A DNA stretch of 64,000 bases, from assembly GCA_900109895.1 (NCBI GenBank), contig FOBR01000015.1:62001-126000 (forward strand), written 5' to 3'. The stretch's first letter is position 1, and the number at the start of each line of letters is the position of its first letter. Shown in pieces: positions 1-64,000 of the stretch. The notes below the pieces were generated by a model, which had not been told where the DNA came from, searched no databases, and worked only from the letters and a program-made list of their open reading frames with translations. Made by a program: the position numbers and the translations under genes. This DNA comes from a bacterium A37T11 (GTDB lineage: Bacteria > Bacteroidota > Bacteroidia > Sphingobacteriales > Sphingobacteriaceae).

Positions 1-1
1 T

Positions 2-2032
2 TTGTTTTTTGTGCCCGACACCACCGTAAGGACAACAGAAAAAAAAACCAGCTCCACTACCTTTAACGGAAATGACGAGATCCCGAAGAAAGACGATCGC
101 GGATTTTTTGCAAAACTTTTTGGTTCGCGGAAGAAAACAGAATTACTCCCAGAGCGGCAAACCGTAAAGGAAGAGGTCAATGTGATCATAGATAGTATTG
201 CCAAATCATTACCCGATAGTATAAAAAATCGTATAGATAGTACGCTGGCCCTCATACGTGAAAATCAACGCAAGCAAAGTGAAATATTTACATCAAGGGA
301 AATTGAGCTTACAATAGCAGGAAATACGCTGATCAGTAGTATGCTCAACATTTTGCAAAGTGTCGAAAACGAGGCTATGCAACAAATGCAGGCTGATAAT
401 CAGGGTGCCCGCCAGGTGGTTAATGACAGTGTGTTGCGTATTGGCATCATCATTATTAGTTTCCTGCTTATTATGTCTGTACTCATTTACCTCATCTTGG
501 CCGATATAAGGAAAAGTAATGCTTACCGGTTGGCTCTTGAACAAGCCAAGGAAGAAGCTGAATATCATAGTGCGGCCAAACAACGTTTTCTTTCGAATAT
601 GAGCCATGAATTGCGGACGCCCCTTCAATCCATTATAGGCTATACCGAGCAAATGAAAACCGAATCCCGGACGGATCCGAATAAATTGGAAATTGTTTAT
701 CAGTCTTCTGAACATCTTTTACAGATTGTCAATGAGATTCTGGACTATAACCGGATCACATCGGGGAAGATTGTGCTGAATAATCAGCCTTTTTATTTAG
801 GGGAGCTGGTGGATGAAGTATTGCTGGCCATGCGGCCGCAGGCAGAGAAAAAGAAATTAGTGCTCGAAAAAAATATCCGTATTCATGGAGCGGGGTATTA
901 TAAGAGCGATGCTTTCCGGATTAAACAAATTCTATTTAACCTGTTGAGTAATGCAATTAAATTTACCGATGAAGGAAAAGTAACTCTGAATATCGGCACG
1001 GCATTGTATGGCAACACGGCGCGGCTAAGTGTTTTGGTAAAGGATACGGGTAAGGGCATCCAGGAAGCTGATATGGAGCGCATCTTCAACGAATTTGAGC
1101 AGGCCTCTCATGCTAATTCAGGCTATCATTTTGGAAGTGGTTTAGGTCTTAGCATTGTGAGGACCATTTGCGAGACGATGGGTGGCAGTATTGAGGCTAA
1201 GAGTAAACCAGGAAAAGGTTCAAGCTTTTTCGTCAATTTGCCGTTGGAAACCATTGATCCGGCAATTCAATTGGTGGAGGAAAAGGATTTGAAGATATCA
1301 AAAGGGTTTGATGGTGTTGTTTGGATTGTGGATGACGATGCATTTATTTTATCGTTATGCCATACCATACTTGAAAAGCATGGTATTGAGCACCATTGCT
1401 TTTCTTCGCCTGAAGAAGTACTGAAAGTACCTGTTGATGCGTCATTAAAAGTTATTTTAATGGATATGCGCATGCCAGGAATGTCTGGGGAAGAGTTGCA
1501 AAAAGCGATGCGTAATCGCATTGATCAGTATGTGCGTATTTTTGCTTTCACTGCGCAGGTATTGCCCGAAGAACAGGAGAACCTGCTTGCGATGGGTTTT
1601 GACGGCTTATTGCTAAAACCCTTTAAGGAAAGTGGCTTGTTGCAGGTACTGGGTATTCAAAAAAGTCCGGAGTTCAAAAAAGACGCACCAGCAGCCGACC
1701 TTTCTAAACTCCGCAAGCTTACATTTCACAACGAACAACAGTTCCGAAACATCATCCAATTATATATTCAGGATACCCGGTCTGATATGGATGAACTGGA
1801 TGCAGCCATTTCCAAGGCGGATATGAATTCTATGGCGTTGTTATTTCACCGGATGGCGGGCAGGACGGCACAAATTGGAAATGAAAAAATAGCTTTTCAG
1901 CTTCGAAAGCTTGAAATAGACAGCCGGAATGGTGATATGCCATCATCGGAAATAATAACCGGTTTAAAACAGGATACTAAACAGCTTATTAATTTTCTCA
2001 ACCAGGAAGTGCCTGAAACCACATCTACCTAA
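2..2032 (+). CDS. Hybrid sensor histidine kinase with receiver and HPt domains (5' partial)
   Basis: Membrane-bound phosphorelay kinase; the signal is unknown. The frame is open to the left edge, so the true start and the sensor N terminus lie outside the window. In in-window numbering there is one membrane segment at about 145-167, then HisKA at about 185-255 with H202 in SNMSHELRTP. HATPase_c follows at about 270-410 (N box FNLLSNAIKF, G boxes DTGKGI and GSGLGLSI). A receiver domain sits at about 435-555 with the acceptor D488 in MDMRMPG, and a C-terminal HPt domain at about 575-665 with H616 in LFHRMAG. All four phosphorelay residues are present, so the protein should be active. No response regulator gene is adjacent in the window; an output regulator may lie to the left. 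Confidence 0.9.
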   Translation: MFFVPDTTVRTTEKKTSSTTFNGNDEIPKKDDRGFFAKLFGSRKKTELLPERQTVKEEVNVIIDSIAKSLPDSIKNRIDSTLALIRENQRKQSEIFTSREIELTIAGNTLISSMLNILQSVENEAMQQMQADNQGARQVVNDSVLRIGIIIISFLLIMSVLIYLILADIRKSNAYRLALEQAKEEAEYHSAAKQRFLSNMSHELRTPLQSIIGYTEQMKTESRTDPNKLEIVYQSSEHLLQIVNEILDYNRITSGKIVLNNQPFYLGELVDEVLLAMRPQAEKKKLVLEKNIRIHGAGYYKSDAFRIKQILFNLLSNAIKFTDEGKVTLNIGTALYGNTARLSVLVKDTGKGIQEADMERIFNEFEQASHANSGYHFGSGLGLSIVRTICETMGGSIEAKSKPGKGSSFFVNLPLETIDPAIQLVEEKDLKISKGFDGVVWIVDDDAFILSLCHTILEKHGIEHHCFSSPEEVLKVPVDASLKVILMDMRMPGMSGEELQKAMRNRIDQYVRIFAFTAQVLPEEQENLLAMGFDGLLLKPFKESGLLQVLGIQKSPEFKKDAPAADLSKLRKLTFHNEQQFRNIIQLYIQDTRSDMDELDAAISKADMNSMALLFHRMAGRTAQIGNEKIAFQLRKLEIDSRNGDMPSSEIITGLKQDTKQLINFLNQEVPETTST

Positions 2033-2086
2033 ATAATATCCACCATAAATGACGATTTATGGACAGATTCTTTCCACAATTTTCGT

Positions 2087-2094
2087 TATGTTTG
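2087..2094 (+). promoter_or_regulatory. Candidate -7 element for the transaldolase gene
   Basis: TATGTTTG matches the Bacteroidota -7 consensus TAnnTTTG and lies 74 bases before the chosen ATG. No clear -33 TTTG is visible at the expected 19-22 base spacing. Confidence 0.5.
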
Positions 2095-2168
2095 TCTCGC
2101 TAAAAATAGCAGCTTAATGTTTAGCTGTGATTTTTGCAAATATTCTGAAAATTAACAAAAATCATATC

Positions 2169-2837
2169 ATGAAATTTTTTATTGATACTGCGAATCTGGA
2201 CCAGATCAAGGAAGCACAGGACTTAGGTGTCCTGGACGGCGTTACTACAAACCCTAGTCTGATGGCAAAAGAAGGCATTACGGGTGATGAAAACGTTATT
2301 AAACATTACTTGGCCATCTGTGACATCGTGGATGCAAATGTAAGTGCTGAAGTGATCAGCACTGATTTTGAAAGCATTATTAAAGAAGGTGAAGCACTTG
2401 CTAAGCTGAACGAAAAGATTGTCGTAAAGGTGCCGATGATTAAGGACGGTGTCAAAGCCATTAAATATTTTACAGACCACGGCATCAAAACCAACTGTAC
2501 CCTGGTATTTTCTGCAGGGCAGGCCTTATTGGCAGCTAAAGCGGGTGCCACATTTGTATCTCCTTTCCTTGGACGGTTGGATGATATTGGAACCGATGGA
2601 TTAGGACTAATCGAAGAAATTCGTCTGATTTATGATAATTATGGTTATGAAACCCAGATCCTGGCTGCCTCCATCCGTCACAGCATGCACGTGATTGAAT
2701 GCGCCAAATTGGGTGCTGACGTCATGACCAGCCCCTTATCAGTTATTCTGGGCCTGTTAAAACACCCATTAACAGACACTGGCTTGGCTACCTTTTTGGC
2801 AGACCATGCCAAAGCTGCTGCTGCGGCTAAGGCATAA
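2169..2837 (+). CDS. tal: Transaldolase, small (TalC/FSA-type) subfamily
   Basis: Cytosolic Schiff-base aldolase of 222 residues, the usual size of the short transaldolase/fructose-6-phosphate aldolase family, acting in the non-oxidative pentose phosphate pathway. The ATG at 2169 is chosen because the family begins [10 protein letters not shown]; an in-frame extension to 2127 has no family support. The Schiff-base lysine is K87 in VVKVPM, and TTNPSL is the family signature. In SPFLGR the aromatic residue is Phe (F133). Enzymes proven as fructose-6-phosphate aldolases carry Tyr here and transaldolases carry Phe, so transaldolase is the better call. The gene stands alone between the kinase and a reductase. 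Confidence 0.93.
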
Positions 2838-2917
2838 TTTTTGCCTATTAAATTTAGATTTCCATTGGCCCATTATCTTCGTATTTGGGCCAATGGTTAA
2901 ATTGTTTCTTTTAACGA

Positions 2918-3898
2918 ATGTCAATTCACAACAGGTACGACGTAATTATTATCGGGGGCGGCCCCATTGGTTTAGCTTGCGGTATTAAAGCACAGGATGC
3001 TGGGTTGTCCTTTCTAATATTGGAAAAGGGATGCCTGGCAAATTCGTTATATAATTATCCTCAAACCATGACATTCTTTTCAACTTCAGAACGACTGGAA
3101 ATTGGTGGGGTTCCTTTTGCCACCATTCTTCCCAAGCCTAAACGGGCAGAGGCGCTGGAATATTACCGTAGAGTACAGGAGAAATTTGCACTGCCCATCC
3201 AATTATTTGAAGAAGTGCTGTCTGCAGAAAAGGATGGGGATGAGTTTAAGGTAAAAACTTCCAAGCGTACTTACCTGGCAAAAAAAGTGATCGTAGCTAC
3301 TGGCTTTTATGATGTTCCGTGTTTGATGAACATTCCTGGCGAAAACCTTGCTAAGGTAAGACATTATTATGAAGATCCGCATTATTATGCCAATCAGAAC
3401 GTAGTAGTGGTAGGAGCCAGCAATTCATCGGTAGATGCTGCGCTTGAAACCTTTCGTAAAGGTGCTAAGGTTACAATGGTCGTCAGGGGCGACGCGATCA
3501 GTGATCGGGTAAAATATTGGGTTAAGCCCGATGTCGAAAACAGGCTCAAAGCTGGGGAAATCACGGCCCATTTCAACAGTATTTTAACTGCCATCCGCGA
3601 AGATGATGTAGACATACAGCTCCCTAACGGAAAAACGATCAGCATTGCCAATGACTTCGTACTTGCTTTGACAGGTTACCAACCTAATTTGGCCTTTCTT
3701 AAAAAATTGCACATTCAGCTTTCGGATGATACGGCACTCATCCCCCAATATGACCCGAAAACGATGGAAACCAATGTGCCAGGCCTTTACCTGGCTGGTG
3801 TGGTGTGCGGTGGCATGAACACCCATTTGTGGTTTATTGAAAACTCACGGGTCCATGCGGATCAAATTATTCAACACATCACGACTGGCAACACTTAG
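2918..3898 (+). CDS. ypdA: YpdA-like FAD/NAD(P)-dependent disulfide reductase
   Basis: A 326-residue two-dinucleotide-fold flavoprotein of the YpdA family, which reduces bacillithiol disulfide in Firmicutes. The N-terminal FAD motif is IIIGGGPIGLACG and the internal NAD(P)H motif is VVVVGASNSSVDAA. Unlike thioredoxin reductase it has no CxxC redox pair, as expected for YpdA. The length fits the family. It ends 12 bases before the stop of the convergent chitinase gene. The thiol substrate in this organism cannot be read from the sequence; bacillithiol is an inference from the family. Confidence 0.85.
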   Translation: MSIHNRYDVIIIGGGPIGLACGIKAQDAGLSFLILEKGCLANSLYNYPQTMTFFSTSERLEIGGVPFATILPKPKRAEALEYYRRVQEKFALPIQLFEEVLSAEKDGDEFKVKTSKRTYLAKKVIVATGFYDVPCLMNIPGENLAKVRHYYEDPHYYANQNVVVVGASNSSVDAALETFRKGAKVTMVVRGDAISDRVKYWVKPDVENRLKAGEITAHFNSILTAIREDDVDIQLPNGKTISIANDFVLALTGYQPNLAFLKKLHIQLSDDTALIPQYDPKTMETNVPGLYLAGVVCGGMNTHLWFIENSRVHADQIIQHITTGNT

Positions 3899-3909
3899 CT
3901 TGGACCTTG

Positions 3910-5010
3910 CTACCGGCCATTTATCACGTCGTCCATAACATCCAGCATCCCACCCTTATAGCTGTCAAGCGTCAGTTCCCAAAACATAATGCCTCCCAGC
4001 CCCTTTTTTATAGCATAAGCGGTCTTTGCGTGCACAGAACGCAGGTCATCCCCCGTCGCATAGGTTTGGGCAGCTTCGTTGTACCAGTACGGTGCCTGAG
4101 CTTTCTCATCATAGTAATAGGCCCAGCCATTTGTTTTGCTCAACCCATCCGTATAATTTTTAAAATCGTAACCACTTGTCGGTTCGCCTGCACGGTAACG
4201 GCCATTATCCACCGAATCCACGTTTTTCCATACCCGCGTATAGAAAGCTGCCCCGATGACCAACTTTTTGGCAGGAATACCCAATTTTAATAAGTACTCC
4301 ACTGCCCTATCCGTAGACTCTTCCTCCGCACGCACACTATAAAGCGGTGTATGATGGCCTGTGACCTTAGAATATCCATTTACCAAGTCGTAGCTCATAA
4401 TGTTGACCCGGTCTACCAAAGGCATCACTTTTTTCCATTCAATAGATTGGTCAAGAAACTTTTGGAATCCACCAGCAGCAAAGCTGATTTCCGTACCTTT
4501 ACCCAGTACTTTTCTTAGTTCTTGGATCAGTGCCGTAAAGTTCTCCCGGTCTGACAACTGGTATAGATGACCCGGATAACCTTCTATCGCCGGATATTCC
4601 CAATCCAGGTCTATTCCATCAGTACCGAAATAATCATTCACTTCCTTTACTGACCGCGCAAACAAAGCCCTGCCCTTCAAGGTTGAAAAAGCCTCAGAAC
4701 AAGGCTCACAACCGCTCCATCCACCTAGCGAAAGCATAATTTTCAAGGTCGGATATTGTTTCTTAAGTGACACCAAATGCTGAATTGTAGCCGTGTCGCG
4801 GGCATTACTCACATAGAGTTTCCCATCCTTTAAGTGGCAAAAACTAAATATTATATGGCTGAGTTTACTGACCGCATAATGATCAATCTCTTGCTGATCG
4901 CCGGTATAATAGGCAATTACATCAATCTTTTTCGTTTTTTGGGCAAATCCTGTGCTCCAAACACCAATAAAAAAAAGCAGGTAAATCGATCTTGTTTTCA
5001 TCACATTCAT
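3910..5010 (-). CDS. Secreted GH18 chitinase-type glycoside hydrolase
   Basis: A 366-residue glycoside hydrolase family 18 enzyme that cleaves beta-1,4-GlcNAc linkages by substrate-assisted catalysis. A signal peptide ends near residue 23 (WSTGFAQ). The catalytic DxxDxDxE motif reads DGIDLDWE with E138 as acid/base, and downstream SYDL and GGIMFWEL match the family barrel. It lacks any visible carbohydrate-binding module, so it probably acts on soluble or periplasmic oligosaccharides. It is the last gene of the locus, 30 bases after the first fucosidase. A GH18 endo-beta-N-acetylglucosaminidase acting on N-glycans is an alternative that sequence reading alone cannot exclude. Confidence 0.88.
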   Translation of the reverse strand: MNVMKTRSIYLLFFIGVWSTGFAQKTKKIDVIAYYTGDQQEIDHYAVSKLSHIIFSFCHLKDGKLYVSNARDTATIQHLVSLKKQYPTLKIMLSLGGWSGCEPCSEAFSTLKGRALFARSVKEVNDYFGTDGIDLDWEYPAIEGYPGHLYQLSDRENFTALIQELRKVLGKGTEISFAAGGFQKFLDQSIEWKKVMPLVDRVNIMSYDLVNGYSKVTGHHTPLYSVRAEEESTDRAVEYLLKLGIPAKKLVIGAAFYTRVWKNVDSVDNGRYRAGEPTSGYDFKNYTDGLSKTNGWAYYYDEKAQAPYWYNEAAQTYATGDDLRSVHAKTAYAIKKGLGGIMFWELTLDSYKGGMLDVMDDVINGR

Positions 5011-5040
5011 TTTTATATTATCGTTCTATATATTTTTATT

Positions 5041-6372
5041 TTATTTCAACCCACCCTGCCCCCGGTACAATTGAAGGGGTCCATCCAGTTTCACTTCCAA
5101 CACAGTCATATATTCATCCTGTACGCCAGCGGGCACATAAATATAGACCAAGCCGGGTACTGGGCTCCAGGATATTTTGCCCACTACCTTATGAAGGAGC
5201 TCCTGACCAGTACCTAACTCGATGACTTGTTTTATTTGATTTTTAAGCCCCTTTACCATGATATTTCCCTGCGTGCGGGCTGGAACAAATAAGTACAGAC
5301 TGGCCGAATCTTTAGACAAGGTAGTGGCGCCATAGAAATGGCCTTGGGGAAGGCCTCCTATAGTATTGAAGATCGCCTTCGCATATTTGTTATCCCACTT
5401 ACCCAATTCTTTCAGGATATGCACCTGTTCTTCCGGGATAGTTCCGTCTGCACGTGGGCCGATGTCCAGCAATAAATTCCCTCCGTTACTAATAGCATCT
5501 GCAAAAATAGTAATGACTTCATAAGGCGTTTTCCAGGCTGAATCCGTTTTGCGGTATCCCCAATTGTCATTTGTCGTCATGCACAATTCCCACCAATGGA
5601 AATCAGGGCGTGAAACCGGAAAATTCTGTTCGGGTGTATCATAGTCGCCAAAGCCTGTAAGCCGGCCATTGATTACCACCGAGGGGTTGGCATTTAATAG
5701 TTCCTGCCTGATACCTACAGCATTCCATTCTTCGGCCGAATGTTCCCAATCACCATCAAACCACCAAAGATCTGGTTTGACCAATTGGTTAATTTCGGCC
5801 ATTTGGGCGCTGTCAAATTTAAGGAAACGTTTCCATCGTTCCGGATCATCTGCGATGGTGTAACGGATGCTGTCTTTCGTAAATGCCGGATAGTCTGGAT
5901 AGCTCCAATCAAGTAAAGAAAAATAGGCACCTTTTTTTATGCCATATTTTTCAAGCGCTTTATAAAAAGGTGTTAGCAGGTCTCTTTTGGCAGGCGTATT
6001 TTTCACCACGCTATAGTGTTTTTGTTTGGTATCCCAAAGCGCTACACCGTCGTGATGCTTGGTGGTCATTACTGCATACCTGGCTCCACTTTCATGAATA
6101 AGCTTTGCCCACGCTTGTGGTTCGTATCGAGCAGCCGTAAATCCCTCCAACTGTTTCATATAGTCGGCATAGGATACCCCTTTGTTATGAAAACTCCAGC
6201 TTTCACTGTAGTTACCCAGCGAATAAATACCCCAATGGATAAATATGCCCAATTTTGCATCGGCAAACCATTGCATTTTTGCCCGAATGTAATCAGGATT
6301 TATTTTTGACTGAGTGTAACCACATTGGCTATAAACAGCCAGGATTAAAAATGTGGCATAAATTTTCCGCAT
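5041..6372 (-). CDS. Alpha-L-fucosidase, GH29 (first copy)
   Basis: A secreted 443-residue GH29 fucosidase that removes alpha-L-fucose with retention. A signal peptide covers about residues 1-20. The N-terminal barrel shows FIHWGIYS and TTKHHDGVALW, typical of the fucose-binding pocket. The likely nucleophile is D206 in WWFDGDW, and GGNLLLDIGPRADG closes the barrel. A short beta-sandwich tail follows. It lies 26 bases downstream of a second, clearly different GH29 gene. The two differ in length and in the nucleophile context (WFDGDW against LWLDGGW), which suggests different linkages rather than a recent duplication. Confidence 0.92.
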   Translation of the reverse strand: MRKIYATFLILAVYSQCGYTQSKINPDYIRAKMQWFADAKLGIFIHWGIYSLGNYSESWSFHNKGVSYADYMKQLEGFTAARYEPQAWAKLIHESGARYAVMTTKHHDGVALWDTKQKHYSVVKNTPAKRDLLTPFYKALEKYGIKKGAYFSLLDWSYPDYPAFTKDSIRYTIADDPERWKRFLKFDSAQMAEINQLVKPDLWWFDGDWEHSAEEWNAVGIRQELLNANPSVVINGRLTGFGDYDTPEQNFPVSRPDFHWWELCMTTNDNWGYRKTDSAWKTPYEVITIFADAISNGGNLLLDIGPRADGTIPEEQVHILKELGKWDNKYAKAIFNTIGGLPQGHFYGATTLSKDSASLYLFVPARTQGNIMVKGLKNQIKQVIELGTGQELLHKVVGKISWSPVPGLVYIYVPAGVQDEYMTVLEVKLDGPLQLYRGQGGLK

Positions 6373-6398
6373 ATTCTTGTCATAATTAGAGGAATAGT

Positions 6399-7850
6399 TT
6401 ATTTATATTGTAATTGGAACATAGCCGCATAAGATAAATGATTACCCGTTTGCTGTAAGCTTTTGGGAATAATTACCTGGAGAATCCCATCCTTTACCTT
6501 CCACTTTAGCTTTAAATCGACCCCTACCAATCGCACAGTCGCCAATTTTGCACCTCCTTCGACCGGAATTTCCAGACTAGCCGGAAGCGATACTTCATCG
6601 GTATTAGACAAGAAAAAGACATTGTGTTCTTTTCCGTCCTTACTCTGGGTGAAATATAAATTATCTTTAGAATAAGGATCCAACACCTTTGTCCCATATA
6701 TTCCCAAGCCGTTGAGTTTTATCCACGCACCAATCTGTTTTAAACGCTCGTACGCCACTGGATCCCAATCTCCTTGAGCACTTGGCCCGATATCCAGCAG
6801 CAAACTCCCTCCCCTTGACACGATCCGGACTAGTAGTTGTACCACCTCCTTTGCCGGTTTGAATTGGTCGTTGGGTACATAACCCCAGGAAGTACCCAAG
6901 GTAATACAGCTTTCCCAAGGTGCATCGAGCGGTTTTTCAGGCACCTGCTGCTCAGGGGTAACATAATTCTCAAATTCTCCTGGCACGGTACGATCAACCA
7001 CCAGCAGGCCGGGCTGATTTTTACGAGCCATGCCAGCTATCCTAGCCATGTCAATATCCTGATCTGTGTGGATTCCCCGCTGCCAATCGACCGACGTATC
7101 TACTGTTGATAAAGGACGTACCCACCCGCCATCGAGCCATAGGATATCAATTTTGCCATATCCAGTCATCAACTCCTGTATCTGGTTGTAGGTATAGTCT
7201 TTATATTGTTGCCACCGTTCAGGGTATTTTTTTGGTTCATAGTTCACGTTCCGGTCTTTGGGTGGGAAATAAGGCCACCAATAATATTCGCTATGCCAGT
7301 CTGGCTTTGAAAAGTACGCCCCGATCTTGAACCCCTCCGTTCGGAAACTGCCAAATACTTCTTTCGCTATATTTGCCTTTGGATTATTGGAGAAAGCACT
7401 TTTCGAACCCGTTATCTTGTAATCGCTTTGTTTTGTATCAAACATCGCGAACCCATCGTGGTGCTTTGTAGTGAATACCAGGTATTTCATACCGGCTTCT
7501 TTGGCAGCCTTTGCCCACTTATCCGGATTAAAATCAATCGGGTTAAAAGTAGTTTGAATGTTTTCATATGCTTTGACGTATTCAAAATAGTTGGATGAAT
7601 AAGGACCTCGGCGCTGAGTCCACCCCTCATCTTCCGGACAAATGCTCCAACTTTCTACAATACCCCACTTGGCATACAATCCCCAATGCATAAATAGCCC
7701 GAACTTTAAATCCTGCCATTCGGACAAATTCTTTTTTACCAAGGGATCTGTGGGTGTGATATAGCCTTTAAACACATTGTGGACCTGGCCAAAGCCTGGG
7801 GTATGAACAGCTAGCAAAAGCAATCCAATGCAGTATATGTTATTTTTCAT
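6399..7850 (-). CDS. Alpha-L-fucosidase, GH29 (second copy)
   Basis: A 483-residue GH29 fucosidase with a signal peptide (about residues 1-21). Recognisable family blocks are GLFMHWGLYAKWG, FTTKHHDGFAMFDT and GGSLLLDIGPSAQGDW. The probable nucleophile is D240 in ILWLDGGW. The insert around residues 185-215 (many Trp, Tyr and Pro) is absent from its neighbour and may shape the acceptor site. Its ATG overlaps the stop of the upstream esterase by four bases (ATGA), so the two are probably translated together. This places de-esterification and defucosylation in one pathway. Confidence 0.92.
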   Translation of the reverse strand: MKNNIYCIGLLLLAVHTPGFGQVHNVFKGYITPTDPLVKKNLSEWQDLKFGLFMHWGLYAKWGIVESWSICPEDEGWTQRRGPYSSNYFEYVKAYENIQTTFNPIDFNPDKWAKAAKEAGMKYLVFTTKHHDGFAMFDTKQSDYKITGSKSAFSNNPKANIAKEVFGSFRTEGFKIGAYFSKPDWHSEYYWWPYFPPKDRNVNYEPKKYPERWQQYKDYTYNQIQELMTGYGKIDILWLDGGWVRPLSTVDTSVDWQRGIHTDQDIDMARIAGMARKNQPGLLVVDRTVPGEFENYVTPEQQVPEKPLDAPWESCITLGTSWGYVPNDQFKPAKEVVQLLVRIVSRGGSLLLDIGPSAQGDWDPVAYERLKQIGAWIKLNGLGIYGTKVLDPYSKDNLYFTQSKDGKEHNVFFLSNTDEVSLPASLEIPVEGGAKLATVRLVGVDLKLKWKVKDGILQVIIPKSLQQTGNHLSYAAMFQLQYK

Positions 7851-9007
7851 AAAATATCCACCTTACCTTCCTTAATAATAAGTTTAGCACTGAATGTAAA
7901 TCCTTTGTCCATTCGCTCTTTTATGCTTTCTTTAATGACGGCCGTATTCCTCTGTATTCTACCGATAAATATGCGCTTACCGTTTAGTTTTACCGTAACC
8001 TTTTTATCCAGATTAAGCAATTGATCATTAAGATAAACAGTAAATGTCTCATAGTCATTCTTGCTAATAGTGATCTGTTGACCGTCAATACCAACAATCA
8101 GTGTTTTTCCAGCCGCTGCTTGGGCTAACGGTACTCCCAACCAGTAAAAGTAGGGATGCAAGCGATCATCTTGTACCCAAACGATTTTTTTAGGCAAGGG
8201 ATCCCGCTTAAATTTCGCCATCCAGGAAAGCGAGACTGTATCTTTGCGATCCATCCAGTGTGCATTGTCCGGATATACGGTTACTTTGTGGACATAACCT
8301 AGTGGATCGGTCTGTTGTAAGCTATCCAGAAGTTTGCTCCATACAACGGCCAGACCATTCCTGTTATAGGCTCTGTCCTTCCCACCCATAAAAATTTCGA
8401 AAGGAAGGTCGCGTAGACTGGCTGCAGCTGCATCCCCCGGATGACCCGCCATCATGGATGCGGCTGCCCAACGGTCAGCCATTCGCGGAGCCAATTGAAA
8501 TACTCCGTCCCCTCCAGCCGAATATCCCATGATATATACTTTGTTGGGATTTACGCCTTGGGTCACCACCGCTGTCCGGATCAACTCATCAAGCATATCG
8601 TCAATATGATTTTCATGCCAAAGCATCCACGTGTTTGTAGGAGCCCTTGGGGCCACATATACTCCTTCGCTAGGTGTATAAAGCATGATCTGGTTAGCCC
8701 ATTGCTGATCATTGACCGACGCTTCAGCATTGCCACCTCCATGCAGGGAAATGTAAAGACTGCGGCCATCGACTGGTTTTTTACCAAATATCCGGTAATC
8801 AAATTTCATGGTGAACGAGTCGAGCTGAATCTTTTTGTTAGCCCAAATGGATTCGGCTTGGGGTTGAAATGCACCCCAAGTAGTATTGAGTTCATGTTGT
8901 GCTATTTGATCGGCTTCGGTGCGGCTAAGTCTGGTTTGCGCTTGTGTGCAACAAAATAGAGTAATTGAGGTTAAAGTAATATATAAAAAACGGCAATTAA
9001 CGATCAT
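7847..9007 (-). CDS. Secreted alpha/beta-hydrolase (esterase, prolyl-oligopeptidase-like)
   Basis: A 386-residue serine hydrolase. Residues 1-23 are a signal peptide. The oxyanion-hole strand is SLHGGG at about 87-92 and the nucleophile elbow is GYSAGGDG with S163. A late NAHWMDR segment supplies the likely catalytic His. The C-terminal 90 residues form a separate beta-rich region. The family contains carbohydrate acetyl and feruloyl esterases and phospholipase-like enzymes, so the substrate is open. Its position between the ROK regulator (64-base gap) and the fucosidases (four-base overlap) suggests removal of an acyl decoration from a fucosylated glycan. Confidence 0.78.
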   Translation of the reverse strand: MIVNCRFLYITLTSITLFCCTQAQTRLSRTEADQIAQHELNTTWGAFQPQAESIWANKKIQLDSFTMKFDYRIFGKKPVDGRSLYISLHGGGNAEASVNDQQWANQIMLYTPSEGVYVAPRAPTNTWMLWHENHIDDMLDELIRTAVVTQGVNPNKVYIMGYSAGGDGVFQLAPRMADRWAAASMMAGHPGDAAAASLRDLPFEIFMGGKDRAYNRNGLAVVWSKLLDSLQQTDPLGYVHKVTVYPDNAHWMDRKDTVSLSWMAKFKRDPLPKKIVWVQDDRLHPYFYWLGVPLAQAAAGKTLIVGIDGQQITISKNDYETFTVYLNDQLLNLDKKVTVKLNGKRIFIGRIQRNTAVIKESIKERMDKGFTFSAKLIIKEGKVDIL

Positions 9008-9071
9008 GATAAGTTAAACTTTTTAAACTATTGTGTATAATGTATAAACCAACGAGGGTTATTTTCTATTG

Positions 9072-10259
9072 TCATTGAAATTCCCCATTTTCAACCACCA
9101 AAGTAACCGCTCCCAGAAGAGCCGCATCAGAAGTCAGCGTAGAAATGTCGATTGTGGTTTGCTCAGCCAGCCATGGAATACAAAATTCATTGATGGCCTG
9201 ATGCACAGGTGCTAGCAATACCCTCCCGGCAATAGCTCCCCGACCACTCAATATTATTTTTTCCGGGTTCATTATATGAATGAGCGTCGCTATACCTTTC
9301 CCAATCATAAATGCTGATTCGGATAATATGGAAACAGCAAGCGGATCTCCATGCTTTGCAGCCTGTATCAATTGGTCTCCAGGAAGTTTTTTGTTATCTT
9401 GAAATAGTTTTTCCATGCTGGATTTTTCTCCGTCTTTTATGGCTTGCTCCGCTTTTCCCGCTATAATCAACAACGAGGCATCCACCTCCAAACACCCCCT
9501 TTTGCCGCAAGAACACAAATGATCAGTTTTAGATAGGGGTATATGACTAAATTCTCCGGCAAAGCCCCTATGTCCCCTGAATAAATGCCCATTGACGATC
9601 ATGCCCAAACCTATCCCCCAGCCTATGTTTACCACCATAACGTCCTGTAGTCCTTTTGCCGACCCAAATTTTAATTCGGCCATGGCAATAGCACTGGAAT
9701 CATTATCTATATAAACTGGTATGCCAAAAATGCGCTCCCAATAATCCTTTAATGTGATATTTTCTAGTTTTAGAAATGAATAATTCATTCCTTTTTCCAC
9801 ATCTACGAAGCCAGGCATAGCAACACCTATACCTATAAAATGTTGCTCAGGAATTTCAGAGCGTTCTATATAATCTCTTATAAATTCAGTGATACTATCT
9901 ATTGAATTTTCAGTTTCTATATTTATAAATAGATTTTCCATTTTTAGAGTTACTGAAACATTGGAAAGATCGTATATTGCCATTCTTGCTTCCAGTTGAT
10001 CAATAGAGACTGCAAGGATATACCTTTCTTTTTTATGATTAAGCAAGTATGTCTGTGGTCTGCGCCCACCGGTTGACGGAGCCAGCCCATTATCCAAAAT
10101 ATAACCTTCCTCAATTAATTCTTCTACACATGAATTAACTAATGGCAGACTTTTATGGGTTGATTCACTCAATTCTGTAAGGGACAAGGAACCACAATAA
10201 TATAATTCCCTGATAATATTATGCCTTAATTCACTTTTTTTTAAATTCTTTGTTCCCAT
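9072..10259 (-). CDS. ROK-family transcriptional regulator (NagC/Mlc/XylR type)
   Basis: A 395-residue sugar-responsive repressor. The N-terminal winged helix covers about residues 1-75 (ELRHNIIRELYY..LSLTELSE). The sugar-kinase-like domain has DNDSSAIAMAE, the IGWGIGLG turn and the ROK zinc motif CSCGKRGCLE. The ATG at 10259 is chosen because it puts the helix-turn-helix at the usual place and has AGG just upstream. A longer form starting at 10427 would overlap the preceding hydrolase gene. A ROK repressor inside a GH18/GH29 locus suggests induction by GlcNAc, a chitooligosaccharide or fucose; that ligand is inferred. No SusR-type or ECF/anti-sigma regulator is present in the locus. Confidence 0.87.
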   Translation of the reverse strand: MGTKNLKKSELRHNIIRELYYCGSLSLTELSESTHKSLPLVNSCVEELIEEGYILDNGLAPSTGGRRPQTYLLNHKKERYILAVSIDQLEARMAIYDLSNVSVTLKMENLFINIETENSIDSITEFIRDYIERSEIPEQHFIGIGVAMPGFVDVEKGMNYSFLKLENITLKDYWERIFGIPVYIDNDSSAIAMAELKFGSAKGLQDVMVVNIGWGIGLGMIVNGHLFRGHRGFAGEFSHIPLSKTDHLCSCGKRGCLEVDASLLIIAGKAEQAIKDGEKSSMEKLFQDNKKLPGDQLIQAAKHGDPLAVSILSESAFMIGKGIATLIHIMNPEKIILSGRGAIAGRVLLAPVHQAINEFCIPWLAEQTTIDISTLTSDAALLGAVTLVVENGEFQ

Positions 10260-10383
10260 AAACCTGCATTTTTCAGCATCAATTAAGTTGGCTAAATTAT
10301 GTTTTTGTGAGGATATAGTACCTCGGTTAAATAATTGTAACGATAAAATTAAGGGATATAATGCAAATTTAACATTGAATTGC

Positions 10384-12819
10384 TTATTCAATTTTCCATT
10401 GATTATCATAATATCCAGCAGCCTCAATAGCTGCTGCTCCTACTTTAAGCATGTCGTGGTGAAAGACCAGGTAATCGGTAAATCCGCTCCCCCCGGCAAA
10501 ATATTGGTTGGCTATAGCTGCCTGCATGCCTTTAAGACCTGTCCCACCGATCACCCCAACTGAAAGTGTATTGCTACCCGGTTTTTTCCAGACGTAGTAG
10601 GCTGCCAAATCATCTCCCGTGTAATGCTTATTTCCTAGGATGACGCTACCTTTTTTAACTTGTATTGGACAATCTTTCACTAACACATCCCAGGCAGTGT
10701 TAGTTGTTGCGTTTCCGATAAGAATGACATTTCTATCTAAATAAGCTGATGATCTAAAGTCTTTATCTGCCACGATGTCGACACTTCCATTGCCCCGATA
10801 ATACCACGATTCGGCATCGTAACGTGCCTTGTTAAGTGCCCATTGATTTTCTTCTTTAGTGCCATTAGTTCCGTAGACCCAGACCATGTGATGGTTAAAA
10901 GCCTCTTTAAAGGTTCCGTTGCGGTGTGGACCTTTGTCTGAAAAAGACGGCGTATTTTTTACCATCCATGTATTTCCTTCTTTTACAAGATAGATGCTGT
11001 CTGTAGCGGTTTCGGTATGGAATGCGATAGCTGGGAGACTATCAAGTATAATACGAATATTTTTTCCAGCCCCAAAATCAGTTAAGGCCAGGCGAAGTAT
11101 GGCTGTATTTTCTGTTTTCCCGATTATGGTTCCTTTTGCTAAGTCTCGCGAAAGGATTAGACGAGAATAAACGAGTGGTTGCTGTTGCTGATAAACCGTG
11201 GCCCAGTAATAAGAGGCAGATATACCCGGATTGGCTGTTATAAAATCGATGCGGCTGACAGCGGTATCTGCTTTGCGTATATGCCAGCGAAAATAATCAA
11301 ATAATGGTTTCCAGTCTACGCTTTGGTTACCATACCAATGTTCTCCTCCAGGGTATTCATAAGCACTAAAATCAGGATGAAAATCGGCCAGTATACGCCT
11401 CATTTGTCGTGCATATTCTACAGAAACCACCTGGTCAGAGTCCCCATGCAGGATATAAACCCCTAGAGGTTTATAATTGGTAGCAAGTTTAGGTACATCA
11501 CTTTGGTTGCTGGCCCTAAGAAGCGTGTTCTCTGCCAAATTTCTACCAGTATCCGGTATAAGCCCATCTGCAGATCCGTAACCTTTGAGTGTTGGATAGC
11601 CTGAACATGGCGCAATGGCCGCCCATTTTTCTGGATACGTAGCTCCCAGAAACCAAGTGCCATGCCCACCCATAGAATGTCCTGTCAAATATAAATGCAA
11701 GGGATCTGGTTTTAATTTCTGCTGCGCGATCGCCAATACTTCCAGCGCATCCAGCCTACCAAAATCCTCCCAATTAAATCCTCGTGGGCGACGGTTAGTA
11801 GGTGCTACAAGTGTTCCCCAATCTTTGGGTTCATAAGCTTCCGCTTGTCCAATAGCCTCTACTCCAGCTCCGTGCACAGAGAAGAACAAGGCTTCACCGG
11901 GCCGTTCCCCTCCTATTTCGGGATTAACTGCATAGTACTGGAGGCTTCCATCGATGCTGCTGATGAAGGTATTCCGATAAGGTTTGCTTGCTTCTAAACT
12001 GTTTAGTTTAATGTTTGCAGAATCCAGCTCCTTGTTTTTTTTATAGACCGTCAGTTTTGCCCGTTGATCGCCAGTACTGGTGATGGAAGAGCCATCAAAT
12101 TTTACGGGCACCTTACGTGTACTATAGGGAAGGATGGCAGGCAATTCTCCTGAGACTGTTCTAACACCAAGTATTGTTTTGAACTGTAATCCGACCAGTG
12201 GTTTGGCCGTCGTGTTCACTAAAACAATACCAACGACCAAATTGCTATTGTCTTTACCTTGTACCATATCAGGTACGGTTATGTCGTCGGTATAAATTAG
12301 CAGATCTTTTTTCGGGAAGTCTAACATTGCAGAGACTGAAAATCCACGTACATAAAATTCGTTAAGTCCCTTCTTTAGCCTAACCGGAATATGCAGAAAC
12401 CCCATTTGGTAAGGATCACCAGCGTGCAACACCCCGTTCACCAGGACTGCATTGTTGCCTTTCATCGTGAGTATCGCATTTTTTTCCTGGTCAGATTGGT
12501 AGGTTAAATAGATGTATGAACTACGGAACATCCCCCTTCCCCGTCCTCCACGCCCGAGTCTTGAAGGTCTTTCAGGCTGAATATTGCCGGCTGAATCCGC
12601 TTTGATCAGCGTGCCGTCCTTAGGAACCCGGAGCGTCCCGTTACCATACTGCCACATTAATTCATCGGTATATACAGCCTCTCTGCCATAGTTATAAACC
12701 GGATTAATAAGAATGCCTTGGGTAAAGTGGTAGGAAGTTTGTGCTGAAATTGTTAATGATATTAAATTAAGCAAAAAAACACATACTGAATAAAAAAGTT
12801 GTTTTCTAAAATTATACAT
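10384..12819 (-). CDS. Large secreted alpha/beta-hydrolase, prolyl-oligopeptidase (S9)-like
   Basis: An 811-residue exported serine hydrolase with a signal peptide (about residues 1-26). About 28-280 is a beta-rich N-terminal region. The alpha/beta-hydrolase core begins near 280: SVHGAGVE is the oxyanion strand, S382 in GHSMGGHGTW is the nucleophile, D462 in HGDSDQVV and H494 in GGEHWYG complete the triad. The last 300 residues are a separate region of unknown role. The glycine/arginine-rich stretch near 88-97 is unusual. Related proteins are annotated as peptidases, phospholipases or esterases, so the substrate is uncertain. The gene starts only nine bases after the copper monooxygenase, so it is probably cotranscribed. 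Confidence 0.8.
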   Translation of the reverse strand: MYNFRKQLFYSVCVFLLNLISLTISAQTSYHFTQGILINPVYNYGREAVYTDELMWQYGNGTLRVPKDGTLIKADSAGNIQPERPSRLGRGGRGRGMFRSSYIYLTYQSDQEKNAILTMKGNNAVLVNGVLHAGDPYQMGFLHIPVRLKKGLNEFYVRGFSVSAMLDFPKKDLLIYTDDITVPDMVQGKDNSNLVVGIVLVNTTAKPLVGLQFKTILGVRTVSGELPAILPYSTRKVPVKFDGSSITSTGDQRAKLTVYKKNKELDSANIKLNSLEASKPYRNTFISSIDGSLQYYAVNPEIGGERPGEALFFSVHGAGVEAIGQAEAYEPKDWGTLVAPTNRRPRGFNWEDFGRLDALEVLAIAQQKLKPDPLHLYLTGHSMGGHGTWFLGATYPEKWAAIAPCSGYPTLKGYGSADGLIPDTGRNLAENTLLRASNQSDVPKLATNYKPLGVYILHGDSDQVVSVEYARQMRRILADFHPDFSAYEYPGGEHWYGNQSVDWKPLFDYFRWHIRKADTAVSRIDFITANPGISASYYWATVYQQQQPLVYSRLILSRDLAKGTIIGKTENTAILRLALTDFGAGKNIRIILDSLPAIAFHTETATDSIYLVKEGNTWMVKNTPSFSDKGPHRNGTFKEAFNHHMVWVYGTNGTKEENQWALNKARYDAESWYYRGNGSVDIVADKDFRSSAYLDRNVILIGNATTNTAWDVLVKDCPIQVKKGSVILGNKHYTGDDLAAYYVWKKPGSNTLSVGVIGGTGLKGMQAAIANQYFAGGSGFTDYLVFHHDMLKVGAAAIEAAGYYDNQWKIE

Positions 12820-12828
12820 TTGCTATAA

Positions 12829-14184
12829 TTAATTTCTTATTATTTCCTTCATATTAGAAGTAGATAAATTTTCGTCTCCAGTTTGATAAGGAATGTAAAT
12901 AAATAACATGGTCATCATTTCTTGTGTAGATGTCATTCCTCCATAAGAATAAACATCCTGAGGAGGATTAAATGGATTATGAGGATTTTGAGATGTATTA
13001 TCATAGGTACATTCCATATGCACAACTGCGCCTTTCGGGATTTTTAAAAAGTTTTTAAACCTGTACATTTCTTGCCAACGGTAATCCCATTGAGGAATGT
13101 GAATTAAAGGTATCGTATCATTATCCGTGGTGGTTAAATAAGCCTTAAACTCTTTTCCAATAAAATGCATGTGTGGCCATATATACAATAGCGAACAATC
13201 TTCTGAAGGATTAGTAAATTTTAAAGTATATGTGGACTCTTTGTTTGGCGGGATTTTAAAAAACATAGGTGTGATATCAAGTTCACCAAGGCCCCCAGAA
13301 CCAAAGCTAACCACTTTTACTTTCCGCTCAATCGGATTTTTAGTGAAAAATAAATTTACGCCGCAGACGCTTTTTTCATCTATTGCAGATGGTGTATAAT
13401 GAACCGTTAACAGAACAACACCTCGACGTGATAAACTCCACCCAATTCCGTTTGGGTAAGATTCATAGGACGATCCAGGAATCCAACCTCCATAATAACT
13501 CAAATTTTCTTTAAATTCTTTATAAGGGTCAACATAATATTTTGTTCCATCTGTATAATTTATATAAGAAGGCGGGGAAGCCAATTGAATCTTTCGATCT
13601 TCAACCATTTGAATAGCATAATTAGCATGATGAATAATTTTTTTATTATTGCTATAAAATTCAACAGCTTCTACATTAAAATCTGAAGCAAGTTCAAATG
13701 GAATCTTGAATTCAACAAAACGTTCCCTATTATCCCCTTTAAGTAAAAATGTATCCAATATGCCTAGCTTAAGATCAGGATTGCGAACATATGCAGTTTG
13801 TGAAAAGCGTAACTGATTAAACGGGTCGTCTACAAATTGTTTACCTTCTTTGGCGCCTTTATTAACCCAATTCACAATTGTTTTGATTTCATTATCAGAT
13901 AACGACCTATCATTGCCAAAGTGTACATAGGAATTGTTTGCTTTCCATGGCGGCATATATTTAGTAGAAACCACTTTTTTAATAAAATTAGTTCGTTTTG
14001 CTACATCTGTGTAGGTGAGTAAACTAAATGGAGCAGCTTCTCCAGGACGATGGCATGGAGAACAGTTTTTTAAAATAATTGGCTTAATATCCTTATAAAA
14101 ATTTTGTGCCATAACCGGCACTTGCAATAGCACTGAAAAAAATGTAATTAAAATTTTGAAGAAGAAGCGATTTGCCAATTTCAT
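12829..14184 (-). CDS. Exported cytochrome c - PHM-type copper monooxygenase
   Basis: A 451-residue exported protein (signal peptide about 1-26) with two parts. Residues 30-120 are a class I cytochrome c-like domain: heme site CSPCH (C41, C44, H45) and probable axial M77 in KYMPPW. Residues 150-440 match the copper type II ascorbate-dependent monooxygenase fold of peptidylglycine monooxygenase (PHM). All six copper ligands can be placed: H185-H186 in IIHHANYA, H262 in TVHYTP, H338 and H340 in WPHMHFIGK, and M423 in STQEMMTM. The family hydroxylates or cleaves at C-H bonds using O2 and an electron donor; here the donor is probably the heme domain. The substrate is unknown. The redoxin gene 25 bases upstream is its likely partner. 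Confidence 0.85.
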   Translation of the reverse strand: MKLANRFFFKILITFFSVLLQVPVMAQNFYKDIKPIILKNCSPCHRPGEAAPFSLLTYTDVAKRTNFIKKVVSTKYMPPWKANNSYVHFGNDRSLSDNEIKTIVNWVNKGAKEGKQFVDDPFNQLRFSQTAYVRNPDLKLGILDTFLLKGDNRERFVEFKIPFELASDFNVEAVEFYSNNKKIIHHANYAIQMVEDRKIQLASPPSYINYTDGTKYYVDPYKEFKENLSYYGGWIPGSSYESYPNGIGWSLSRRGVVLLTVHYTPSAIDEKSVCGVNLFFTKNPIERKVKVVSFGSGGLGELDITPMFFKIPPNKESTYTLKFTNPSEDCSLLYIWPHMHFIGKEFKAYLTTTDNDTIPLIHIPQWDYRWQEMYRFKNFLKIPKGAVVHMECTYDNTSQNPHNPFNPPQDVYSYGGMTSTQEMMTMLFIYIPYQTGDENLSTSNMKEIIRN

Positions 14185-14209
14185 TTTTCAATATGACAAT
14201 AAAAAAAAA

Positions 14210-14794
14210 TTAATATACATTAATCTCACAGCCTACAGGTTCAGAACTAACCAAACTTACATCCTGATTATTTAAACATTCCTTAATTGCATTGACTAAA
14301 TAATTTTTAGTTGCAGCCTTTCTTGTATTTCCCAGAGTAATCGCCCAATCATCAATAGCACCTATGTACGCTATGTGGTTATTATTATTTATCAGAACAG
14401 CTGTCGGAGTAACCTTTACCGACAATGAATTAGTTAAAGTAAATTGATCGTCCATGAATAAAGAAAAATCAATACTATATTTCTTTTTAAAGTCCATCAG
14501 ATCACTTCGACTATATGATACTCCTGGAAAGATACCAAATAATTCGAGTTCATTTTTATAAGTTCTTCCTATTTCTTTCATCTGAACTGTATACTTTTGA
14601 CAAAGTGGACATTCTGGTGATAGAAATAAAAAAATAATCAGTTTCTTGTTATTATCCAAAGGCAAACTAATTCTATTATTTGAGACAACATCTAAAACTG
14701 TATATTTATCAAAGCCAAAATTATATGACTGAGCTAAACTAACTCCAGAAACACAATCAAAAAACAATATTAGTAAAAAATTTAAACGTAACAT
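14210..14794 (-). CDS. Exported thioredoxin-like redoxin
   Basis: A 194-residue thioredoxin-fold protein with a signal peptide (cleavage after LAQ). The active site is SPECPLCQKY (CxxC) and the cis-proline loop is VTPTAVLI, so it should be redox active in the periplasm. The ATG at 14794 is preferred over an in-frame TTG two codons upstream. The C-terminal VGCEI resembles the linker seen at the end of redoxin domains that are fused directly to cytochrome c-PHM proteins in other bacteria; here the two parts are separate genes 25 bases apart. It may reduce or metallate the monooxygenase. Codon usage looks more AT-rich than in the flanking hydrolases. Confidence 0.8.
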   Translation of the reverse strand: MLRLNFLLILFFDCVSGVSLAQSYNFGFDKYTVLDVVSNNRISLPLDNNKKLIIFLFLSPECPLCQKYTVQMKEIGRTYKNELELFGIFPGVSYSRSDLMDFKKKYSIDFSLFMDDQFTLTNSLSVKVTPTAVLINNNNHIAYIGAIDDWAITLGNTRKAATKNYLVNAIKECLNNQDVSLVSSEPVGCEINVY

Positions 14795-14859
14795 ACACAA
14801 AATAAAATGGATAAGAATAACTGCCCGAACTTTTATTTTCCGGGCAGTTTCATCATGTG

Positions 14860-16557
14860 TTACTCTTTTTTATCCCACCAAACTCTTCCTAAAATACTTG
14901 TTGGTTCTCCAAAATCTGGGTCTTTTCGCATTTCATCAATGGCATCCACACGGTTTTGATAATTGTAATCACCAGTTAATGGATAATTGATCACAAACCT
15001 TCGTGGCATTTGTATGTCTTCTTCCCCAACCTTCCACTGCTCAAAGTGAATAGCAGTATTTGAATTTGGCATATTTGTTCGTTTCACAATTGCCCATGCT
15101 TCATTGAAATTTCTAAAATAATTCAAGTAGGCTTGTAAAATAATTTGTTCCAATCCCTTTGTTGGGTTAAATATAATATCAGGCTTTTTCTTATAATCTG
15201 AAATTTCACTCTCAGTCAACGGCGAATAATTATAGATTACAGCCCTTGCGGCCATTTTATCATAAAATTTCAATGAAGCCTCAATTCCTTTATAATACCA
15301 CTCTTCTGCGTTTTCACTGGTAATACTTCTTTGAGCCAGCTCTGCCCGCATAAAACAAACATCGGCATAAGTGATAACCGGCATCGTACCCAACCCGTTT
15401 CCCCCGTTATTTTCAGGTTGAAATAAACGATCTTGTATACGGGAAACAGTATCGAGTATCACTGCATTGTCGCCGCTCCCTATTTGAATAGGTGAGAAAA
15501 AACGAATTTTTGCTGGATCACTAGTTGAAGATGGGCTTGAATACTGTCCATAATATCGTCTGGTATTAAACACCGCATTTGTCGCAATTTTTTTCTCATT
15601 TTTCGCTATGGCAAAATTCTCTTCGCTCCACATATTTTTGACAAAGAAGAAACGAAGGCGCGGATCCTGATTGTTCCACATATAGTCGATGACATCATGA
15701 TCACCGACAAATTCCCTTCCGTTCCCTGTGATGTTCCAATTCCCCCCATCGGTAAACTTTGCCGATGGATAAAACACCCACTCTTCATCCGCACTACTGA
15801 TGATTCCGCCATCATCCGTTAATACTTCATTAACAATGGAAGCCATCCGTTGAGGATCCCTCTTCGACAATCGCAAGGCTATTTTCAATCGTAATGTATT
15901 TGCCGCTTTGATCCAATTAGTCACCTCGCCGCCAAAATAAAGGTCGCTAGTTCCATAGCTGAACTGTTCAACCGGCTGTGGTGTTTTTAATATTGTAACC
16001 GCCTCTTTAAGATCTTGATCAAATATTTTGTAAAGTTCATCCTGTGTATCATATTTCGGCGTTAATGTGCCATCATAGCGCGCCTGGAAAGCTTCTGTAT
16101 ATGCCAAGCTACCATTGACATCAGATACATACCACGCATAGTAAGTTTTTAAAATGGTAGGTATGGCCCGCATGTATAAGTACCTCGCCTTTTCATCTTC
16201 CGGCTTTTTATCAATTACTTGCTGAATATCTACCAACAACGGACCAACTCCTGTATAAAAACGTCCATATCTGTTATTTGTATTTCCAGCATCTTCTGAT
16301 ACGGATATACCGTTACCTGTTCGCTGCAGAAATATTCTGGACCATTTTGATATAAAATTATAATTGTCATAGAATGCTTCAAAATCATTATCATGTACAT
16401 ATGTCAACGCACGGGCAAATAATGCTTCTACTTTAATTTCTAAGACGGCATCCGGGTCCGTATTGTATTCTGCATATTTTTCTTTGCTACACCCAACCCA
16501 GAAGCAACATATCGTCATGAAAAAAACAAAATAACTAAACTTCATAAATCGTTTCAT
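14860..16557 (-). CDS. susD: SusD/RagB-family nutrient-binding lipoprotein (SusD-like 2 type)
   Basis: A 565-residue surface lipoprotein that caps the SusC channel and binds the glycan. The lipobox is FWVGC with the lipidated cysteine at residue 23, followed by a short acidic/polar stretch (SKEKYAEYN). TPR-like helices (VKRTNMPNS, YADVCFMRAELAQR) and the C-terminal RVWWDKK ending fit the SusD-like 2 subgroup. It lies 19 bases after SusC, the usual arrangement. The ligand cannot be read from the sequence; the enzymes downstream point to fucosylated GlcNAc-containing oligosaccharides. Confidence 0.92.
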   Translation of the reverse strand: MKRFMKFSYFVFFMTICCFWVGCSKEKYAEYNTDPDAVLEIKVEALFARALTYVHDNDFEAFYDNYNFISKWSRIFLQRTGNGISVSEDAGNTNNRYGRFYTGVGPLLVDIQQVIDKKPEDEKARYLYMRAIPTILKTYYAWYVSDVNGSLAYTEAFQARYDGTLTPKYDTQDELYKIFDQDLKEAVTILKTPQPVEQFSYGTSDLYFGGEVTNWIKAANTLRLKIALRLSKRDPQRMASIVNEVLTDDGGIISSADEEWVFYPSAKFTDGGNWNITGNGREFVGDHDVIDYMWNNQDPRLRFFFVKNMWSEENFAIAKNEKKIATNAVFNTRRYYGQYSSPSSTSDPAKIRFFSPIQIGSGDNAVILDTVSRIQDRLFQPENNGGNGLGTMPVITYADVCFMRAELAQRSITSENAEEWYYKGIEASLKFYDKMAARAVIYNYSPLTESEISDYKKKPDIIFNPTKGLEQIILQAYLNYFRNFNEAWAIVKRTNMPNSNTAIHFEQWKVGEEDIQMPRRFVINYPLTGDYNYQNRVDAIDEMRKDPDFGEPTSILGRVWWDKKE

Positions 16558-16576
16558 CGCTAAAATTTTTTAACTA

Positions 16577-19500
16577 TTAAAAATTAGTATTGACCGTTAA
16601 AGTAAAACTACGGATAAGTGGTGTGCCGCCACCTAAAAAAGCAGCAGAAGATCCTGTACTTTTTAAATCTTCGGGATTTAAATGGTCTGGCAAATTATTA
16701 TACAAATATCCAAGGTTTCTTCCCGAAAGTGTTAAACGGAGATTATTTAGTTTGAGTCTGGAAGCCATATCCCTTGGCAAATCGTAACTGAAGGAAACAT
16801 CCCTTAGCATAATCCAGGAAGATTCAAATGCTGCCCTTTCACGGATTCCGCCAGCCCAGTTATAGCTATTGCTATAGTAAGCCCAAGTTGGCATTGGGGT
16901 TTTTAATCCCATATCTATTGCTTCCTGATAAGATTTTCCACTTACATCAACCCCATTGATTTTAGCCCCTTGACCAAAAACGCCGTCAGGGATTACACCC
17001 CAGGCTTCTTTACCATTGGCATCCGTATAAGATACACTTCCTTCTTCGCCTTTTCTACCCCATAAAGTACTTTTTATTTGGCCTAGTTGAGATCCATAAT
17101 TATAGGTAGGAGACCAAACATAACCTCCAAATTTAGAATCCAGCATAAAACTTAACGTATAAGCTTTATAATTAAAGGTATTTATCAAACTTCCCAAAAA
17201 TTTGGGCATAATAGATCCTACTTTTACCTCTTTTTCCAGTCCATATGCGTAGTTGGTTGACCGGACGTAGGCCGCACCGCTACCAGTTGGAGACAAAACG
17301 TGTTTGCCATTGTTAGGATCATCAAGTGGATCTCCATTTGCATCCCTTGCTTGATACCTTGCATATCCGTATGAAGAAACCATTGTACCGTATTCTCCCC
17401 CAACCTCAGCTATAGCCCTTATTCCGTCCTCACCTTCTAATCCGGATACGGTAACACCTGGGGCCAACTCAATAATTTTACTTCGGTTGCGTGTGTAGTT
17501 AAAGGCTACATCCCATGAAAAATTGTTGTTTTTTATTGGCGTTCCAAAAAATCTGGCTTCAATACCCTGGTTTTGTACATTACCACTATTAATTAGTATG
17601 TTAGTAACCCCTGATTCTTGGTCAACCGGAAGTTCAACAATTTGATCTTTGGTATTTTTGCGATAAAACGTAAAGTCAAGACCAAGTCTATTCTTTAACA
17701 TCTTTATTTCAGTTCCTACCTCCCAATTATGACTTCTCTCCGGAACTAAATTTCTATTACCTAACGTGCCAGAATCAAATTTATAGCGCTGAATATCACC
17801 ATCTGTTCCCGTGTAGTTAGCATCTGGGATATAATAACCAATCATGGCTCTGTATACGCTTGTTCCTTTACCAACAATGTTATATGAAAAACGAATTTTA
17901 GCAAAATCAAATATATTAGCAGGTAGTTTAAGCGCATCCGAAAAAATCCAAGCTAAGTCCATTCCGGGATAAAAATAGGAATAGGTACCTGTCTCATCCG
18001 GGTATAATAAGGTTGAATCCCAATCATTACGACCATAAACATTTAAAGTTAGCCAATTTTTGTAACTCAATGCTCCCTGAAAAAAGAGTGAAAAATCCTG
18101 AGTAGTGTTAGGTTTGTATTCCTCAAATCCTATTTTTTCAACTGAATTAGATAACCGGAACACATCAGGTACAGTCATGCCATTGGTCCATGTCCTGTTC
18201 CCTTTCTGTTCTGAACGATTGACTTCTGCACCACCCTGCAGCGTAAGATCATAATTGCCATACTTGTTTGTGAAATTTAAATTACTACGATAACGGGTTT
18301 GGAGTACGCGATATACATAGGTTTCATATTTTCCACCATTAAATTTTTCTTCCTGTCCTCTGGTTTTTTTCTCATTACCAACGGAAAATAAATCAGCACT
18401 AAAACTATTTTCTAATTGCAGCTGTTTAGTAAAATTAATTTTTGCATTGATATTACCTCGGAAATTATCTTCTATTTGCTCTTGCCTCTGTTCATACAAA
18501 TTAAAATAAATATAAGACATCCCAGATGGGTCAAGGCTGCTAGTGCCGCCATTAATTGGATCCAGGTAATGGTTGCTCCAATACTTTAAGTCATACTCTC
18601 TCGGCACTCCCCAGTTCAAACCATACATCAGACTATTATCACCGGAAGACCTGTTGGGGTTTAGGGTGTTACTGTGTACATAGGTGGCCCCGGCGTCCAA
18701 GATAACTACATTTCCCATTCGATGAGTAGCCCTTAGAGCAATGCTGTTACGATCCAATTTATTTTTGGGTGTTGTGCCCTTAGCATAGGAATTGGAATAG
18801 GAAAGCCTGAATGTGGTTTGATCATTCCCACCTTGTAAGGCTAAATTACTATTAATGTATCGACCTGTCTGATATAAATCCAATATGTTATTATTGACTT
18901 GATACTTCATCTCGTGTCCTCCAGGATCAAGTACTGTTCTACCATCAAACGCTGGCCCATAATTGTATCCAAAGACATCCCCCGGAAGTTGCGGTATTCC
19001 TCCTGCTCCAATAGGAAATTCCGTATCTGGAAATCGACCTGTTCCATACTTGTTTTGAAAATCAATAGAAGCATAAGGATCATCAAATCCTTCGGAATGT
19101 GTAAACGAAACCCCAATACCCCGTTGAGAATATCCTTTTTTTGTAGTAATAAGGATCACGCCATTACTTGCACGGCTACCGTACAAGGCTGTTACGGAAC
19201 CACCATTTAAGACCGACATGGATTCAATATCATCCAAATTAAAGTTTTTCAAAATATTTCCAAAATCTTGTTCACCGCCTTTGTTTGGCAAAACCACATC
19301 TTCATCCATAATTATTCCATCAACGACAATTAGGGGTGTATTTCCAAACGGGTTAAGCGAACCAGCACCCCGAATCAAAAAACGCGGACTAGATTGTGGC
19401 CCTCCAGTACCTGCGTTAACCTGGAGTCCGGGGACCATACCTTGTAAAGCTGCTATAGGATTAATGGCATTTGTTTTTGCAATATCCTTACCTGTTACCT

Positions 19501-19873
19501 GGGTCATAGCATAGCCTAGTTGGCGTTTTTCACGGGACTCACCAAGGCCTGTTACAACTACTTCATTTAGGCTATTTTTCGAAGGTAGGAGCTTAATGTT
19601 TAGGTTTTTTTGATCATCAACAAGAATCGACTGTAGTTCAAATCCAATATAAGACACTTCCAATATGACACCTTCCTTAACATCTATGGTAAACGCACCT
19701 TTTGGATTGGTTGAGCTACCTTTATTCTGTCCTTTAATCTTTACAGTAGCTCCGGCGAGCGGAACACCTTGGTCATCTGTTACAATACCACTTACTAACC
19801 GCTGTGCATATACATTCATAGAAATCACAGCTAATAAGACGAGTACTATACATCGAAAAAATTTGATTTTCAT
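16577..19873 (-). CDS. susC: SusC/RagA-family TonB-dependent outer-membrane transporter
   Basis: A 1098-residue TonB-dependent importer and first gene of the locus. The ATG at 19873 is chosen because a typical signal peptide follows at once (about 1-23, ending NVYAQ); an in-frame extension to 19975 adds no signal sequence. After it comes the carboxypeptidase-like beta-sandwich (SGIVTDDQGVPLAGATV), a TonB-box-like region (LNEVVVTGLG), the plug (PLIVVDGIIMDE, ASNGVILITTKKG) and a 22-strand barrel ending in aromatic-rich TLTVNTNF. There is no N-terminal STN domain, so control by an anti-sigma factor is unlikely. A ROK repressor in the same operon is the better candidate regulator. Confidence 0.95.
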   Translation of the reverse strand: MKIKFFRCIVLVLLAVISMNVYAQRLVSGIVTDDQGVPLAGATVKIKGQNKGSSTNPKGAFTIDVKEGVILEVSYIGFELQSILVDDQKNLNIKLLPSKNSLNEVVVTGLGESREKRQLGYAMTQVTGKDIAKTNAINPIAALQGMVPGLQVNAGTGGPQSSPRFLIRGAGSLNPFGNTPLIVVDGIIMDEDVVLPNKGGEQDFGNILKNFNLDDIESMSVLNGGSVTALYGSRASNGVILITTKKGYSQRGIGVSFTHSEGFDDPYASIDFQNKYGTGRFPDTEFPIGAGGIPQLPGDVFGYNYGPAFDGRTVLDPGGHEMKYQVNNNILDLYQTGRYINSNLALQGGNDQTTFRLSYSNSYAKGTTPKNKLDRNSIALRATHRMGNVVILDAGATYVHSNTLNPNRSSGDNSLMYGLNWGVPREYDLKYWSNHYLDPINGGTSSLDPSGMSYIYFNLYEQRQEQIEDNFRGNINAKINFTKQLQLENSFSADLFSVGNEKKTRGQEEKFNGGKYETYVYRVLQTRYRSNLNFTNKYGNYDLTLQGGAEVNRSEQKGNRTWTNGMTVPDVFRLSNSVEKIGFEEYKPNTTQDFSLFFQGALSYKNWLTLNVYGRNDWDSTLLYPDETGTYSYFYPGMDLAWIFSDALKLPANIFDFAKIRFSYNIVGKGTSVYRAMIGYYIPDANYTGTDGDIQRYKFDSGTLGNRNLVPERSHNWEVGTEIKMLKNRLGLDFTFYRKNTKDQIVELPVDQESGVTNILINSGNVQNQGIEARFFGTPIKNNNFSWDVAFNYTRNRSKIIELAPGVTVSGLEGEDGIRAIAEVGGEYGTMVSSYGYARYQARDANGDPLDDPNNGKHVLSPTGSGAAYVRSTNYAYGLEKEVKVGSIMPKFLGSLINTFNYKAYTLSFMLDSKFGGYVWSPTYNYGSQLGQIKSTLWGRKGEEGSVSYTDANGKEAWGVIPDGVFGQGAKINGVDVSGKSYQEAIDMGLKTPMPTWAYYSNSYNWAGGIRERAAFESSWIMLRDVSFSYDLPRDMASRLKLNNLRLTLSGRNLGYLYNNLPDHLNPEDLKSTGSSAAFLGGGTPLIRSFTLTVNTNF

Positions 19874-20364
19874 TGTTATATAAGTATATTTTGAATCAAT
19901 AATAAAATAGATTAGGCGATTAAAAAATTCGTTTGCCGAATACTCCAACCTAGTGAGCTTGCGGGTATTTTTCAATATTTTATTTAGTTTATTTATATTT
20001 TTCTCCCTTTCCTATTAAAAATTTAATCAAAATACATCCCAAGACGGTATTGATTGCCAACAAAAATTTCCCTTTAGTTTAAAATAGATATACATATTAG
20101 GGAACTTAATATTTCAACTGCTGGCAAATACCTAAAAAAAATGAACTAGTTCCCTTTGGTTTATATAAGCTACAACTTGGCGTTTCATCACCACAAACAT
20201 CCTTATTATTTTCACAATAAAAAAATTCTTTTAAAAAAAATTAAAAAGAATTTAAAAGTTATTCGATTTCTCACAAAAGAAACCATAAAACAAGTTTTGT
20301 CTGGATTATTGCTTTACATCCCGTGTAACTTATTATCTTTGCGCCCTAACAAAAAAGTAGACAA
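19874..20364. other. Intergenic control region between susC and ychF
   Basis: A 491-base AT-rich divergent region. It must hold the promoter of the minus-strand glycan locus, but no convincing TAnnTTTG element for susC is visible. It contains two near-identical 14-base direct repeats (TTCCCTTTAGTTTA at 20068-20081 and TTCCCTTTGGTTTA at 20150-20163). It also has an AGGGAACT/AGTTCCCT inverted pair (20099-20106 and 20148-20155). These are candidate operators. The ychF promoter is at the right end. No open frame here looks like a gene. Confidence 0.5.
20309..20341 (+). promoter_or_regulatory. ychF promoter
   Basis: TATCTTTG at 20334-20341 is an exact TAnnTTTG match; a TTG at 20309-20311 lies 22 bases upstream as the -33 element. 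The predicted start near 20345 gives a leader of about 20 bases. The box continues as TTTGCGCCCTA, shared with two other promoters in the window. Confidence 0.7.
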
Positions 20365-21465
20365 ATGGCATTACAGTGTGGCATCGTTGGCTTACCCAAC
20401 GTCGGTAAATCGACGTTATTTAATTGTTTATCTAACGCCAAGGCACAGGCGGCCAATTTTCCATTCTGCACCATTGAACCCAATGTCGGTGTAATCACTG
20501 TTCCGGATGAACGGCTTAATAAACTGGCAGAATTGGTCAATCCGCAGCGCATTGTGCCCAACACCATTGAGATTGTAGATATCGCTGGCTTGGTAAAAGG
20601 AGCCAGCAAGGGAGAAGGCTTGGGTAACCAATTTTTAGGGAATATTCGCAATACAGACGCCATTATTCACGTGTTGCGTTGTTTTGACAATGATAATGTC
20701 ATTCATGTGGACGGATCTGTAGACCCTATCCGTGATAAAGAAATTATTGATATTGAACTGCAGCTGAAAGATCTGGATACCGTGAACAAACGCATCCAGC
20801 GTGTAGAGAAAATGGCCAGGACAGGTGGCGACAAAGACGCTAAAAAAACCTTTGACATCTTATCAATAGTCAAAGAAAACCTGGAAGCTGGAAAATCAGT
20901 CCGGACTGCCCCTATCGAAAAAGAAGATTTTGAGTTTATTGATGACCTCACTTTGCTCACTGCCAAACCGGTTCTTTATGTATGCAATGTAGATGAGTCT
21001 GCCGTTAACACCGGCAATGCCTATGTAGATAAGGTAAAGGAGGCCGTTAAGGCTGAAAATGCTGAAGTGCTTATTATCTCTGCCCAAATTGAATCTGAAA
21101 TTGCCACCTTAGAAAGTTATGAAGAGCGGCAATTATTTCTGGAGGATCTGGGATTGCAGGAATCGGGTGTTAACAAATTGATCCATGCCGCTTATAAGTT
21201 GTTAAAGCTGGGCACTTATTTTACTGCCGGTGTACAGGAAGTGCGGGCTTGGCCTATTGAACTGGGATATACTGCACCACAAGCTGCCGGTGTCATCCAT
21301 ACTGATTTTGAAAAAGGGTTTATCCGTGCAGAGGTTATCAAGTACGAGGATTTCATTACATTTGGCTCTGAAGCAGCCGTCAAAGAAGCCGGAAAATTAA
21401 GCATTGAAGGCAAAACTTATATAGTTCAGGACGGCGATATCATGCATTTCAGGTTTAACGTATAA
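20365..21465 (+). CDS. ychF: Redox-regulated ATPase YchF (OLA1 family)
   Basis: A 366-residue Obg-related P-loop protein that binds ATP in preference to GTP and associates with ribosomes and stress responses. The P-loop is GLPNVGKST (about residues 9-17), switch II is DIAGLVKGAS, and the nucleotide-specificity motif NVDE replaces the usual NKxD. The C-terminal TGS domain includes GVQEVRAWPI and HTDFEKGFIRAEV. The length is normal. It is followed by the tRNA-Arg gene after 40 bases. Confidence 0.97.
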   Translation: MALQCGIVGLPNVGKSTLFNCLSNAKAQAANFPFCTIEPNVGVITVPDERLNKLAELVNPQRIVPNTIEIVDIAGLVKGASKGEGLGNQFLGNIRNTDAIIHVLRCFDNDNVIHVDGSVDPIRDKEIIDIELQLKDLDTVNKRIQRVEKMARTGGDKDAKKTFDILSIVKENLEAGKSVRTAPIEKEDFEFIDDLTLLTAKPVLYVCNVDESAVNTGNAYVDKVKEAVKAENAEVLIISAQIESEIATLESYEERQLFLEDLGLQESGVNKLIHAAYKLLKLGTYFTAGVQEVRAWPIELGYTAPQAAGVIHTDFEKGFIRAEVIKYEDFITFGSEAAVKEAGKLSIEGKTYIVQDGDIMHFRFNV

Positions 21466-21491
21466 AATTTTCGTGTAAAGATTCTTAGTTG

Positions 21492-21499
21492 TATCTTTG
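21492..21499 (+). promoter_or_regulatory. -7 element of tRNA-Arg
   Basis: TATCTTTG lies six bases before the first base of the tRNA, which predicts transcription from about 21503 and a 5' leader of about three bases. Confidence 0.65.
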
Positions 21500-21505
21500 C
21501 ATCCC

Positions 21506-21577
21506 GCTCCCGTAGTTCAATGGATAGAATTATGGTTTCCGGTACCATCGATAGGGGTTCGAATCCCTTCGGGAGCA
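21506..21577 (+). tRNA. tRNA-Arg (anticodon CCG)
   Basis: Complete cloverleaf: acceptor arms GCTCCCG and CGGGAGC pair fully, the D arm is GTTC/GAAT, the anticodon stem is ATGGT/ACCAT around loop TTCCGGT, and the T arm carries GGGTTCGAATCCC. Anticodon CCG reads CGG. The discriminator is A at 21577; CCA is not encoded. It is flanked by its own -7 element and by a palindromic terminator. Confidence 0.95.
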
Positions 21578-21635
21578 CATAAAGAAGTATTTGACAAGAG
21601 TGTTAGGTACTTTTTTTATTTTAAACGTAAGCAGA

Positions 21636-21664
21636 TTCGAACCCCGTGGGGTTCGAACTTTTTC
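21636..21664 (+). terminator. Palindromic terminator after tRNA-Arg
   Basis: A perfect ten-base stem (TTCGAACCCC / GGGGTTCGAA, loop GT) is followed by C and a run of T. Its right half repeats the T-arm core GGGGTTCGAA of the tRNA just upstream. Confidence 0.7.
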
Positions 21665-21682
21665 TCATTTTTTCCACTGCCC

Positions 21683-21982
21683 CTACCTTGGCCCTGTTAT
21701 TCTTCTTTCAATTACAGTTACCTCATTCGGCTTGCCATCAATGGCCTCCTTCAAAGGGCAATAACCAGTAGCGCCACGATATATTAGTCCTGCACCTGCC
21801 AATACTTCGGTAATAGACCTAACAGGCCTACGTTTAAATACTCCGGTAATCCCAGTATAAAGGATAAAAGCACCTGATGCAACTGAAATAATCCGTTCTG
21901 ACAGACCAATATTTCGGTATGAATGATCATCTTCAAACCTATCTTTAATGGAGTCAGCTATTTCTTTTGTCGATTTACTCAT
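21683..21982 (-). CDS. DUF2892-type small membrane protein
   Basis: A 99-residue protein with a charged N terminus and two short hydrophobic segments (about 32-47 and 57-70) joined by KRRPVRS. The pattern LIYRGATGYCPLKEA is typical of the DUF2892 (YgaP-like) membrane family, often linked to rhodanese or sulfur metabolism. It is divergent from the metallo-beta-lactamase/rhodanese gene that starts 80 bases away, which fits that link. The function is unknown. Confidence 0.75.
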   Translation of the reverse strand: MSKSTKEIADSIKDRFEDDHSYRNIGLSERIISVASGAFILYTGITGVFKRRPVRSITEVLAGAGLIYRGATGYCPLKEAIDGKPNEVTVIERRITGPR

Positions 21983-22051
21983 GATACATTAATTTTTAAT
22001 ACCTTCATAACAATTAAAGGGCCAAGTGGTTTTTGGAAAAGAGGGAATGCG

Positions 22052-22059
22052 TATCTTTG
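22052..22059 (+). promoter_or_regulatory. -7 element giving a possibly leaderless mRNA
   Basis: TATCTTTG ends three bases before the ATG at 22063. With the usual spacing of this element, transcription would begin at or next to the start codon. The match also argues against the in-frame ATG at 22033, which would lie upstream of the transcript. Confidence 0.5.
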
Positions 22060-22062
22060 TCT

Positions 22063-23490
22063 ATGATCATCGAACAAATTTATACCGGATGCCTTGCCCA
22101 GGGGGCATACTACATCGAAAGTGAGGGAGAGGCAGCTTTGATAGATCCCTTGCGGGAGATTACTCCCTATCTGCAGCGGGCTAAAAAGAACGGTGCACGT
22201 ATCTGTTATGTTTTTGAAACCCATTTCCATGCCGATTTTGTATCCGGGCACGTGGATCTGGCCAAGCAAGCCGGCGCCCGTATTATTTACGGGCCTCTTG
22301 CGGAAACCGCATTTGACGCCCATATTGCCTATGACGGTGAAATTTTTCAACTAGGTAAATTAAAAATTAAAGCCCTGCATACACCTGGGCATACGATGGA
22401 GAGCACCTGTTATTTACTGAGCGATGAAAATGGCCGGGATATAGCTATTTTCACAGGTGACACACTTTTTATAGGGGATGTGGGAAGGCCTGACCTGGCG
22501 CAGAAAGAGAAAAATGGCCTTACCAAGGAGAAATTGGCCGGATTGCTGTATCACTCCCTACGTGACAAAATTTTGCCGCTGGCTAACGACATTATAGTTT
22601 ATCCCGCCCATGGCGCTGGTTCAGCATGCGGCAAAAATATGAGCAAAGAAACCAGTGATACGCTTGGACACCAAAAAAGCAGTAATTATGCCCTCCAACC
22701 CATCAGTGAGGTCGATTTTATAACACAATTAACCGAAGGGTTACTACCACCGCCAGCCTATTTTCCGGAAAATGTACATATGAACAAAGAAGGCTATGAG
22801 CCCATAAACCAGGTGCTCAACCGGGGTCTTCATGGTCTTGGTGCAGATGAATTTGAGCAAGCCGCTAACGCGACGGGTGCCCTTATAATTGACACACGTC
22901 AAGCAAAGCTATTTGCACAAGGGTTTATTCCTAATGCTATCAATATAGGTATTGATGGAAGTTTTGCACCTTGGGTAGGCGCGCTGATTACCGACATCAG
23001 GCAGCCCATCCTGATCATTGCCCCTGAAGGACGCGAAGAAGAAGTCATCACCCGTCTGGCCAGGGTGGGGTATGATTATACCATTGGATTTCTTAAAGGA
23101 GGCTTTCAAACCTGGGCTGATGCTGGTAAAGAGACGAACCATATCCCTTCCATTTCGCCACAACAGCTTGCCGAAGCTTTGAAAGACGATCCTCAGTTGC
23201 AAATAGTGGACGTCCGGAAGCCTGATGAATACGAAGCTGCTCATGTCCGGCAAGCGGTCAATGTGCCATTGGAAGATATTAATATCCTATCCAGTCAGAT
23301 CGACCCTGATCGCCCGGCTTTTATTCATTGTGCCGGCGGATACCGCTCAATGGTTTTTACATCCATCCTGCGAGCGCGCGGTTTTAGCCACATTCAGGAT
23401 ATATCCGGTGGGTTTCAGGCCATCCATCTATCTGGCATATTTAATATAAAATCATCCGGGAGTAAAATCGCAGAAAACCAAATACCCTAA
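22063..23490 (+). CDS. Metallo-beta-lactamase fold protein with two rhodanese domains (persulfide dioxygenase-like)
   Basis: A 475-residue cytosolic protein. Residues about 1-235 are an MBL-fold domain with the metal motif ETHFHADFVSGH and later HTPGHTMES and YPAHGAGSACG, as in ETHE1-type persulfide dioxygenases. Two rhodanese domains follow. The first (about 260-365) lacks a catalytic Cys; its loop reads IIAPEGREEEV. The second (about 375-465) has the active loop HCAGGYRS. The likely role is oxidation or transfer of glutathione-type persulfide sulfur. The start at 22063 is supported by the family start MIIEQIY. Confidence 0.88.
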   Translation: MIIEQIYTGCLAQGAYYIESEGEAALIDPLREITPYLQRAKKNGARICYVFETHFHADFVSGHVDLAKQAGARIIYGPLAETAFDAHIAYDGEIFQLGKLKIKALHTPGHTMESTCYLLSDENGRDIAIFTGDTLFIGDVGRPDLAQKEKNGLTKEKLAGLLYHSLRDKILPLANDIIVYPAHGAGSACGKNMSKETSDTLGHQKSSNYALQPISEVDFITQLTEGLLPPPAYFPENVHMNKEGYEPINQVLNRGLHGLGADEFEQAANATGALIIDTRQAKLFAQGFIPNAINIGIDGSFAPWVGALITDIRQPILIIAPEGREEEVITRLARVGYDYTIGFLKGGFQTWADAGKETNHIPSISPQQLAEALKDDPQLQIVDVRKPDEYEAAHVRQAVNVPLEDINILSSQIDPDRPAFIHCAGGYRSMVFTSILRARGFSHIQDISGGFQAIHLSGIFNIKSSGSKIAENQIP

Positions 23491-23519
23491 TTATTGTTTA
23501 ATTTCGCAAAAACTATTTC

Positions 23520-24347
23520 ATGAACGATGTAGAACAGGCTATCCGACGCATTATCGATGCAGCCATAGACCGTATCCCAAGCCTAATTATGGCTTTTGTC
23601 ATTTTATTTGCCGGCCTCTGGTTTATCAAAATATTTTTAAATCTTTTACATAAGCGCTTTGAAAAGCGCAATGTTGATCCTTCTTTACGCGACTTTGTCA
23701 GTAGCATTATTAAATTTTTATTATATGCACTGTTAATACTGACCGTTGTCTCCAAGTTGGGTATACAGACTACATCCCTTGTAGCTGTATTGGGGGCCGC
23801 CAGTCTTTCCATTGGTTTAGCTCTACAGGGAAGCTTATCCAATTTTGCCGGAGGAGTACTTATTTTATTATTCAGGCCATTTCGGGTGGGCGACTTTATA
23901 AAAAGTGCTGCCGGAGCAGAAGGTACTGTTGAAAAGATTGATATTTTATACTCTACGCTACGCACGGGGGACGGCTTAGCGATTTTTTCTCCAAACGGAC
24001 CCTTGGCAAATTCGGTGATCACTAATTATTCAAGCATCCAGGCCCGTCGGGCAGAATATGGTATTAACATCACCTATGAATCCAACATACAAGTGGCAAG
24101 GGAAGCGATACTAAAGGTTTTAAACGAAGATGAACGCGTGCTAAAAACTCCAAAACCCGAAGTGTTGGTTGGTGAATTGACTGCTACTACGGTAAACTTG
24201 ATCGTTAGGTCGTGGATAAACAAAGAAAATTTCTGGGCCGCTTATCATGGTAATTTTGAAAAGATCAAAACAGCCATTGATCAAAGTGCTGTTTCTATTC
24301 CGCATCCGCCACAGCAGATCATCGTGAGCCAGGCAAAAGAGGAATAA
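23520..24347 (+). CDS. Small-conductance mechanosensitive channel, MscS family
   Basis: A 275-residue inner-membrane channel that opens under hypo-osmotic shock. Three membrane segments lie at about 18-40, 58-78 and 85-115. The pore helix and the start of the beta domain read [16 protein letters not shown] followed by [10 protein letters not shown], the strongest MscS signature. The cytoplasmic beta and alpha-beta domains follow to the C terminus. The length matches the minimal E. coli type. It starts 29 bases after the MBL/rhodanese gene and may be cotranscribed with it. Confidence 0.93.
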
Positions 24348-24373
24348 AAATAGGAGAACTTCCAAAAAAATAC

Positions 24374-24381
24374 TACTTTTG
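24374..24381 (+). promoter_or_regulatory. -7 element of tRNA-Ser
   Basis: TACTTTTG, an exact TAnnTTTG match, lies 15 bases before the tRNA 5' end. Confidence 0.6.
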
Positions 24382-24396
24382 CACACTTCAAAAACT

Positions 24397-24483
24397 GGAG
24401 AAGTGTCAGAGTGGTCGAACGAGCACGCCTGGAAAGTGTGTATACGTGCAAGCGTATCGAGGGTTCGAATCCCTCCTTCTCCT
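24397..24483 (+). tRNA. tRNA-Ser (anticodon GGA)
   Basis: A class II tRNA of about 87 bases. Acceptor GGAGAAG pairs with CTTCTCC. The anticodon stem is CACGC/GTGTG around CTGGAAA (anticodon GGA), a long variable arm (TATACGTGCAAGCGTAT) marks serine, and the T arm is GAGGGTTCGAATCCCTC. CCA is not encoded. The discriminator base reads T. Confidence 0.94.
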
Positions 24484-24497
24484 CAAACCAACGAAAG

Positions 24498-24520
24498 CCC
24501 CGGCAACAGCCGGGGTTTTT
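24498..24520 (+). terminator. Terminator after tRNA-Ser
   Basis: The seven-base GC stem CCCCGGC / GCCGGGG with loop AACA is followed by TTTTT. Confidence 0.8.
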
Positions 24521-24580
24521 CTGTTTAAGGGGCAGCTTCTAAGCGAGGAACGAGGTTAAGGGCTGCCCCTTAAACAGAAA
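24518..24580. repeat. 19-bp perfect inverted repeat with 25-base loop
   Basis: The arm at 24518-24536 (core CTGTTTAAGGGGCAGC) is the exact reverse complement of 24562-24580. The T-run of the tRNA-Ser terminator forms the start of the left arm. A second hairpin, TTCCGC/GCGGAA, follows at 24586-24600. The purpose is unknown. Confidence 0.75.
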
Positions 24581-24600
24581 GACCATTCCGCTTTGCGGAA

Positions 24601-25168
24601 GGTTTTCGGTAGTTTGAAGCTCCCCCCTCTGGGATCACCGAGCGCAGCGAGGTAACTATTTGCAAAAAATACACAAAACACACCTATCTACCTAAGTAAT
24701 TAAAGTAGTATTACTTATAAAACAAAAATAGCCAACCAAATTTCTTTTAAACTAAGATTTCAAGAGATTTTTTTGCTTAAAAATTCAAAATTTGTAAAAA
24801 TTTACATCAATTGAACAAACACGCAGCCTATATCTTATTTGAAAAAATAAAATATTTTTAAAAAAATACAGCTTAAACGTAATAATAAAAGGTATTGAAT
24901 ATAAATAATTCAAATTTTTAACAAAAAAATTGTGAATTTCTTGTTTTTGTAATTTTTTAATTCCATTTTTGGAAAGTAATATGAAATATGTTATAAAATT
25001 AGATAATACAAATTAAGAAACCACTAAATTTTAATCTATGAACTAAAAAAACACTTAGAAAATAAAGCAACTGATCACAAATAATTACCTAAGTGATCAA
25101 GATTCTTTACAAAGTTTATTAAAACACATTAATTTTAAACCAAACACAAAACACAAAAACACAAAAAG
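24601..25168. other. AT-rich intergenic region upstream of the porin gene
   Basis: More than 500 bases without a gene. The last 450 bases are very AT-rich with many A and T runs. I see a seven-base inverted pair AAGTAAT/ATTACTT near 24695-24718 and a TTCCA/TGGAA palindrome near 24961-24974, but no clear TAnnTTTG promoter and no sigma-54 site. Confidence 0.5.
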
Positions 25169-26224
25169 ATGAAAAAAGCTCTATCGTATGTAGTAACCGC
25201 GATGCTGTGCGCACCCGCAATGATGGCAAATGCACAGGAAGAAAATGAAGCCCTCACCATTTCGGGCTCAGCTGATGCGTATTATAAGTATGATTTCTCA
25301 AAAAAACCTAACATTCCAACCTCTTTTGCCAGCGACCAAAATTCGGTATCTATTGGCATGGTTGACCTCATTCTGGGCAAGAAGGTAGGCAAAGCCTCTT
25401 TTGTAGGCGACCTTTCCTTCGGCCCACGCGGTCAGGGCCAATCCTTACTTTCAGCCAGTGACGGCAACTCCTTTCATATTCAAAATCTATATATGAGTTA
25501 TGCCTTCACCGATAAATTTTCGATGACAGCAGGCTTTATGGGCACATTTATAGGTTATGAAATCATTTCGCCTACAGGTAATTTTAACTATTCCACTTCT
25601 TATTTATTCTCTGCAGGCCCTTTTCAAAATGCCGGTATTAAAGCAAATTATCAGTTCACACCTAAGGTAGGTTTAATGGTAGGCCTGTTCAATGATTGGA
25701 ATAAATATACTGATGATAACAACGGGGTAACTGATATCGGTGCGCAATTGTCCCTGGCACCAGTTGAAGGCTGGAACGCCTATTTAAATTTTCTGAAAGG
25801 CCCCTATTCAGGCACCATCTATGACTTAACTACCAGCTACCAAGTGACAACAGCTTTTAAAGTTGGTATAAATGCAGCAGATTATTCTGTGGGGGACGAC
25901 CAGGGAGGATATGACGGGGGTGCTCTATACTTGCAATATGGATTTACAGATGCTTTTGCTTTGGGCCTAAGAGGTGAGTATTTCAAGACTAAAGACATTA
26001 AAGAGGCCGACGTGGTGACTACTGCTGGAACGAAGGTAGCCGCATTTACATTGTCAGCCAATATTAAAGCCGGGCCACTCACGGTAATTCCGGAGTTTAG
26101 GTATGATCGCAACTCCGCTGAATCTTTTGAACCTTACTGGGTAACTACACCATTTATTAATAGCGATATGAATCCAACTAAAGGCGCATCACAATTTGCT
26201 TTGGCATTGGTATATGCTTTTTAA
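25169..26224 (+). CDS. Outer-membrane beta-barrel porin (bbp2/OmpL-like)
   Basis: A 351-residue exported protein with a signal peptide ending at MANAQ (about residue 22). It is followed by about 14-16 amphipathic strands and ends in the aromatic-terminated barrel strand LALVYAF. The sequence is acidic and rich in Tyr, Gly and Phe, and SADAYYKYDF near the start is typical of putative beta-barrel porins of Bacteroidota. It sits 44 bases before the ammonium transporter, so it probably supplies the outer-membrane step for a nitrogen substrate. The pairing is seen; the substrate is inferred. Confidence 0.85.
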   Translation: MKKALSYVVTAMLCAPAMMANAQEENEALTISGSADAYYKYDFSKKPNIPTSFASDQNSVSIGMVDLILGKKVGKASFVGDLSFGPRGQGQSLLSASDGNSFHIQNLYMSYAFTDKFSMTAGFMGTFIGYEIISPTGNFNYSTSYLFSAGPFQNAGIKANYQFTPKVGLMVGLFNDWNKYTDDNNGVTDIGAQLSLAPVEGWNAYLNFLKGPYSGTIYDLTTSYQVTTAFKVGINAADYSVGDDQGGYDGGALYLQYGFTDAFALGLRGEYFKTKDIKEADVVTTAGTKVAAFTLSANIKAGPLTVIPEFRYDRNSAESFEPYWVTTPFINSDMNPTKGASQFALALVYAF

Positions 26225-26268
26225 AAATAAGAATTTTTAATATTTAATAAATAACTTAAAAAAACAAA

Positions 26269-27621
26269 ATGGAAACAAATTCAATTAAAAGAACCACACC
26301 ATTTATTGTGTTGTTCATTTTAGCTTTCGCAGCTATGTTTGTCAAGCCGGAAGCTCTTTTTGATGGCAGCAAAGCCTATAATGGGGCCGACATTGCCTGG
26401 GTACTTGCTAGTGCAGCCCTGGTTTTTCTTATGACACCGGGATTAGCCTTCTTTTATGGTGGAATGGTAAATAAGAAAAATGTGCTTTCAACCATGATGA
26501 AAAGCGTAGTAGCGGCTGGAGTTGTGAGTGTATTATGGGTAGTTGTAGGATTTAGTTTGTGCTTTGGCACATCAATAGGTGGATTCATTGGAGATCCTAC
26601 TACATTTATGTTTTTTAAAGGAGTAATGTCTGGCCAACCCTGGCCAGGAGGTCCCACTATTCCCCTTTCTTTGTTTTCCCTATTTCAATTAATGTTTGCT
26701 ATTATTACTCCGGGTTTAGTAGTAGGAGCCGTTGCAGAACGTATCCGTTTTACTTCCTACATCCTGTTCATTGTTTTGTTCAGCCTGTTTGTTTATGCAC
26801 CACTGGCACACTGGAGCTGGCATCCGGATGGATTTTTGGCCAAGATGGGTGTACTTGATTTTGCAGGGGGCACCGTTGTCCACATCTCTGCCGGTTGTGC
26901 CGCATTGGCCGGAGCACTGGTATTAAAACGCCGCAAGTCGCACATTGAGCACAAAGAAATTCCACCTGCCAATATCCCTTATGTACTTATTGGTACCGGA
27001 CTACTGTGGTTTGGCTGGTTTGGATTCAATGCCGGCTCAGCCCTTTCGGCAGGCGACCTGGCCGTATCTGCTTTTGGAACCACCAATACAGCAGCAGGTG
27101 CAGCAGGGCTTTCATGGATGTTTTTTGATGTCATTAAAGGCAAGAAACCCTCCGTCCTCGGCTTTTGTATCGGAGCTGTCGTAGGTTTGGTTGCTATCAC
27201 ACCAGCCGCTGGGTTTGTAGCCATCCCTCAGAGTATTTTTATTGGAGCCATCGCAGCCCTTATCTCTAACCTGGTCGTACAGTGGAAATCAAAAACCGCA
27301 TTAGATGATACCTTAGACGTATTCCCTTGCCATGGCGTGGGCGGTATGGTGGGCATGCTGCTTACAGGCATCTTTGCTACCAAATCGGTCAATGGCATCG
27401 GCAATGACGGATGGTTTTATGGCAACCCTGAGTTTTTCTTTACCCAACTCAAAGGCATGCTCATCGTAGTGGTGTTTAGTTTCGTCGTTTCCTTTATCAT
27501 CTTCAAACTGGTGAATCTGATCCAACCACTTCGCGTTACTCAGGAAGAAGAAGAGGCCGGACTGGATCTTTCTCAGCACAATGAAAAGTACGGCAGTACC
27601 AAATTAGTTACTGAATTGTAA
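26269..27621 (+). CDS. amt: Ammonium transporter Amt
   Basis: A 450-residue inner-membrane ammonium channel with eleven predicted helices. Key features are FYGGMVNKKNVLS in the first helices, the first pore histidine in YAPLAHWSWHPDGFL and the second in VFPCHGVGGMVGM (the twin-His pair). GGTVVHISAG is a further family motif. The cytosolic tail VTQEEEEAGLDLSQHNEKYG is the usual site for PII (GlnK) binding. No glnK gene is adjacent, unlike in many bacteria. The gene is followed by a strong terminator. Confidence 0.96.
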   Translation: METNSIKRTTPFIVLFILAFAAMFVKPEALFDGSKAYNGADIAWVLASAALVFLMTPGLAFFYGGMVNKKNVLSTMMKSVVAAGVVSVLWVVVGFSLCFGTSIGGFIGDPTTFMFFKGVMSGQPWPGGPTIPLSLFSLFQLMFAIITPGLVVGAVAERIRFTSYILFIVLFSLFVYAPLAHWSWHPDGFLAKMGVLDFAGGTVVHISAGCAALAGALVLKRRKSHIEHKEIPPANIPYVLIGTGLLWFGWFGFNAGSALSAGDLAVSAFGTTNTAAGAAGLSWMFFDVIKGKKPSVLGFCIGAVVGLVAITPAAGFVAIPQSIFIGAIAALISNLVVQWKSKTALDDTLDVFPCHGVGGMVGMLLTGIFATKSVNGIGNDGWFYGNPEFFFTQLKGMLIVVVFSFVVSFIIFKLVNLIQPLRVTQEEEEAGLDLSQHNEKYGSTKLVTEL

Positions 27622-27654
27622 ATTAGGATAAATTAACGATTAGAAATTTATAAT

Positions 27655-27700
27655 AAAAGGTGCCTACTCATGCAGAGACAGGCACCTTTTATTTTTTTTT
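27655..27700 (+). terminator. Terminator of the porin-amt operon
   Basis: The eleven-base stem AAAAGGTGCCT / AGGCACCTTTT (27655-27665 and 27680-27690) is followed by a long T run. The A and T flanks make it usable on both strands. Confidence 0.85.
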
Positions 27701-27708
27701 CACTTTTT

Positions 27709-27739
27709 TTTGTAATTATCATTTTGAGTCGTACATTTG
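27709..27739 (+). promoter_or_regulatory. Promoter of the aromatic amino acid operon
   Basis: TTTG at 27709-27712 (-33) and TACATTTG at 27732-27739 (-7) are separated by 19 bases, an ideal Bacteroidota promoter. The predicted start is near 27743. Confidence 0.75.
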
Positions 27740-27757
27740 GCCCATCAAACAGAAACA

Positions 27758-27823
27758 ATGAGATTACAAAGTGCATATTGGTTTTTCGGATTCTTTTACT
27801 TTAGCAGTAAGAGCCGGGATTGA
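27758..27823 (+). CDS. Aromatic-rich leader peptide of the attenuator
   Basis: A 21-residue open frame (ATG 27758, TGA 27821) starting about 15 bases after the predicted transcription start. Residues 7-15 read YWFFGFFYF: two Tyr, one Trp and five Phe in nine positions. The remainder is polar and ends SSKSRD. Classical leader peptides use one amino acid, for example Phe in the E. coli pheA leader; this one covers all three. It precedes a terminator and a prephenate dehydratase gene. Confidence 0.85.
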   Translation: MRLQSAYWFFGFFYFSSKSRD

Positions 27824-27860
27824 TATGTATATATAAGATAAAAATTATAGAAAACAGAAA

Positions 27861-27892
27861 AGTCCCGGCTCACCAGCCGGGACTTTTTTTTT
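27861..27892 (+). terminator. Attenuator terminator before pheA
   Basis: A ten-base GC-rich stem with loop CACC followed by nine T. The T run ends ten bases before the pheA ATG, so the terminator is tucked against the gene. Confidence 0.88.
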
Positions 27893-27902
27893 GATCATAC
27901 AC

Positions 27903-28730
27903 ATGAGTAATAAACGTATAGCCATCCAGGGAATAAAGGCCTCCTTTCACGAAGAAGCCGCCTTTAAATATTTCGGAAAAGAAATAGATACAATTGAGTG
28001 TGACACCTTTAAAGGTACCTGTGATGCGCTCAGGGAAGGCAGTGCAGACTTTACGGTCATGGCTATTGAAAATTCCATTGCGGGAAGCATCCTGCCCAAC
28101 TACAATCTGCTTCGGGACTATCGCTTTCATATTATCGGAGAAGTATATCTGCACATCCAGATGAATTTGCTGGCCCTCCCAGGCGTATCGTTCAAAGACC
28201 TGCGCGTCGTAGAATCACATCCCATCGCACTGAGACAAGTCACCGATTTTCTGGAAGATTTTCCGCACCTCCAAATTATCGAGGGAACTGATACCGCCGC
28301 TAGCGCCAAACGCATCAAAGACGAGCAATTACGTGATACTGCTGCTGTAGCCAATACCCTTGCCGCCGAAACTTACGGGCTCCACATTCTGGAGCGGCGC
28401 ATTGAAAGTAACAAAAAGAATTACACCCGTTTCCTCATTTTAAATGATAAAGATGTGCAAATAGAAAAAGCCAACAAAGCATCCCTTTCTTTCCAGACCG
28501 GAAACCAGGTAGGTGCCTTATATAAAGTATTGCAATGTTTTGCTGAGCAAGGGGTCAACCTCAGTAAAATCCAGTCGATGCCCTTATTGGGACGGAGAAA
28601 TGAATATGACTTTTATGTCGACGTGGAATGGAAAAAACAATCCGATTACGACGCCGCCATCCGGAAAGCCCTCAAGTATACCGTCAATTTCACCATTATG
28701 GGAGAGTATCAAAAAAATGATAAAGTGTAG
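27903..28730 (+). CDS. pheA: Prephenate dehydratase with ACT domain
   Basis: A 275-residue monofunctional enzyme that converts prephenate to phenylpyruvate, the committed step to phenylalanine. The catalytic domain (about 1-185) begins RIAIQGIKASFHEEAA and has AIENSIAGSI. The ACT domain (about 195-275) contains GALYKVLQCFAEQGVNLSKIQS, the Phe-binding regulatory unit. No chorismate mutase is fused here; that activity is on the next gene. The ATG at 27903 is chosen over an in-frame TTG at 27891 that lies in the terminator T run. Control is by the attenuator just upstream, plus likely allosteric inhibition by Phe. Confidence 0.94.
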   Translation: MSNKRIAIQGIKASFHEEAAFKYFGKEIDTIECDTFKGTCDALREGSADFTVMAIENSIAGSILPNYNLLRDYRFHIIGEVYLHIQMNLLALPGVSFKDLRVVESHPIALRQVTDFLEDFPHLQIIEGTDTAASAKRIKDEQLRDTAAVANTLAAETYGLHILERRIESNKKNYTRFLILNDKDVQIEKANKASLSFQTGNQVGALYKVLQCFAEQGVNLSKIQSMPLLGRRNEYDFYVDVEWKKQSDYDAAIRKALKYTVNFTIMGEYQKNDKV

Positions 28731-28768
28731 GATAAGCATGAAAAACCGAATTACATTATTCATAAATA

Positions 28769-28796
28769 TTAAATCTTAAATCTTAAATCTTAAATC
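28769..28796. repeat. Four tandem copies of TTAAATC
   Basis: Four exact 7-base units followed by a degenerate fifth (GTAAATA), in the gap between pheA and the DAHP synthase gene and ending ten bases before its ATG. Confidence 0.85.
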
Positions 28797-28806
28797 GTAA
28801 ATAAAT

Positions 28807-29913
28807 ATGAAATTAAATCTAGACATTCTGCCGTTGAGTTCATGGTTGAACACCGGCAAAGAACCGTTGGTTATTTCTGGTCCTTGCAGTGCAGAGACTG
28901 AAGAGCAAACCTTGAGTACTGCACATTTATTAGCTGCCACGGGTAAAGTTTCCGTACTGAGAGCCGGCATTTGGAAACCCCGTACCCGCCCGGGCGAATT
29001 TGAAGGGATTGGCAGCATCGGGCTGCAATGGTTAAAACGTGCTAAAGAAGAAACCGGTTTGCTCACCGCGGTAGAGGTAGCCACCGCCAAACACGTGGAA
29101 GAAGCTCTTGCCGCCGGCGTGGATATCCTGTGGATCGGTGCCCGCTCTACCGCCAACCCTTTCACCGTACAAGAAATTGCCGATGCCCTAAAAGGTGTAG
29201 ATGTTCCCGTATTGATCAAAAACCCGGTCAATCCGGACTTATCCCTATGGATCGGCGCCTTGGAAAGAGTTAACCGGGCAGGTATCAAAAAACTGGCCGC
29301 TATTCACAGGGGCTTTTCATCTTATGAAAAAACAGCCTTCCGCAATGAACCCATGTGGGACCTGGCCATCCAACTAAAAACCATTGCACCAGACCTACCC
29401 ATTCTTAACGATCCAAGCCATATATGCGGCAACCGGGAGCTCATCCCCTACGTCATGCAAAAAGCCGTAGACCTGGACATGCAGGGATTCATCATTGAGT
29501 CACATATTGACCCATCTGTAGCCTGGACCGATGCCAAACAACAGGTTACCCCTGCTGCACTGGCAGAACTTATTGATCACCTCAACTTACGCCATGCCGA
29601 TTCAAATGATCCCGTATTTGAAGACAAATTAGCCCATTTGCGTAAAGAAATCGATAAACTGGACGATCAGGTCATCAAGATCGTGGCAGACCGGATGAAA
29701 ATTGTGGAAAAGATTGGTGAGTACAAACGTGAAAATGGCGTAACCATTTTGCAGGTGAACCGATGGGATGAAATTATTCAAAAACGCCAAAACCTGGCAA
29801 AGGCCTTGAACCTTGATCTTGATTTTACCGTAAAATTAATGGAGCTCATCCACAATGAGTCTATCCGCAAACAGAATGTGATCATGAACGATAAACCTGT
29901 ACAGGAAGTTTGA
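28807..29913 (+). CDS. DAHP synthase - chorismate mutase (type II) fusion
   Basis: A 368-residue bifunctional enzyme. Residues about 1-265 are a class I DAHP/KDO8P synthase domain (GPCSAETEEQ, RAGIWKPRTRPGEFEG, DPSHICGNR, IESHIDPSVAWTD) that makes the first shikimate-pathway intermediate. Residues about 275-360 are an AroQ-type chorismate mutase (LRKEIDKLDDQVIKIVADRMKI is its first helix). In related fusions the mutase domain gives feedback control of the synthase. Its stop TGA shares one base with the next ATG (TGATG), so translation is coupled. Confidence 0.94.
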   Translation: MKLNLDILPLSSWLNTGKEPLVISGPCSAETEEQTLSTAHLLAATGKVSVLRAGIWKPRTRPGEFEGIGSIGLQWLKRAKEETGLLTAVEVATAKHVEEALAAGVDILWIGARSTANPFTVQEIADALKGVDVPVLIKNPVNPDLSLWIGALERVNRAGIKKLAAIHRGFSSYEKTAFRNEPMWDLAIQLKTIAPDLPILNDPSHICGNRELIPYVMQKAVDLDMQGFIIESHIDPSVAWTDAKQQVTPAALAELIDHLNLRHADSNDPVFEDKLAHLRKEIDKLDDQVIKIVADRMKIVEKIGEYKRENGVTILQVNRWDEIIQKRQNLAKALNLDLDFTVKLMELIHNESIRKQNVIMNDKPVQEV

Positions 29914-31184
29914 TGGAAACCGAGCGGCAAATACGAATTTCGAGATCCTTTGGTCCACTATCCGGAAGTGTACAACTAACCGGCTCCAAAAGCGAGAGCA
30001 ATCGTGCTCTGGTTATGGCAGCGCTTTCCGGCGGGCAGGTGTCTATTGAAAACCTGGGCAATGCTGCAGACACTATAGTTATGCAACAAGCCTTGACAGC
30101 AACCTTGCAACAGGGGCCCGGTCCATTCATCATTGACATTGGCCCGGCTGGCACAGCTATGCGTTTTCTAAGTGCCTATCTCCCTTTTGTACCAGGCAAA
30201 GAATTTATACTAACCGGAACCGCCCGCATGCGCCAACGACCTATCCGCATCCTTACAGAAGCACTTCAGGAGCTGGGCGCCCATATTCAATATACGCATC
30301 AAGAAGGTTATCCGCCGCTACAAATTAAGGGCGGCTTCCGTCAATTGACCAAAAGCATCCTGATAGAAGGCAATGTCAGCAGCCAATACCTTTCAGCTTT
30401 GCTGCTTATTGCGGCTTTTTTACCGGAAGGTTTAACCTTACAAATATTTAACGAACTGACTTCTAAGCCCTATATAGAAATGACCTTACGCATGTTAGCA
30501 CAGGCAGGCATTTCCTATCAATGGCAAGACAATTCCATCAGTATTCCACACCAGACGATAGCGCCTTGCACCATTCAAATAGAACCTGACTGGAGCGCGG
30601 CATCTTATTGGTATGCTATGCTGGTGCTATCTGCACCGGGCAGCCAGCTATTTCTTCCCGGCCTTCAACAAAATAGTTTACAAGGAGACAAGGCCATTGC
30701 CGAAATCATGAGTCATTTTGGTATAAGCACTTCATTTGTTGCTGACGGGGTTAGGTTATCAAATAATGGCCAGCAGAGCGATAAAAAACTCTTTGATTTT
30801 AAATCGTGTCCTGATCTGGCCCAAACGGTGATCGTGTGTTGTGCGGCCTTAGGAAGAGACGCCACCTTTACCGGTCTGGAAACGCTTAAAATTAAGGAAA
30901 CAGACCGCATTAAGGCCTTGCAAACAGAAATGGCAAAATTTGGGGTGAAGTTTTTTGAAGAAAAACACCAGGTATATCGGCTTGATTGCAGCCAACGCTA
31001 CGCACCCGCCTCCCTGCTCATCCACACCTACGAAGATCACCGTATGGCCATGGCATTTGCGCCGTTGGCATTAGTCTTTCCTGAAATACAGATCGCTGAT
31101 CCTGAGGTGGTCAATAAATCCTATCCTGACTTTTGGCGAGATCTGGAAAACAAAGGATTTAAAACAAATGCCATTCTTGCATAA
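29913..31184 (+). CDS. aroA: 3-phosphoshikimate 1-carboxyvinyltransferase (EPSP synthase)
   Basis: A 423-residue cytosolic enzyme that joins PEP and shikimate 3-phosphate. Family blocks are TGSKSESNRAL (substrate lysine), DIGPAGTAMRF (the LxxGxxGTxxR-type loop), RMRQRPI, VSSQYLSALL and TYEDHRMAMAFAPLA near the C terminus. The start is the ATG at 29913, overlapping the preceding stop. The active-site loop reads GPAGTAMR rather than the usual GNAGT, an unusual but conservative change seen in Bacteroidota. Confidence 0.93.
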   Translation: METERQIRISRSFGPLSGSVQLTGSKSESNRALVMAALSGGQVSIENLGNAADTIVMQQALTATLQQGPGPFIIDIGPAGTAMRFLSAYLPFVPGKEFILTGTARMRQRPIRILTEALQELGAHIQYTHQEGYPPLQIKGGFRQLTKSILIEGNVSSQYLSALLLIAAFLPEGLTLQIFNELTSKPYIEMTLRMLAQAGISYQWQDNSISIPHQTIAPCTIQIEPDWSAASYWYAMLVLSAPGSQLFLPGLQQNSLQGDKAIAEIMSHFGISTSFVADGVRLSNNGQQSDKKLFDFKSCPDLAQTVIVCCAALGRDATFTGLETLKIKETDRIKALQTEMAKFGVKFFEEKHQVYRLDCSQRYAPASLLIHTYEDHRMAMAFAPLALVFPEIQIADPEVVNKSYPDFWRDLENKGFKTNAILA

Positions 31185-31212
31185 AAAAATTCTGTTTAAC
31201 GGATAAAAACAA

Positions 31213-31220
31213 TATTTTTG
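31213..31220 (+). promoter_or_regulatory. Possible internal -7 element before aroC
   Basis: TATTTTTG matches TAnnTTTG about 95 bases before the aroC ATG, in an AT-rich gap. No convincing -33 element is visible. Confidence 0.35.
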
Positions 31221-31262
31221 AAGCCCGTTACAGAATATTTTACTTTTTTAATCCATACGTAT

Positions 31263-31310
31263 AACTTACAACATATAACTTATTACGTAAAACTTATAAC
31301 ATATAACTTA
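31263..31310. repeat. Two imperfect 20-base repeats before aroC
   Basis: The segments 31263-31282 and 31291-31310 share the core ACATATAACTTA and differ at one position (TTACAACA against TTATAACA). They are spaced 28 bases apart and end six bases before the aroC ATG. Confidence 0.7.
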
Positions 31311-31315
31311 GTTTA

Positions 31316-32413
31316 ATGGCTGGTAATTCATTTGGGCAAATTTTCAGAATCACAACTTTTGGTGAATCACATGGGGAGGCAATAGGTGTCATTATTGACG
31401 GTTGCCCACCGCAATTGCCGGTTGAATTGGAATTTATCCAGGCAGAGTTGGATAAACGTAAGCCCGGACAATCCAGGATTACAACCCAACGGAAAGAAAG
31501 TGATACCGTAAAAATCCTTTCGGGAATATTTGAGGGGAAAACTACAGGCACACCCATTTGTATGCTGATACCAAATGAAGACCAGCGGTCAAAAGATTAT
31601 TCGCACATTGCCGATAAATACAGGCCTTCGCACGCAGACTATACGTATGAAGTAAAATATGGTATCCGGGATTACCGTGGTGGCGGACGCTCCTCCGCAC
31701 GTGAAACTGCTGCAAGGGTAGCAGCAGGTGCTATTGCTAAAAGCATTTTAAAATCTCATCAAATAGAAATATTTGCGCATGTATCAGGCGTAGGCACTAT
31801 TAACGCACCTAATCTTGACACAAATGATTTTACGAAACTTACTATTTTAAGAGAAAATAATCTGGTTCGTTGCGCGGATCCGGCAACGGCTGCTGAAATG
31901 GTGGAATACATTGATCAAATCAGAAAAGCTGGTGATACGGTGGGCGGGCGCATCCACACCCTAATTAAAAATGTGCCCGTTGGCTTAGGAGAACCCGTAT
32001 TTGACAAACTGCACGCCGATTTAGGTAAAGCCATGCTTAGCATTAATGCCGTCCACGGATTTGAGTACGGATCGGGGTTTGCAGGCTCCACCATGCTCGG
32101 ATCAGAACACAATGACCTTTATATAAACCCTAAAGGTGACGCCCACGCACTGAAAACCCGCAGCAATTTTTCAGGCGGTATTCAGGGAGGAATTTCCAAT
32201 GGCATGGACATCACCTTTACCACTGCTTTCAAACCCGTAGCCACCATTATGCAAGCCCAGGAAACCATTAACGTAGCTGGCGAACAAACCGAATTCATGG
32301 GAAAAGGACGTCACGACCCTTGTGTAGTACCACGTGCAGTGGCCATTGTAGAAGCCATGGCCGCTTTGGTTATTACCGATCACTTGCTTAGAAATAAATT
32401 ATATAATGTCTGA
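31316..32413 (+). CDS. aroC: Chorismate synthase
   Basis: A 365-residue FMN-dependent lyase that makes chorismate from EPSP. Signatures are the N-terminal [17 protein letters not shown], the central [20 protein letters not shown] and the C-terminal [11 protein letters not shown]. The length is normal. The downstream ROK kinase ATG overlaps its end by eight bases. A 131-base gap with short repeats separates it from aroA, so readthrough from the attenuated promoter and a weak internal promoter are both possible. Confidence 0.97.
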
Positions 32414-33272
32414 TAGTATTTATATTCTCGGAGCTGACATCGGAGGCTCACACATCACCGTTGGCCTGGTTGAATCCAAAAGCTGGACCATCATTCCTAC
32501 AACCATTGTCCGCGAGCGTTTAGACTCACAGGCGGAAGCTAAAAGGGTTTTGCAATCCTGGGCGCAAGCCATCCTAAAAAGTGCAGGATCAACCTTTGAT
32601 AAAACAAATTTCCGTCTAGGATTAGCAATACCTGGCCCTTTTGACTATTCACATGGAATCTCCGGAATCAAGGGTCAAAATAAATACGATCAACTCTTTG
32701 GGCTTAATATAAAGCAATTGCTAGCCAAGGAACTCGCTATTCAAACGCATCAACTTTGTTTTATCAACGATGCTGCTGCATTCCTGCAGGGAGAGGTAAT
32801 GACCGGCAATGACGCCGGTGGCAAAACAGCCATCGGGATCACTTTAGGCACAGGATTTGGCAGTGCAGTTTGGAAAGAAGGGCAATTTGCTGAAGATGCA
32901 GCACTTTGGTGTGCCCCTTTCCGGTCGGGAATCACAGAGGATTACATTTCATCGTCCAGTCTTGTCCTTAGATATAACCAAAACAGTCAGCACCACGTAG
33001 AAAATGTAAAGGAACTCGTTGACCGGGCCGATAACTCCAATGATATCCGGGATCTATTTAACGAATTTGGCCAGACCATTGGTGAATTCTTAACGCTGCA
33101 ATATCATCGCAAACCCTTCGACACGGCCATCATTGGCGGGAGTATTGCCAAAGCATGGCCTTTGTTTATTGAAGGCATTACCTCAAGGAGCCCCCACATA
33201 AATATTCGCCAAAGTATCCTCGGAGAAAAGGCAGCCATTGTCGGTGCGGCCAGTCTTTTTAAAACATTTTAA
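32406..33272 (+). CDS. ROK-family sugar kinase (glucokinase-like)
   Basis: A 288-residue kinase. The N-terminal phosphate loop is [13 protein letters not shown], the sugar-binding aspartate is in [11 protein letters not shown], and [11 protein letters not shown] is the second phosphate motif. The ROK zinc motif CxCGxxGC is absent, which puts it in the zinc-free subgroup. It has no DNA-binding domain, so it is an enzyme. The ATG lies inside the last codons of aroC (eight-base overlap), so it belongs to the same transcript. A link between sugar phosphorylation and shikimate supply is only inferred from this. Confidence 0.8.
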
Positions 33273-35689
33273 GCAAAGATAGCCGGAAAGTTGGCAGGGT
33301 CTGCGTCGTGCATGATCTGGTAGGCTATCTCGATGACATCATCGGCTGATGGTTTTGAAAAATAATCACCATCCGAACCGTAAGGAGGCCGATGTGCCTT
33401 GGCAGTCAGTGTGCGTGGCTGGCCATCCAAATAATAATAGCCACCCTGTACTTCCAGAATTTGCTGCAAAATAAAAGCCGAAGCGCCACCCGGCACATCC
33501 TCATCCACCACCAATAACCGGTTAGTTTTCTGAAGCGATTTAGCACAAAGATGGTCCAAATCAAAAGGCTGCAGGGTTTGAGGATCCACAATTTCAATCG
33601 AAATGCCCAATAATTCCAATTCCTGGGCTGCTTCCTGTACAATGCGCAGCGTAGATCCATAAGAAACCACCGTGATATCCTTTCCCTCGCGAATAACTTC
33701 AGCTTTCCCTAAAGCAACTGTAAACTCACCCACATTCTCGGGTAAACGTTCTTTCAGGCGGTATCCATTTAAACATTCAATCACTAAGGCCGGTTCATCA
33801 CCACGCAATAATAAATTATACATTCCTGCGGCCTGGGTCATGTTACGCGGTACACAAATATGAATGCCCCGAAGCGATCCGAGAATCATGCTCATGGGAG
33901 ACCCGGAGTGCCAAATACCTTCCAGCCGGTGCCCCCTTGTACGGATAATGAGTGGGGATTTTTGTCCGCCTTTGGTTCGGTAACTTAAACTGGCCAGATC
34001 ATCACTTAAAACAGTCAATCCATAGAGCAGGTAATCCAGGTATTGAATTTCAGCAATGGGGCGCAAACCACGCATAGCCATTCCCATGCCTTGTCCAATG
34101 ATCGCGCTTTCCCGGATGCCGGTATCGAAGATCCGGTGTTCGCCAAAACGGGCCTGCAAGCCAGCGAACCCCTGGTTAACATCGCCTATGGCCCCCACAT
34201 CTTCGCCGAAGGCCAATAACCGCGGATCCCTGTCAAAATTAGCCGCGAAACAGGCATTCAACACTTCACGTCCGTCCACAACACGCGTATCTTCGGGATA
34301 ATCGGGCGGAACAACGGCCACTTTTAAGGGTGATTCATCCGTATCGGTAAACAGATGGGAATGGTAGCGGTCATTAATTGATCCTTGCTGGCCAGCATAC
34401 CAGTTGATCAGTGCAGTCTTTTCGGCATTATCCGTATGCCTCAACACCCGTAAAACGCGGCGTATGGTGCTGTAAACCTCTTTTAAAGAAGGTTCAGCTG
34501 AAGTTTTTAGCTCATCCGTATAGAGTCGAACCGTGTCGTTATCAATAGCCGACAACAGAGATAAGGCAGCTGCTGACTCCTTTTTAATCGCAGCATTATA
34601 GTCGGCCCATGCACGGCGTTGTTCTTTCCTGACAAATTCTTTTGCTTCGCGTTCTAATTGAAGCAACTCTTTATCGGTACTCAACCCTGAAGCAAGCATC
34701 CATTTACGCATTTGAACCAAGCAATCGAATTCCTGTTCCCAACTTAAGCGGTCTTTTGATTTGTATCGCTCATGCGAACCAGAAGAGGAATGCCCCTGCG
34801 GCTGCGTCATTTCGGTCACATGGATCAGTACCGGAATGTGCTTTTCACGACAGAGGGTAATGGCCTGTTCATAAGTTTCACAGAGGCCTGGATAGTCCCA
34901 ACCACGTACCTTAAATATTTCAAAACCGGCCCCTTTTTCATCTCGTTGAAATCCTTTGAGCACTTCAGAAATATCTTCTTTGGTCGTTTGAATTTTATTG
35001 GATACAGATATGCCGTAGCCATCATCCCAGATGGATATGGCTGCAGGTATTTGCATCACACCTGCAGCATTAATTGCTTCAAGAAATACCCCTTCAGAGG
35101 TTGATGCATTTCCAATGGTTCCGAAGGCAACCTCATTGCCTTCTGATGAAAAATTATTTTGTCCGCGCAATTCCGGATGGTGCCGGTATATCTTGGAAGC
35201 CTGTGCCAGCCCAAGTAAGCGTGGAATCTGGCCACCCGTAGTTGAAATATCTGAAGCTGAATTGAACATCAGCGTTTGGTCTGCCCAGGATCCGTCTTCG
35301 GTTATATGGCGCGTAGAAAAATGACAATTCATTTGCCGTCCTGCGGATGACGGATCTGCTTCAAGGCTTGGATGCGCATATAATTGCGAAAAAAAAGCAT
35401 AGATCGTAGTAATCCCGGCAGCGAAAACAAAGGTTTGATCCCGATAATAGCCCGATCTCCAATCACCCAATTTAAACACTTTGGCCATGGCCAGCTGAGC
35501 CACCTCCTTGCCGTCGCCGAAAATACCAAACTTAGCCTTCCCGGTTAGCACCTCTTTTCTACCCAGTAAACTTACTTGCCGGCTTTCAAACGCAACCTTA
35601 TAGTCTTTAATGACAATATTTTTAAAATCATCAAAACTCAAAGCAGGAATTCCTGTATCAGCCGGTTTAATATTGGTATGCTGCATCAT
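33269..35689 (-). CDS. Fused alpha-ketoacid dehydrogenase E1 (alpha plus beta), branched-chain type
   Basis: An 806-residue thiamine-diphosphate enzyme with E1 alpha and beta subunits in one chain, a known Bacteroidota arrangement. The alpha half (about 15-400) has the TPP site GNASTSEGVFLEAIN and SIWDDGYGISVSN plus the phosphorylation-loop-like SSSGSHERYKS. The beta half (about 455-800) has AFGEDVGAIGDVNQGF, FDTGIRESAIIGQG and IVDPQTLQPFD. It probably decarboxylates 2-oxoisovalerate-type acids and passes the acyl group to a lipoyl E2 encoded elsewhere. The ATG at 35689 (MMQHTN) is chosen; 35725 adds a poorly supported dozen residues. Its stop overlaps the convergent kinase stop by four bases. 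Confidence 0.88.
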   Translation of the reverse strand: MMQHTNIKPADTGIPALSFDDFKNIVIKDYKVAFESRQVSLLGRKEVLTGKAKFGIFGDGKEVAQLAMAKVFKLGDWRSGYYRDQTFVFAAGITTIYAFFSQLYAHPSLEADPSSAGRQMNCHFSTRHITEDGSWADQTLMFNSASDISTTGGQIPRLLGLAQASKIYRHHPELRGQNNFSSEGNEVAFGTIGNASTSEGVFLEAINAAGVMQIPAAISIWDDGYGISVSNKIQTTKEDISEVLKGFQRDEKGAGFEIFKVRGWDYPGLCETYEQAITLCREKHIPVLIHVTEMTQPQGHSSSGSHERYKSKDRLSWEQEFDCLVQMRKWMLASGLSTDKELLQLEREAKEFVRKEQRRAWADYNAAIKKESAAALSLLSAIDNDTVRLYTDELKTSAEPSLKEVYSTIRRVLRVLRHTDNAEKTALINWYAGQQGSINDRYHSHLFTDTDESPLKVAVVPPDYPEDTRVVDGREVLNACFAANFDRDPRLLAFGEDVGAIGDVNQGFAGLQARFGEHRIFDTGIRESAIIGQGMGMAMRGLRPIAEIQYLDYLLYGLTVLSDDLASLSYRTKGGQKSPLIIRTRGHRLEGIWHSGSPMSMILGSLRGIHICVPRNMTQAAGMYNLLLRGDEPALVIECLNGYRLKERLPENVGEFTVALGKAEVIREGKDITVVSYGSTLRIVQEAAQELELLGISIEIVDPQTLQPFDLDHLCAKSLQKTNRLLVVDEDVPGGASAFILQQILEVQGGYYYLDGQPRTLTAKAHRPPYGSDGDYFSKPSADDVIEIAYQIMHDADPANFPAIFA

Positions 35690-35742
35690 AAATTTTTTGT
35701 ATTCAGCGTTGACTCCCTGGACCATTCAGATTTCAAAAGGCC

Positions 35743-35750
35743 CAAAAATA
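35743..35750 (-). promoter_or_regulatory. Candidate -7 element of the E1 gene
   Basis: On the minus strand this reads TATTTTTG, a TAnnTTTG match 54 bases upstream of the ATG at 35689. Confidence 0.4.
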
Positions 35751-35889
35751 TAAAAATTATGATTAGTTTTGAAACTAACCGCTCAAACTTGTACAAATAT
35801 TTACTTAACGTAATTTAAAAGTACTTTATGTTGCCTGTAACAAATTCAAGGCAATTATTATTTTGGTAAAATAGATAACAGGGAATCTG

Positions 35890-35897
35890 TATATTTG
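35890..35897 (+). promoter_or_regulatory. -7 element of the DUF1573 gene
   Basis: TATATTTG is followed by CAC, as in the tRNA-Ser promoter. A TTTTGG at 35861-35866 is a possible but distant -33 element. The leader would be about 64 bases. Confidence 0.55.
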
Positions 35898-35964
35898 CAC
35901 TAAGAAAAACAAAATAACAAGCTAATATTTAACCGCTGAGCATTAAAAAAATAAAATTTAAAAA

Positions 35965-36345
35965 ATGAAGAAGCTATTGATACTAGGTCTCATGCATGTG
36001 GCATTTATTGGGTTTAGCGCCTTTCAAACCCAAAGCAATGCCGAATTCAAATTTGAAAACGAAACGCATGACTTCGGAAAGATCCCTCAAGGGAAACCGG
36101 TTACTTTTGAATTTAAATTTGCCAATGTAGGTACCGAACCGATTATCATCAGCAAGGTTGAATCGACCTGTGGATGTACCGTTCCAAAATATACCCAGGC
36201 ACCTATTAAACCAGGCGATAGTGGGTCCATTAATGTAACCTATAATGCATCAGCCGTATCCCATTTTTCCAAATCTGTTCGTGTCTTTTCCAACACTAAA
36301 ACACCGGTTAAATCTTTATATATAAAAGGAGAAGTAACTAATTAA
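35965..36345 (+). CDS. DUF1573 exported Ig-like protein
   Basis: A 126-residue secreted protein: signal peptide about 1-19, then one immunoglobulin-like beta-sandwich. The DUF1573 signature runs from ETHDFGKIPQGKPV through FKFANVGTEPIIISKVESTCGCTVP to INVTYNA. The CGC pair is typical of the family. It is monocistronic with its own promoter and terminator and divergent from the E1 gene. The cellular role of this abundant Bacteroidota family is unknown. Confidence 0.9.
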   Translation: MKKLLILGLMHVAFIGFSAFQTQSNAEFKFENETHDFGKIPQGKPVTFEFKFANVGTEPIIISKVESTCGCTVPKYTQAPIKPGDSGSINVTYNASAVSHFSKSVRVFSNTKTPVKSLYIKGEVTN

Positions 36346-36363
36346 ATTAACTAGTTTTTATAT

Positions 36364-36400
36364 AAGGCTGCCCGAGACCATTGGGTAGCCTTTTTTTTTA
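36364..36400 (+). terminator. Terminator of the DUF1573 gene
   Basis: The stem AAGGCTGCCC / GGGTAGCCTT (36364-36373 and 36383-36392, one mismatch) is followed by a run of T. Confidence 0.75.
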
Positions 36401-36428
36401 AAAAGAAAATTTTTCATTACACATAAAA

Positions 36429-37625
36429 ATGCCACAAATTTCGCAAAAAGGCTTGCAAATGCCTGCGTCCCCCATCCGTAAATTAAGCCCTTATGCCGAT
36501 CAGGCAAAACGCGAAGGGAAAAAAGTTTATCACCTAAACATAGGCCAGCCTGATATTGAAACTCCACAGATCATGTTGGACGCTATTAAAAACATTTCTT
36601 TTAGAGTTTGGGCCTATACATCTTCCGAGGGCAATGCCTCCTACCGCCAAAAACTAAGTGCCTATTATAACAAATTAGGCTATAATATCGGTCCGGAACA
36701 TCTTCTGGTGACCAATGGCGGATCGGAAGCCATTACCATCGCCATGCAAACGTGTATGGATCCAGGTGATGAGATCATTATCCCGGAGCCATTCTATGCC
36801 AACTACAACGGTTTTGCGTGTATGGCCGGCATTGAGGTAAAGCCCATTTTATCCACTATAGAAAGCGGCTTTGCCCTACCACCTATCAGCAAATTTGAAG
36901 AGTTAATCAGTCAAAAAACAAAGGCCATTTGCATTTGTAATCCGAATAATCCCACTGGTTATTTATATTCCCGCGAAGAAATGGAAGCACTCCGGGATTT
37001 ATGCCTTCGTCACGATCTTTATTTATTTGCCGATGAAGCGTATCGTGAATTTTGCTACGATGGCCGGGAATTTATCTCGCCAATGCATCTGGATGGACTT
37101 GAACAACATGTCATCATTTTTGATACCGTATCCAAACGATACAGTGCCTGCGGCGCACGATTAGGTTGTTTGCTAACAAAAAATAAGCATATTTTGGCTA
37201 CGGCTTTAAAATTTGCACAGGCGCGTTTAAGCCCACCATCCGTCGCACAAATTGCAGCAGAAGCGGCCATTGATACTCCGGATGACTATTTTATTCGCGT
37301 AAAAGAAGAATATACTGCGCGCCGAAACTTGCTTGTTGATGGTTTAAATGCCATTCCAGGTGTTTATTGTCCCATACCTGGTGGTGCCTTTTATGTGGTC
37401 GCTAAATTACCGATCGATGATGCTGACCGTTTTTGCCAGTGGATGCTGGAGGAATTCGACTACCAAAATGAAACCGTCATGATGGCCCCCGCCACCGGCT
37501 TTTATAGCACACAAGGCGCAGGAAAAGATGAAGTCAGGCTGGCTTATGTACTAAATCAAGAAGATCTGAAGAAAGCTTTGATTTGTTTGGATAAAGGACT
37601 CTTGAAATATCAGGATAGATTATGA
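36429..37625 (+). CDS. PLP-dependent aminotransferase, class I/II (AspC/Tyr type)
   Basis: A 398-residue fold-type I aminotransferase. Visible motifs are LNIGQPDIETP, VTNGGSEAI, CNPNNPTGYLYS, the DEAYREF aspartate and the Schiff-base lysine in DTVSKRYSACGARLG. The lysine context (SKRYSACG) differs from the NGFSKAYAMTGWRLG of the second aminotransferase at 43203, so the substrates probably differ. An aromatic or aspartate aminotransferase is plausible, because the shikimate operon nearby has no transaminase of its own. It ends 43 bases before the tmRNA gene. Confidence 0.88.
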   Translation: MPQISQKGLQMPASPIRKLSPYADQAKREGKKVYHLNIGQPDIETPQIMLDAIKNISFRVWAYTSSEGNASYRQKLSAYYNKLGYNIGPEHLLVTNGGSEAITIAMQTCMDPGDEIIIPEPFYANYNGFACMAGIEVKPILSTIESGFALPPISKFEELISQKTKAICICNPNNPTGYLYSREEMEALRDLCLRHDLYLFADEAYREFCYDGREFISPMHLDGLEQHVIIFDTVSKRYSACGARLGCLLTKNKHILATALKFAQARLSPPSVAQIAAEAAIDTPDDYFIRVKEEYTARRNLLVDGLNAIPGVYCPIPGGAFYVVAKLPIDDADRFCQWMLEEFDYQNETVMMAPATGFYSTQGAGKDEVRLAYVLNQEDLKKALICLDKGLLKYQDRL

Positions 37626-37654
37626 ATTATGAATGGATTTTCATAATAAATTCT

Positions 37655-37662
37655 TAAATTTG
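37655..37662 (+). promoter_or_regulatory. -7 element of ssrA
   Basis: TAAATTTG is an exact TAnnTTTG match six bases before the tmRNA 5' end. Confidence 0.6.
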
Positions 37663-37668
37663 CAAACT

Positions 37669-38034
37669 GGGTCCGACCGGAATTGACAGGATGGAGACCG
37701 TTGTGTAAGCATGCAGCGCGTTGTGAGTATGGCGCTTAAATATCAACTTTCAACTTTTTAAATGGCGAAAATAACTACGCCTTAGCTGCCTAATTTAGAA
37801 TTAGTTTAGCTTTTGTCCCGTTTAGGTGCTGTTCTGTAGCTTAAACAACCGGGGCATCGAATTTCAGAACTGGTTGGTTTATTGCTGCGATAAGCCAATA
37901 AGAAACAGCAGCTACGGAAGAAGGCTAAGGCAAGCAACCGGCCTGTCCCTTCCCGACAATTAAACGTTTGCTAAGCATGTAGAAAGCGCAAACAGTACCA
38001 TGACTGGACGAGAGTTCGAATCTCTCCGGATCCA
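37669..38034 (+). ncRNA. ssrA: tmRNA (ssrA), tag GENNYALAA
   Basis: A transfer-messenger RNA of 366 bases that rescues stalled ribosomes. The 5' GGGTCCG pairs with the 3' CGGATCC, with the G3-U70 wobble of alanine tRNAs. The T arm is GAGAGTTCGAATCTCTC. The tag frame begins with GGC at 37764 and reads GENNYALAA before TAA at 37791-37793, closely matching other Bacteroidota tags. The discriminator is A and CCA is not encoded. A terminator follows directly. Confidence 0.96.
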
Positions 38035-38068
38035 CAGATTATAGAAAGCCCCTTTTTAGGGGCTTTTT
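38019..38068 (+). repeat. 50-base direct repeat, copy in ssrA 3' end
   Basis: This segment covers the 3' half of the T arm, the acceptor strand and the terminator of ssrA. It is identical base for base to 38159-38208, 140 bases downstream. Confidence 0.95.
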
Positions 38069-38072
38069 GGTA
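38046..38072 (+). terminator. ssrA terminator (first copy)
   Basis: The stem AAGCCCC / GGGGCTT is followed by TTT. It is part of the 50-base segment repeated at 38159-38208. Confidence 0.8.
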
Positions 38073-38158
38073 CAATATTCCCGGAGAGAAGAGAACTCGA
38101 AAAGAGAGTTCGAACATTTTCTGAGCGGCCAAGAGCATGGGCTGTGAGCGACGCGATC
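38069..38158. other. Scar between the two ssrA 3' copies
   Basis: Ninety bases with no gene. It holds CCGGAGAGA at 38081-38089 (the inverse of the tmRNA TCTCTCCGG) and GAGAGTTCGAA at 38104-38114, identical to tmRNA 38010-38020. The region is thus a mosaic of direct and inverted pieces of the tmRNA T arm. Confidence 0.8.
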
Positions 38159-38208
38159 AATCTCTCCGGATCCACAGATTATAGAAAGCCCCTTTTTAGG
38201 GGCTTTTT
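38159..38208 (+). repeat. 50-base direct repeat, second copy of ssrA 3' end
   Basis: An exact second copy of 38019-38068 including acceptor strand and terminator, but without the 5' half of the T arm. It resembles the attachment-site duplication left by elements that integrate into ssrA. The intervening DNA is far too short to encode an integrase. Confidence 0.9.
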
Positions 38209-38282
38209 TTGGTATATTTACTACCTCTTTCCTTTTTAATACAATAAAATCTCCCCTTAAACGTTACAATACTATAAATTCA

Positions 38283-38290
38283 TACATTTG
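38283..38290 (+). promoter_or_regulatory. -7 element of a candidate small RNA
   Basis: TACATTTG matches TAnnTTTG exactly and predicts a start near 38294. Confidence 0.5.
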
Positions 38291-38293
38291 TTA

Positions 38294-38390
38294 GTTGACT
38301 GTTGATAAGCAATATGCTCCCCGCATAGGTCGCTGTCAATAAAAAGCCAACATGCCGGAAACCGGTTTAATCGGATTCCGGCTTTTTATA
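38294..38390 (+). ncRNA. Candidate structured small RNA upstream of marR
   Basis: Between a promoter element and a terminator-like hairpin lies about 95 bases without an open frame. An outer stem TTGAC/GTCAA (38295-38299, 38335-38339) encloses an inner hairpin TATGC/GCATA with loop TCCCC (38313-38327). The 3' end is GCCGGAA/TTCCGGC (38354-38360, 38376-38382) followed by TTTTT. It may be a free small RNA or a marR-hutH leader with an early terminator. I do not recognise the family. Confidence 0.45.
38354..38387 (+). terminator. Terminator-like hairpin before marR
   Basis: The seven-base stem GCCGGAA / TTCCGGC with a T run. AAAAAGCC at 38341-38348 can pair with GGCTTTTT at 38380-38387 as an alternative stem. 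Confidence 0.65.
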
Positions 38391-38432
38391 AAATTTCTTT
38401 TAAATATATAAGTACTTACATATATTTGACAC

Positions 38433-38927
38433 ATGGATTTTTATCAGCAATTAGGCTACCTGATATTGGGGACTCGCCTGCGTCGGTTAAGTGAATACTT
38501 CCTGTCAGAAGTTAATAAAGTATACCAGCAAAGAGGAATTGCTTTTGAAGCCAGTTGGTTTCCGGTATTTTATATCCTATCTAAGGAAAAAGCAGTAACG
38601 ATTAAAACCATCTCCGACCAACTACAGGTATCCCACTCAGCGATGAGCCAATTGGTGGCAAGCTTAAAGAAAAAGGGCTGGTTAAAAAGCCAAACACACG
38701 GAAAGGACGCCCGGCAACAAATGATCCAGCTGACGGAGGCTGGTGAGGACCTTCTTGAACAGATAAAATCAGTTTGGCAGGACATAACTGGCGCCATGCA
38801 ACAACTTGATGAAAACAATACTGCAGTACACGCCTTATTGCCGGCAATCGAAGCCCTGGAAAAAGCATTTGCATCACAGGCACTCAGTGACCAGATCCTA
38901 CATATAGAACCAGAACATGCTATTTAA
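38433..38927 (+). CDS. MarR-family transcriptional regulator
   Basis: A 164-residue winged-helix regulator. The HTH reads ISDQLQVSHSAMSQLVASLKKKGWL at about 68-92, followed by a wing with KDARQQMIQLTEAG. It overlaps the start of hutH by 11 bases, so the two are translated together and it probably controls histidine utilisation. The usual HutC repressor (GntR type) is not present here. Confidence 0.85.
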   Translation: MDFYQQLGYLILGTRLRRLSEYFLSEVNKVYQQRGIAFEASWFPVFYILSKEKAVTIKTISDQLQVSHSAMSQLVASLKKKGWLKSQTHGKDARQQMIQLTEAGEDLLEQIKSVWQDITGAMQQLDENNTAVHALLPAIEALEKAFASQALSDQILHIEPEHAI

Positions 38928-40479
38928 CTACGGCAAAGACCAGCTGACCATTGGCAAGGCCATGGCAATGGCAAACGGTAAACTAAAAGGGATTATCAGT
39001 GAGCAGGCCAAGAAACAGGTGGCCGCTTCCTGCGCCCATGTTGATGAAATGGTAAGCCATAACGAGGTAGTATATGGCATCAATACAGGCTTTGGCCCGC
39101 TGTGCGACACCATCATCTCTGCTGATGACACCAGCACTCTTCAACACAACTTATTAAAAAGCCATTCCGTGGGAGTGGGTAACCCTATCCCTGTTGAGGT
39201 AGCTAAGCTAATGATGATCATCAAGGTACATGCACTATCCCAAGGCTACTCTGGTATAAGGCTGCAAACCTTAGAACGCATTCTTTGGATGATAGACCAC
39301 AATGTGATCCCCGTTGTGCCGGAAAAAGGGTCTGTGGGTGCATCGGGCGATCTGGCGCCCCTCTCCCATTTATTCCTACCGCTCATAGGGCTGGGCGAAG
39401 TGTATGATAATGGCCAGCGGTGCGCTACAGCCGAACTCCTGGCAAAGGAAGGACTGCAAGCGTTGATGTTGGGGCCAAAGGAAGGACTCGCATTAATTAA
39501 TGGCACACAGTTTATCGCGGCTTTTGCTGTCCGTGCCGTCTATCGGTTACACAATGCCCTCAACGCAGCAGACCTGGCCGGGGCGCTTTCGCTGGAAGGT
39601 TTGATGGGATCTTACCGCCCGTTTGACGCTCGGCTGCATTCCATCCGGCCATTTGCCGGCAATCAATTGGTTGCCCACCGTTTGTGGGCCTTATTACAAC
39701 CGTCACAAATAGCAAACTCACATCCCGACTGTGGCAGGGTACAAGACCCCTACTCGTTGCGTTGCATGCCGCAGGTACACGGAGCCTCCCGCACGGCCTG
39801 GCATCACCTCAAAGAGCTGACTGAAATTGAGATCAATGCCGTAACAGACAACCCTATTATCCTCGGTAGCCACGACAACATCAGCGGAGGCAACTTTCAT
39901 GGACAGCCGCTGGCTTTGCCAATAGACTATGCCACAGTGGCTGCAGCCGAACTGGGCAACATTTCAGACCGCCGATGCTACCTCATCATTGAGGGGCGCT
40001 ACGGTCTGCCCAAACTTTTGATAGCCGATGCAGGCCTCAACTCCGGATTTATGATCCCGCAATATACTACCGCAGCATTGGTTTCTGAAAACAAAGGGCT
40101 GTGTTTTCCGTCCAGTGCAGACAGTATTCCCACTTCGCTGGGTCAGGAAGATCACGTATCCATGGGTTCCATAGGCGCCCGTAAACTCAACCAAGTCATT
40201 GACAATTTAGAATACATCCTGGCCATTGAGCTGCTGTATGCCGCCCAAGCAGTTGATTTCCGACGCCCGCTGAAGACCTCGCCCATTCTTGAAAATGTGC
40301 ACGCGCAAGTGCGGGAGCTGGCTTCTTTTGCAACCGCAGATCGGGTTTTTGCCGATGATATCAACGCACTCCAAGGGCTGGTAAGCAGCGGCCGCCTGGT
40401 ACATACAGCCCATGAACTAGCTAAAGATCTAAAAATTCAGTTAGACGGAAATTATCATGACGCTTTTAGCATTTATTGA
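38917..40479 (+). CDS. hutH: Histidine ammonia-lyase
   Basis: A 520-residue lyase that converts histidine to trans-urocanate and ammonia, the first step of histidine catabolism. The MIO cofactor forms from Ala142-Ser143-Gly144 in GSVGASGDLAPLSHL. Other family residues are INTGFG near 55, YSLRCMPQVHG, FHGQ and SADSIPTSLGQEDHVSMG. The remaining hut genes (hutU, hutI, hutG) are not in the window. Phenylalanine or tyrosine lyase activity is less likely given the close fit to HutH. Confidence 0.93.
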   Translation: MLFNYGKDQLTIGKAMAMANGKLKGIISEQAKKQVAASCAHVDEMVSHNEVVYGINTGFGPLCDTIISADDTSTLQHNLLKSHSVGVGNPIPVEVAKLMMIIKVHALSQGYSGIRLQTLERILWMIDHNVIPVVPEKGSVGASGDLAPLSHLFLPLIGLGEVYDNGQRCATAELLAKEGLQALMLGPKEGLALINGTQFIAAFAVRAVYRLHNALNAADLAGALSLEGLMGSYRPFDARLHSIRPFAGNQLVAHRLWALLQPSQIANSHPDCGRVQDPYSLRCMPQVHGASRTAWHHLKELTEIEINAVTDNPIILGSHDNISGGNFHGQPLALPIDYATVAAAELGNISDRRCYLIIEGRYGLPKLLIADAGLNSGFMIPQYTTAALVSENKGLCFPSSADSIPTSLGQEDHVSMGSIGARKLNQVIDNLEYILAIELLYAAQAVDFRRPLKTSPILENVHAQVRELASFATADRVFADDINALQGLVSSGRLVHTAHELAKDLKIQLDGNYHDAFSIY

Positions 40480-40588
40480 ACAATCGCCAGCCATCCGCAC
40501 TATACCGCTTGCGGATATTGCGGAGCTAAAACAAACTAGCGGCTGCTATCCTTATTTTCTGGCCTCAGCATCATTCAGCACGCGCTGA
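40457..40588 (+). pseudogene. Short ORF, possible remnant of a conserved Bacteroidota protein
   Basis: A 43-codon frame (ATG 40457, TGA 40586) overlaps the end of hutH and the end of the convergent gene. It reads like the N terminus of larger Bacteroidota proteins that begin with a short helix and a YPYF motif: LADIAELKQTSGCYPYF. It stops soon after. It may be a truncated remnant or chance. I could not identify the family with certainty. Confidence 0.25.
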
Positions 40589-41058
40589 ACTTCGTCAACG
40601 ACCGATTTAGCTGTACCGAGCATTTTCTCGTTGCCTTGGAACGCCGCATCCATCAGGACATGCTTGCTTTTTTCTTTATAATTAAACTCCAGGAAATAGC
40701 GGGCTGATTTTTTCTTACCTTGATTGCGCACCGAGTCGGGCGCAGTCATATCATCCGGCAAATTCCAAAAGCCAAGGTTGGCAGCCTTTCCATGCAGGTA
40801 TTGCAGGTCATCTTTGCGCAACCTTACGGTGGTCACTACAAGAGAATCGCGGTTGTTGAGGTATTGGTACCGGCCGGTCTTTGAATCATACTGGTTTATC
40901 AGGGTATCACCATCACCATATTTTAGCACAATAGACTGAAAATCTGCAAAACGATAGGGTGCATTTTTAAACATCTGGCTGTAATAATAATAGCAGTACA
41001 GTAAAAAGGGTATCACAATACACCCTATTAAAAATATTTTTTTTGCCCCTTGACTCAT
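40552..41058 (-). CDS. Hypothetical single-pass membrane-anchored protein
   Basis: A 168-residue protein with one N-terminal membrane helix (about 8-26, IFLIGCIVIPFLLYCYYYY), then a soluble, probably extracytoplasmic, domain with YRFADFQSIVLKYGDGDT and a long basic C-terminal helix. I do not recognise the family. The ATG at 41058 follows a TACTTTTG promoter box by six bases. The gene is divergent from the ECF sigma factor, and their starts are 69 bases apart. Confidence 0.65.
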   Translation of the reverse strand: MSQGAKKIFLIGCIVIPFLLYCYYYYSQMFKNAPYRFADFQSIVLKYGDGDTLINQYDSKTGRYQYLNNRDSLVVTTVRLRKDDLQYLHGKAANLGFWNLPDDMTAPDSVRNQGKKKSARYFLEFNYKEKSKHVLMDAAFQGNEKMLGTAKSVVDEVQRVLNDAEARK

Positions 41059-41064
41059 AGGGCG

Positions 41065-41072
41065 CAAAAGTA
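41065..41072 (-). promoter_or_regulatory. -7 element very close to the 41058 start
   Basis: On the minus strand TACTTTTG continues as CGCCCTATG. Transcription is predicted two or three bases before the ATG, so the mRNA would be nearly leaderless. Confidence 0.55.
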
Positions 41073-41127
41073 CGTAATTTTAGCCATTTGTAACATCATA
41101 ACGTTAAACTCGTCTAATCACCCGAAC

Positions 41128-41625
41128 ATGAGTCAAAACCAGCGTTTATTTAAGGAATTGTTTGAGCAGAACTCCCGTAAGATATACCATCTGTGCTACG
41201 GGTATACCGGCGACAGCGATTCGGCCAATGACCTGGTGCAGGAAACGTTTATCAAAGTTTGGCAAAACCTGGATAAATTCCGGAACCAATCGCAACTTTC
41301 AACCTGGATCTACCGCATCGCGGTAAATACCTGCCTCACCCATTTGCGGGGAGAAAAACGAAAGTTAACGGAAGAGCTCAATGATCACCTAATTGAAAAC
41401 TACACGGAGGAGTCGTCTGAAAAGCAGGAACAGATTAACCTGTTATATAAATGCATTGCTCAACTTGAGGAAAATGAACGAATTATTATTACCATGGTTC
41501 TGGATGAGTTACCATATCCTGAAATAGCAGAAATATCGGGCATTTCTGAAGGAAATCTCCGCGTAAAGATTCATCGCATCAAACAGAAGCTGGCTTCGAT
41601 ATACAACAAGTATGAAAGATTTTGA
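41128..41625 (+). CDS. ECF RNA polymerase sigma factor
   Basis: A 165-residue sigma-70 family protein with regions 2 and 4 only. Region 2 is LCYGYTGDSDSANDLVQETFIKVWQNLDKF and region 4 is LPYPEIAEISGISEGNLRVKIHRIKQKL. The ATG at 41128 (MSQNQRLF) is chosen; the open frame extends upstream to 41050 but that part would overlap the divergent promoter. It overlaps the next gene by 14 bases. No SusC/SusD is nearby, so this is not an iron- or glycan-type ECF unit. Confidence 0.9.
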   Translation: MSQNQRLFKELFEQNSRKIYHLCYGYTGDSDSANDLVQETFIKVWQNLDKFRNQSQLSTWIYRIAVNTCLTHLRGEKRKLTEELNDHLIENYTEESSEKQEQINLLYKCIAQLEENERIIITMVLDELPYPEIAEISGISEGNLRVKIHRIKQKLASIYNKYERF

Positions 41626-42205
41626 TGAAATAAAGCAACTGTGGCACGTACAGGAAACTTCCGCTGGCCCCCTGTTTAAAGATGTGACCAAAGCCGTAAG
41701 GGAAACAGGCAAAGGGTATGCACAAAAATTGCTGGTGCAGACCCTAAGCGTTGCTGTGGTACTTATCGCCCTATTGGCTATCTGGATATGGGTGCCTTTT
41801 TTAACCTGGACTGCACACCTATCCCTCCTCATTATTAGTGTGTGTGTCGGTTATTACTTAACTGTGCAGTGGCGGGACTATCAGCGCATCAAAGACAGCA
41901 GCGCTTTACTTGGTGAACCCGAAAAATACCTGGAATATGTAAAAAGCTACCAGGCCAGCCGATATAAATTAAATACCCGCAACTACCTCATCTATCTATG
42001 CTGCATCAGTCTGGCCATTGGTATTTATGGAATAGAAATGTATTTTATGATGTCAACTGTTGTATTCTGCGCGTATATGGCATTTACAATTGCGTGGATC
42101 GCCGCGTGCTATTTCATTTTTATGAAAGCCTATATGAAACGGGAAAACCAGCGCCTTCAGGACATCATCAGCCAGCTGGAGCATATCCGGAAACAGTTTC
42201 AGTAG
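41612..42205 (+). CDS. Four-helix membrane protein, likely partner of the ECF sigma factor
   Basis: A 197-residue protein: a soluble N-terminal segment (MKDFDEIKQLWHVQE, about 1-38) followed by four membrane helices near 40-60, 64-85, 125-147 and 148-170, then a basic coiled C terminus. The start lies inside the sigma gene, so the two are coexpressed. This is the usual layout of sigma and anti-sigma factors. The N-terminal segment lacks the HxxxCxxC zinc motif. Anti-sigma activity is inferred from position. Confidence 0.6.
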   Translation: MKDFDEIKQLWHVQETSAGPLFKDVTKAVRETGKGYAQKLLVQTLSVAVVLIALLAIWIWVPFLTWTAHLSLLIISVCVGYYLTVQWRDYQRIKDSSALLGEPEKYLEYVKSYQASRYKLNTRNYLIYLCCISLAIGIYGIEMYFMMSTVVFCAYMAFTIAWIAACYFIFMKAYMKRENQRLQDIISQLEHIRKQFQ

Positions 42206-43113
42206 CCGGCGCCGCGCACGTTCATGGCTAAACCAAATACTTGAGTACTTGCCGTAATAAATAACAAATCATGATTTTTGCCGCCAAAGCACACGTTTCC
42301 CGCCCATTTGGCAGGAACGGGAATGTAAGCGATCTTCTCCCCTTTTGGATTGAATACGGTAATGCCATTGCCAGCGAGGTATACATTTCCGCGGTTATCA
42401 AGCGTCATCCCATCTGTACTTGCACGTGCAAACAATGTCCTGTCACGCAACTGTCCGTCTTTATGAATGCGATACCGGTATATTTTGGAGTCGCCGATGT
42501 CTGACACATATAACGTTTTTCCATCGGGTGTGCCTACCAAACCATTTGGCCTGATATAATTAGAATCTACCCGAATTATGTTTTTGTTGTCTCGGTTGTA
42601 ATAATAAAGGCATTGACCGTCCTGCTGCATAGCGGTATCACGCAGCCAATAATCCCGTTTATAAAAGGGATCTGAGAAATAGACATTCCCGTTCGGGGTA
42701 ACCCAAAGGTCGTTGGGACCATTTAGCAGTTTACCCCGAAATGCGGTGACCAATACCGTAGGTTTCCGTGTTTTGGTATCAATGGACCAAAGCTCATTTT
42801 TTAGATCGGCGCAAGCCAACAGATGCCCAGCTTTGTCAACATACATTCCATTTGCCCTACCAGCGTCCCGTAAAAATACGGTTGTGGCTCTCGATGTAGC
42901 ATCCCAGCGGATGATCTGGTTATTGGGTTGGTCTGTAAAATAAACATTTCCCTGGCGGTCTGCAGCCGGCCCTTCGGTAAATGAATAGCCTGAGCCCAGT
43001 ACCGTTAATTGGGCGCCGCTGGAGATAATTCCAGTACTATCCCATTGTTGCGCCTGGGACAAAAATGGCAGGATAAATAAGGCATATACCGCAAACTTCC
43101 AATTTCTCATCAT
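42199..43113 (-). CDS. Secreted SMP-30/gluconolactonase-type beta-propeller
   Basis: A 304-residue protein with a signal peptide ending FLSQAQ (about 22). The six-bladed propeller shows the family pattern: FTEGPAADRQGNVYFTDQPN, LLNGPNDLWVTPNGNVYFSDPFY, NGLVGTPDGKTLYVSD and DGMTLDNRGNVYLA. The metal ligands Glu (FTEGP), Asn (GPNDLW) and Asp (ASTDGM) are present. The likely activity is a Ca-dependent lactonase. It is convergent with and overlaps the sigma partner by seven bases. Confidence 0.87.
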   Translation of the reverse strand: MMRNWKFAVYALFILPFLSQAQQWDSTGIISSGAQLTVLGSGYSFTEGPAADRQGNVYFTDQPNNQIIRWDATSRATTVFLRDAGRANGMYVDKAGHLLACADLKNELWSIDTKTRKPTVLVTAFRGKLLNGPNDLWVTPNGNVYFSDPFYKRDYWLRDTAMQQDGQCLYYYNRDNKNIIRVDSNYIRPNGLVGTPDGKTLYVSDIGDSKIYRYRIHKDGQLRDRTLFARASTDGMTLDNRGNVYLAGNGITVFNPKGEKIAYIPVPAKWAGNVCFGGKNHDLLFITASTQVFGLAMNVRGAGY

Positions 43114-43187
43114 AGCTACAAAGGTGCAAAATTTGCCCTAACAAAACAGAATATGATACCGAAGTTTGAAATCAATTTTATTTGTGC

Positions 43188-43195
43188 TAGGTTTG
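43188..43195 (+). promoter_or_regulatory. -7 element of aspC
   Basis: TAGGTTTG ends seven bases before the ATG at 43203, so the leader would be only about four bases. Confidence 0.5.
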
Positions 43196-43202
43196 CGCTT
43201 TA

Positions 43203-44405
43203 ATGAGCACAACCATCATATCCGAAAGAATCAATAATCTCTCCGAGTCGGCCACCTTAAAGATGACCAAACTGGGAAGGGAACTAGCCGCCAAAGGCGT
43301 AGACGTGATTAGCCTCAGTGTAGGCGAGCCCGATTTTAACACACCATCCTACGTAAAAGAAGCAGCCAAAAAGGCCTTGGATGATAATTTTACACGCTAC
43401 TCACCCGTTCCGGGTTATCCCGAATTGCGTAAGGCGATCGTCGAAAAGTTAAAAGCGGAGAACAACCTGGATTACGACGTGTCGCAAATCGTCGTATCAA
43501 CCGGGGCGAAGCAATCGCTCTCCAACGCGATCCTGACGACAATCAATCCAGGTGATGAAGTTATCATCCCCACCCCTTATTGGGTATCTTATTCAGAAAT
43601 GGTGACACTGGCCGAAGGAAAATCGGTTTTTATAAACTCCACCATCGAGAGCGATTTTAAAATTACCCCCGAAGAGCTGGAAGCGGCCATCACGCCAAAG
43701 ACCAAGCTTTTTATGTTCTCCTCCCCTTGCAATCCGACGGGAAGCGTTTACAACAAAGCTGAACTGGAAGCATTGGCCAAGGTGTTTGAGAAACATCCGG
43801 AAATCTATATCATCTCCGACGAGATTTACGAGCATATCAACTTTGTTGACAAGCACGAATCGATTGCGCAGTTTCCGTCTATCAAAGACCGCGTCATCCT
43901 GATCAACGGATTTTCTAAAGCCTATGCCATGACCGGATGGAGATTGGGATACTTGGCAGCCAGCAAAGAAATAGCCGCCGCCAATGACAAACTGCAGGGC
44001 CAGACCACCTCAGGCACCTGCTCCATTGCCCAGCGGGCAGGCATTGCTGCTTATGAAGGTGGATTAGAAACGGTTCTAAAAATGAAGGAAGCGTTTGCTC
44101 GCCGCCGTGAATTGGTGTACAACCTGCTAAAGGAAATACCTGGCGTAAAAACCAACCTTCCCGAAGGTGCCTTTTATTTCTTCCCGGACATCAGTTCATT
44201 CTTTGGCAAAAAAGATCCAGCCGGCAATGTAATCAAAGATTCAGCAGACCTGGCCTTATATTTATTAAATGAAGGACACATCGCCACCGTAGGTGGCGAC
44301 TCATTTGGAAACAACAACTACATCCGACTTTCTTATGCTGCTGCCGATGATAAATTGGTGGAAGCGCTGAAACGGATGAAAGCGGCACTAGCAGAGCTTA
44401 TTTAG
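43203..44405 (+). CDS. aspC: Aspartate aminotransferase (PLP class I)
   Basis: A 400-residue aminotransferase of the type Ib aspartate/prephenate group. Motifs are LSVGEPDFNTP, STGAKQSLSNA, SSPCNPTGSVY, the DEIYEHI aspartate and NGFSKAYAMTGWRLGY with the Schiff-base lysine. Bacterial relatives act on aspartate and sometimes on aromatic acids. It overlaps the convergent permease stop by eight bases. Confidence 0.92.
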   Translation: MSTTIISERINNLSESATLKMTKLGRELAAKGVDVISLSVGEPDFNTPSYVKEAAKKALDDNFTRYSPVPGYPELRKAIVEKLKAENNLDYDVSQIVVSTGAKQSLSNAILTTINPGDEVIIPTPYWVSYSEMVTLAEGKSVFINSTIESDFKITPEELEAAITPKTKLFMFSSPCNPTGSVYNKAELEALAKVFEKHPEIYIISDEIYEHINFVDKHESIAQFPSIKDRVILINGFSKAYAMTGWRLGYLAASKEIAAANDKLQGQTTSGTCSIAQRAGIAAYEGGLETVLKMKEAFARRRELVYNLLKEIPGVKTNLPEGAFYFFPDISSFFGKKDPAGNVIKDSADLALYLLNEGHIATVGGDSFGNNNYIRLSYAAADDKLVEALKRMKAALAELI

Positions 44406-45642
44406 CCCTTATCGCTTCAACCGGATCCAACCTTGCGGCCATGATCGCCGGTATTATACCGGCGATCAGGCCGATAAAGGATGAGAGTAGAAACGTGGCA
44501 ATCACCATGGAGATATCCACGACAATAGCGATGCCCGCCACATGCTTTACAATAAAGGCCAGGATAAACACGATAAGCAGGCCTATAAGCCCTCCGATGA
44601 GGCACAGCATGACAGATTCAAATAAAAACTGAAGGAGTATAAAATAGTTTTTTGCTCCCAGCGATTTTTGAATGCCAATGATGTGCGTGCGTTCTTTTAC
44701 CGAAACAAACATGATATTGGCTATGCCAAACCCTCCCACTAAAATGGAGAAGCCACCAATAAAAGCGCCGGCAACATTAATAATTGAAAAAAGCTGATCC
44801 AGTTGAGCGGTGATAATGGTGGTCTTATTCAAAGAAAAATCATCTTCCTTATGGGGGCTTAACCGATGAAGGGAGCGCATGACGCCCCTTAATTCACTTT
44901 CCGTTTCGGCCACTTTTAACTGGTCAACCGCATCCACAATAATATTTGGCGAATAACTTTCAATATTGACCATATTCCGGGCCAAATTCAATGGAATAAG
45001 TGCAATCTTATCCAATGAAACGTCAATAAGCATACCTTCCCCCTCCTTTTTCAGTACGCCGATCACGTTAAGCCTTCGGCCCATCACCAAAATATTCCGG
45101 CCTATTGGGTTCATGCCCGGAAAAAGACCCTCTGCGATGGTTGATCCGATAATCGCAGATGCCACCCCCCGATCCATTTCACCCGGTGTAAAATAGCGCC
45201 CATCGGTAAATTCCAGATTTCTGATCTTGTGAAAGTCGTATGTTGAGGCCATAACCATCGCTTTCTCGACACTTTTATTACCCTGTTTAATGGTTCGGTC
45301 TTCCAGTTGTATGTTATAACAAATGCCATCGGCCGTTGTCATGCGCTGTTGCAGGCGTTCAAAGTCGCGGATGGTAGGTTCTGGCCTGTTCATATATTTC
45401 CACCACGGAAAATCAGGCCCGTCATCCCACGGCCATTTAGATACATAAATGGCTTTGCTTCCTAACTTTTCAACACTGCCCTCCAGATTGGAACGCAATG
45501 TATCTACGGCAGAAAACACCCCGATAATGGTGATGATACCAATGGTAATGCCAATTAATGACAATAACGTGCGGGTCCTGTTTTCCTTGAGGGCCGCCAC
45601 TGCAAATCCAAAACTTTCACCGGTTAATCGTAAAAACAGCAT
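44398..45642 (-). CDS. MacB-like ABC transporter permease
   Basis: A 414-residue inner-membrane protein of the FtsX/MacB type. A first membrane helix (about 20-45, TLLSLIGITIGIITIIGVF) is followed by a large periplasmic domain (about 50-285), then three C-terminal helices (about 295-320, 345-370 and 380-405). It is a permease without a fused ATPase; the ATP-binding partner is not adjacent in the window. It may export a peptide or lipoprotein, or act in mechanotransmission like MacB. The exact substrate is unknown. Confidence 0.88.
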   Translation of the reverse strand: MLFLRLTGESFGFAVAALKENRTRTLLSLIGITIGIITIIGVFSAVDTLRSNLEGSVEKLGSKAIYVSKWPWDDGPDFPWWKYMNRPEPTIRDFERLQQRMTTADGICYNIQLEDRTIKQGNKSVEKAMVMASTYDFHKIRNLEFTDGRYFTPGEMDRGVASAIIGSTIAEGLFPGMNPIGRNILVMGRRLNVIGVLKKEGEGMLIDVSLDKIALIPLNLARNMVNIESYSPNIIVDAVDQLKVAETESELRGVMRSLHRLSPHKEDDFSLNKTTIITAQLDQLFSIINVAGAFIGGFSILVGGFGIANIMFVSVKERTHIIGIQKSLGAKNYFILLQFLFESVMLCLIGGLIGLLIVFILAFIVKHVAGIAIVVDISMVIATFLLSSFIGLIAGIIPAIMAARLDPVEAIRAK

Positions 45643-45699
45643 ATTTTATAGGACGAAAAAATAAATCATCTGTTACAAACAAGCAGCTATTTTTTTATG

Positions 45700-45707
45700 T
45701 AAATTTG
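45700..45707 (+). promoter_or_regulatory. -7 element of queA
   Basis: TAAATTTG continues as CGCCCTAATTTAC. The predicted leader is about 35 bases. Confidence 0.55.
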
Positions 45708-45745
45708 CGCCCTAATTTACATCCATAAAAACACAATAAAAACGA

Positions 45746-46795
45746 ATGAAGTTATCTCAATTTAAATTTAACTTACCGGAGTCATTAATAGCTTCTGAGC
45801 CCACTGAAAACCGTGACGAATCAAGGCTCATGGTTTTACACCGTAAAACCGGTGAAATAGAGCATAAGATCTTTAAAGATATGCTGGGCTATTTTGATGA
45901 CAAGGATGTAATGATCTTAAACAACACGAAGGTCTTTCCTGCCCGTTTATATGGCAACAAAGAAAAAACCGGCGCTACCATTGAAGTTTTCCTGTTAAGA
46001 GAATTGAATAAGGAATTACGATTATGGGACGTATTGGTTGATCCTGCCCGCAAAATCAGGGTTGGGAACAAACTATATTTTGGTGAAAACGATTTATTAG
46101 TAGCTGAGGTGGTAGACAACACCACGTCAAGAGGCCGTACCATCCGATTTCTTTTTGATGGCACGGACGAAGAGTTTCGACGGAATATTGAGATATTGGG
46201 AGAAACCCCGCTACCTAAATACATTAAAAGGAGACCCACTCCCGAAGACAAATTCAGGTATCAAACCATTTTTGCCAAACATGAAGGCGCCGTTGCTGCA
46301 CCCACAGCTGGTCTTCACTTTAGCCGGGAGCTGATGAAGCGGTTGGAGCTTAAAGGCATTGAATTTGCTGAAGTAACACTCCATATAGGGCTTGGAACGT
46401 TTAGACAAGTCGAGGTGGAAGACCTTACCAAACATAAAATGGATTCTGAACAATTCATTATCGAGCAAAAAGATGCAGATTTGGTAAATAAAGCGCTGGA
46501 TGAAAAAAGAAGGGTTTGTGCCGTTGGAACGACCTCCATGCGATCCATTGAATCGGCTGTATCCGCAAACAGAAGGCTAAAAGCAGCCAATGAGTGGACC
46601 AGTAAATTTATTTTTCCTCCGTATGATTTCAGCATTGCAAACAGCATGATCACCAATTTTCACACGCCTGAATCTACCTTGTTAATGATGGTAAGTGCCT
46701 TTGGTGGATACGAGCAGGTCATGCATGCCTACGAAGTTGCTGTAAAAGAAAAATATCGTTTCTACAGCTATGGTGATGCCATGCTAATTATCTAA
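45746..46795 (+). CDS. queA: S-adenosylmethionine:tRNA ribosyltransferase-isomerase
   Basis: A 349-residue enzyme that transfers the ribosyl part of AdoMet to preQ1 in tRNA to form epoxyqueuosine. Recognisable blocks are [55 protein letters not shown] and [16 protein letters not shown] at the C terminus. It is followed by ispD four bases later. Confidence 0.96.
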
Positions 46796-46799
46796 ACGC

Positions 46800-47513
46800 A
46801 TGAATTATGCGGTGATTGTGGCGGGTGGCAACGGAAGCCGTATGCAAAGCGACACACCCAAACAGTTCCTGTCCTTGCACGGATTACCAGTGTTAATGCA
46901 TACCATACGTGCCTTTAAGCACAGTGGCATCGAACTGGAAATTTTGGTCGTAATTGCAGCCTCGCACTTGAAACAATGGAAAGACCTGTGCAAACAACAC
47001 CTTTTTGAGGAAAGCCATGTGGTAGTTCAAGGTGGGGATACCCGCTTTCATTCCGTGAAACAGGCACTAAAATACCTTAAGGAGACCTACCCGCAGGCTA
47101 AGGAAGACTTGGTAGCCATACATGATGGAGCCAGACCATTGGTTGAATCTGCGCTAATAATGCGATCTTTTCAGGAAGCCGCTCTATACGGAACGTCAGT
47201 CGCTGCAATTAAAAGCAGTGACTCTGTCCGCATAAGTGATGAAAATGGTGGTTCAGCAACCATAAACCGCCAAAATGTACATTTAATACAAACTCCGCAA
47301 ACATTCCGGCTGGCTGAATTGCTAAAAGCATACGCACAACCTTACGAATCCTTATTTACAGATGATGCCTCAGTCATGGAAAAAAACGGGTATCCCATCC
47401 ATTTGACGAGGGGAGATACCCGTAATATAAAAATCACCTTTAACGAGGATATCGCTTTAGCAGATTTTCTGTTAAATTTAAAGGAAACACAGCGCTTTAA
47501 GCCGCCCCTCTGA
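46800..47513 (+). CDS. ispD: 2-C-methyl-D-erythritol 4-phosphate cytidylyltransferase
   Basis: A 237-residue CTP-dependent nucleotidyltransferase of the MEP isoprenoid pathway. Signatures are VAGGNGSRMQSDTPKQFL at the start, the family IHDGARPLV and the late TDDASVMEKNGY. The length fits. It forms an operon with queA. It overlaps the convergent small membrane protein gene by 17 bases. Confidence 0.95.
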   Translation: MNYAVIVAGGNGSRMQSDTPKQFLSLHGLPVLMHTIRAFKHSGIELEILVVIAASHLKQWKDLCKQHLFEESHVVVQGGDTRFHSVKQALKYLKETYPQAKEDLVAIHDGARPLVESALIMRSFQEAALYGTSVAAIKSSDSVRISDENGGSATINRQNVHLIQTPQTFRLAELLKAYAQPYESLFTDDASVMEKNGYPIHLTRGDTRNIKITFNEDIALADFLLNLKETQRFKPPL

Positions 47514-47649
47514 TAACCCTTAATAAGATGGCAACAATGGCGATCACCAGCAACACATGGATTATACCACCTGTGTAATACCCGCCAAAATAAGAAACCG
47601 CCCAAATGATCACCAAGACCACTGCCACGAGATACAATAAATTACCCAT
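47497..47649 (-). CDS. Small lmo0937-like membrane protein
   Basis: A 50-residue protein with two membrane helices (about 3-16 and 25-43) joined by SYFGGYYTGGI and ending in RVIRG. The pattern matches the lmo0937 family of small stress-induced membrane proteins. The ATG at 47649 is chosen because it gives the family start MGNLLYLVAVVLV. The function is unknown. Confidence 0.78.
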   Translation of the reverse strand: MGNLLYLVAVVLVIIWAVSYFGGYYTGGIIHVLLVIAIVAILLRVIRGAA

Positions 47650-47716
47650 AAAAAATAAGTTCTTAGTATAAAATATAAACAATTACTTATACAATAAAAA
47701 AAAGGGGGAAATTGTT

Positions 47717-48481
47717 TTATAAATTTACCTTTAATCCATCATAGGCTAAAAAAATACCAGTTGGCAACTGGGCCAATACATCCGCATGTTTTCCCAGCCG
47801 ATGCCCAATATGCGTTAAATAGGTTTCTTTAGCACCTATTTTCTGGGCCAATGTAATGGCTTCCTCCAAGGTTAGATGAGAAATGTGGCTCTCCTGTTGC
47901 AGTGCATTTAATACTAAAATAGTGGAACCCTTTATTTTTTCAAGCTCCTGTTCGTCAATGGTCTTTGCATCCGTAATGTAGGTAAAGTCGCCGATCCTAA
48001 AACCTAATATGGGTAATTTATAATGCATTACCTGAATAGGGCTTACCAACACATCGCCGTTCAGTAAAAAGGGACTGTTAGCAATGTCATGCAAATCAAT
48101 TTGGGGAATACCTGGATATTTCTGATCGCTGAAAGCATAAGCAAACTCTCTTTTCAAAGCATCCAGTACCCGGTTGGTACCGTAAACATCCACCGCACGC
48201 TGTTGAAAATAATTAAAAGCACGTACATCGTCCAAGCCTGCAATATGATCTTTGTGCTCATGGGTGAACAATATAGCCTCCAAGTGTTTTACCTGTTCCC
48301 TCAACATCTGATACCTAAAATCGGGTCCCGTATCGATCACGATATTCAACCCGTTTATTTCTACCAATACCGAGGACCGGAGGCGTTTATCCCGTTTGTC
48401 CACTGAAGCACAAACTTCACAAGGGCAAGCGATCATTGGTATACCCTGAGACGTTCCGGTGCCTAAAAAAGTTATCCTCAA
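47717..48481 (-). CDS. MBL-fold hydrolase of the RNase Z/PhnP group
   Basis: A 254-residue metallo-beta-lactamase fold protein. Motifs are FLGTGTSQGIPMIACPC, IDTGPDFRYQ, LFTHEHKDHIAGLDDVR (HxHxDH core) and YLTHIGHRLG. It resembles PhnP and RNase Z-like phosphodiesterases. No ATG is available near the N terminus; the start is TTG at 48481, overlapping the preceding stop (TTGA), so translation is coupled. Confidence 0.83.
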   Translation of the reverse strand: MRITFLGTGTSQGIPMIACPCEVCASVDKRDKRLRSSVLVEINGLNIVIDTGPDFRYQMLREQVKHLEAILFTHEHKDHIAGLDDVRAFNYFQQRAVDVYGTNRVLDALKREFAYAFSDQKYPGIPQIDLHDIANSPFLLNGDVLVSPIQVMHYKLPILGFRIGDFTYITDAKTIDEQELEKIKGSTILVLNALQQESHISHLTLEEAITLAQKIGAKETYLTHIGHRLGKHADVLAQLPTGIFLAYDGLKVNL

Positions 48482-48750
48482 AATATTAGTTTAGTTTGTT
48501 TAATGTTTAATAAAAACTGTTTCTGCTTTTCATCCAATAAACTGACGTCCACATCCAGCTGTCTGATAAGTTCCAGAAGTGCCCCAATTTTAGCTTCAAT
48601 ATTTGAAAAACGGTTCACCACAACCACCTTACTAGCTTGCAAAATACAGGCCCCTGTTTTAAAACTTCCTTTTTCATAACGTACACGGTAATTCATCGCT
48701 TTAAGTAAAGACTCTAATTTATCAAGGCTGTGTTGCGTGTATGAAAGCAT
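48478..48750 (-). CDS. Conserved hypothetical, 90 residues
   Basis: A short soluble protein: SLDKLESLLKAMNYRVRYEK, then a beta-strand pair (GACILQASKVVVVNRFSN) and a helix-rich end. I do not recognise a function. Its stop overlaps the next start by TTGA coupling, and it begins three bases after the LolA-like gene ends. The three genes 49398-47717 read as one operon. Confidence 0.7.
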   Translation of the reverse strand: MLSYTQHSLDKLESLLKAMNYRVRYEKGSFKTGACILQASKVVVVNRFSNIEAKIGALLELIRQLDVDVSLLDEKQKQFLLNIKQTKLIF

Positions 48751-48753
48751 GTC

Positions 48754-49398
48754 TTATCTCAGATCTACTATTTCCATTCCTTTATAATCCGCCTTATCAA
48801 AAGTGAAAGCAGCTGCTGGTAATGCTATATTTTTTTCAAACTTTTGAACCCTGTATGAAAAACTACCTCCACTTTTATCAAAAACCGAAACATCCTTAAT
48901 CAGGTTCGTAACCTTATCAATGCGTAATTTCACATAACGGATGGGTTTACTTTTATCCTGTGGATCCAGCCTGATGGCGTAGAACAACTTGCCACCCTCC
49001 TTTTCATCCGGCAAAGCAGTATACCCGTATCCCGTTTTGTAAAACGTAAAAACATTGGCAGGCGTCAATTGGTCCGGATCGGAATCCGCATCGCTTATCT
49101 GCACCTCCCCTACGTCTTTCATCACCTGCCATTGGGTCTTGGCATCACTTATGATTTCGCGGTCGTCCATAACAATGTGATATTTGCCCGAGCGGATATC
49201 AAGTTGCAATTTAGCCTCACTCCCGGCCAGCTTATTCATGTTTTTGTCAAGTACTGTATAATCAAAAGAAGCCCGCACCGTTTTAAAACTTTTGTAATTT
49301 TTACTTACCCTGTCCAAAACCTTCAACGGAAGCTCCTGAGCCAATAATATCCTTACAGAAAAGCATAAAATAGCCACCAGCATTCCATAAACTTTCAT
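48754..49398 (-). CDS. LolA-like outer-membrane lipoprotein carrier
   Basis: A 214-residue periplasmic carrier. Signal peptide about 1-20 (ending RILLAQ); mature part with the LolA pattern ASFDYTVLDKNMNKLAGSEAKLQLDIRSGKYHI, WQVMKDVGEVQ and the late PAAAFTF. The ATG at 49398 is chosen so that the signal peptide is at the N terminus and ftsK is not overlapped. It probably carries lipoproteins from LolCDE to the outer membrane. It lies 22 bases after ftsK. Confidence 0.85.
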   Translation of the reverse strand: MKVYGMLVAILCFSVRILLAQELPLKVLDRVSKNYKSFKTVRASFDYTVLDKNMNKLAGSEAKLQLDIRSGKYHIVMDDREIISDAKTQWQVMKDVGEVQISDADSDPDQLTPANVFTFYKTGYGYTALPDEKEGGKLFYAIRLDPQDKSKPIRYVKLRIDKVTNLIKDVSVFDKSGGSFSYRVQKFEKNIALPAAAFTFDKADYKGMEIVDLR

Positions 49399-49420
49399 TC
49401 CAAACCCAAAAGCCTTCAAT

Positions 49421-51973
49421 CTACACATCTTTTTTATTCATGCCATCCAAATACTGTTCCAACGAATACTCATCCGGGTATAAGACATCTCTGGCCTTAC
49501 TTCCTTCAAATGGACCAACAATACCGGCCGCTTCCAGTTGGTCAATGATCCTACCCGCACGGTTGTATCCAAGTTTGAGTTTCCGTTGTATCAGTGAGGT
49601 AGAACCCTGCTGGTGCAAAACAATCAGGCGGGCAGCATCTTCAAATAAACTGTCGCGGTTGTCCAAGTCCAAATCGGCGGCTCCACTTCCTTCACCGTTT
49701 TCATCCACATATTCCGGCAGCATAAAGGCGGATGGATAGCCCTTTTGCAGTCCAATAAAATCAGAAACTTCTTCTACTTCGGGCGTATCCACGAAAGCGC
49801 ACTGTATACGGATCAGATCACTGCCTGTTGCCAGCAACATATCGCCACGTCCTATCAGTTGGTCGGCTCCCCCGGTATCGAGGATAGTACGCGAATCGAC
49901 CTTTGAAAGCACCCTGAAGGCCAACCGGGCAGGAAAGTTGGCTTTGATCGTGCCGGTAATAATGTTTACAGAAGGTCGCTGCGTGGCAATAACCAAATGT
50001 ATACCCACTGCACGAGCCAACTGGGCTAGCCGCGCTATCGGTGCTTCCACCTCCTTGCCCGCGGTCATCATCAGGTCGGCAAACTCATCTACGATCAGGA
50101 CAATAAAAGGTAAGTAATGGTGTCCTTCTTCCGGGTTCAACCGTCGGTTCACAAATTTGGCATTGTATTCTTTCAGGTTTCTGACACCTGCATTCTTAAG
50201 CAGGTCATATCGTTGGTCCATCTCAATACACAGTGAGTTGAGCGTGTTGATCACCTTTTTCGTATCGGTAATAATAGCATCGTCCTCACCAGGCAGTTTG
50301 GCCAGAAAGTGCCGTTCTATCTTTTTAAATAGCGACAATTCAACCTTTTTGGGGTCGACCAGCACAAACTTCAATTCCGCGGGATGCTTTTTATAGAGCA
50401 ACGAGGTCAGGATGGCATTAATACCGACTGATTTACCTTGTCCGGTAGCACCTGCCACCAATAAGTGGGGCATTTTGGCCAGATCTGCAATAAATACCTC
50501 ATTTGAAATGGTCTTTCCTAAAGCAATAGGCAGGTCCATATCCGTATTTTGAAACTTTTCCGTAGCCATTACCGAGCGCATAGACACCATTTCCGGCTTA
50601 TTGTTAGGCACCTCTATACCGATGGTTCCTTTTCCTGGCATAGGCGCAATAATACGGATACCCAAAGCAGCCAAACTCAATGCAATATCATCTTCCAGAT
50701 TTTTGATCTTGGAAATACGGATGCCTGGCTTGGGTATAATCTCGTAAAGCGTCACGGTAGGCCCAATCGTGGCTTTGATCTTGTCAATTTCTATATTGTA
50801 ATTGGCCAGCGTATCCACAATTTTATCTTTATTGGATTCCAACTCCGAATTATTGACCAGTATCTTGCCGGTTCCATAATCTTTCAATAAATCCAGATGC
50901 GGATATTGATAACCTCCCAGGTCCAGCTTGGGGTCATATTGGCCAAATTCAGCGACCAGGTTTTCAGCGGTTGTCAGTACTTTATTTTCAGTAACCTTTT
51001 CTTCGGTCACCTGCGCAACGGTAAAACGAGGCTCCTCTATTTCCTCTGCTTCCTCTGCCACATTTTGCAACTCTACCCTATTTGCAGGGCGCTCGTCCTC
51101 CGGTACTTCAGGCAATTCAACCTGCAAACTAGGCCGTATGGGCACATTTTGAGCAACTTTTTCAACTACGCCTTCCCGTTTTCGCTGCAAGTTAAATTCA
51201 ACAGCCTCTGACGCAAAGTCTGGCAGCTCCGCCTGATCATTTTGATCTCCTCCATCTCCTCTCTTATTAAAATTAAAAGAAATGTTGTTAAAATCAAGAT
51301 TATAAGCCACAATCAGTGCCGTCAAACCCGCAAATATCAAAAATCCGGCAACGCCTGCCGTCCCAATCTGGGCCGCCAGTAACCGATTGGTCCAAAAGCC
51401 AAATTCCCCTTCCAGAAAATGAGGTACATTGCTGATAAAGCTATGAAAAAAGCCCAATAGAATTGAAATGTAAAGCAATAAGAAAAAGGCATAGCCAAGC
51501 AATTTACCCAAGGGAAGCAATACTACTTTAAATAATAAACGATAACCTGCAATGAACAGAATCCCAACAAACAGAAAGGAAGCAATTCCAAACCAATTAT
51601 ATATAAACTGATTGGCCAATAAAGCACCAAATTTCCCCATCCAGTTTTGTATGGGAAGAATATCCGGATTGGTAATGGCCAACTCAGAGCGGGTCTTAAA
51701 TAAGGTAGACCACCCCCCATTGGCATCGGAAATGTAACTTTGATCTTCCTGCCAGGTAAACAAATAAGAAGTAAAGGCTATTAAAAAAAAGACAGAGACA
51801 ATCAGCATCAGCAGGCCCAAAATTTTAATCAATTTATCACCCACCGTTGTCACACCTTCCTTATAGGCCGCTTTTGGCTCCTTTACACGGGCCTGGCGCT
51901 TTCTTGGGGTACTACCTTCAGGCGCCCCGTTTCGTTCGCTATTTAATTTGAATTGATTTCCTTTTACAGCCAT
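49421..51973 (-). CDS. ftsK: DNA translocase FtsK/SpoIIIE
   Basis: An 850-residue septal DNA pump. Four membrane helices lie in about residues 50-235, then a short linker with acidic repeats (about 265-345), and the motor domain. The Walker A site is VAGATGQGKSVGI at about 504-516, and FIVLIVDEFADLMM is Walker B. The C-terminal gamma winged helix (TSLIQRKLKLGYNRAGRIIDQLE) binds KOPS-type sites. The linker is much shorter than in E. coli, as in most Bacteroidota. The start is next to a good -7 box. Confidence 0.96.
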   Translation of the reverse strand: MAVKGNQFKLNSERNGAPEGSTPRKRQARVKEPKAAYKEGVTTVGDKLIKILGLLMLIVSVFFLIAFTSYLFTWQEDQSYISDANGGWSTLFKTRSELAITNPDILPIQNWMGKFGALLANQFIYNWFGIASFLFVGILFIAGYRLLFKVVLLPLGKLLGYAFFLLLYISILLGFFHSFISNVPHFLEGEFGFWTNRLLAAQIGTAGVAGFLIFAGLTALIVAYNLDFNNISFNFNKRGDGGDQNDQAELPDFASEAVEFNLQRKREGVVEKVAQNVPIRPSLQVELPEVPEDERPANRVELQNVAEEAEEIEEPRFTVAQVTEEKVTENKVLTTAENLVAEFGQYDPKLDLGGYQYPHLDLLKDYGTGKILVNNSELESNKDKIVDTLANYNIEIDKIKATIGPTVTLYEIIPKPGIRISKIKNLEDDIALSLAALGIRIIAPMPGKGTIGIEVPNNKPEMVSMRSVMATEKFQNTDMDLPIALGKTISNEVFIADLAKMPHLLVAGATGQGKSVGINAILTSLLYKKHPAELKFVLVDPKKVELSLFKKIERHFLAKLPGEDDAIITDTKKVINTLNSLCIEMDQRYDLLKNAGVRNLKEYNAKFVNRRLNPEEGHHYLPFIVLIVDEFADLMMTAGKEVEAPIARLAQLARAVGIHLVIATQRPSVNIITGTIKANFPARLAFRVLSKVDSRTILDTGGADQLIGRGDMLLATGSDLIRIQCAFVDTPEVEEVSDFIGLQKGYPSAFMLPEYVDENGEGSGAADLDLDNRDSLFEDAARLIVLHQQGSTSLIQRKLKLGYNRAGRIIDQLEAAGIVGPFEGSKARDVLYPDEYSLEQYLDGMNKKDV

Positions 51974-51996
51974 TGACCAGCTTTATTCTAATGAGA

Positions 51997-52004
51997 CAAA
52001 CTTA
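51997..52004 (-). promoter_or_regulatory. -7 element of ftsK
   Basis: On the minus strand this reads TAAGTTTG, a TAnnTTTG match. The leader is about 20 bases. Confidence 0.5.
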
Positions 52005-52108
52005 CGGAAATTTTTATTACTCCTTGTAGCAATTCAATCAGGGCTGCCGTTATATGCTCAAACTAAGGTCAATGACCGTAACAAAAGAATTAAAGGGAAT
52101 AAAAAGCT

Positions 52109-52873
52109 ATGAACTTTATTAAAACAATATCAAATACTAAACATAAAAAGCCCTTCAGGGCTATCTTACCAATTTTAATCCTGGCCACATTATTTTTAGG
52201 CTCCTGTTTAAAAGATGACGATAATAACGGCTATGACTCGCAAACCATTGTTTCAGCTGTCGCATCTGTCAATGCATCGCCCAGCATGCAAGGTTATGAT
52301 TTTTATACGGATGCCAATACCATCGTGAATACCGAGCAGGACTTTAAATATGACAACCAAATCCGGTATAAACGGTTTTATTCCGGCAACCGGGAGTTTG
52401 TTATATTTAAAGCAGGAACCACCAGCAGCCCGGTACTGGATTCTTCGTTAACTATTGAGAATGGAAAATTTCATACCCTATTTTTGGCGGGCCCCAGTGA
52501 TAAATTGAATTTTTTATTGCTTAATGATGGAAATTTGGAGAAGGCATCGAGTGGCAAGGCCAAGATCCGCTTTGTGAACTTATCCCCTGATGGAGGTGAG
52601 CTTAGCTTAGGAATCAAAGACGCCACAGCGCTGCTGGCCAGCAATAAAAAGTTTAAAGAGTTTAGTGATTTTCAGGAGACAGCAGCTGGCAGCCTTAAGT
52701 TAGACCTGACCAGCTCAAACGGTACTGTTTTGAAAGAAATTACCTTGGTAGCTCAGGATGGCTACTTGTATACGGTGTACGCCAAGGGCTTTTTAAGTGG
52801 CAATCCGGATTTTAAGATTGATCTCAACACCTTGGACCATTACAGTCTGGCTATTGGTTTTCTGCAGAATTAA
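52109..52873 (+). CDS. DUF4397 lipoprotein
   Basis: A 254-residue lipoprotein with a basic N terminus, a hydrophobic stretch (LPILILATLFLGSC) and the lipidated cysteine at 33, followed by KDDDNNGYD. The rest is beta-rich with the DUF4397 pattern SSGKAKIRFVNLSPDGGELSLGI and YTVYAKGFLSG. It probably sits in the outer membrane. The function is unknown. Confidence 0.82.
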   Translation: MNFIKTISNTKHKKPFRAILPILILATLFLGSCLKDDDNNGYDSQTIVSAVASVNASPSMQGYDFYTDANTIVNTEQDFKYDNQIRYKRFYSGNREFVIFKAGTTSSPVLDSSLTIENGKFHTLFLAGPSDKLNFLLLNDGNLEKASSGKAKIRFVNLSPDGGELSLGIKDATALLASNKKFKEFSDFQETAAGSLKLDLTSSNGTVLKEITLVAQDGYLYTVYAKGFLSGNPDFKIDLNTLDHYSLAIGFLQN

Positions 52874-52945
52874 GGTTTATCCCTATCAAATTTTAAAAAT
52901 TAGGATACATATTTAGGTTGATTGAGCCCATACCCAAATGGGATG

Positions 52946-52972
52946 CCGCCCCGCCATGGGCGGTTTTTTTTG
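52946..52972 (+). terminator. Terminator after the DUF4397 gene
   Basis: The stem CCGCCC / GGGCGG (52946-52951, 52958-52963) is followed by eight T. Confidence 0.75.
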
Positions 52973-53035
52973 TTTATGCCTTGTAAAACATTTAACATTT
53001 TTTAACGTTTTAACTAAACAGCAGCAATCAGGCAC

Positions 53036-53338
53036 ATGAATAGTAACGTTAATTCCTTCACCGAAAGCGAGAATGGCCTCGCAACTTCCATTACACTGCA
53101 AAAAGCAGATGAAGAATCTGCTTTAGAAAATAAATTATTCAACAACATGAGGGAGCTGGAAGGTTTTCCTGCCTCTTCTCAATTAAAAATGGCTTTTGAA
53201 ATACATGTCCTTCAGCAAGAATCGGCCGATAACACCTCCTATGGCATTTTAGGAAATTTGGTGGGGGCAGCCTTATTCAACCAAGCCCAATGCCTGCTGG
53301 TAAAATTGCAGCAGAGCAATGGCTTTAGCGAACTATAA
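53036..53338 (+). CDS. Small hypothetical protein
   Basis: A 100-residue soluble protein, acidic at the N terminus (SFTESENGLATS) and helical at the C terminus (LVGAALFNQAQCLLVKLQQ). I do not recognise the family. It has no signal peptide or membrane helix and is convergent with gltD 28 bases away. Confidence 0.55.
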   Translation: MNSNVNSFTESENGLATSITLQKADEESALENKLFNNMRELEGFPASSQLKMAFEIHVLQQESADNTSYGILGNLVGAALFNQAQCLLVKLQQSNGFSEL

Positions 53339-53366
53339 AAAAGAATAATTTAAGCGTATCCTATAC

Positions 53367-54833
53367 CTAAGCGTAAGCTACAATTGCATCCTTACTTTCC
53401 AACTCAGAATAACCCATCAGGAATTGATCAACTTTTCTGGCGCACTCACGCCCTTCAGAAATGGCCCATACTACCAGCGATTGTCCACGGCGCATGTCAC
53501 CGGCCACAAAAACTTTGTCCGCAGAGGTTTTGTATTCTCCTTCCAACGCTTTAACATTTCCACGGCCATCTAACTCCACACCCAATTGCGAAAGTAGCCC
53601 TTCCTGTTGCGGATGCAGAAATCCCATCGCCAGCAATACCAATTCACAGGGTAATTCACGCTCAGAATTTGGTACTTCTGAAAACTTAACGGGACGGCCC
53701 AGGGCATCCGTTTCCCATTGCAAATCAACCACCACGGCCGCTTTCAACTGGCCGTTTTCATCCCCAATAAACCTTTTGGTGCTAACGCCCCAATGCCGTT
53801 GGCAACCTTCCTCGTGCGAAGTGGTCGTTTTCAACAGCATCGGATAGGATGGCCAAGGCATAGCCACCGTCCTGCCCGCAGGAGGTTGTGGCATTAATTC
53901 AAACTGCGTGACTGACTTTGCACCCTGCCTGTTGGAAGTACCTACACAATCCGATCCGGTGTCACCACCGCCTATGACCAGCACTTGCTTACCCTTTGCG
54001 GTAATATCTTCGGCATCCAGGGGCAAATTGCTTACCCGCTTGTTCTGTTGTTTTAAAAATTGCATCGCATAATAAACCCCTTTTAATTCCCTTCCCGGAA
54101 TCCCCAGGTCGCGTGGAATCGTTGATCCACCAGCCAGTATAATAGCATCATAACCGTTTAATTCAGTGGCCGGAACATTAACACCCACCTCTGCATTGCA
54201 ACGAAACTGTACACCCTCCTCTTCCATGAGTTGAATGCGGCGATCTATTACCCATTTGTCTAATTTAAAGTCAGGTATTCCATAACGGAGCAGTCCGCCC
54301 GGCTTATCATCCCGTTCATACACCACAATTTCATGACCGGCTTTACTTAATTGGGCAGCAGCGGCCAAACCTGAGGGACCTGAACCAATAACCGCTACTT
54401 TTTTCCCGGTTTTAATCAGATTGGGCCTGGCTTTTGCGAAGCCCTTTTGATAAGCAATTTCAATAATATGCTTTTCAATTTCCTCAATGGCCACTGGCGA
54501 CCGATTAATACCCAGCACACAGGCAGACTCACAAGGAGCTGGGCAAATGCGCCCGGTAAATTCCGGAAAATTATTGGTGGAAGACAAAATGCGGTAAGCC
54601 TCTTCCCATTTAGCATGATACACCGCATCGTTAAACTCGGGAATCACATTACCCAGCGGGCAACCTGAATGGCAAAAAGGAATGCCACAATCCATACAAC
54701 GTGCCGACTGTTTGTTTAAGGTATCTTCATCGTACAGATGAACAAATTCTTTATAATTTTTTAGGCGTTCTTTTGGAGCATCTTTTGCCGGCAAGACTCT
54801 TTCAAACTCCATGAAACCGGTTACTTTTCCCAT
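53367..54833 (-). CDS. gltD: Glutamate synthase, small (beta) subunit
   Basis: A 488-residue FAD/NADPH protein that supplies electrons to GltB. The N-terminal Fe-S ligands are in CMDCGIPFCHSGCPLGN and CPAPCESACVLG. FAD binding is at VAVIGSGPSGLAAAAQ and NADPH binding at VLVIGGGDTGSDCVGT. The ATG at 54833 (MGKVTGFMEF) is chosen because the family starts there. It is 22 bases after gltB. Confidence 0.94.
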   Translation of the reverse strand: MGKVTGFMEFERVLPAKDAPKERLKNYKEFVHLYDEDTLNKQSARCMDCGIPFCHSGCPLGNVIPEFNDAVYHAKWEEAYRILSSTNNFPEFTGRICPAPCESACVLGINRSPVAIEEIEKHIIEIAYQKGFAKARPNLIKTGKKVAVIGSGPSGLAAAAQLSKAGHEIVVYERDDKPGGLLRYGIPDFKLDKWVIDRRIQLMEEEGVQFRCNAEVGVNVPATELNGYDAIILAGGSTIPRDLGIPGRELKGVYYAMQFLKQQNKRVSNLPLDAEDITAKGKQVLVIGGGDTGSDCVGTSNRQGAKSVTQFELMPQPPAGRTVAMPWPSYPMLLKTTTSHEEGCQRHWGVSTKRFIGDENGQLKAAVVVDLQWETDALGRPVKFSEVPNSERELPCELVLLAMGFLHPQQEGLLSQLGVELDGRGNVKALEGEYKTSADKVFVAGDMRRGQSLVVWAISEGRECARKVDQFLMGYSELESKDAIVAYA

Positions 54834-54855
54834 GATTACTATACTATAATAGATT

Positions 54856-57800
54856 TTACGCTTCAATTAATTTTGCTTGCAGCACTTTTTTGTACTCCTT
54901 GGGGAACACCTTAATAAAGCTGGATTTTACAGATTTCCAATCACTTAATATAGAATCTGCCAACTTACTGTTTGTTAATAGGATATGACGTTTAAGTAAA
55001 GCAAAGATCTGACTCTCGTCACTGGCTTCCAGCGGATCCAGGTCAACCATTTCCATGTTGCAGTTTTTGCGGAAATTACCTTTGGCATCATATACCCAAG
55101 CTATGCCCCCGCTCATTCCGGCGGCAAAGTTACGGCCAGTTTCGCCAAGGATCAATGCATACCCTCCCGTCATATATTCACAGCCATGGTCGCCAACTCC
55201 TTCAGCCACGGCCGTCGCCCCTGAATTCCGGACTGCAAAACGTTCACCAGCCTGGCCGCATACAAATAAATGCCCGGAGGTGGCCCCATACAGCGCCACA
55301 TTTCCAATAATAATGTTGTCTTCAGCTACCAAGCCACTGTTAGCAGACGGATAAATGGCTAATTGAGCTCCGGAAAGCCCTTTACCAACATAATCATTCG
55401 CCTCACCTTCCAGCTCAAACGATAACCCTTTGGCCCCAAAGGCCCCGAAACTTTGTCCTGCTGAGCCTACAAATTTGTAGTTAATTGTATTATCCGGCAA
55501 CCCTTCCGAACCATATAATTTGGACACCTCATTCGACAGAAGGGTCCCAATAGTCCGGTCCGTATTTTTCACCTGGAAGGTACCAAACACCGGCGTCTTA
55601 CTTTCCAAGGCCGATTTAGCTTGTTTAAGCAACCCCCAATCGAGAATCATGTCCATGCCATGGTCCTGCAATTCTGTTTGGTACAAACTATCACCGGATG
55701 GGTTATACGCGGCAAACAGCACGCCTGACAGATCCAGTTTTTTAACTTTCCAGTGGTTAATGTCCTCACGCATTTTCAGGAATTGCGCACGTCCGACCAT
55801 TTCATTGATAGACCTGAAACCGAGCTCTGCCATGATCTCACGGAATTCTTCGGCCATAAATGTAAACATATTCACGATGTGCTCAGGCTTCCCTGTAAAT
55901 AATTTCCGTAATTCCGGATCTTGGGTAGCCACACCCACCGGGCAGGTATTCAAGTGGCATTTGCGCATCATAATGCAACCACCGGCTACCAATGCAGCCG
56001 TTGCTACCCCCCATTCTTCGGCTCCCAATAACGTAGCGATGGCCAAATCACGGCCGGTACGCAGTTGCCCATCCGTTTGTAATACCACGCGGCTGCGCAG
56101 TTGGTTTTTGACCAAAGTTTGGTGTGCTTCTGCCAGGCCAAGTTCCCAAGGCAAACCAGCATGTTTTACAGAACTGATCGGCGAGGCACCTGTGCCTCCA
56201 TCATAGCCAGCAATCAGAACCACGTCGGCATGTGCTTTGGTCACACCGGCCGCAATGGTACCCACACCCGCTTTTGACACCAGCTTCACGTTAATACGGG
56301 CATCCCTGTTTGCATTTTTCAGGTCAAAGATGAGCTGTGCCAAATCCTCAATGGAATAAATATCGTGGTGTGGTGGCGGCGAGATCAGGCCCACGCCTGG
56401 CGTTGCATGGCGCACGCGTGCTATCCAGTCATCCACTTTATCGCCCGGTAACTGGCCACCTTCACCAGGTTTGGCACCCTGAGCCATCTTAATTTGCAAT
56501 TCATCCGCCTGTGTCAGGTAATTGGAGGTAACCCCAAAACGTGCGGAAGCTACCTGCTTAATGGCCGACCGCATGGAATCGCCGTTGGGCAAAGGCTGAT
56601 ACCTTAATTCATCTTCACCCCCTTCGCCCGTGTTGCTTTTGCCGCCAATCCGGTTCATGGCAATCGCCAGGGTACTATGTGCCTCGTGAGAAATAGAACC
56701 GAAAGACATCGCACCGGTAGCAAAACGTTTCATGATGTTTGCCGCTGGCTCCACCTCGTCAATGGGTATCGGCGTGCGGTGCTTGGCAAAATCAAGCAAG
56801 CCGCGCAAAGTATACATGCGCTCCTTTTGATTATTAATCAATGAGGAATATTTTTTGAACGTTTCATAATCGCCGGTACGGCAGGCATGCTGCAATAAAT
56901 GCACCGTCTGCGGATTAAACAAATGCGCCTCACCCCGGCGTTTCCATTGATAAATACCCCCTTCTGGCAGCAGGTCGGGCAGACGGGTGGTGGTAAAACC
57001 ACGGTGGTGCTTGCTCAGCACTTCCCGGGCTATGTCATCCAGGCCCAGCCCGCCAATACGCGATACCGCACCGCAGAAATAGGCATCCACTACTTCCTTA
57101 TTGATGCCCAATACCTCAAAAATTTGAGCACCATGATACGATTGCAGCGTAGAGATACCCATTTTTGAAAAGATTTTGAGCAAACCGCCACACACCGCTT
57201 TCACATAGTTTTTAGACAATTGCGGCCAAGTAAGCTCTGTAACAATCACCTGCTCTTCCTTTAACGTACGGATAGTTGCCAGGGCCATATATGGATTAAT
57301 GGCCGTAGCTCCAAAGGCCAGCAGGCAAGCAAAATGATGCACTTCCCATACATCGCCGGCTTCAACAACCAACCCCACTGCCCCACGGTAACCTGTTTTG
57401 ATCAGGTGGTGGTGTACGGCCGAAACCGCCAATAAGGACGGAATAGCCGCATGCTGAGAATCAATGGCCCGGTCAGAAAGAATGATGACCTCAAAACCAT
57501 CCCTGACGGCATCTTCCGCATAACGGCATAAACGCGCCAGCCCATCTTTCAGGGAACCCGGCTTTCCGTCAGCATTAAAATAACATTGCAGCGTCTTTGC
57601 CTGAAACACCCCCGTATCAATGCTTCGGAGTTTCTCAAGCTCTTTACTGGTCAGTACAGGGTGTTCCAATGCCACACAATGGCAATGCATCATATCCTCA
57701 TCGAGAATATTTCCATTGTTGCCAATAAAGGTCGCCAAGCTCATGACCAACCTTTCGCGGATCGGGTCAATCGGCGGATTGGTAACCTGTGCAAAAAATT

Positions 57801-59364
57801 GCTTAAAATAACTTGTTAAATGTTGTGGTTGTTCAGAAAGAACGGCCAGCGGAACATCCGTGCCCATTGAACCAATCGGTTCTTTACCTTCCAAGGCCAT
57901 GGGCGTTACAATGGTTTCCACATCTTCCCTTGAAAAACCAAATATCTGCTGGTATTTAAATACCGATTCTTTGGACAGATAAGAGAACGTAACCCTGGGT
58001 TCAGCCAGGTCCTGCATCCGGATTTTGTATTTATCCAACCATTCCCCATACGGCTGCCTGTTGACCAGCTCACCTTTAATTTGGTCATCGGAGAGGATCT
58101 CCCCTTTCTCCATATCCACCAGAAAAATTTTACCTGGCTGTTGGCGGCCCTTTTTAATAATTTTGGCTTCATCAATCGGCAATGCTCCGGCTTCGGAAGC
58201 GACCACCACCAAATCATCAGAAGTAATTGCATAGCGCAATGGCCGAAGGCCATTCCGGTCAAGGGTAGCTCCAATCGTTTTCCCATCGGTAAAACACAAT
58301 GCCGCCGGGCCATCCCAAGGCTCCATTAAGGTAGCATGGTATTCATAAAACGCCCTTTTCAGGGGATCCATCTGCTCATTGCCATCCCAGGCCTCGGGTA
58401 CCAGCATCAGCATGACATGCGGCAATGAACGCCCGCTGTGCAGCAGCAATTCAACCACATTGTCTAAACAAGCTGAATCGGACTGTCCTTTATCCACCAC
58501 CGGCAGTAAAATCTGGATCTCCTCTTCCGTAAAATAAGGGGAAGACAACGAGCGCACCCCTGCGTAAAACCAGTTCAGGTTACCAGTTAGTGTGTTAATT
58601 TCACCATTATGTGACATTAAGCGGAAGGGTTGTGCCAGCCGCCATGAAGGGAACGTATTTGTTGAAAAACGGGAATGAACCATCCCAAAAGCCGATACTA
58701 CCCGCTTGTCTGAGAGATCAGGGAAATAAGACCGAACCTGGTAAGTGGTCAATTGCCCTTTATAGATGATGGTTTTGCAGGACAAGGAAGCCACATAAAA
58801 ATCTTCCGCACCCATTTCCTCCTGCATCACCGCTTTCACAATTAAACGACGCAAAACATACAGTTTACGCTCAAAATCTTCCGTATTCTTAACACCCGCA
58901 GGGCGGGAAACAAAAAATTGGATCACTTGGGGTTCAACACTCAGCGCAGTTGGGCCCACTCCTTCCGGATTAACCGGTACCTCCCGTATGCCCAGTAAGG
59001 TCATTCCGCGATCGGTGGCTGATTCTTTGATAATTTCCCTGCATCGGGCATTATGGACCGGATTTTTAGGCAGAAAAGTCATTCCACATCCGTAGTAGCC
59101 GGGTTCAGCCAGTTGGATATTAAACTTGATACATTCCTCCCACAAAAACTCATGCGGCAGTTGCAGCATAATACCGGCACCATCACCACTTTCAGGGTCA
59201 CAGCCACACGCACCACGGTGCTCCATGTTCTCCAGCATCGTCAATGCATCGGCCACCATCGCGTGGCTCTTGCGCCCTTTAATGTGTGCAAGAAACCCTA
59301 CACCACACGCATCATGCTCAAATTCAGACCGGTACAATCCCTCTTGTTGTTCTTCCGCAGTCAT
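54856..59364 (-). CDS. gltB: Glutamate synthase, large (alpha) subunit
   Basis: A 1502-residue enzyme that makes two glutamates from glutamine and 2-oxoglutarate. The N-terminal propeptide is followed by the nucleophile cysteine in EHDACGVGF (about residue 20). The central and FMN domains contain KPGEGGQLPGDKV and GGTGASPISS; the 3Fe-4S ligands are CIMMRKCHLNTCPVG. The C-terminal beta-helix domain has GGYALILGETGRNFAAGMSGG. The length matches the family. With gltD and the upstream amt gene, the window carries ammonium import and assimilation. Confidence 0.97.
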   Translation of the reverse strand: MTAEEQQEGLYRSEFEHDACGVGFLAHIKGRKSHAMVADALTMLENMEHRGACGCDPESGDGAGIMLQLPHEFLWEECIKFNIQLAEPGYYGCGMTFLPKNPVHNARCREIIKESATDRGMTLLGIREVPVNPEGVGPTALSVEPQVIQFFVSRPAGVKNTEDFERKLYVLRRLIVKAVMQEEMGAEDFYVASLSCKTIIYKGQLTTYQVRSYFPDLSDKRVVSAFGMVHSRFSTNTFPSWRLAQPFRLMSHNGEINTLTGNLNWFYAGVRSLSSPYFTEEEIQILLPVVDKGQSDSACLDNVVELLLHSGRSLPHVMLMLVPEAWDGNEQMDPLKRAFYEYHATLMEPWDGPAALCFTDGKTIGATLDRNGLRPLRYAITSDDLVVVASEAGALPIDEAKIIKKGRQQPGKIFLVDMEKGEILSDDQIKGELVNRQPYGEWLDKYKIRMQDLAEPRVTFSYLSKESVFKYQQIFGFSREDVETIVTPMALEGKEPIGSMGTDVPLAVLSEQPQHLTSYFKQFFAQVTNPPIDPIRERLVMSLATFIGNNGNILDEDMMHCHCVALEHPVLTSKELEKLRSIDTGVFQAKTLQCYFNADGKPGSLKDGLARLCRYAEDAVRDGFEVIILSDRAIDSQHAAIPSLLAVSAVHHHLIKTGYRGAVGLVVEAGDVWEVHHFACLLAFGATAINPYMALATIRTLKEEQVIVTELTWPQLSKNYVKAVCGGLLKIFSKMGISTLQSYHGAQIFEVLGINKEVVDAYFCGAVSRIGGLGLDDIAREVLSKHHRGFTTTRLPDLLPEGGIYQWKRRGEAHLFNPQTVHLLQHACRTGDYETFKKYSSLINNQKERMYTLRGLLDFAKHRTPIPIDEVEPAANIMKRFATGAMSFGSISHEAHSTLAIAMNRIGGKSNTGEGGEDELRYQPLPNGDSMRSAIKQVASARFGVTSNYLTQADELQIKMAQGAKPGEGGQLPGDKVDDWIARVRHATPGVGLISPPPHHDIYSIEDLAQLIFDLKNANRDARINVKLVSKAGVGTIAAGVTKAHADVVLIAGYDGGTGASPISSVKHAGLPWELGLAEAHQTLVKNQLRSRVVLQTDGQLRTGRDLAIATLLGAEEWGVATAALVAGGCIMMRKCHLNTCPVGVATQDPELRKLFTGKPEHIVNMFTFMAEEFREIMAELGFRSINEMVGRAQFLKMREDINHWKVKKLDLSGVLFAAYNPSGDSLYQTELQDHGMDMILDWGLLKQAKSALESKTPVFGTFQVKNTDRTIGTLLSNEVSKLYGSEGLPDNTINYKFVGSAGQSFGAFGAKGLSFELEGEANDYVGKGLSGAQLAIYPSANSGLVAEDNIIIGNVALYGATSGHLFVCGQAGERFAVRNSGATAVAEGVGDHGCEYMTGGYALILGETGRNFAAGMSGGIAWVYDAKGNFRKNCNMEMVDLDPLEASDESQIFALLKRHILLTNSKLADSILSDWKSVKSSFIKVFPKEYKKVLQAKLIEA

Positions 59365-59627
59365 ATAGTTCAGTTAGTTAATTTCGAATTGCTAAATTAC
59401 TATTTTTTCTGACAATAATTAAATTTATTTTCAAAAAAAATATTCATACATTGAAAAATAGCTACGAATGAATTGAAAATTTGACAATTTAGTAATTCCA
59501 AGTTTGAATGATTCTTAATTAGAAGGATCAAAAGCCGCGTGGCAGCGATAAAATAATTTTATATACATACAGTTCAATATGTTACATAAAAAAACCGGCC
59601 TCCATTATGAAAACCGGGTTATTTATG
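59365..59627. other. AT-rich region between gltB and the SRP RNA
   Basis: About 260 bases, strongly AT-rich near the gltB start. It should contain the gltB promoter on the minus strand but no exact TAnnTTTG element is visible there. A degenerate hairpin (AACCGGCC ... ACCGGGTT) near 59593-59620 may terminate an upstream transcript. Confidence 0.45.
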
Positions 59628-59635
59628 TACTTTTG
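59628..59635 (+). promoter_or_regulatory. -7 element of the SRP RNA gene
   Basis: TACTTTTG lies immediately before the RNA 5' end. Confidence 0.6.
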
Positions 59636-59636
59636 T

Positions 59637-59740
59637 GCCGGGTAAGTCTTTTACGACCAGCTCCCTTTGAATCCCCCAGGGTGGGAACGCAGCAAGGGTA
59701 TTAGGTTGAGCGGTGCGATAAAAGGGGCTTGCCCATTTTT
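59637..59740 (+). ncRNA. ffs: Signal recognition particle RNA, small bacterial type
   Basis: About 100 bases. The conserved tip reads AGGGTGGGAACGCAGCAAGG, the Ffh-binding asymmetric and symmetric loops. The ends pair as GGGTAAG/CTTGCCC (59640-59646, 59728-59734). A T run follows at 59736-59742. No Alu domain is visible, so it is the small type. Its exact ends are approximate. Confidence 0.92.
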
Positions 59741-59750
59741 TATTTTCCCG

Positions 59751-60173
59751 TTAGCTTTTTACAAATTTTGCATCCAGGGTGATCTCTGCATTCAATAATT
59801 GCGATACCGGACATATTTCCTTTGCTTTTTGTGCAGCAGCCAAAAATTCGTCTTCACTCATTCCGGGCACGGTTCCTATCAGTTCCAGGTGAATTGCGGT
59901 GATCCTGCCATCTTCAAAAGTTACCTTAGCCACTGTATCCAGATTTTCGGGTGAATACCCTCCTTCACTGATCACAAAGCTAAGTTGCATGGTGAAGCAA
60001 CCTGCATGGGCAGCCCCGATTAATTCTTCCGGGTTGGTGCCCACCCCATTTTCAAAACGAGTTTTAAATGAAAGCTGCGCTTTATTTAGGGTTGTACTTT
60101 GTGTGCTGATGGTTCCTTTACCATCCTTGCCTGTTCCCTGCCAGTTGGCAGAGGCTGTTCTTGAAAATTTCAT
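59751..60173 (-). CDS. OsmC-family peroxiredoxin
   Basis: A 140-residue cytosolic protein that reduces organic hydroperoxides with two cysteines. The pair is in GAAHAGCFTMQLS and AKEICPVSQLLN, with the family N terminus SRTASANWQGTGKDG. The closest type is OsmC proper rather than Ohr. A TACATTTG box lies 27 bases upstream. Confidence 0.92.
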   Translation of the reverse strand: MKFSRTASANWQGTGKDGKGTISTQSTTLNKAQLSFKTRFENGVGTNPEELIGAAHAGCFTMQLSFVISEGGYSPENLDTVAKVTFEDGRITAIHLELIGTVPGMSEDEFLAAAQKAKEICPVSQLLNAEITLDAKFVKS

Positions 60174-60199
60174 GCTTAAATTATTTAAGATTTCTTCTA

Positions 60200-60207
60200 C
60201 AAATGTA
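60200..60207 (-). promoter_or_regulatory. -7 element of the osmC-type gene
   Basis: On the minus strand TACATTTG matches TAnnTTTG. The leader is about 23 bases. Confidence 0.55.
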
Positions 60208-60231
60208 ACAAGTTAAGCTGAAGTTTGTTTT

Positions 60232-61074
60232 TTAAATCCCCCCATCAACCAAGTCGTGCGCCTCTTTTAGTACATGTTTCCACAAGGCCTCTGCCATGCC
60301 GGTCAGTGCTGCCGCTTTTCGCGGATCGGCCAGTAATTCCTTCACCATGATCACGTCATTTTTAAGCAATCCTTCTTTTTCTTGCTGGCCCAGAGTTGTG
60401 AGGCACGTTACCGGGTAAAGCCCCGCATCGTCTACCCGACGCTTAATACTGGTGGCTACAGGATAATCCCAGGAAAGTATCTGAATGTGATAATATTCAG
60501 CAAAACTGATCGCATCCTTGCTTAATTGGGTATTCGTAGCCAGCCACACCTGCGAGAATGCGACCTCCTTTTGGTTGAACGGATAGCGCAGGCCCTGAAC
60601 ATCTTTAAACCGGGATAAAATATACATCGGGTTTTTTACATCCACGCGGCTCTCTTCGGTATTGCGGAATTTACACTCCACCAGCAGCGTTTCATCGCCT
60701 TTATTAGCCAGCACATCAATTTCATGGGTTACGGCATGTCCTTGCAATAGCTGGCTGTGCATGGTTTGGTATCCATCGTGCTCAAATATGCGCGCCACCC
60801 ATTTTTCAAACACATAACCTGTAGGCCCCAGTTCATTTAGCGCCCGCTTTAAACTATACCTTGCCGCATAAGCCTCACCAACCGTTTTCAGCAATTCAAA
60901 CGCCATCCGATAAATTTCTTTCGTCGGCATCCCATCCCGCAGACTATCTTTTATAGCCAACCACACGCGCGCAACCTCCTCCGCTGATGCCCCTGATTTC
61001 AGCAGAGAGCCTTTCAGCCTGTCGGGATCAAATTCTACCAGCTCACCGTCGTATTTTAAGACTTTCATATCCAT
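60232..61074 (-). CDS. ATP-cone domain fused to a PD-(D/E)xK nuclease (Mrr-like)
   Basis: A 280-residue protein with two clear parts. Residues about 1-85 are an ATP-cone, the nucleotide-sensing domain of ribonucleotide reductase and NrdR (VLKYDGELVEFDPDRLKGSL, then FELLKTVGEAYAARYSLKRALNELGP). Residues about 86-190 look like a Mrr-type endonuclease: E90 in FEKWVARIFEHDGYQ, D120 in HEIDVLA and E133-x-K135 in LVECKFRN. The C-terminal region is helical. It is monocistronic. A role in restriction, repair or nucleotide-triggered DNA cleavage is inferred from the domains. Confidence 0.8.
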   Translation of the reverse strand: MDMKVLKYDGELVEFDPDRLKGSLLKSGASAEEVARVWLAIKDSLRDGMPTKEIYRMAFELLKTVGEAYAARYSLKRALNELGPTGYVFEKWVARIFEHDGYQTMHSQLLQGHAVTHEIDVLANKGDETLLVECKFRNTEESRVDVKNPMYILSRFKDVQGLRYPFNQKEVAFSQVWLATNTQLSKDAISFAEYYHIQILSWDYPVATSIKRRVDDAGLYPVTCLTTLGQQEKEGLLKNDVIMVKELLADPRKAAALTGMAEALWKHVLKEAHDLVDGGI

Positions 61075-61215
61075 TAAAAACTTTTTACAAGATTAATAAA
61101 AAAAAGAGCGCAATCAAGAAACCCATAAATCCTACTTTAAAACGTTTAAAGCCACAAATTTCTAAAAACCGTCCTTTTAGACCTAAAATTCCTTGTTTTA
61201 TCCCCATAAAACAAT

Positions 61216-61223
61216 TATTTTTG
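61216..61223 (+). promoter_or_regulatory. -7 element of lat
   Basis: TATTTTTG matches TAnnTTTG. The predicted leader is about 19 bases. Confidence 0.5.
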
Positions 61224-61245
61224 AAACAGAACCAATAGTTTTTTT

Positions 61246-62577
61246 ATGTATAATATATCCATCAGCCCCGGGCAGGTACAGCAAACACTTAGTAAACATA
61301 TCCTGGCAGACGGCATTGACATGACCTTCGATTTGGAAAAAAGCCAGGGGGTATCCATCTATGATTCCAAATATGACCGCACCCTGCTTGATTTTTTTAC
61401 TTGCTTTGCATCCGTACCATTGGGTTATAATCACCCAAAAATGACGGAAGACGAATGCTTCAAGAAAAACCTGCTATTGGCCGCCCTTACCAATCCGTCA
61501 AATTCAGATGTATATACCACTCAGTATGCCCAATTCGTAGATACCTTTGCACGCGTTGGTATCCCATCCTACCTGCCCCATGCCTTTTTTATAGCCGGTG
61601 GTGGGTTAGCCATTGAAAATGCATTAAAGGCTGCAATGGACTGGAAAGTCCAGAAAAATTTTAAAAAAGGTTACCTGCGTGAAAAAGGACATCAGGTGCT
61701 TCATTTTGAACATGCCTTTCACGGCCGAACCGGCTATACCATGAGCTTGACCAATACACAGCCAGACAAAACCAAGTGGTATGCCCAATTTAACTGGCCA
61801 CGCATCAGCACGCCCATCATGCATTTTCCGTTCACGGATGATCAATTAGCAGCGATTATGCAGTACGAAGCGCTCGCCATTGCACAAATCAAACAAGCCT
61901 TTATAGATAACCGTGACGACATTTGCGCTATAATTATTGAACCGGTGCAAAGTGAAGGAGGCGATAATCATATCCGTCATGAATTTGCGGAACAGTTGCG
62001 CATCCTGGCTGATGAAAACGAAGCGCTGCTGATCTATGATGAAGTTCAGACCGGCGTAGGCCTTAGCGGAAAATTCTGGTGCCATGAGCATTTTGGTCCT
62101 CTGGCAAGACCCGATATCCTGGCTTTTGGCAAAAAAATGCAGATCTGCGGCATACTGGCTTCCACCCGTCTGGACGAAGTTCCGCACAATGTATTTAAGG
62201 TCCCGTCGCGCATCAACTCTACCTGGGGTGGCAACCTGGTAGATATGGTGCGATCCACCCAAATCCTGCAGATCATTGAAGAAGACCACCTGGTCGCACA
62301 CGCTGCCAAAACCGGCGATTACCTGCACGAACAGCTAAAAACGCTGGCCGAAGTCCACCCCATTGTAACCAATGTACGTGGAAAAGGTCTTTTGTGTGCT
62401 TTTGATTTTCCCGATAAGGCAAAAAGAGACCAGTTCCTTATTAAAGGTATGGAAAAAGGTGTATTATTTTTAGGATGCGGGGACCGTAGCATTCGTTTCA
62501 GACCCGCGCTCATCATTCAGGAAAATGACATTGACCAGGGGTTGGCTGTGATGAATGATATTTTGGCAATTTTATAG
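61246..62577 (+). CDS. lat: L-lysine 6-aminotransferase
   Basis: A 443-residue class III PLP aminotransferase that converts lysine and 2-oxoglutarate to aminoadipate semialdehyde. Motifs are FTCFASVPLGYNHPKM, FIAGGGLAIENALKAA, FHGRTGYTMSLTNT, YDEVQTGVGLSG, the Schiff-base region LAFGKKMQICG and INSTWGGNLVDMVR. The overall pattern matches LAT rather than ornithine or GABA aminotransferase. It starts a lysine degradation route in this organism. Confidence 0.88.
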   Translation: MYNISISPGQVQQTLSKHILADGIDMTFDLEKSQGVSIYDSKYDRTLLDFFTCFASVPLGYNHPKMTEDECFKKNLLLAALTNPSNSDVYTTQYAQFVDTFARVGIPSYLPHAFFIAGGGLAIENALKAAMDWKVQKNFKKGYLREKGHQVLHFEHAFHGRTGYTMSLTNTQPDKTKWYAQFNWPRISTPIMHFPFTDDQLAAIMQYEALAIAQIKQAFIDNRDDICAIIIEPVQSEGGDNHIRHEFAEQLRILADENEALLIYDEVQTGVGLSGKFWCHEHFGPLARPDILAFGKKMQICGILASTRLDEVPHNVFKVPSRINSTWGGNLVDMVRSTQILQIIEEDHLVAHAAKTGDYLHEQLKTLAEVHPIVTNVRGKGLLCAFDFPDKAKRDQFLIKGMEKGVLFLGCGDRSIRFRPALIIQENDIDQGLAVMNDILAIL

Positions 62578-62740
62578 TTATTCACATGTCATTATTTAAA
62601 ATCGTCCTATTATTTCTATTATTTTGTATACTTATTACTTTAGTCCGAATCAAAAACCAAAATAAGTAACCCAATATGTAGCGTAAGTAATCACTTTTAA
62701 AAAAAATTACAGACACACTCATCTTTTTCTTTAAGAAACC

Positions 62741-62748
62741 TATCTTTG
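62741..62748 (+). promoter_or_regulatory. -7 element of the TetR gene
   Basis: TATCTTTG is an exact TAnnTTTG match; the leader would be about 39 bases. Confidence 0.55.
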
Positions 62749-62790
62749 CAAAATATACAGGCACATTGCCTAACCTTTTAAATTTGTTGC

Positions 62791-63348
62791 ATGAAGGACA
62801 AAGTTGCAAGCAGACGGGAAAAAATCATTCAGGAGGCACTTATTTTATTTGCCGAAAATGGTTATGCCGATACTTCAACCAAATTAATTGCCAACAAAGC
62901 CGGGGTGTCCGAAGCTTTAATATTTAAGCACTTTACCAATAAGGATCAACTACTGCTGCATCTGGTTAAAGCAGGTTACCGCCGAATATTAGCACAAAAC
63001 AAGGGCATGTTGAGTTATGTAGGGCCCGAAATATTCCTGCAGAACATGATTAATTTACCCCAGAAACTTGTTAGCGAAGAACCCTTGTTTTGGAAGATGC
63101 AACAAAGGCTTACCCACCATGAATTTTCAAAACAGCAACATGAGCTGTTTATGAAACCGGTACAACCCATCATAACAAGGGCCTTCCGTGAGTTAAAATA
63201 CCAACAACCCGAAGTGGAAACTACGCTCCTGCTGATGCTTATTGATACCATATGGAAAAAAGTAGCCATTGGTGAAGCAGAAAATATGGCAGAAATCATT
63301 CGCCTAATTCAACACAAATATGGCCTTCTGCATGCTTATCAGCCCTAA
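62791..63348 (+). CDS. TetR/AcrR-family transcriptional regulator
   Basis: A 185-residue regulator. The N-terminal helix-turn-helix reads LFAENGYADTSTKLIANKAGVSEALIFKHFTNKDQLLLHLV (about 18-58). The C-terminal ligand domain is not recognised. It is monocistronic with its own promoter. No efflux pump or target gene is adjacent in the window. Confidence 0.87.
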   Translation: MKDKVASRREKIIQEALILFAENGYADTSTKLIANKAGVSEALIFKHFTNKDQLLLHLVKAGYRRILAQNKGMLSYVGPEIFLQNMINLPQKLVSEEPLFWKMQQRLTHHEFSKQQHELFMKPVQPIITRAFRELKYQQPEVETTLLLMLIDTIWKKVAIGEAENMAEIIRLIQHKYGLLHAYQP

Positions 63349-63415
63349 ATTACAAAAGGTGAGTAAACACTTACTTATTTTTCAAAAAGTTCTTTGCTGT
63401 AAAGAAGTAATTACA

Positions 63416-63423
63416 TACTTTTG
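63416..63423 (+). promoter_or_regulatory. -7 element of a structured RNA candidate
   Basis: TACTTTTG matches TAnnTTTG with no open frame downstream. The predicted start is near 63427. Confidence 0.5.
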
Positions 63424-63426
63424 TCA

Positions 63427-63660
63427 AGCCACTTATAAAACTAAAGATTGTACTGAAGTGGTCATAGCTTGCAAACACCTTCATCCAAGGTTTCATCTAT
63501 GATCACTTCATTCTTAGAAGAACTAAATAGTCTGATGGAATAACGATCAGGGAAGAGGAGCGTCAGCGTTAATTGATTATAGTAAATTGAACGGGAAATA
63601 AATAGTAACCAAAAAATGAAAGGTCCTTAACCGGGGAGATTAAAGACCTTTCTAACCAAT
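63427..63660 (+). ncRNA. Candidate structured noncoding RNA
   Basis: A 13-base stem GAAGTGGTCATAG / CTATGATCACTTC (63455-63467, 63497-63509, one G-U pair) encloses an inner hairpin ACCTT/AAGGT with loop CATCC (63477-63491). A CTGAT/ATCAG hairpin follows near 63532-63550. The 3' end is a 12-pair stem GAAAGGTCcTTAA / TTAAaGACCTTTC (63618-63630, 63640-63652). No reading frame of size crosses it. I could not match it to a known family; 6S RNA is the main alternative and the shape does not clearly fit. Confidence 0.45.
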
Positions 63661-63704
63661 TATAAACCTAAATTATGATAGCGCAAAATTACAGCGCTTT
63701 TTTT

Positions 63705-63748
63705 AAACATCCAAATAAAATTTAAAATTTATTTGGATGTTTTTTTTC
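63705..63748. terminator. Bidirectional terminator before purL
   Basis: A perfect 15-base inverted repeat (63705-63719 and 63728-63742, core ACATCCAAATAAA) with an eight-base loop and T runs on both strands. A GCGC/GCGC hairpin with a T run overlaps its left side (63681-63704). Confidence 0.85.
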
Positions 63749-63750
63749 TG

Positions 63751-64000
63751 TTAATTTCCAAGATAACTGTGCAATACCCCATTAAAGAGTACTGTTGCCG
63801 GCGCAACGGCATCATACATTTCACCGTCAACCACCCATCCCGATGAAGTCACCGCGCCCAACAGCGTAAAATCAACTTCGCTGGCAGCCATCGTTTCCAC
63901 AAAAAGTTCCTGTTCATCTGCCTTCACACTCACGACCACCCTTCCCTGGGCTTCCCCAAAAAGAAAGGCATCTTTTCGGATAGCACTATCGGTTTCAATC
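63751..64000 (-). CDS. purL: Phosphoribosylformylglycinamidine synthase II, C-terminal end (5' partial)
   Basis: The frame runs off the right edge. The visible 80 or so residues read as the C terminus of PurL: LFGEAQGRVVVSVKAD is the family FGExQGRxVVS motif, followed by FTLLGAVTSSGWVVDG and the ending LFNGVLHSYLGN. PurL makes FGAM in purine synthesis. The in-frame start at 63939 is not the gene start; the open frame continues to the edge. Confidence 0.85.
   Translation of the reverse strand, partial: IETDSAIRKDAFLFGEAQGRVVVSVKADEQELFVETMAASEVDFTLLGAVTSSGWVVDGEMYDAVAPATVLFNGVLHSYLGN

Follow-up and report, generated by a model that had tools for sequence, protein, structure and literature searches.

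Organization of the pheA locus

The window, by which we mean the whole stretch of 64,000 nucleotides that was analysed, contains an aromatic operon that begins with pheA and is preceded by a compact leader region (Table 1). Of 80 named Sphingobacteriaceae loci, 74 have the gene order pheA, aroGQ, aroA, aroC; the remaining six are truncated by contig ends or contain an ORF with no assigned match. The ROK-family kinase gene, which is probably co-transcribed with aroC, lies 3' of aroC in 21-22 of 80 relatives. The tyrA gene is located elsewhere in the genome, and a search for an aromatic leader there found none.

Table 1. Features of the leader region and operon, in positions of the window
Feature	Position	Strand	Basis and remarks
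Bacteroidota-type promoter	27709-27739	+	TTTG 27709-27712, 19 bases, TACATTTG 27732-27739; read directly
Leader peptide ORF, MRLQSAYWFFGFFYFSSKSRD	27758-27823	+	ATG 27758, TGA 27823; 21 codons
Control codons Tyr-Trp-Phe-Phe-Gly-Phe-Phe-Tyr-Phe	27776-27802	+	Leader residues 7-15
1:2 protector hairpin	27771-27830	+	5' arm lies in the control codons, 3' arm covers the last part of the leader ORF; MFE fold
Segment 2, antiterminator 5' strand, GAGCCGGGATT	27811-27821	+	Pairs with segment 3
Segment 3, AGTCCCGGCTC	27861-27871	+	Common to antiterminator and terminator
Intrinsic terminator	27856-27892	+	15-bp hairpin 27856-27889 and U run 27884-27892 (nine T)
pheA, prephenate dehydratase	27903-28730	+	PF00800, E=5.5e-55
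aroGQ, bifunctional DAHP synthase-chorismate mutase	28807-29913	+	PF00793 and PF01817
aroA, EPSP synthase	29913-31184	+	TIGR01356, above cut-off
aroC, chorismate synthase	31316-32413	+	TIGR00033, above cut-off
ROK-family kinase	32406-33272	+	PF00480; overlaps aroC

The leader ORF contains eight aromatic codons, with YWFFGFFYF read directly from the sequence as residues 7-15. In a first-order Markov null set of 4000 sequences matched in composition, a chance ATG ORF of 8-30 codons with eight aromatic residues in a 10-residue window was never obtained, and one with seven was obtained nine times. The T run of the terminator ends at 27892, ten bases 5' of the pheA ATG (27903). The sequences AGCCGGGA at 27812-27819 and TCCCGGCT at 27863-27870 are complementary over their whole length, and the pairing of segments 2 and 3 reaches 11 bp, including one G-U pair (27811-27821 with 27861-27871). 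Segment 2 (GAGCCGGGATT) spans the last leader codons, and segment 3 forms the left terminator arm. The promoter, leader ORF, terminator and complementary segment described in the initial annotation are each present at the position it had assigned to them, and the arrangement before pheA is confirmed as real. A 21-codon gene of this kind is missed by ORF finders, and the element helps in its annotation.

The initial annotation had proposed folding of 27743-27892 as a check, and this gave a structure of -44.6 kcal/mol (z = -6.7), with none of 200 shuffled sequences folding equally well. The minimum free energy fold contains the 1:2 hairpin, which the initial annotation had lacked and which completes the classical set of 1:2, 2:3 and 3:4 helices. 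The locus has sequence features typical of ribosome-mediated leader-peptide attenuators as a mechanistic class, namely an aromatic-rich short ORF, an intrinsic terminator before the first gene and a 1:2 protector hairpin.

Upstream of the promoter, after the gene for the ammonium transporter amt, the window contains a terminator-like hairpin (GGTGCC...GGCACC) followed by a T run at 27661-27699, which probably insulates the attenuator promoter.

Conservation in Sphingobacteriaceae

A pheA match was found in 135 of 151 sampled genomes of the family, and 110 upstream regions of pheA were examined; at the genus level, the genome studied here was the sole member found. An aromatic leader with 6-9 aromatic residues per 10 residues is present in 109 of the 110 regions, and the sole exception (locus L110) sits before a divergent pheA with 44% identity. 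The leader was taken to be whichever short ORF within 300 nt was richest in aromatic residues, a procedure biased toward finding one; this bias is bounded by the Markov null model and by 27 of 30 pheA loci outside the class Bacteroidia, which have no leader. All 109 leader-bearing loci have a terminator, of which a simple hairpin rule detects 93 and folding reveals the other 16, these being bulged or long-looped. The TANNTTTG box was found at most 80 nt 5' of the leader ATG in 98 of 109 relatives, compared with 2 in a control window, and mostly lies 16-18 nt before the ATG. The conserved Tyr codons 7 and 14 vary more at the third position than at positions 1-2, and from such codon-level conservation we infer that the leader ORF is translated.

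The geometry of the region was analysed in 93 relatives. In these, 6-19 nt (median 10) separate the last aromatic codon from the start of the antiterminator, and the stop codon falls between -7 and +24 nt relative to that start. With these distances, a ribosome that finishes the leader would cover the antiterminator, whereas a stalled one would not.

One record labelled as a Legionellaceae bacterium MAG (L131) has a Daejeonella-like pheA region together with a leader, and is probably a mis-binned contig.

Covariation of the alternative helices

Covariation was analysed in an alignment of 50 relatives, with each helix counted separately because the helices are mutually exclusive and RNAalifold on the alignment yields the terminator only. 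Of the 11 consensus pairs of the terminator, 9 show compensatory changes, and 98.4% of its cells are paired over the 50 sequences. For the antiterminator, changes on both sides were found in 8 of 11 pairs and 93.3% of the core is paired in the same 50 sequences; its two outermost pairs are weak (columns 96-97, 30-42% paired). In the 1:2 hairpin 84.9% of cells are paired, and double-sided changes were counted in 50 cells, compared with 25.5 expected from shuffles. Slid controls gave far lower values for all three helices, both in cells paired and in covariation score. Compensatory changes preserve each of the three alternative helices. At the wobble position of the Tyr14 codon, C (34 sequences) and U (13 sequences) vary in step with G or A at the pairing position, indicating that both the peptide and the RNA are constrained at this position and that the synonymous choice is tied to RNA structure. 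The check set out in the initial annotation, for an aromatic ORF and a covarying antiterminator and terminator in relatives, came out positive in the 109 of 110 leaders and in these compensatory changes.

Distribution of the element in Bacteroidia

A covariance model of the element (R1) found one clear copy in the genome studied here (E=1.5e-16; next best 0.07). When R1 was used without pheA as bait on 296 genomes of the class Bacteroidia, the 17 top loci from outside the family included 13 that lay directly 5' of a pheA and had leaders with 6-9 aromatic residues. Starting from pheA instead, a leader was found at 31 of 34 class loci. All 16 sampled loci of one class family (f4) had a leader before pheA, and in two further families (f3 and f10) none was seen just 5' of pheA. 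The three class loci without a leader before pheA belong to one genus of a further family (f8), in which pheA is internal to its operon. In this genus the leader (SYFTFFYFYF or IYFTFFYFYF) and terminator head an operon of DAHP synthase-chorismate mutase, aroB, aroA and pheA, in that order. A tie of the element to pheA itself was rejected on the basis of this genus, where it heads an operon with pheA in an internal position. The element covers more than one amino acid and tracks the operon head when genes are reshuffled.

Three of the 30 loci from outside the class, L199 (family f15), L201 (f33) and L202 (f27), have an aromatic leader and terminator before pheA. Their pheA is nearer to the Bacteroidia type, and to the pheA of the window, than are the other pheA copies of their families. 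This suggests that leader and pheA were perhaps transferred together into these lineages.

Predicted ribosome states

The ribosome-mediated transcription attenuation put forward in the initial annotation is strongly supported by the conservation, covariation and geometry described above, and by the way the element moves to the head of a rearranged operon. The Trp-rich and His-rich leaders before trpE and hisG in the same genome also speak in its favour. We consider it very likely that the aromatic operon is controlled in this way, with the leader sensing mainly the charging of Phe and Tyr tRNAs. Transcription would start about 12-15 nt 5' of the leader ATG, and a ribosome would trail the RNA polymerase. 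When Phe and Tyr (and in this species also Trp) are plentiful, the ribosome is expected to reach the stop codon and to cover segment 2, so that the terminator forms. A shortage of Phe-tRNA or Tyr-tRNA would make the ribosome stall within codons 7-14, breaking the 1:2 hairpin and leaving segment 2 free to pair with segment 3, and the polymerase would continue into pheA-aroGQ-aroA-aroC. If the leader is not translated, the 1:2 hairpin should form and termination would occur by default. The antiterminator is an alternative that excludes the terminator, as sequence, covariation and geometry all indicate, freed by a stalled ribosome and presumably masked by a finishing one.

Constrained folds of these states agree with the proposed mechanism. 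For a ribosome placed at F10, F12 or Y14, the lowest-energy structure has the antiterminator (about -27 kcal/mol) even when the whole transcript is folded. For one placed at the stop codon, the terminator alone is obtained. A ribosome stalled at Y7 yields the antiterminator as long as segment 4 is still untranscribed, and the terminator once it is present. The folds describe equilibrium states with an assumed 12-nt downstream footprint, kinetics lying outside their scope; the stalling, the kinetics and the identity of the amino acids sensed are what we infer. The initial annotation had held that stalling at any of the eight aromatic codons would block termination. Going by the footprint geometry, this should hold for stalls up to Tyr14, which would leave the antiterminator free, and Phe15 appears borderline.

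Amino acids probably sensed by the leader

Tyr and Phe codons are present in all 109 family leaders, most of which have four to five Tyr codons, and Trp codons in 47 (43%). Among the class leaders, Tyr and Phe are found in 31 of 31 and Trp in 17 of 31. Trp presence has changed at least ten times on the pheA tree of 80 species. The conserved signal of the leader is Phe and Tyr, with Trp as an optional extra. A Trp-Tyr-Phe leader as the conserved form was rejected, as Trp is found in 43% only. The general aromatic sensing proposed in the initial annotation narrows to a probable sensing of Phe and Tyr, whose codons are universal in the family leaders, and is not supported for Trp, given its occurrence in a minority of leaders, its repeated changes on the tree and the separate WWW leader of trpE. 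Judged from codon occurrence, Trp sensing would be lineage-specific at most. Codon content alone is no proof of sensing, because the AroR leader of Corynebacterium glutamicum is described in PMC11802643 as answering to Phe and not to Tyr.

In the species studied here, limitation of Phe, Tyr or Trp might each relieve termination, with Trp sensed through codon 8. A single TGG codon does lie within the control run, Trp codons recur in the family and class leaders, and chorismate, which is made by the operon, is the precursor of Trp. We nevertheless find a sensor of all three amino acids rather unlikely, considering the repeated gain and loss of Trp on the tree, the Trp leader that trpE has of its own and the position of a lone codon early in the run, where it may stall the ribosome weakly. 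A leader that senses Phe only, in which the Tyr codons are kept since TAY and TTY, each one mutation apart, also serve the 1:2 hairpin, would fit with the Tyr14 codon being inside this hairpin with a covarying wobble base, with the Phe-Tyr-Phe leader of C. glutamicum responding to Phe and not Tyr (PMC11802643), with the Phe-specific pheA as first gene and with a tyrA elsewhere in the genome at which no aromatic leader was found. It is improbable, however, in light of the Tyr codons in every family leader, four to five in most, their retention also where DAHP synthase comes first and the use of the operon's chorismate and prephenate for Tyr as well. A plain constitutive terminator or 5' UTR structure, or a riboswitch bound by a protein or metabolite, with the small ORF present by chance, would agree with RNAalifold predicting the terminator helix alone, but can be dismissed as extremely improbable with the ORF kept in 109 loci together with its codon-level constraint, its spacing from the promoter and its placement with respect to segment 2, with the 1:2 and 2:3 helices covarying and with no Rfam family attaining its gathering score at the pheA leader.

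The ribosome-mediated attenuator is as well supported as can be expected from sequence alone. More tentatively, and with the balance of our judgement slightly against it, a single ancestral aromatic attenuator may have been kept across Bacteroidia at the operon head, whichever gene comes first, with its specificity adjusted as Trp codons come and go in a fixed Tyr/Phe frame. If so, the class would provide a natural series of sensors with two or three inputs. The natural series of codons is in any case suited to testing if mixed leaders truly sense several amino acids.

Comparison with known attenuators

The textbook case of this type of regulation is the pheL-pheA attenuator of Escherichia coli, in which the leader senses Phe only. 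The two systems share the controlled gene, the logic of three helices and a Phe-rich leader, a likeness in mechanism. They differ in that the leader described here always has Tyr and Phe codons, with Trp in a minority, and in that the operon holds genes of the common pathway. Leaders for several amino acids are known from enteric bacteria, such as ilvL (Ile/Val/Leu) and thrL (Thr/Ile), which likewise place codons for more than one product of a branched pathway in a single leader but differ in amino acids and lineage. The Rfam model Phe_leader (RF01859) gave 28.3 bits over its full length, model positions 1-125 (E=0.0088), at the pheA leader, and membership of this family is not claimed, since the score is below the gathering cut-off of 55. 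A similar mixed leader is that of aroR-aroF from C. glutamicum (Neshat et al. 2014, as reported in PMC11802643), which has a Phe-Tyr-Phe motif. By that account the similarity lies in the mixed Phe/Tyr leader, a DAHP synthase operon and ribosome stalling, and the differences in the host, an actinobacterium, and in a motif of Phe-Tyr-Phe only.

The initial annotation had been aware of no description of the arrangement in Bacteroidota, a point weakened by two reports in print. For Bacteroides thetaiotaomicron, Table 7 of PMC1173090 lists a predicted attenuator ahead of the operon pheA > hisHb > aroAI-beta-aroQ > tyrA, which shares the phylum, pheA at the operon head and the predicted attenuator with our locus, but as a computational listing that table entry names no leader peptide, and the operon content is different. 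A structured and transcribed 5' element before pheA, conserved and without an Rfam match, was reported in Flavobacterium psychrophilum and other Flavobacteriaceae (PMC9723704), and its authors note clues for leader-peptide attenuation before amino-acid operons. The main text of that paper gives neither leader sequence nor covariation; going by the description there, it is probably the same element. Three further studies, on premature terminators (PMC2965389), on leader genes (PMC4833913) and on the B. thetaiotaomicron transcriptome (PMC7366714), do not mention pheA. Our literature search, which covered few subscription journals, found no description of the leader peptide, its Tyr/Phe content or its distribution across the class.

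The type of switch is classical, and the mixed aromatic leader is widespread in the class. The analysis turns scattered hints, a prediction in B. thetaiotaomicron and an unnamed element in Flavobacterium, into a concrete and testable regulator for a major phylum, and the element could become an Rfam family.

Other amino acid leaders in the same genome

The Bacteroid-trp RNA (RF01692) is a cis-regulatory RNA found before trp genes in Bacteroidota and interpreted in PMC6414381 as a probable attenuator with a Trp leader; compared with the pheA element it has a different gene and different codons, and it covers trp genes only. RF01692 had no match in the genome studied here at E <= 0.001. From about 220 to 70 bases 5' of trpE (L261, contig C15) lies a leader ORF with a GTG start, VKLIHTTFGNWWWPLEKSAGSCYI, which contains NWWWP and is followed by a terminator, CCCGACGCTTTAAAGTGGTCGGGTTTTTTT. 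An antiterminator was sought in this trpE leader, and no convincing one was found (5 bp). The trpE leader is likely a Trp attenuator that RF01692 does not recognise. A His-rich leader ORF, MNIVFTHHVHFHHRHCGDM, containing THHVHFHHRH, is located about 120 to 60 bases 5' of hisG (L262, contig C12); a clear T-tailed terminator was not seen in its fold, and the ORF is likely a His leader.
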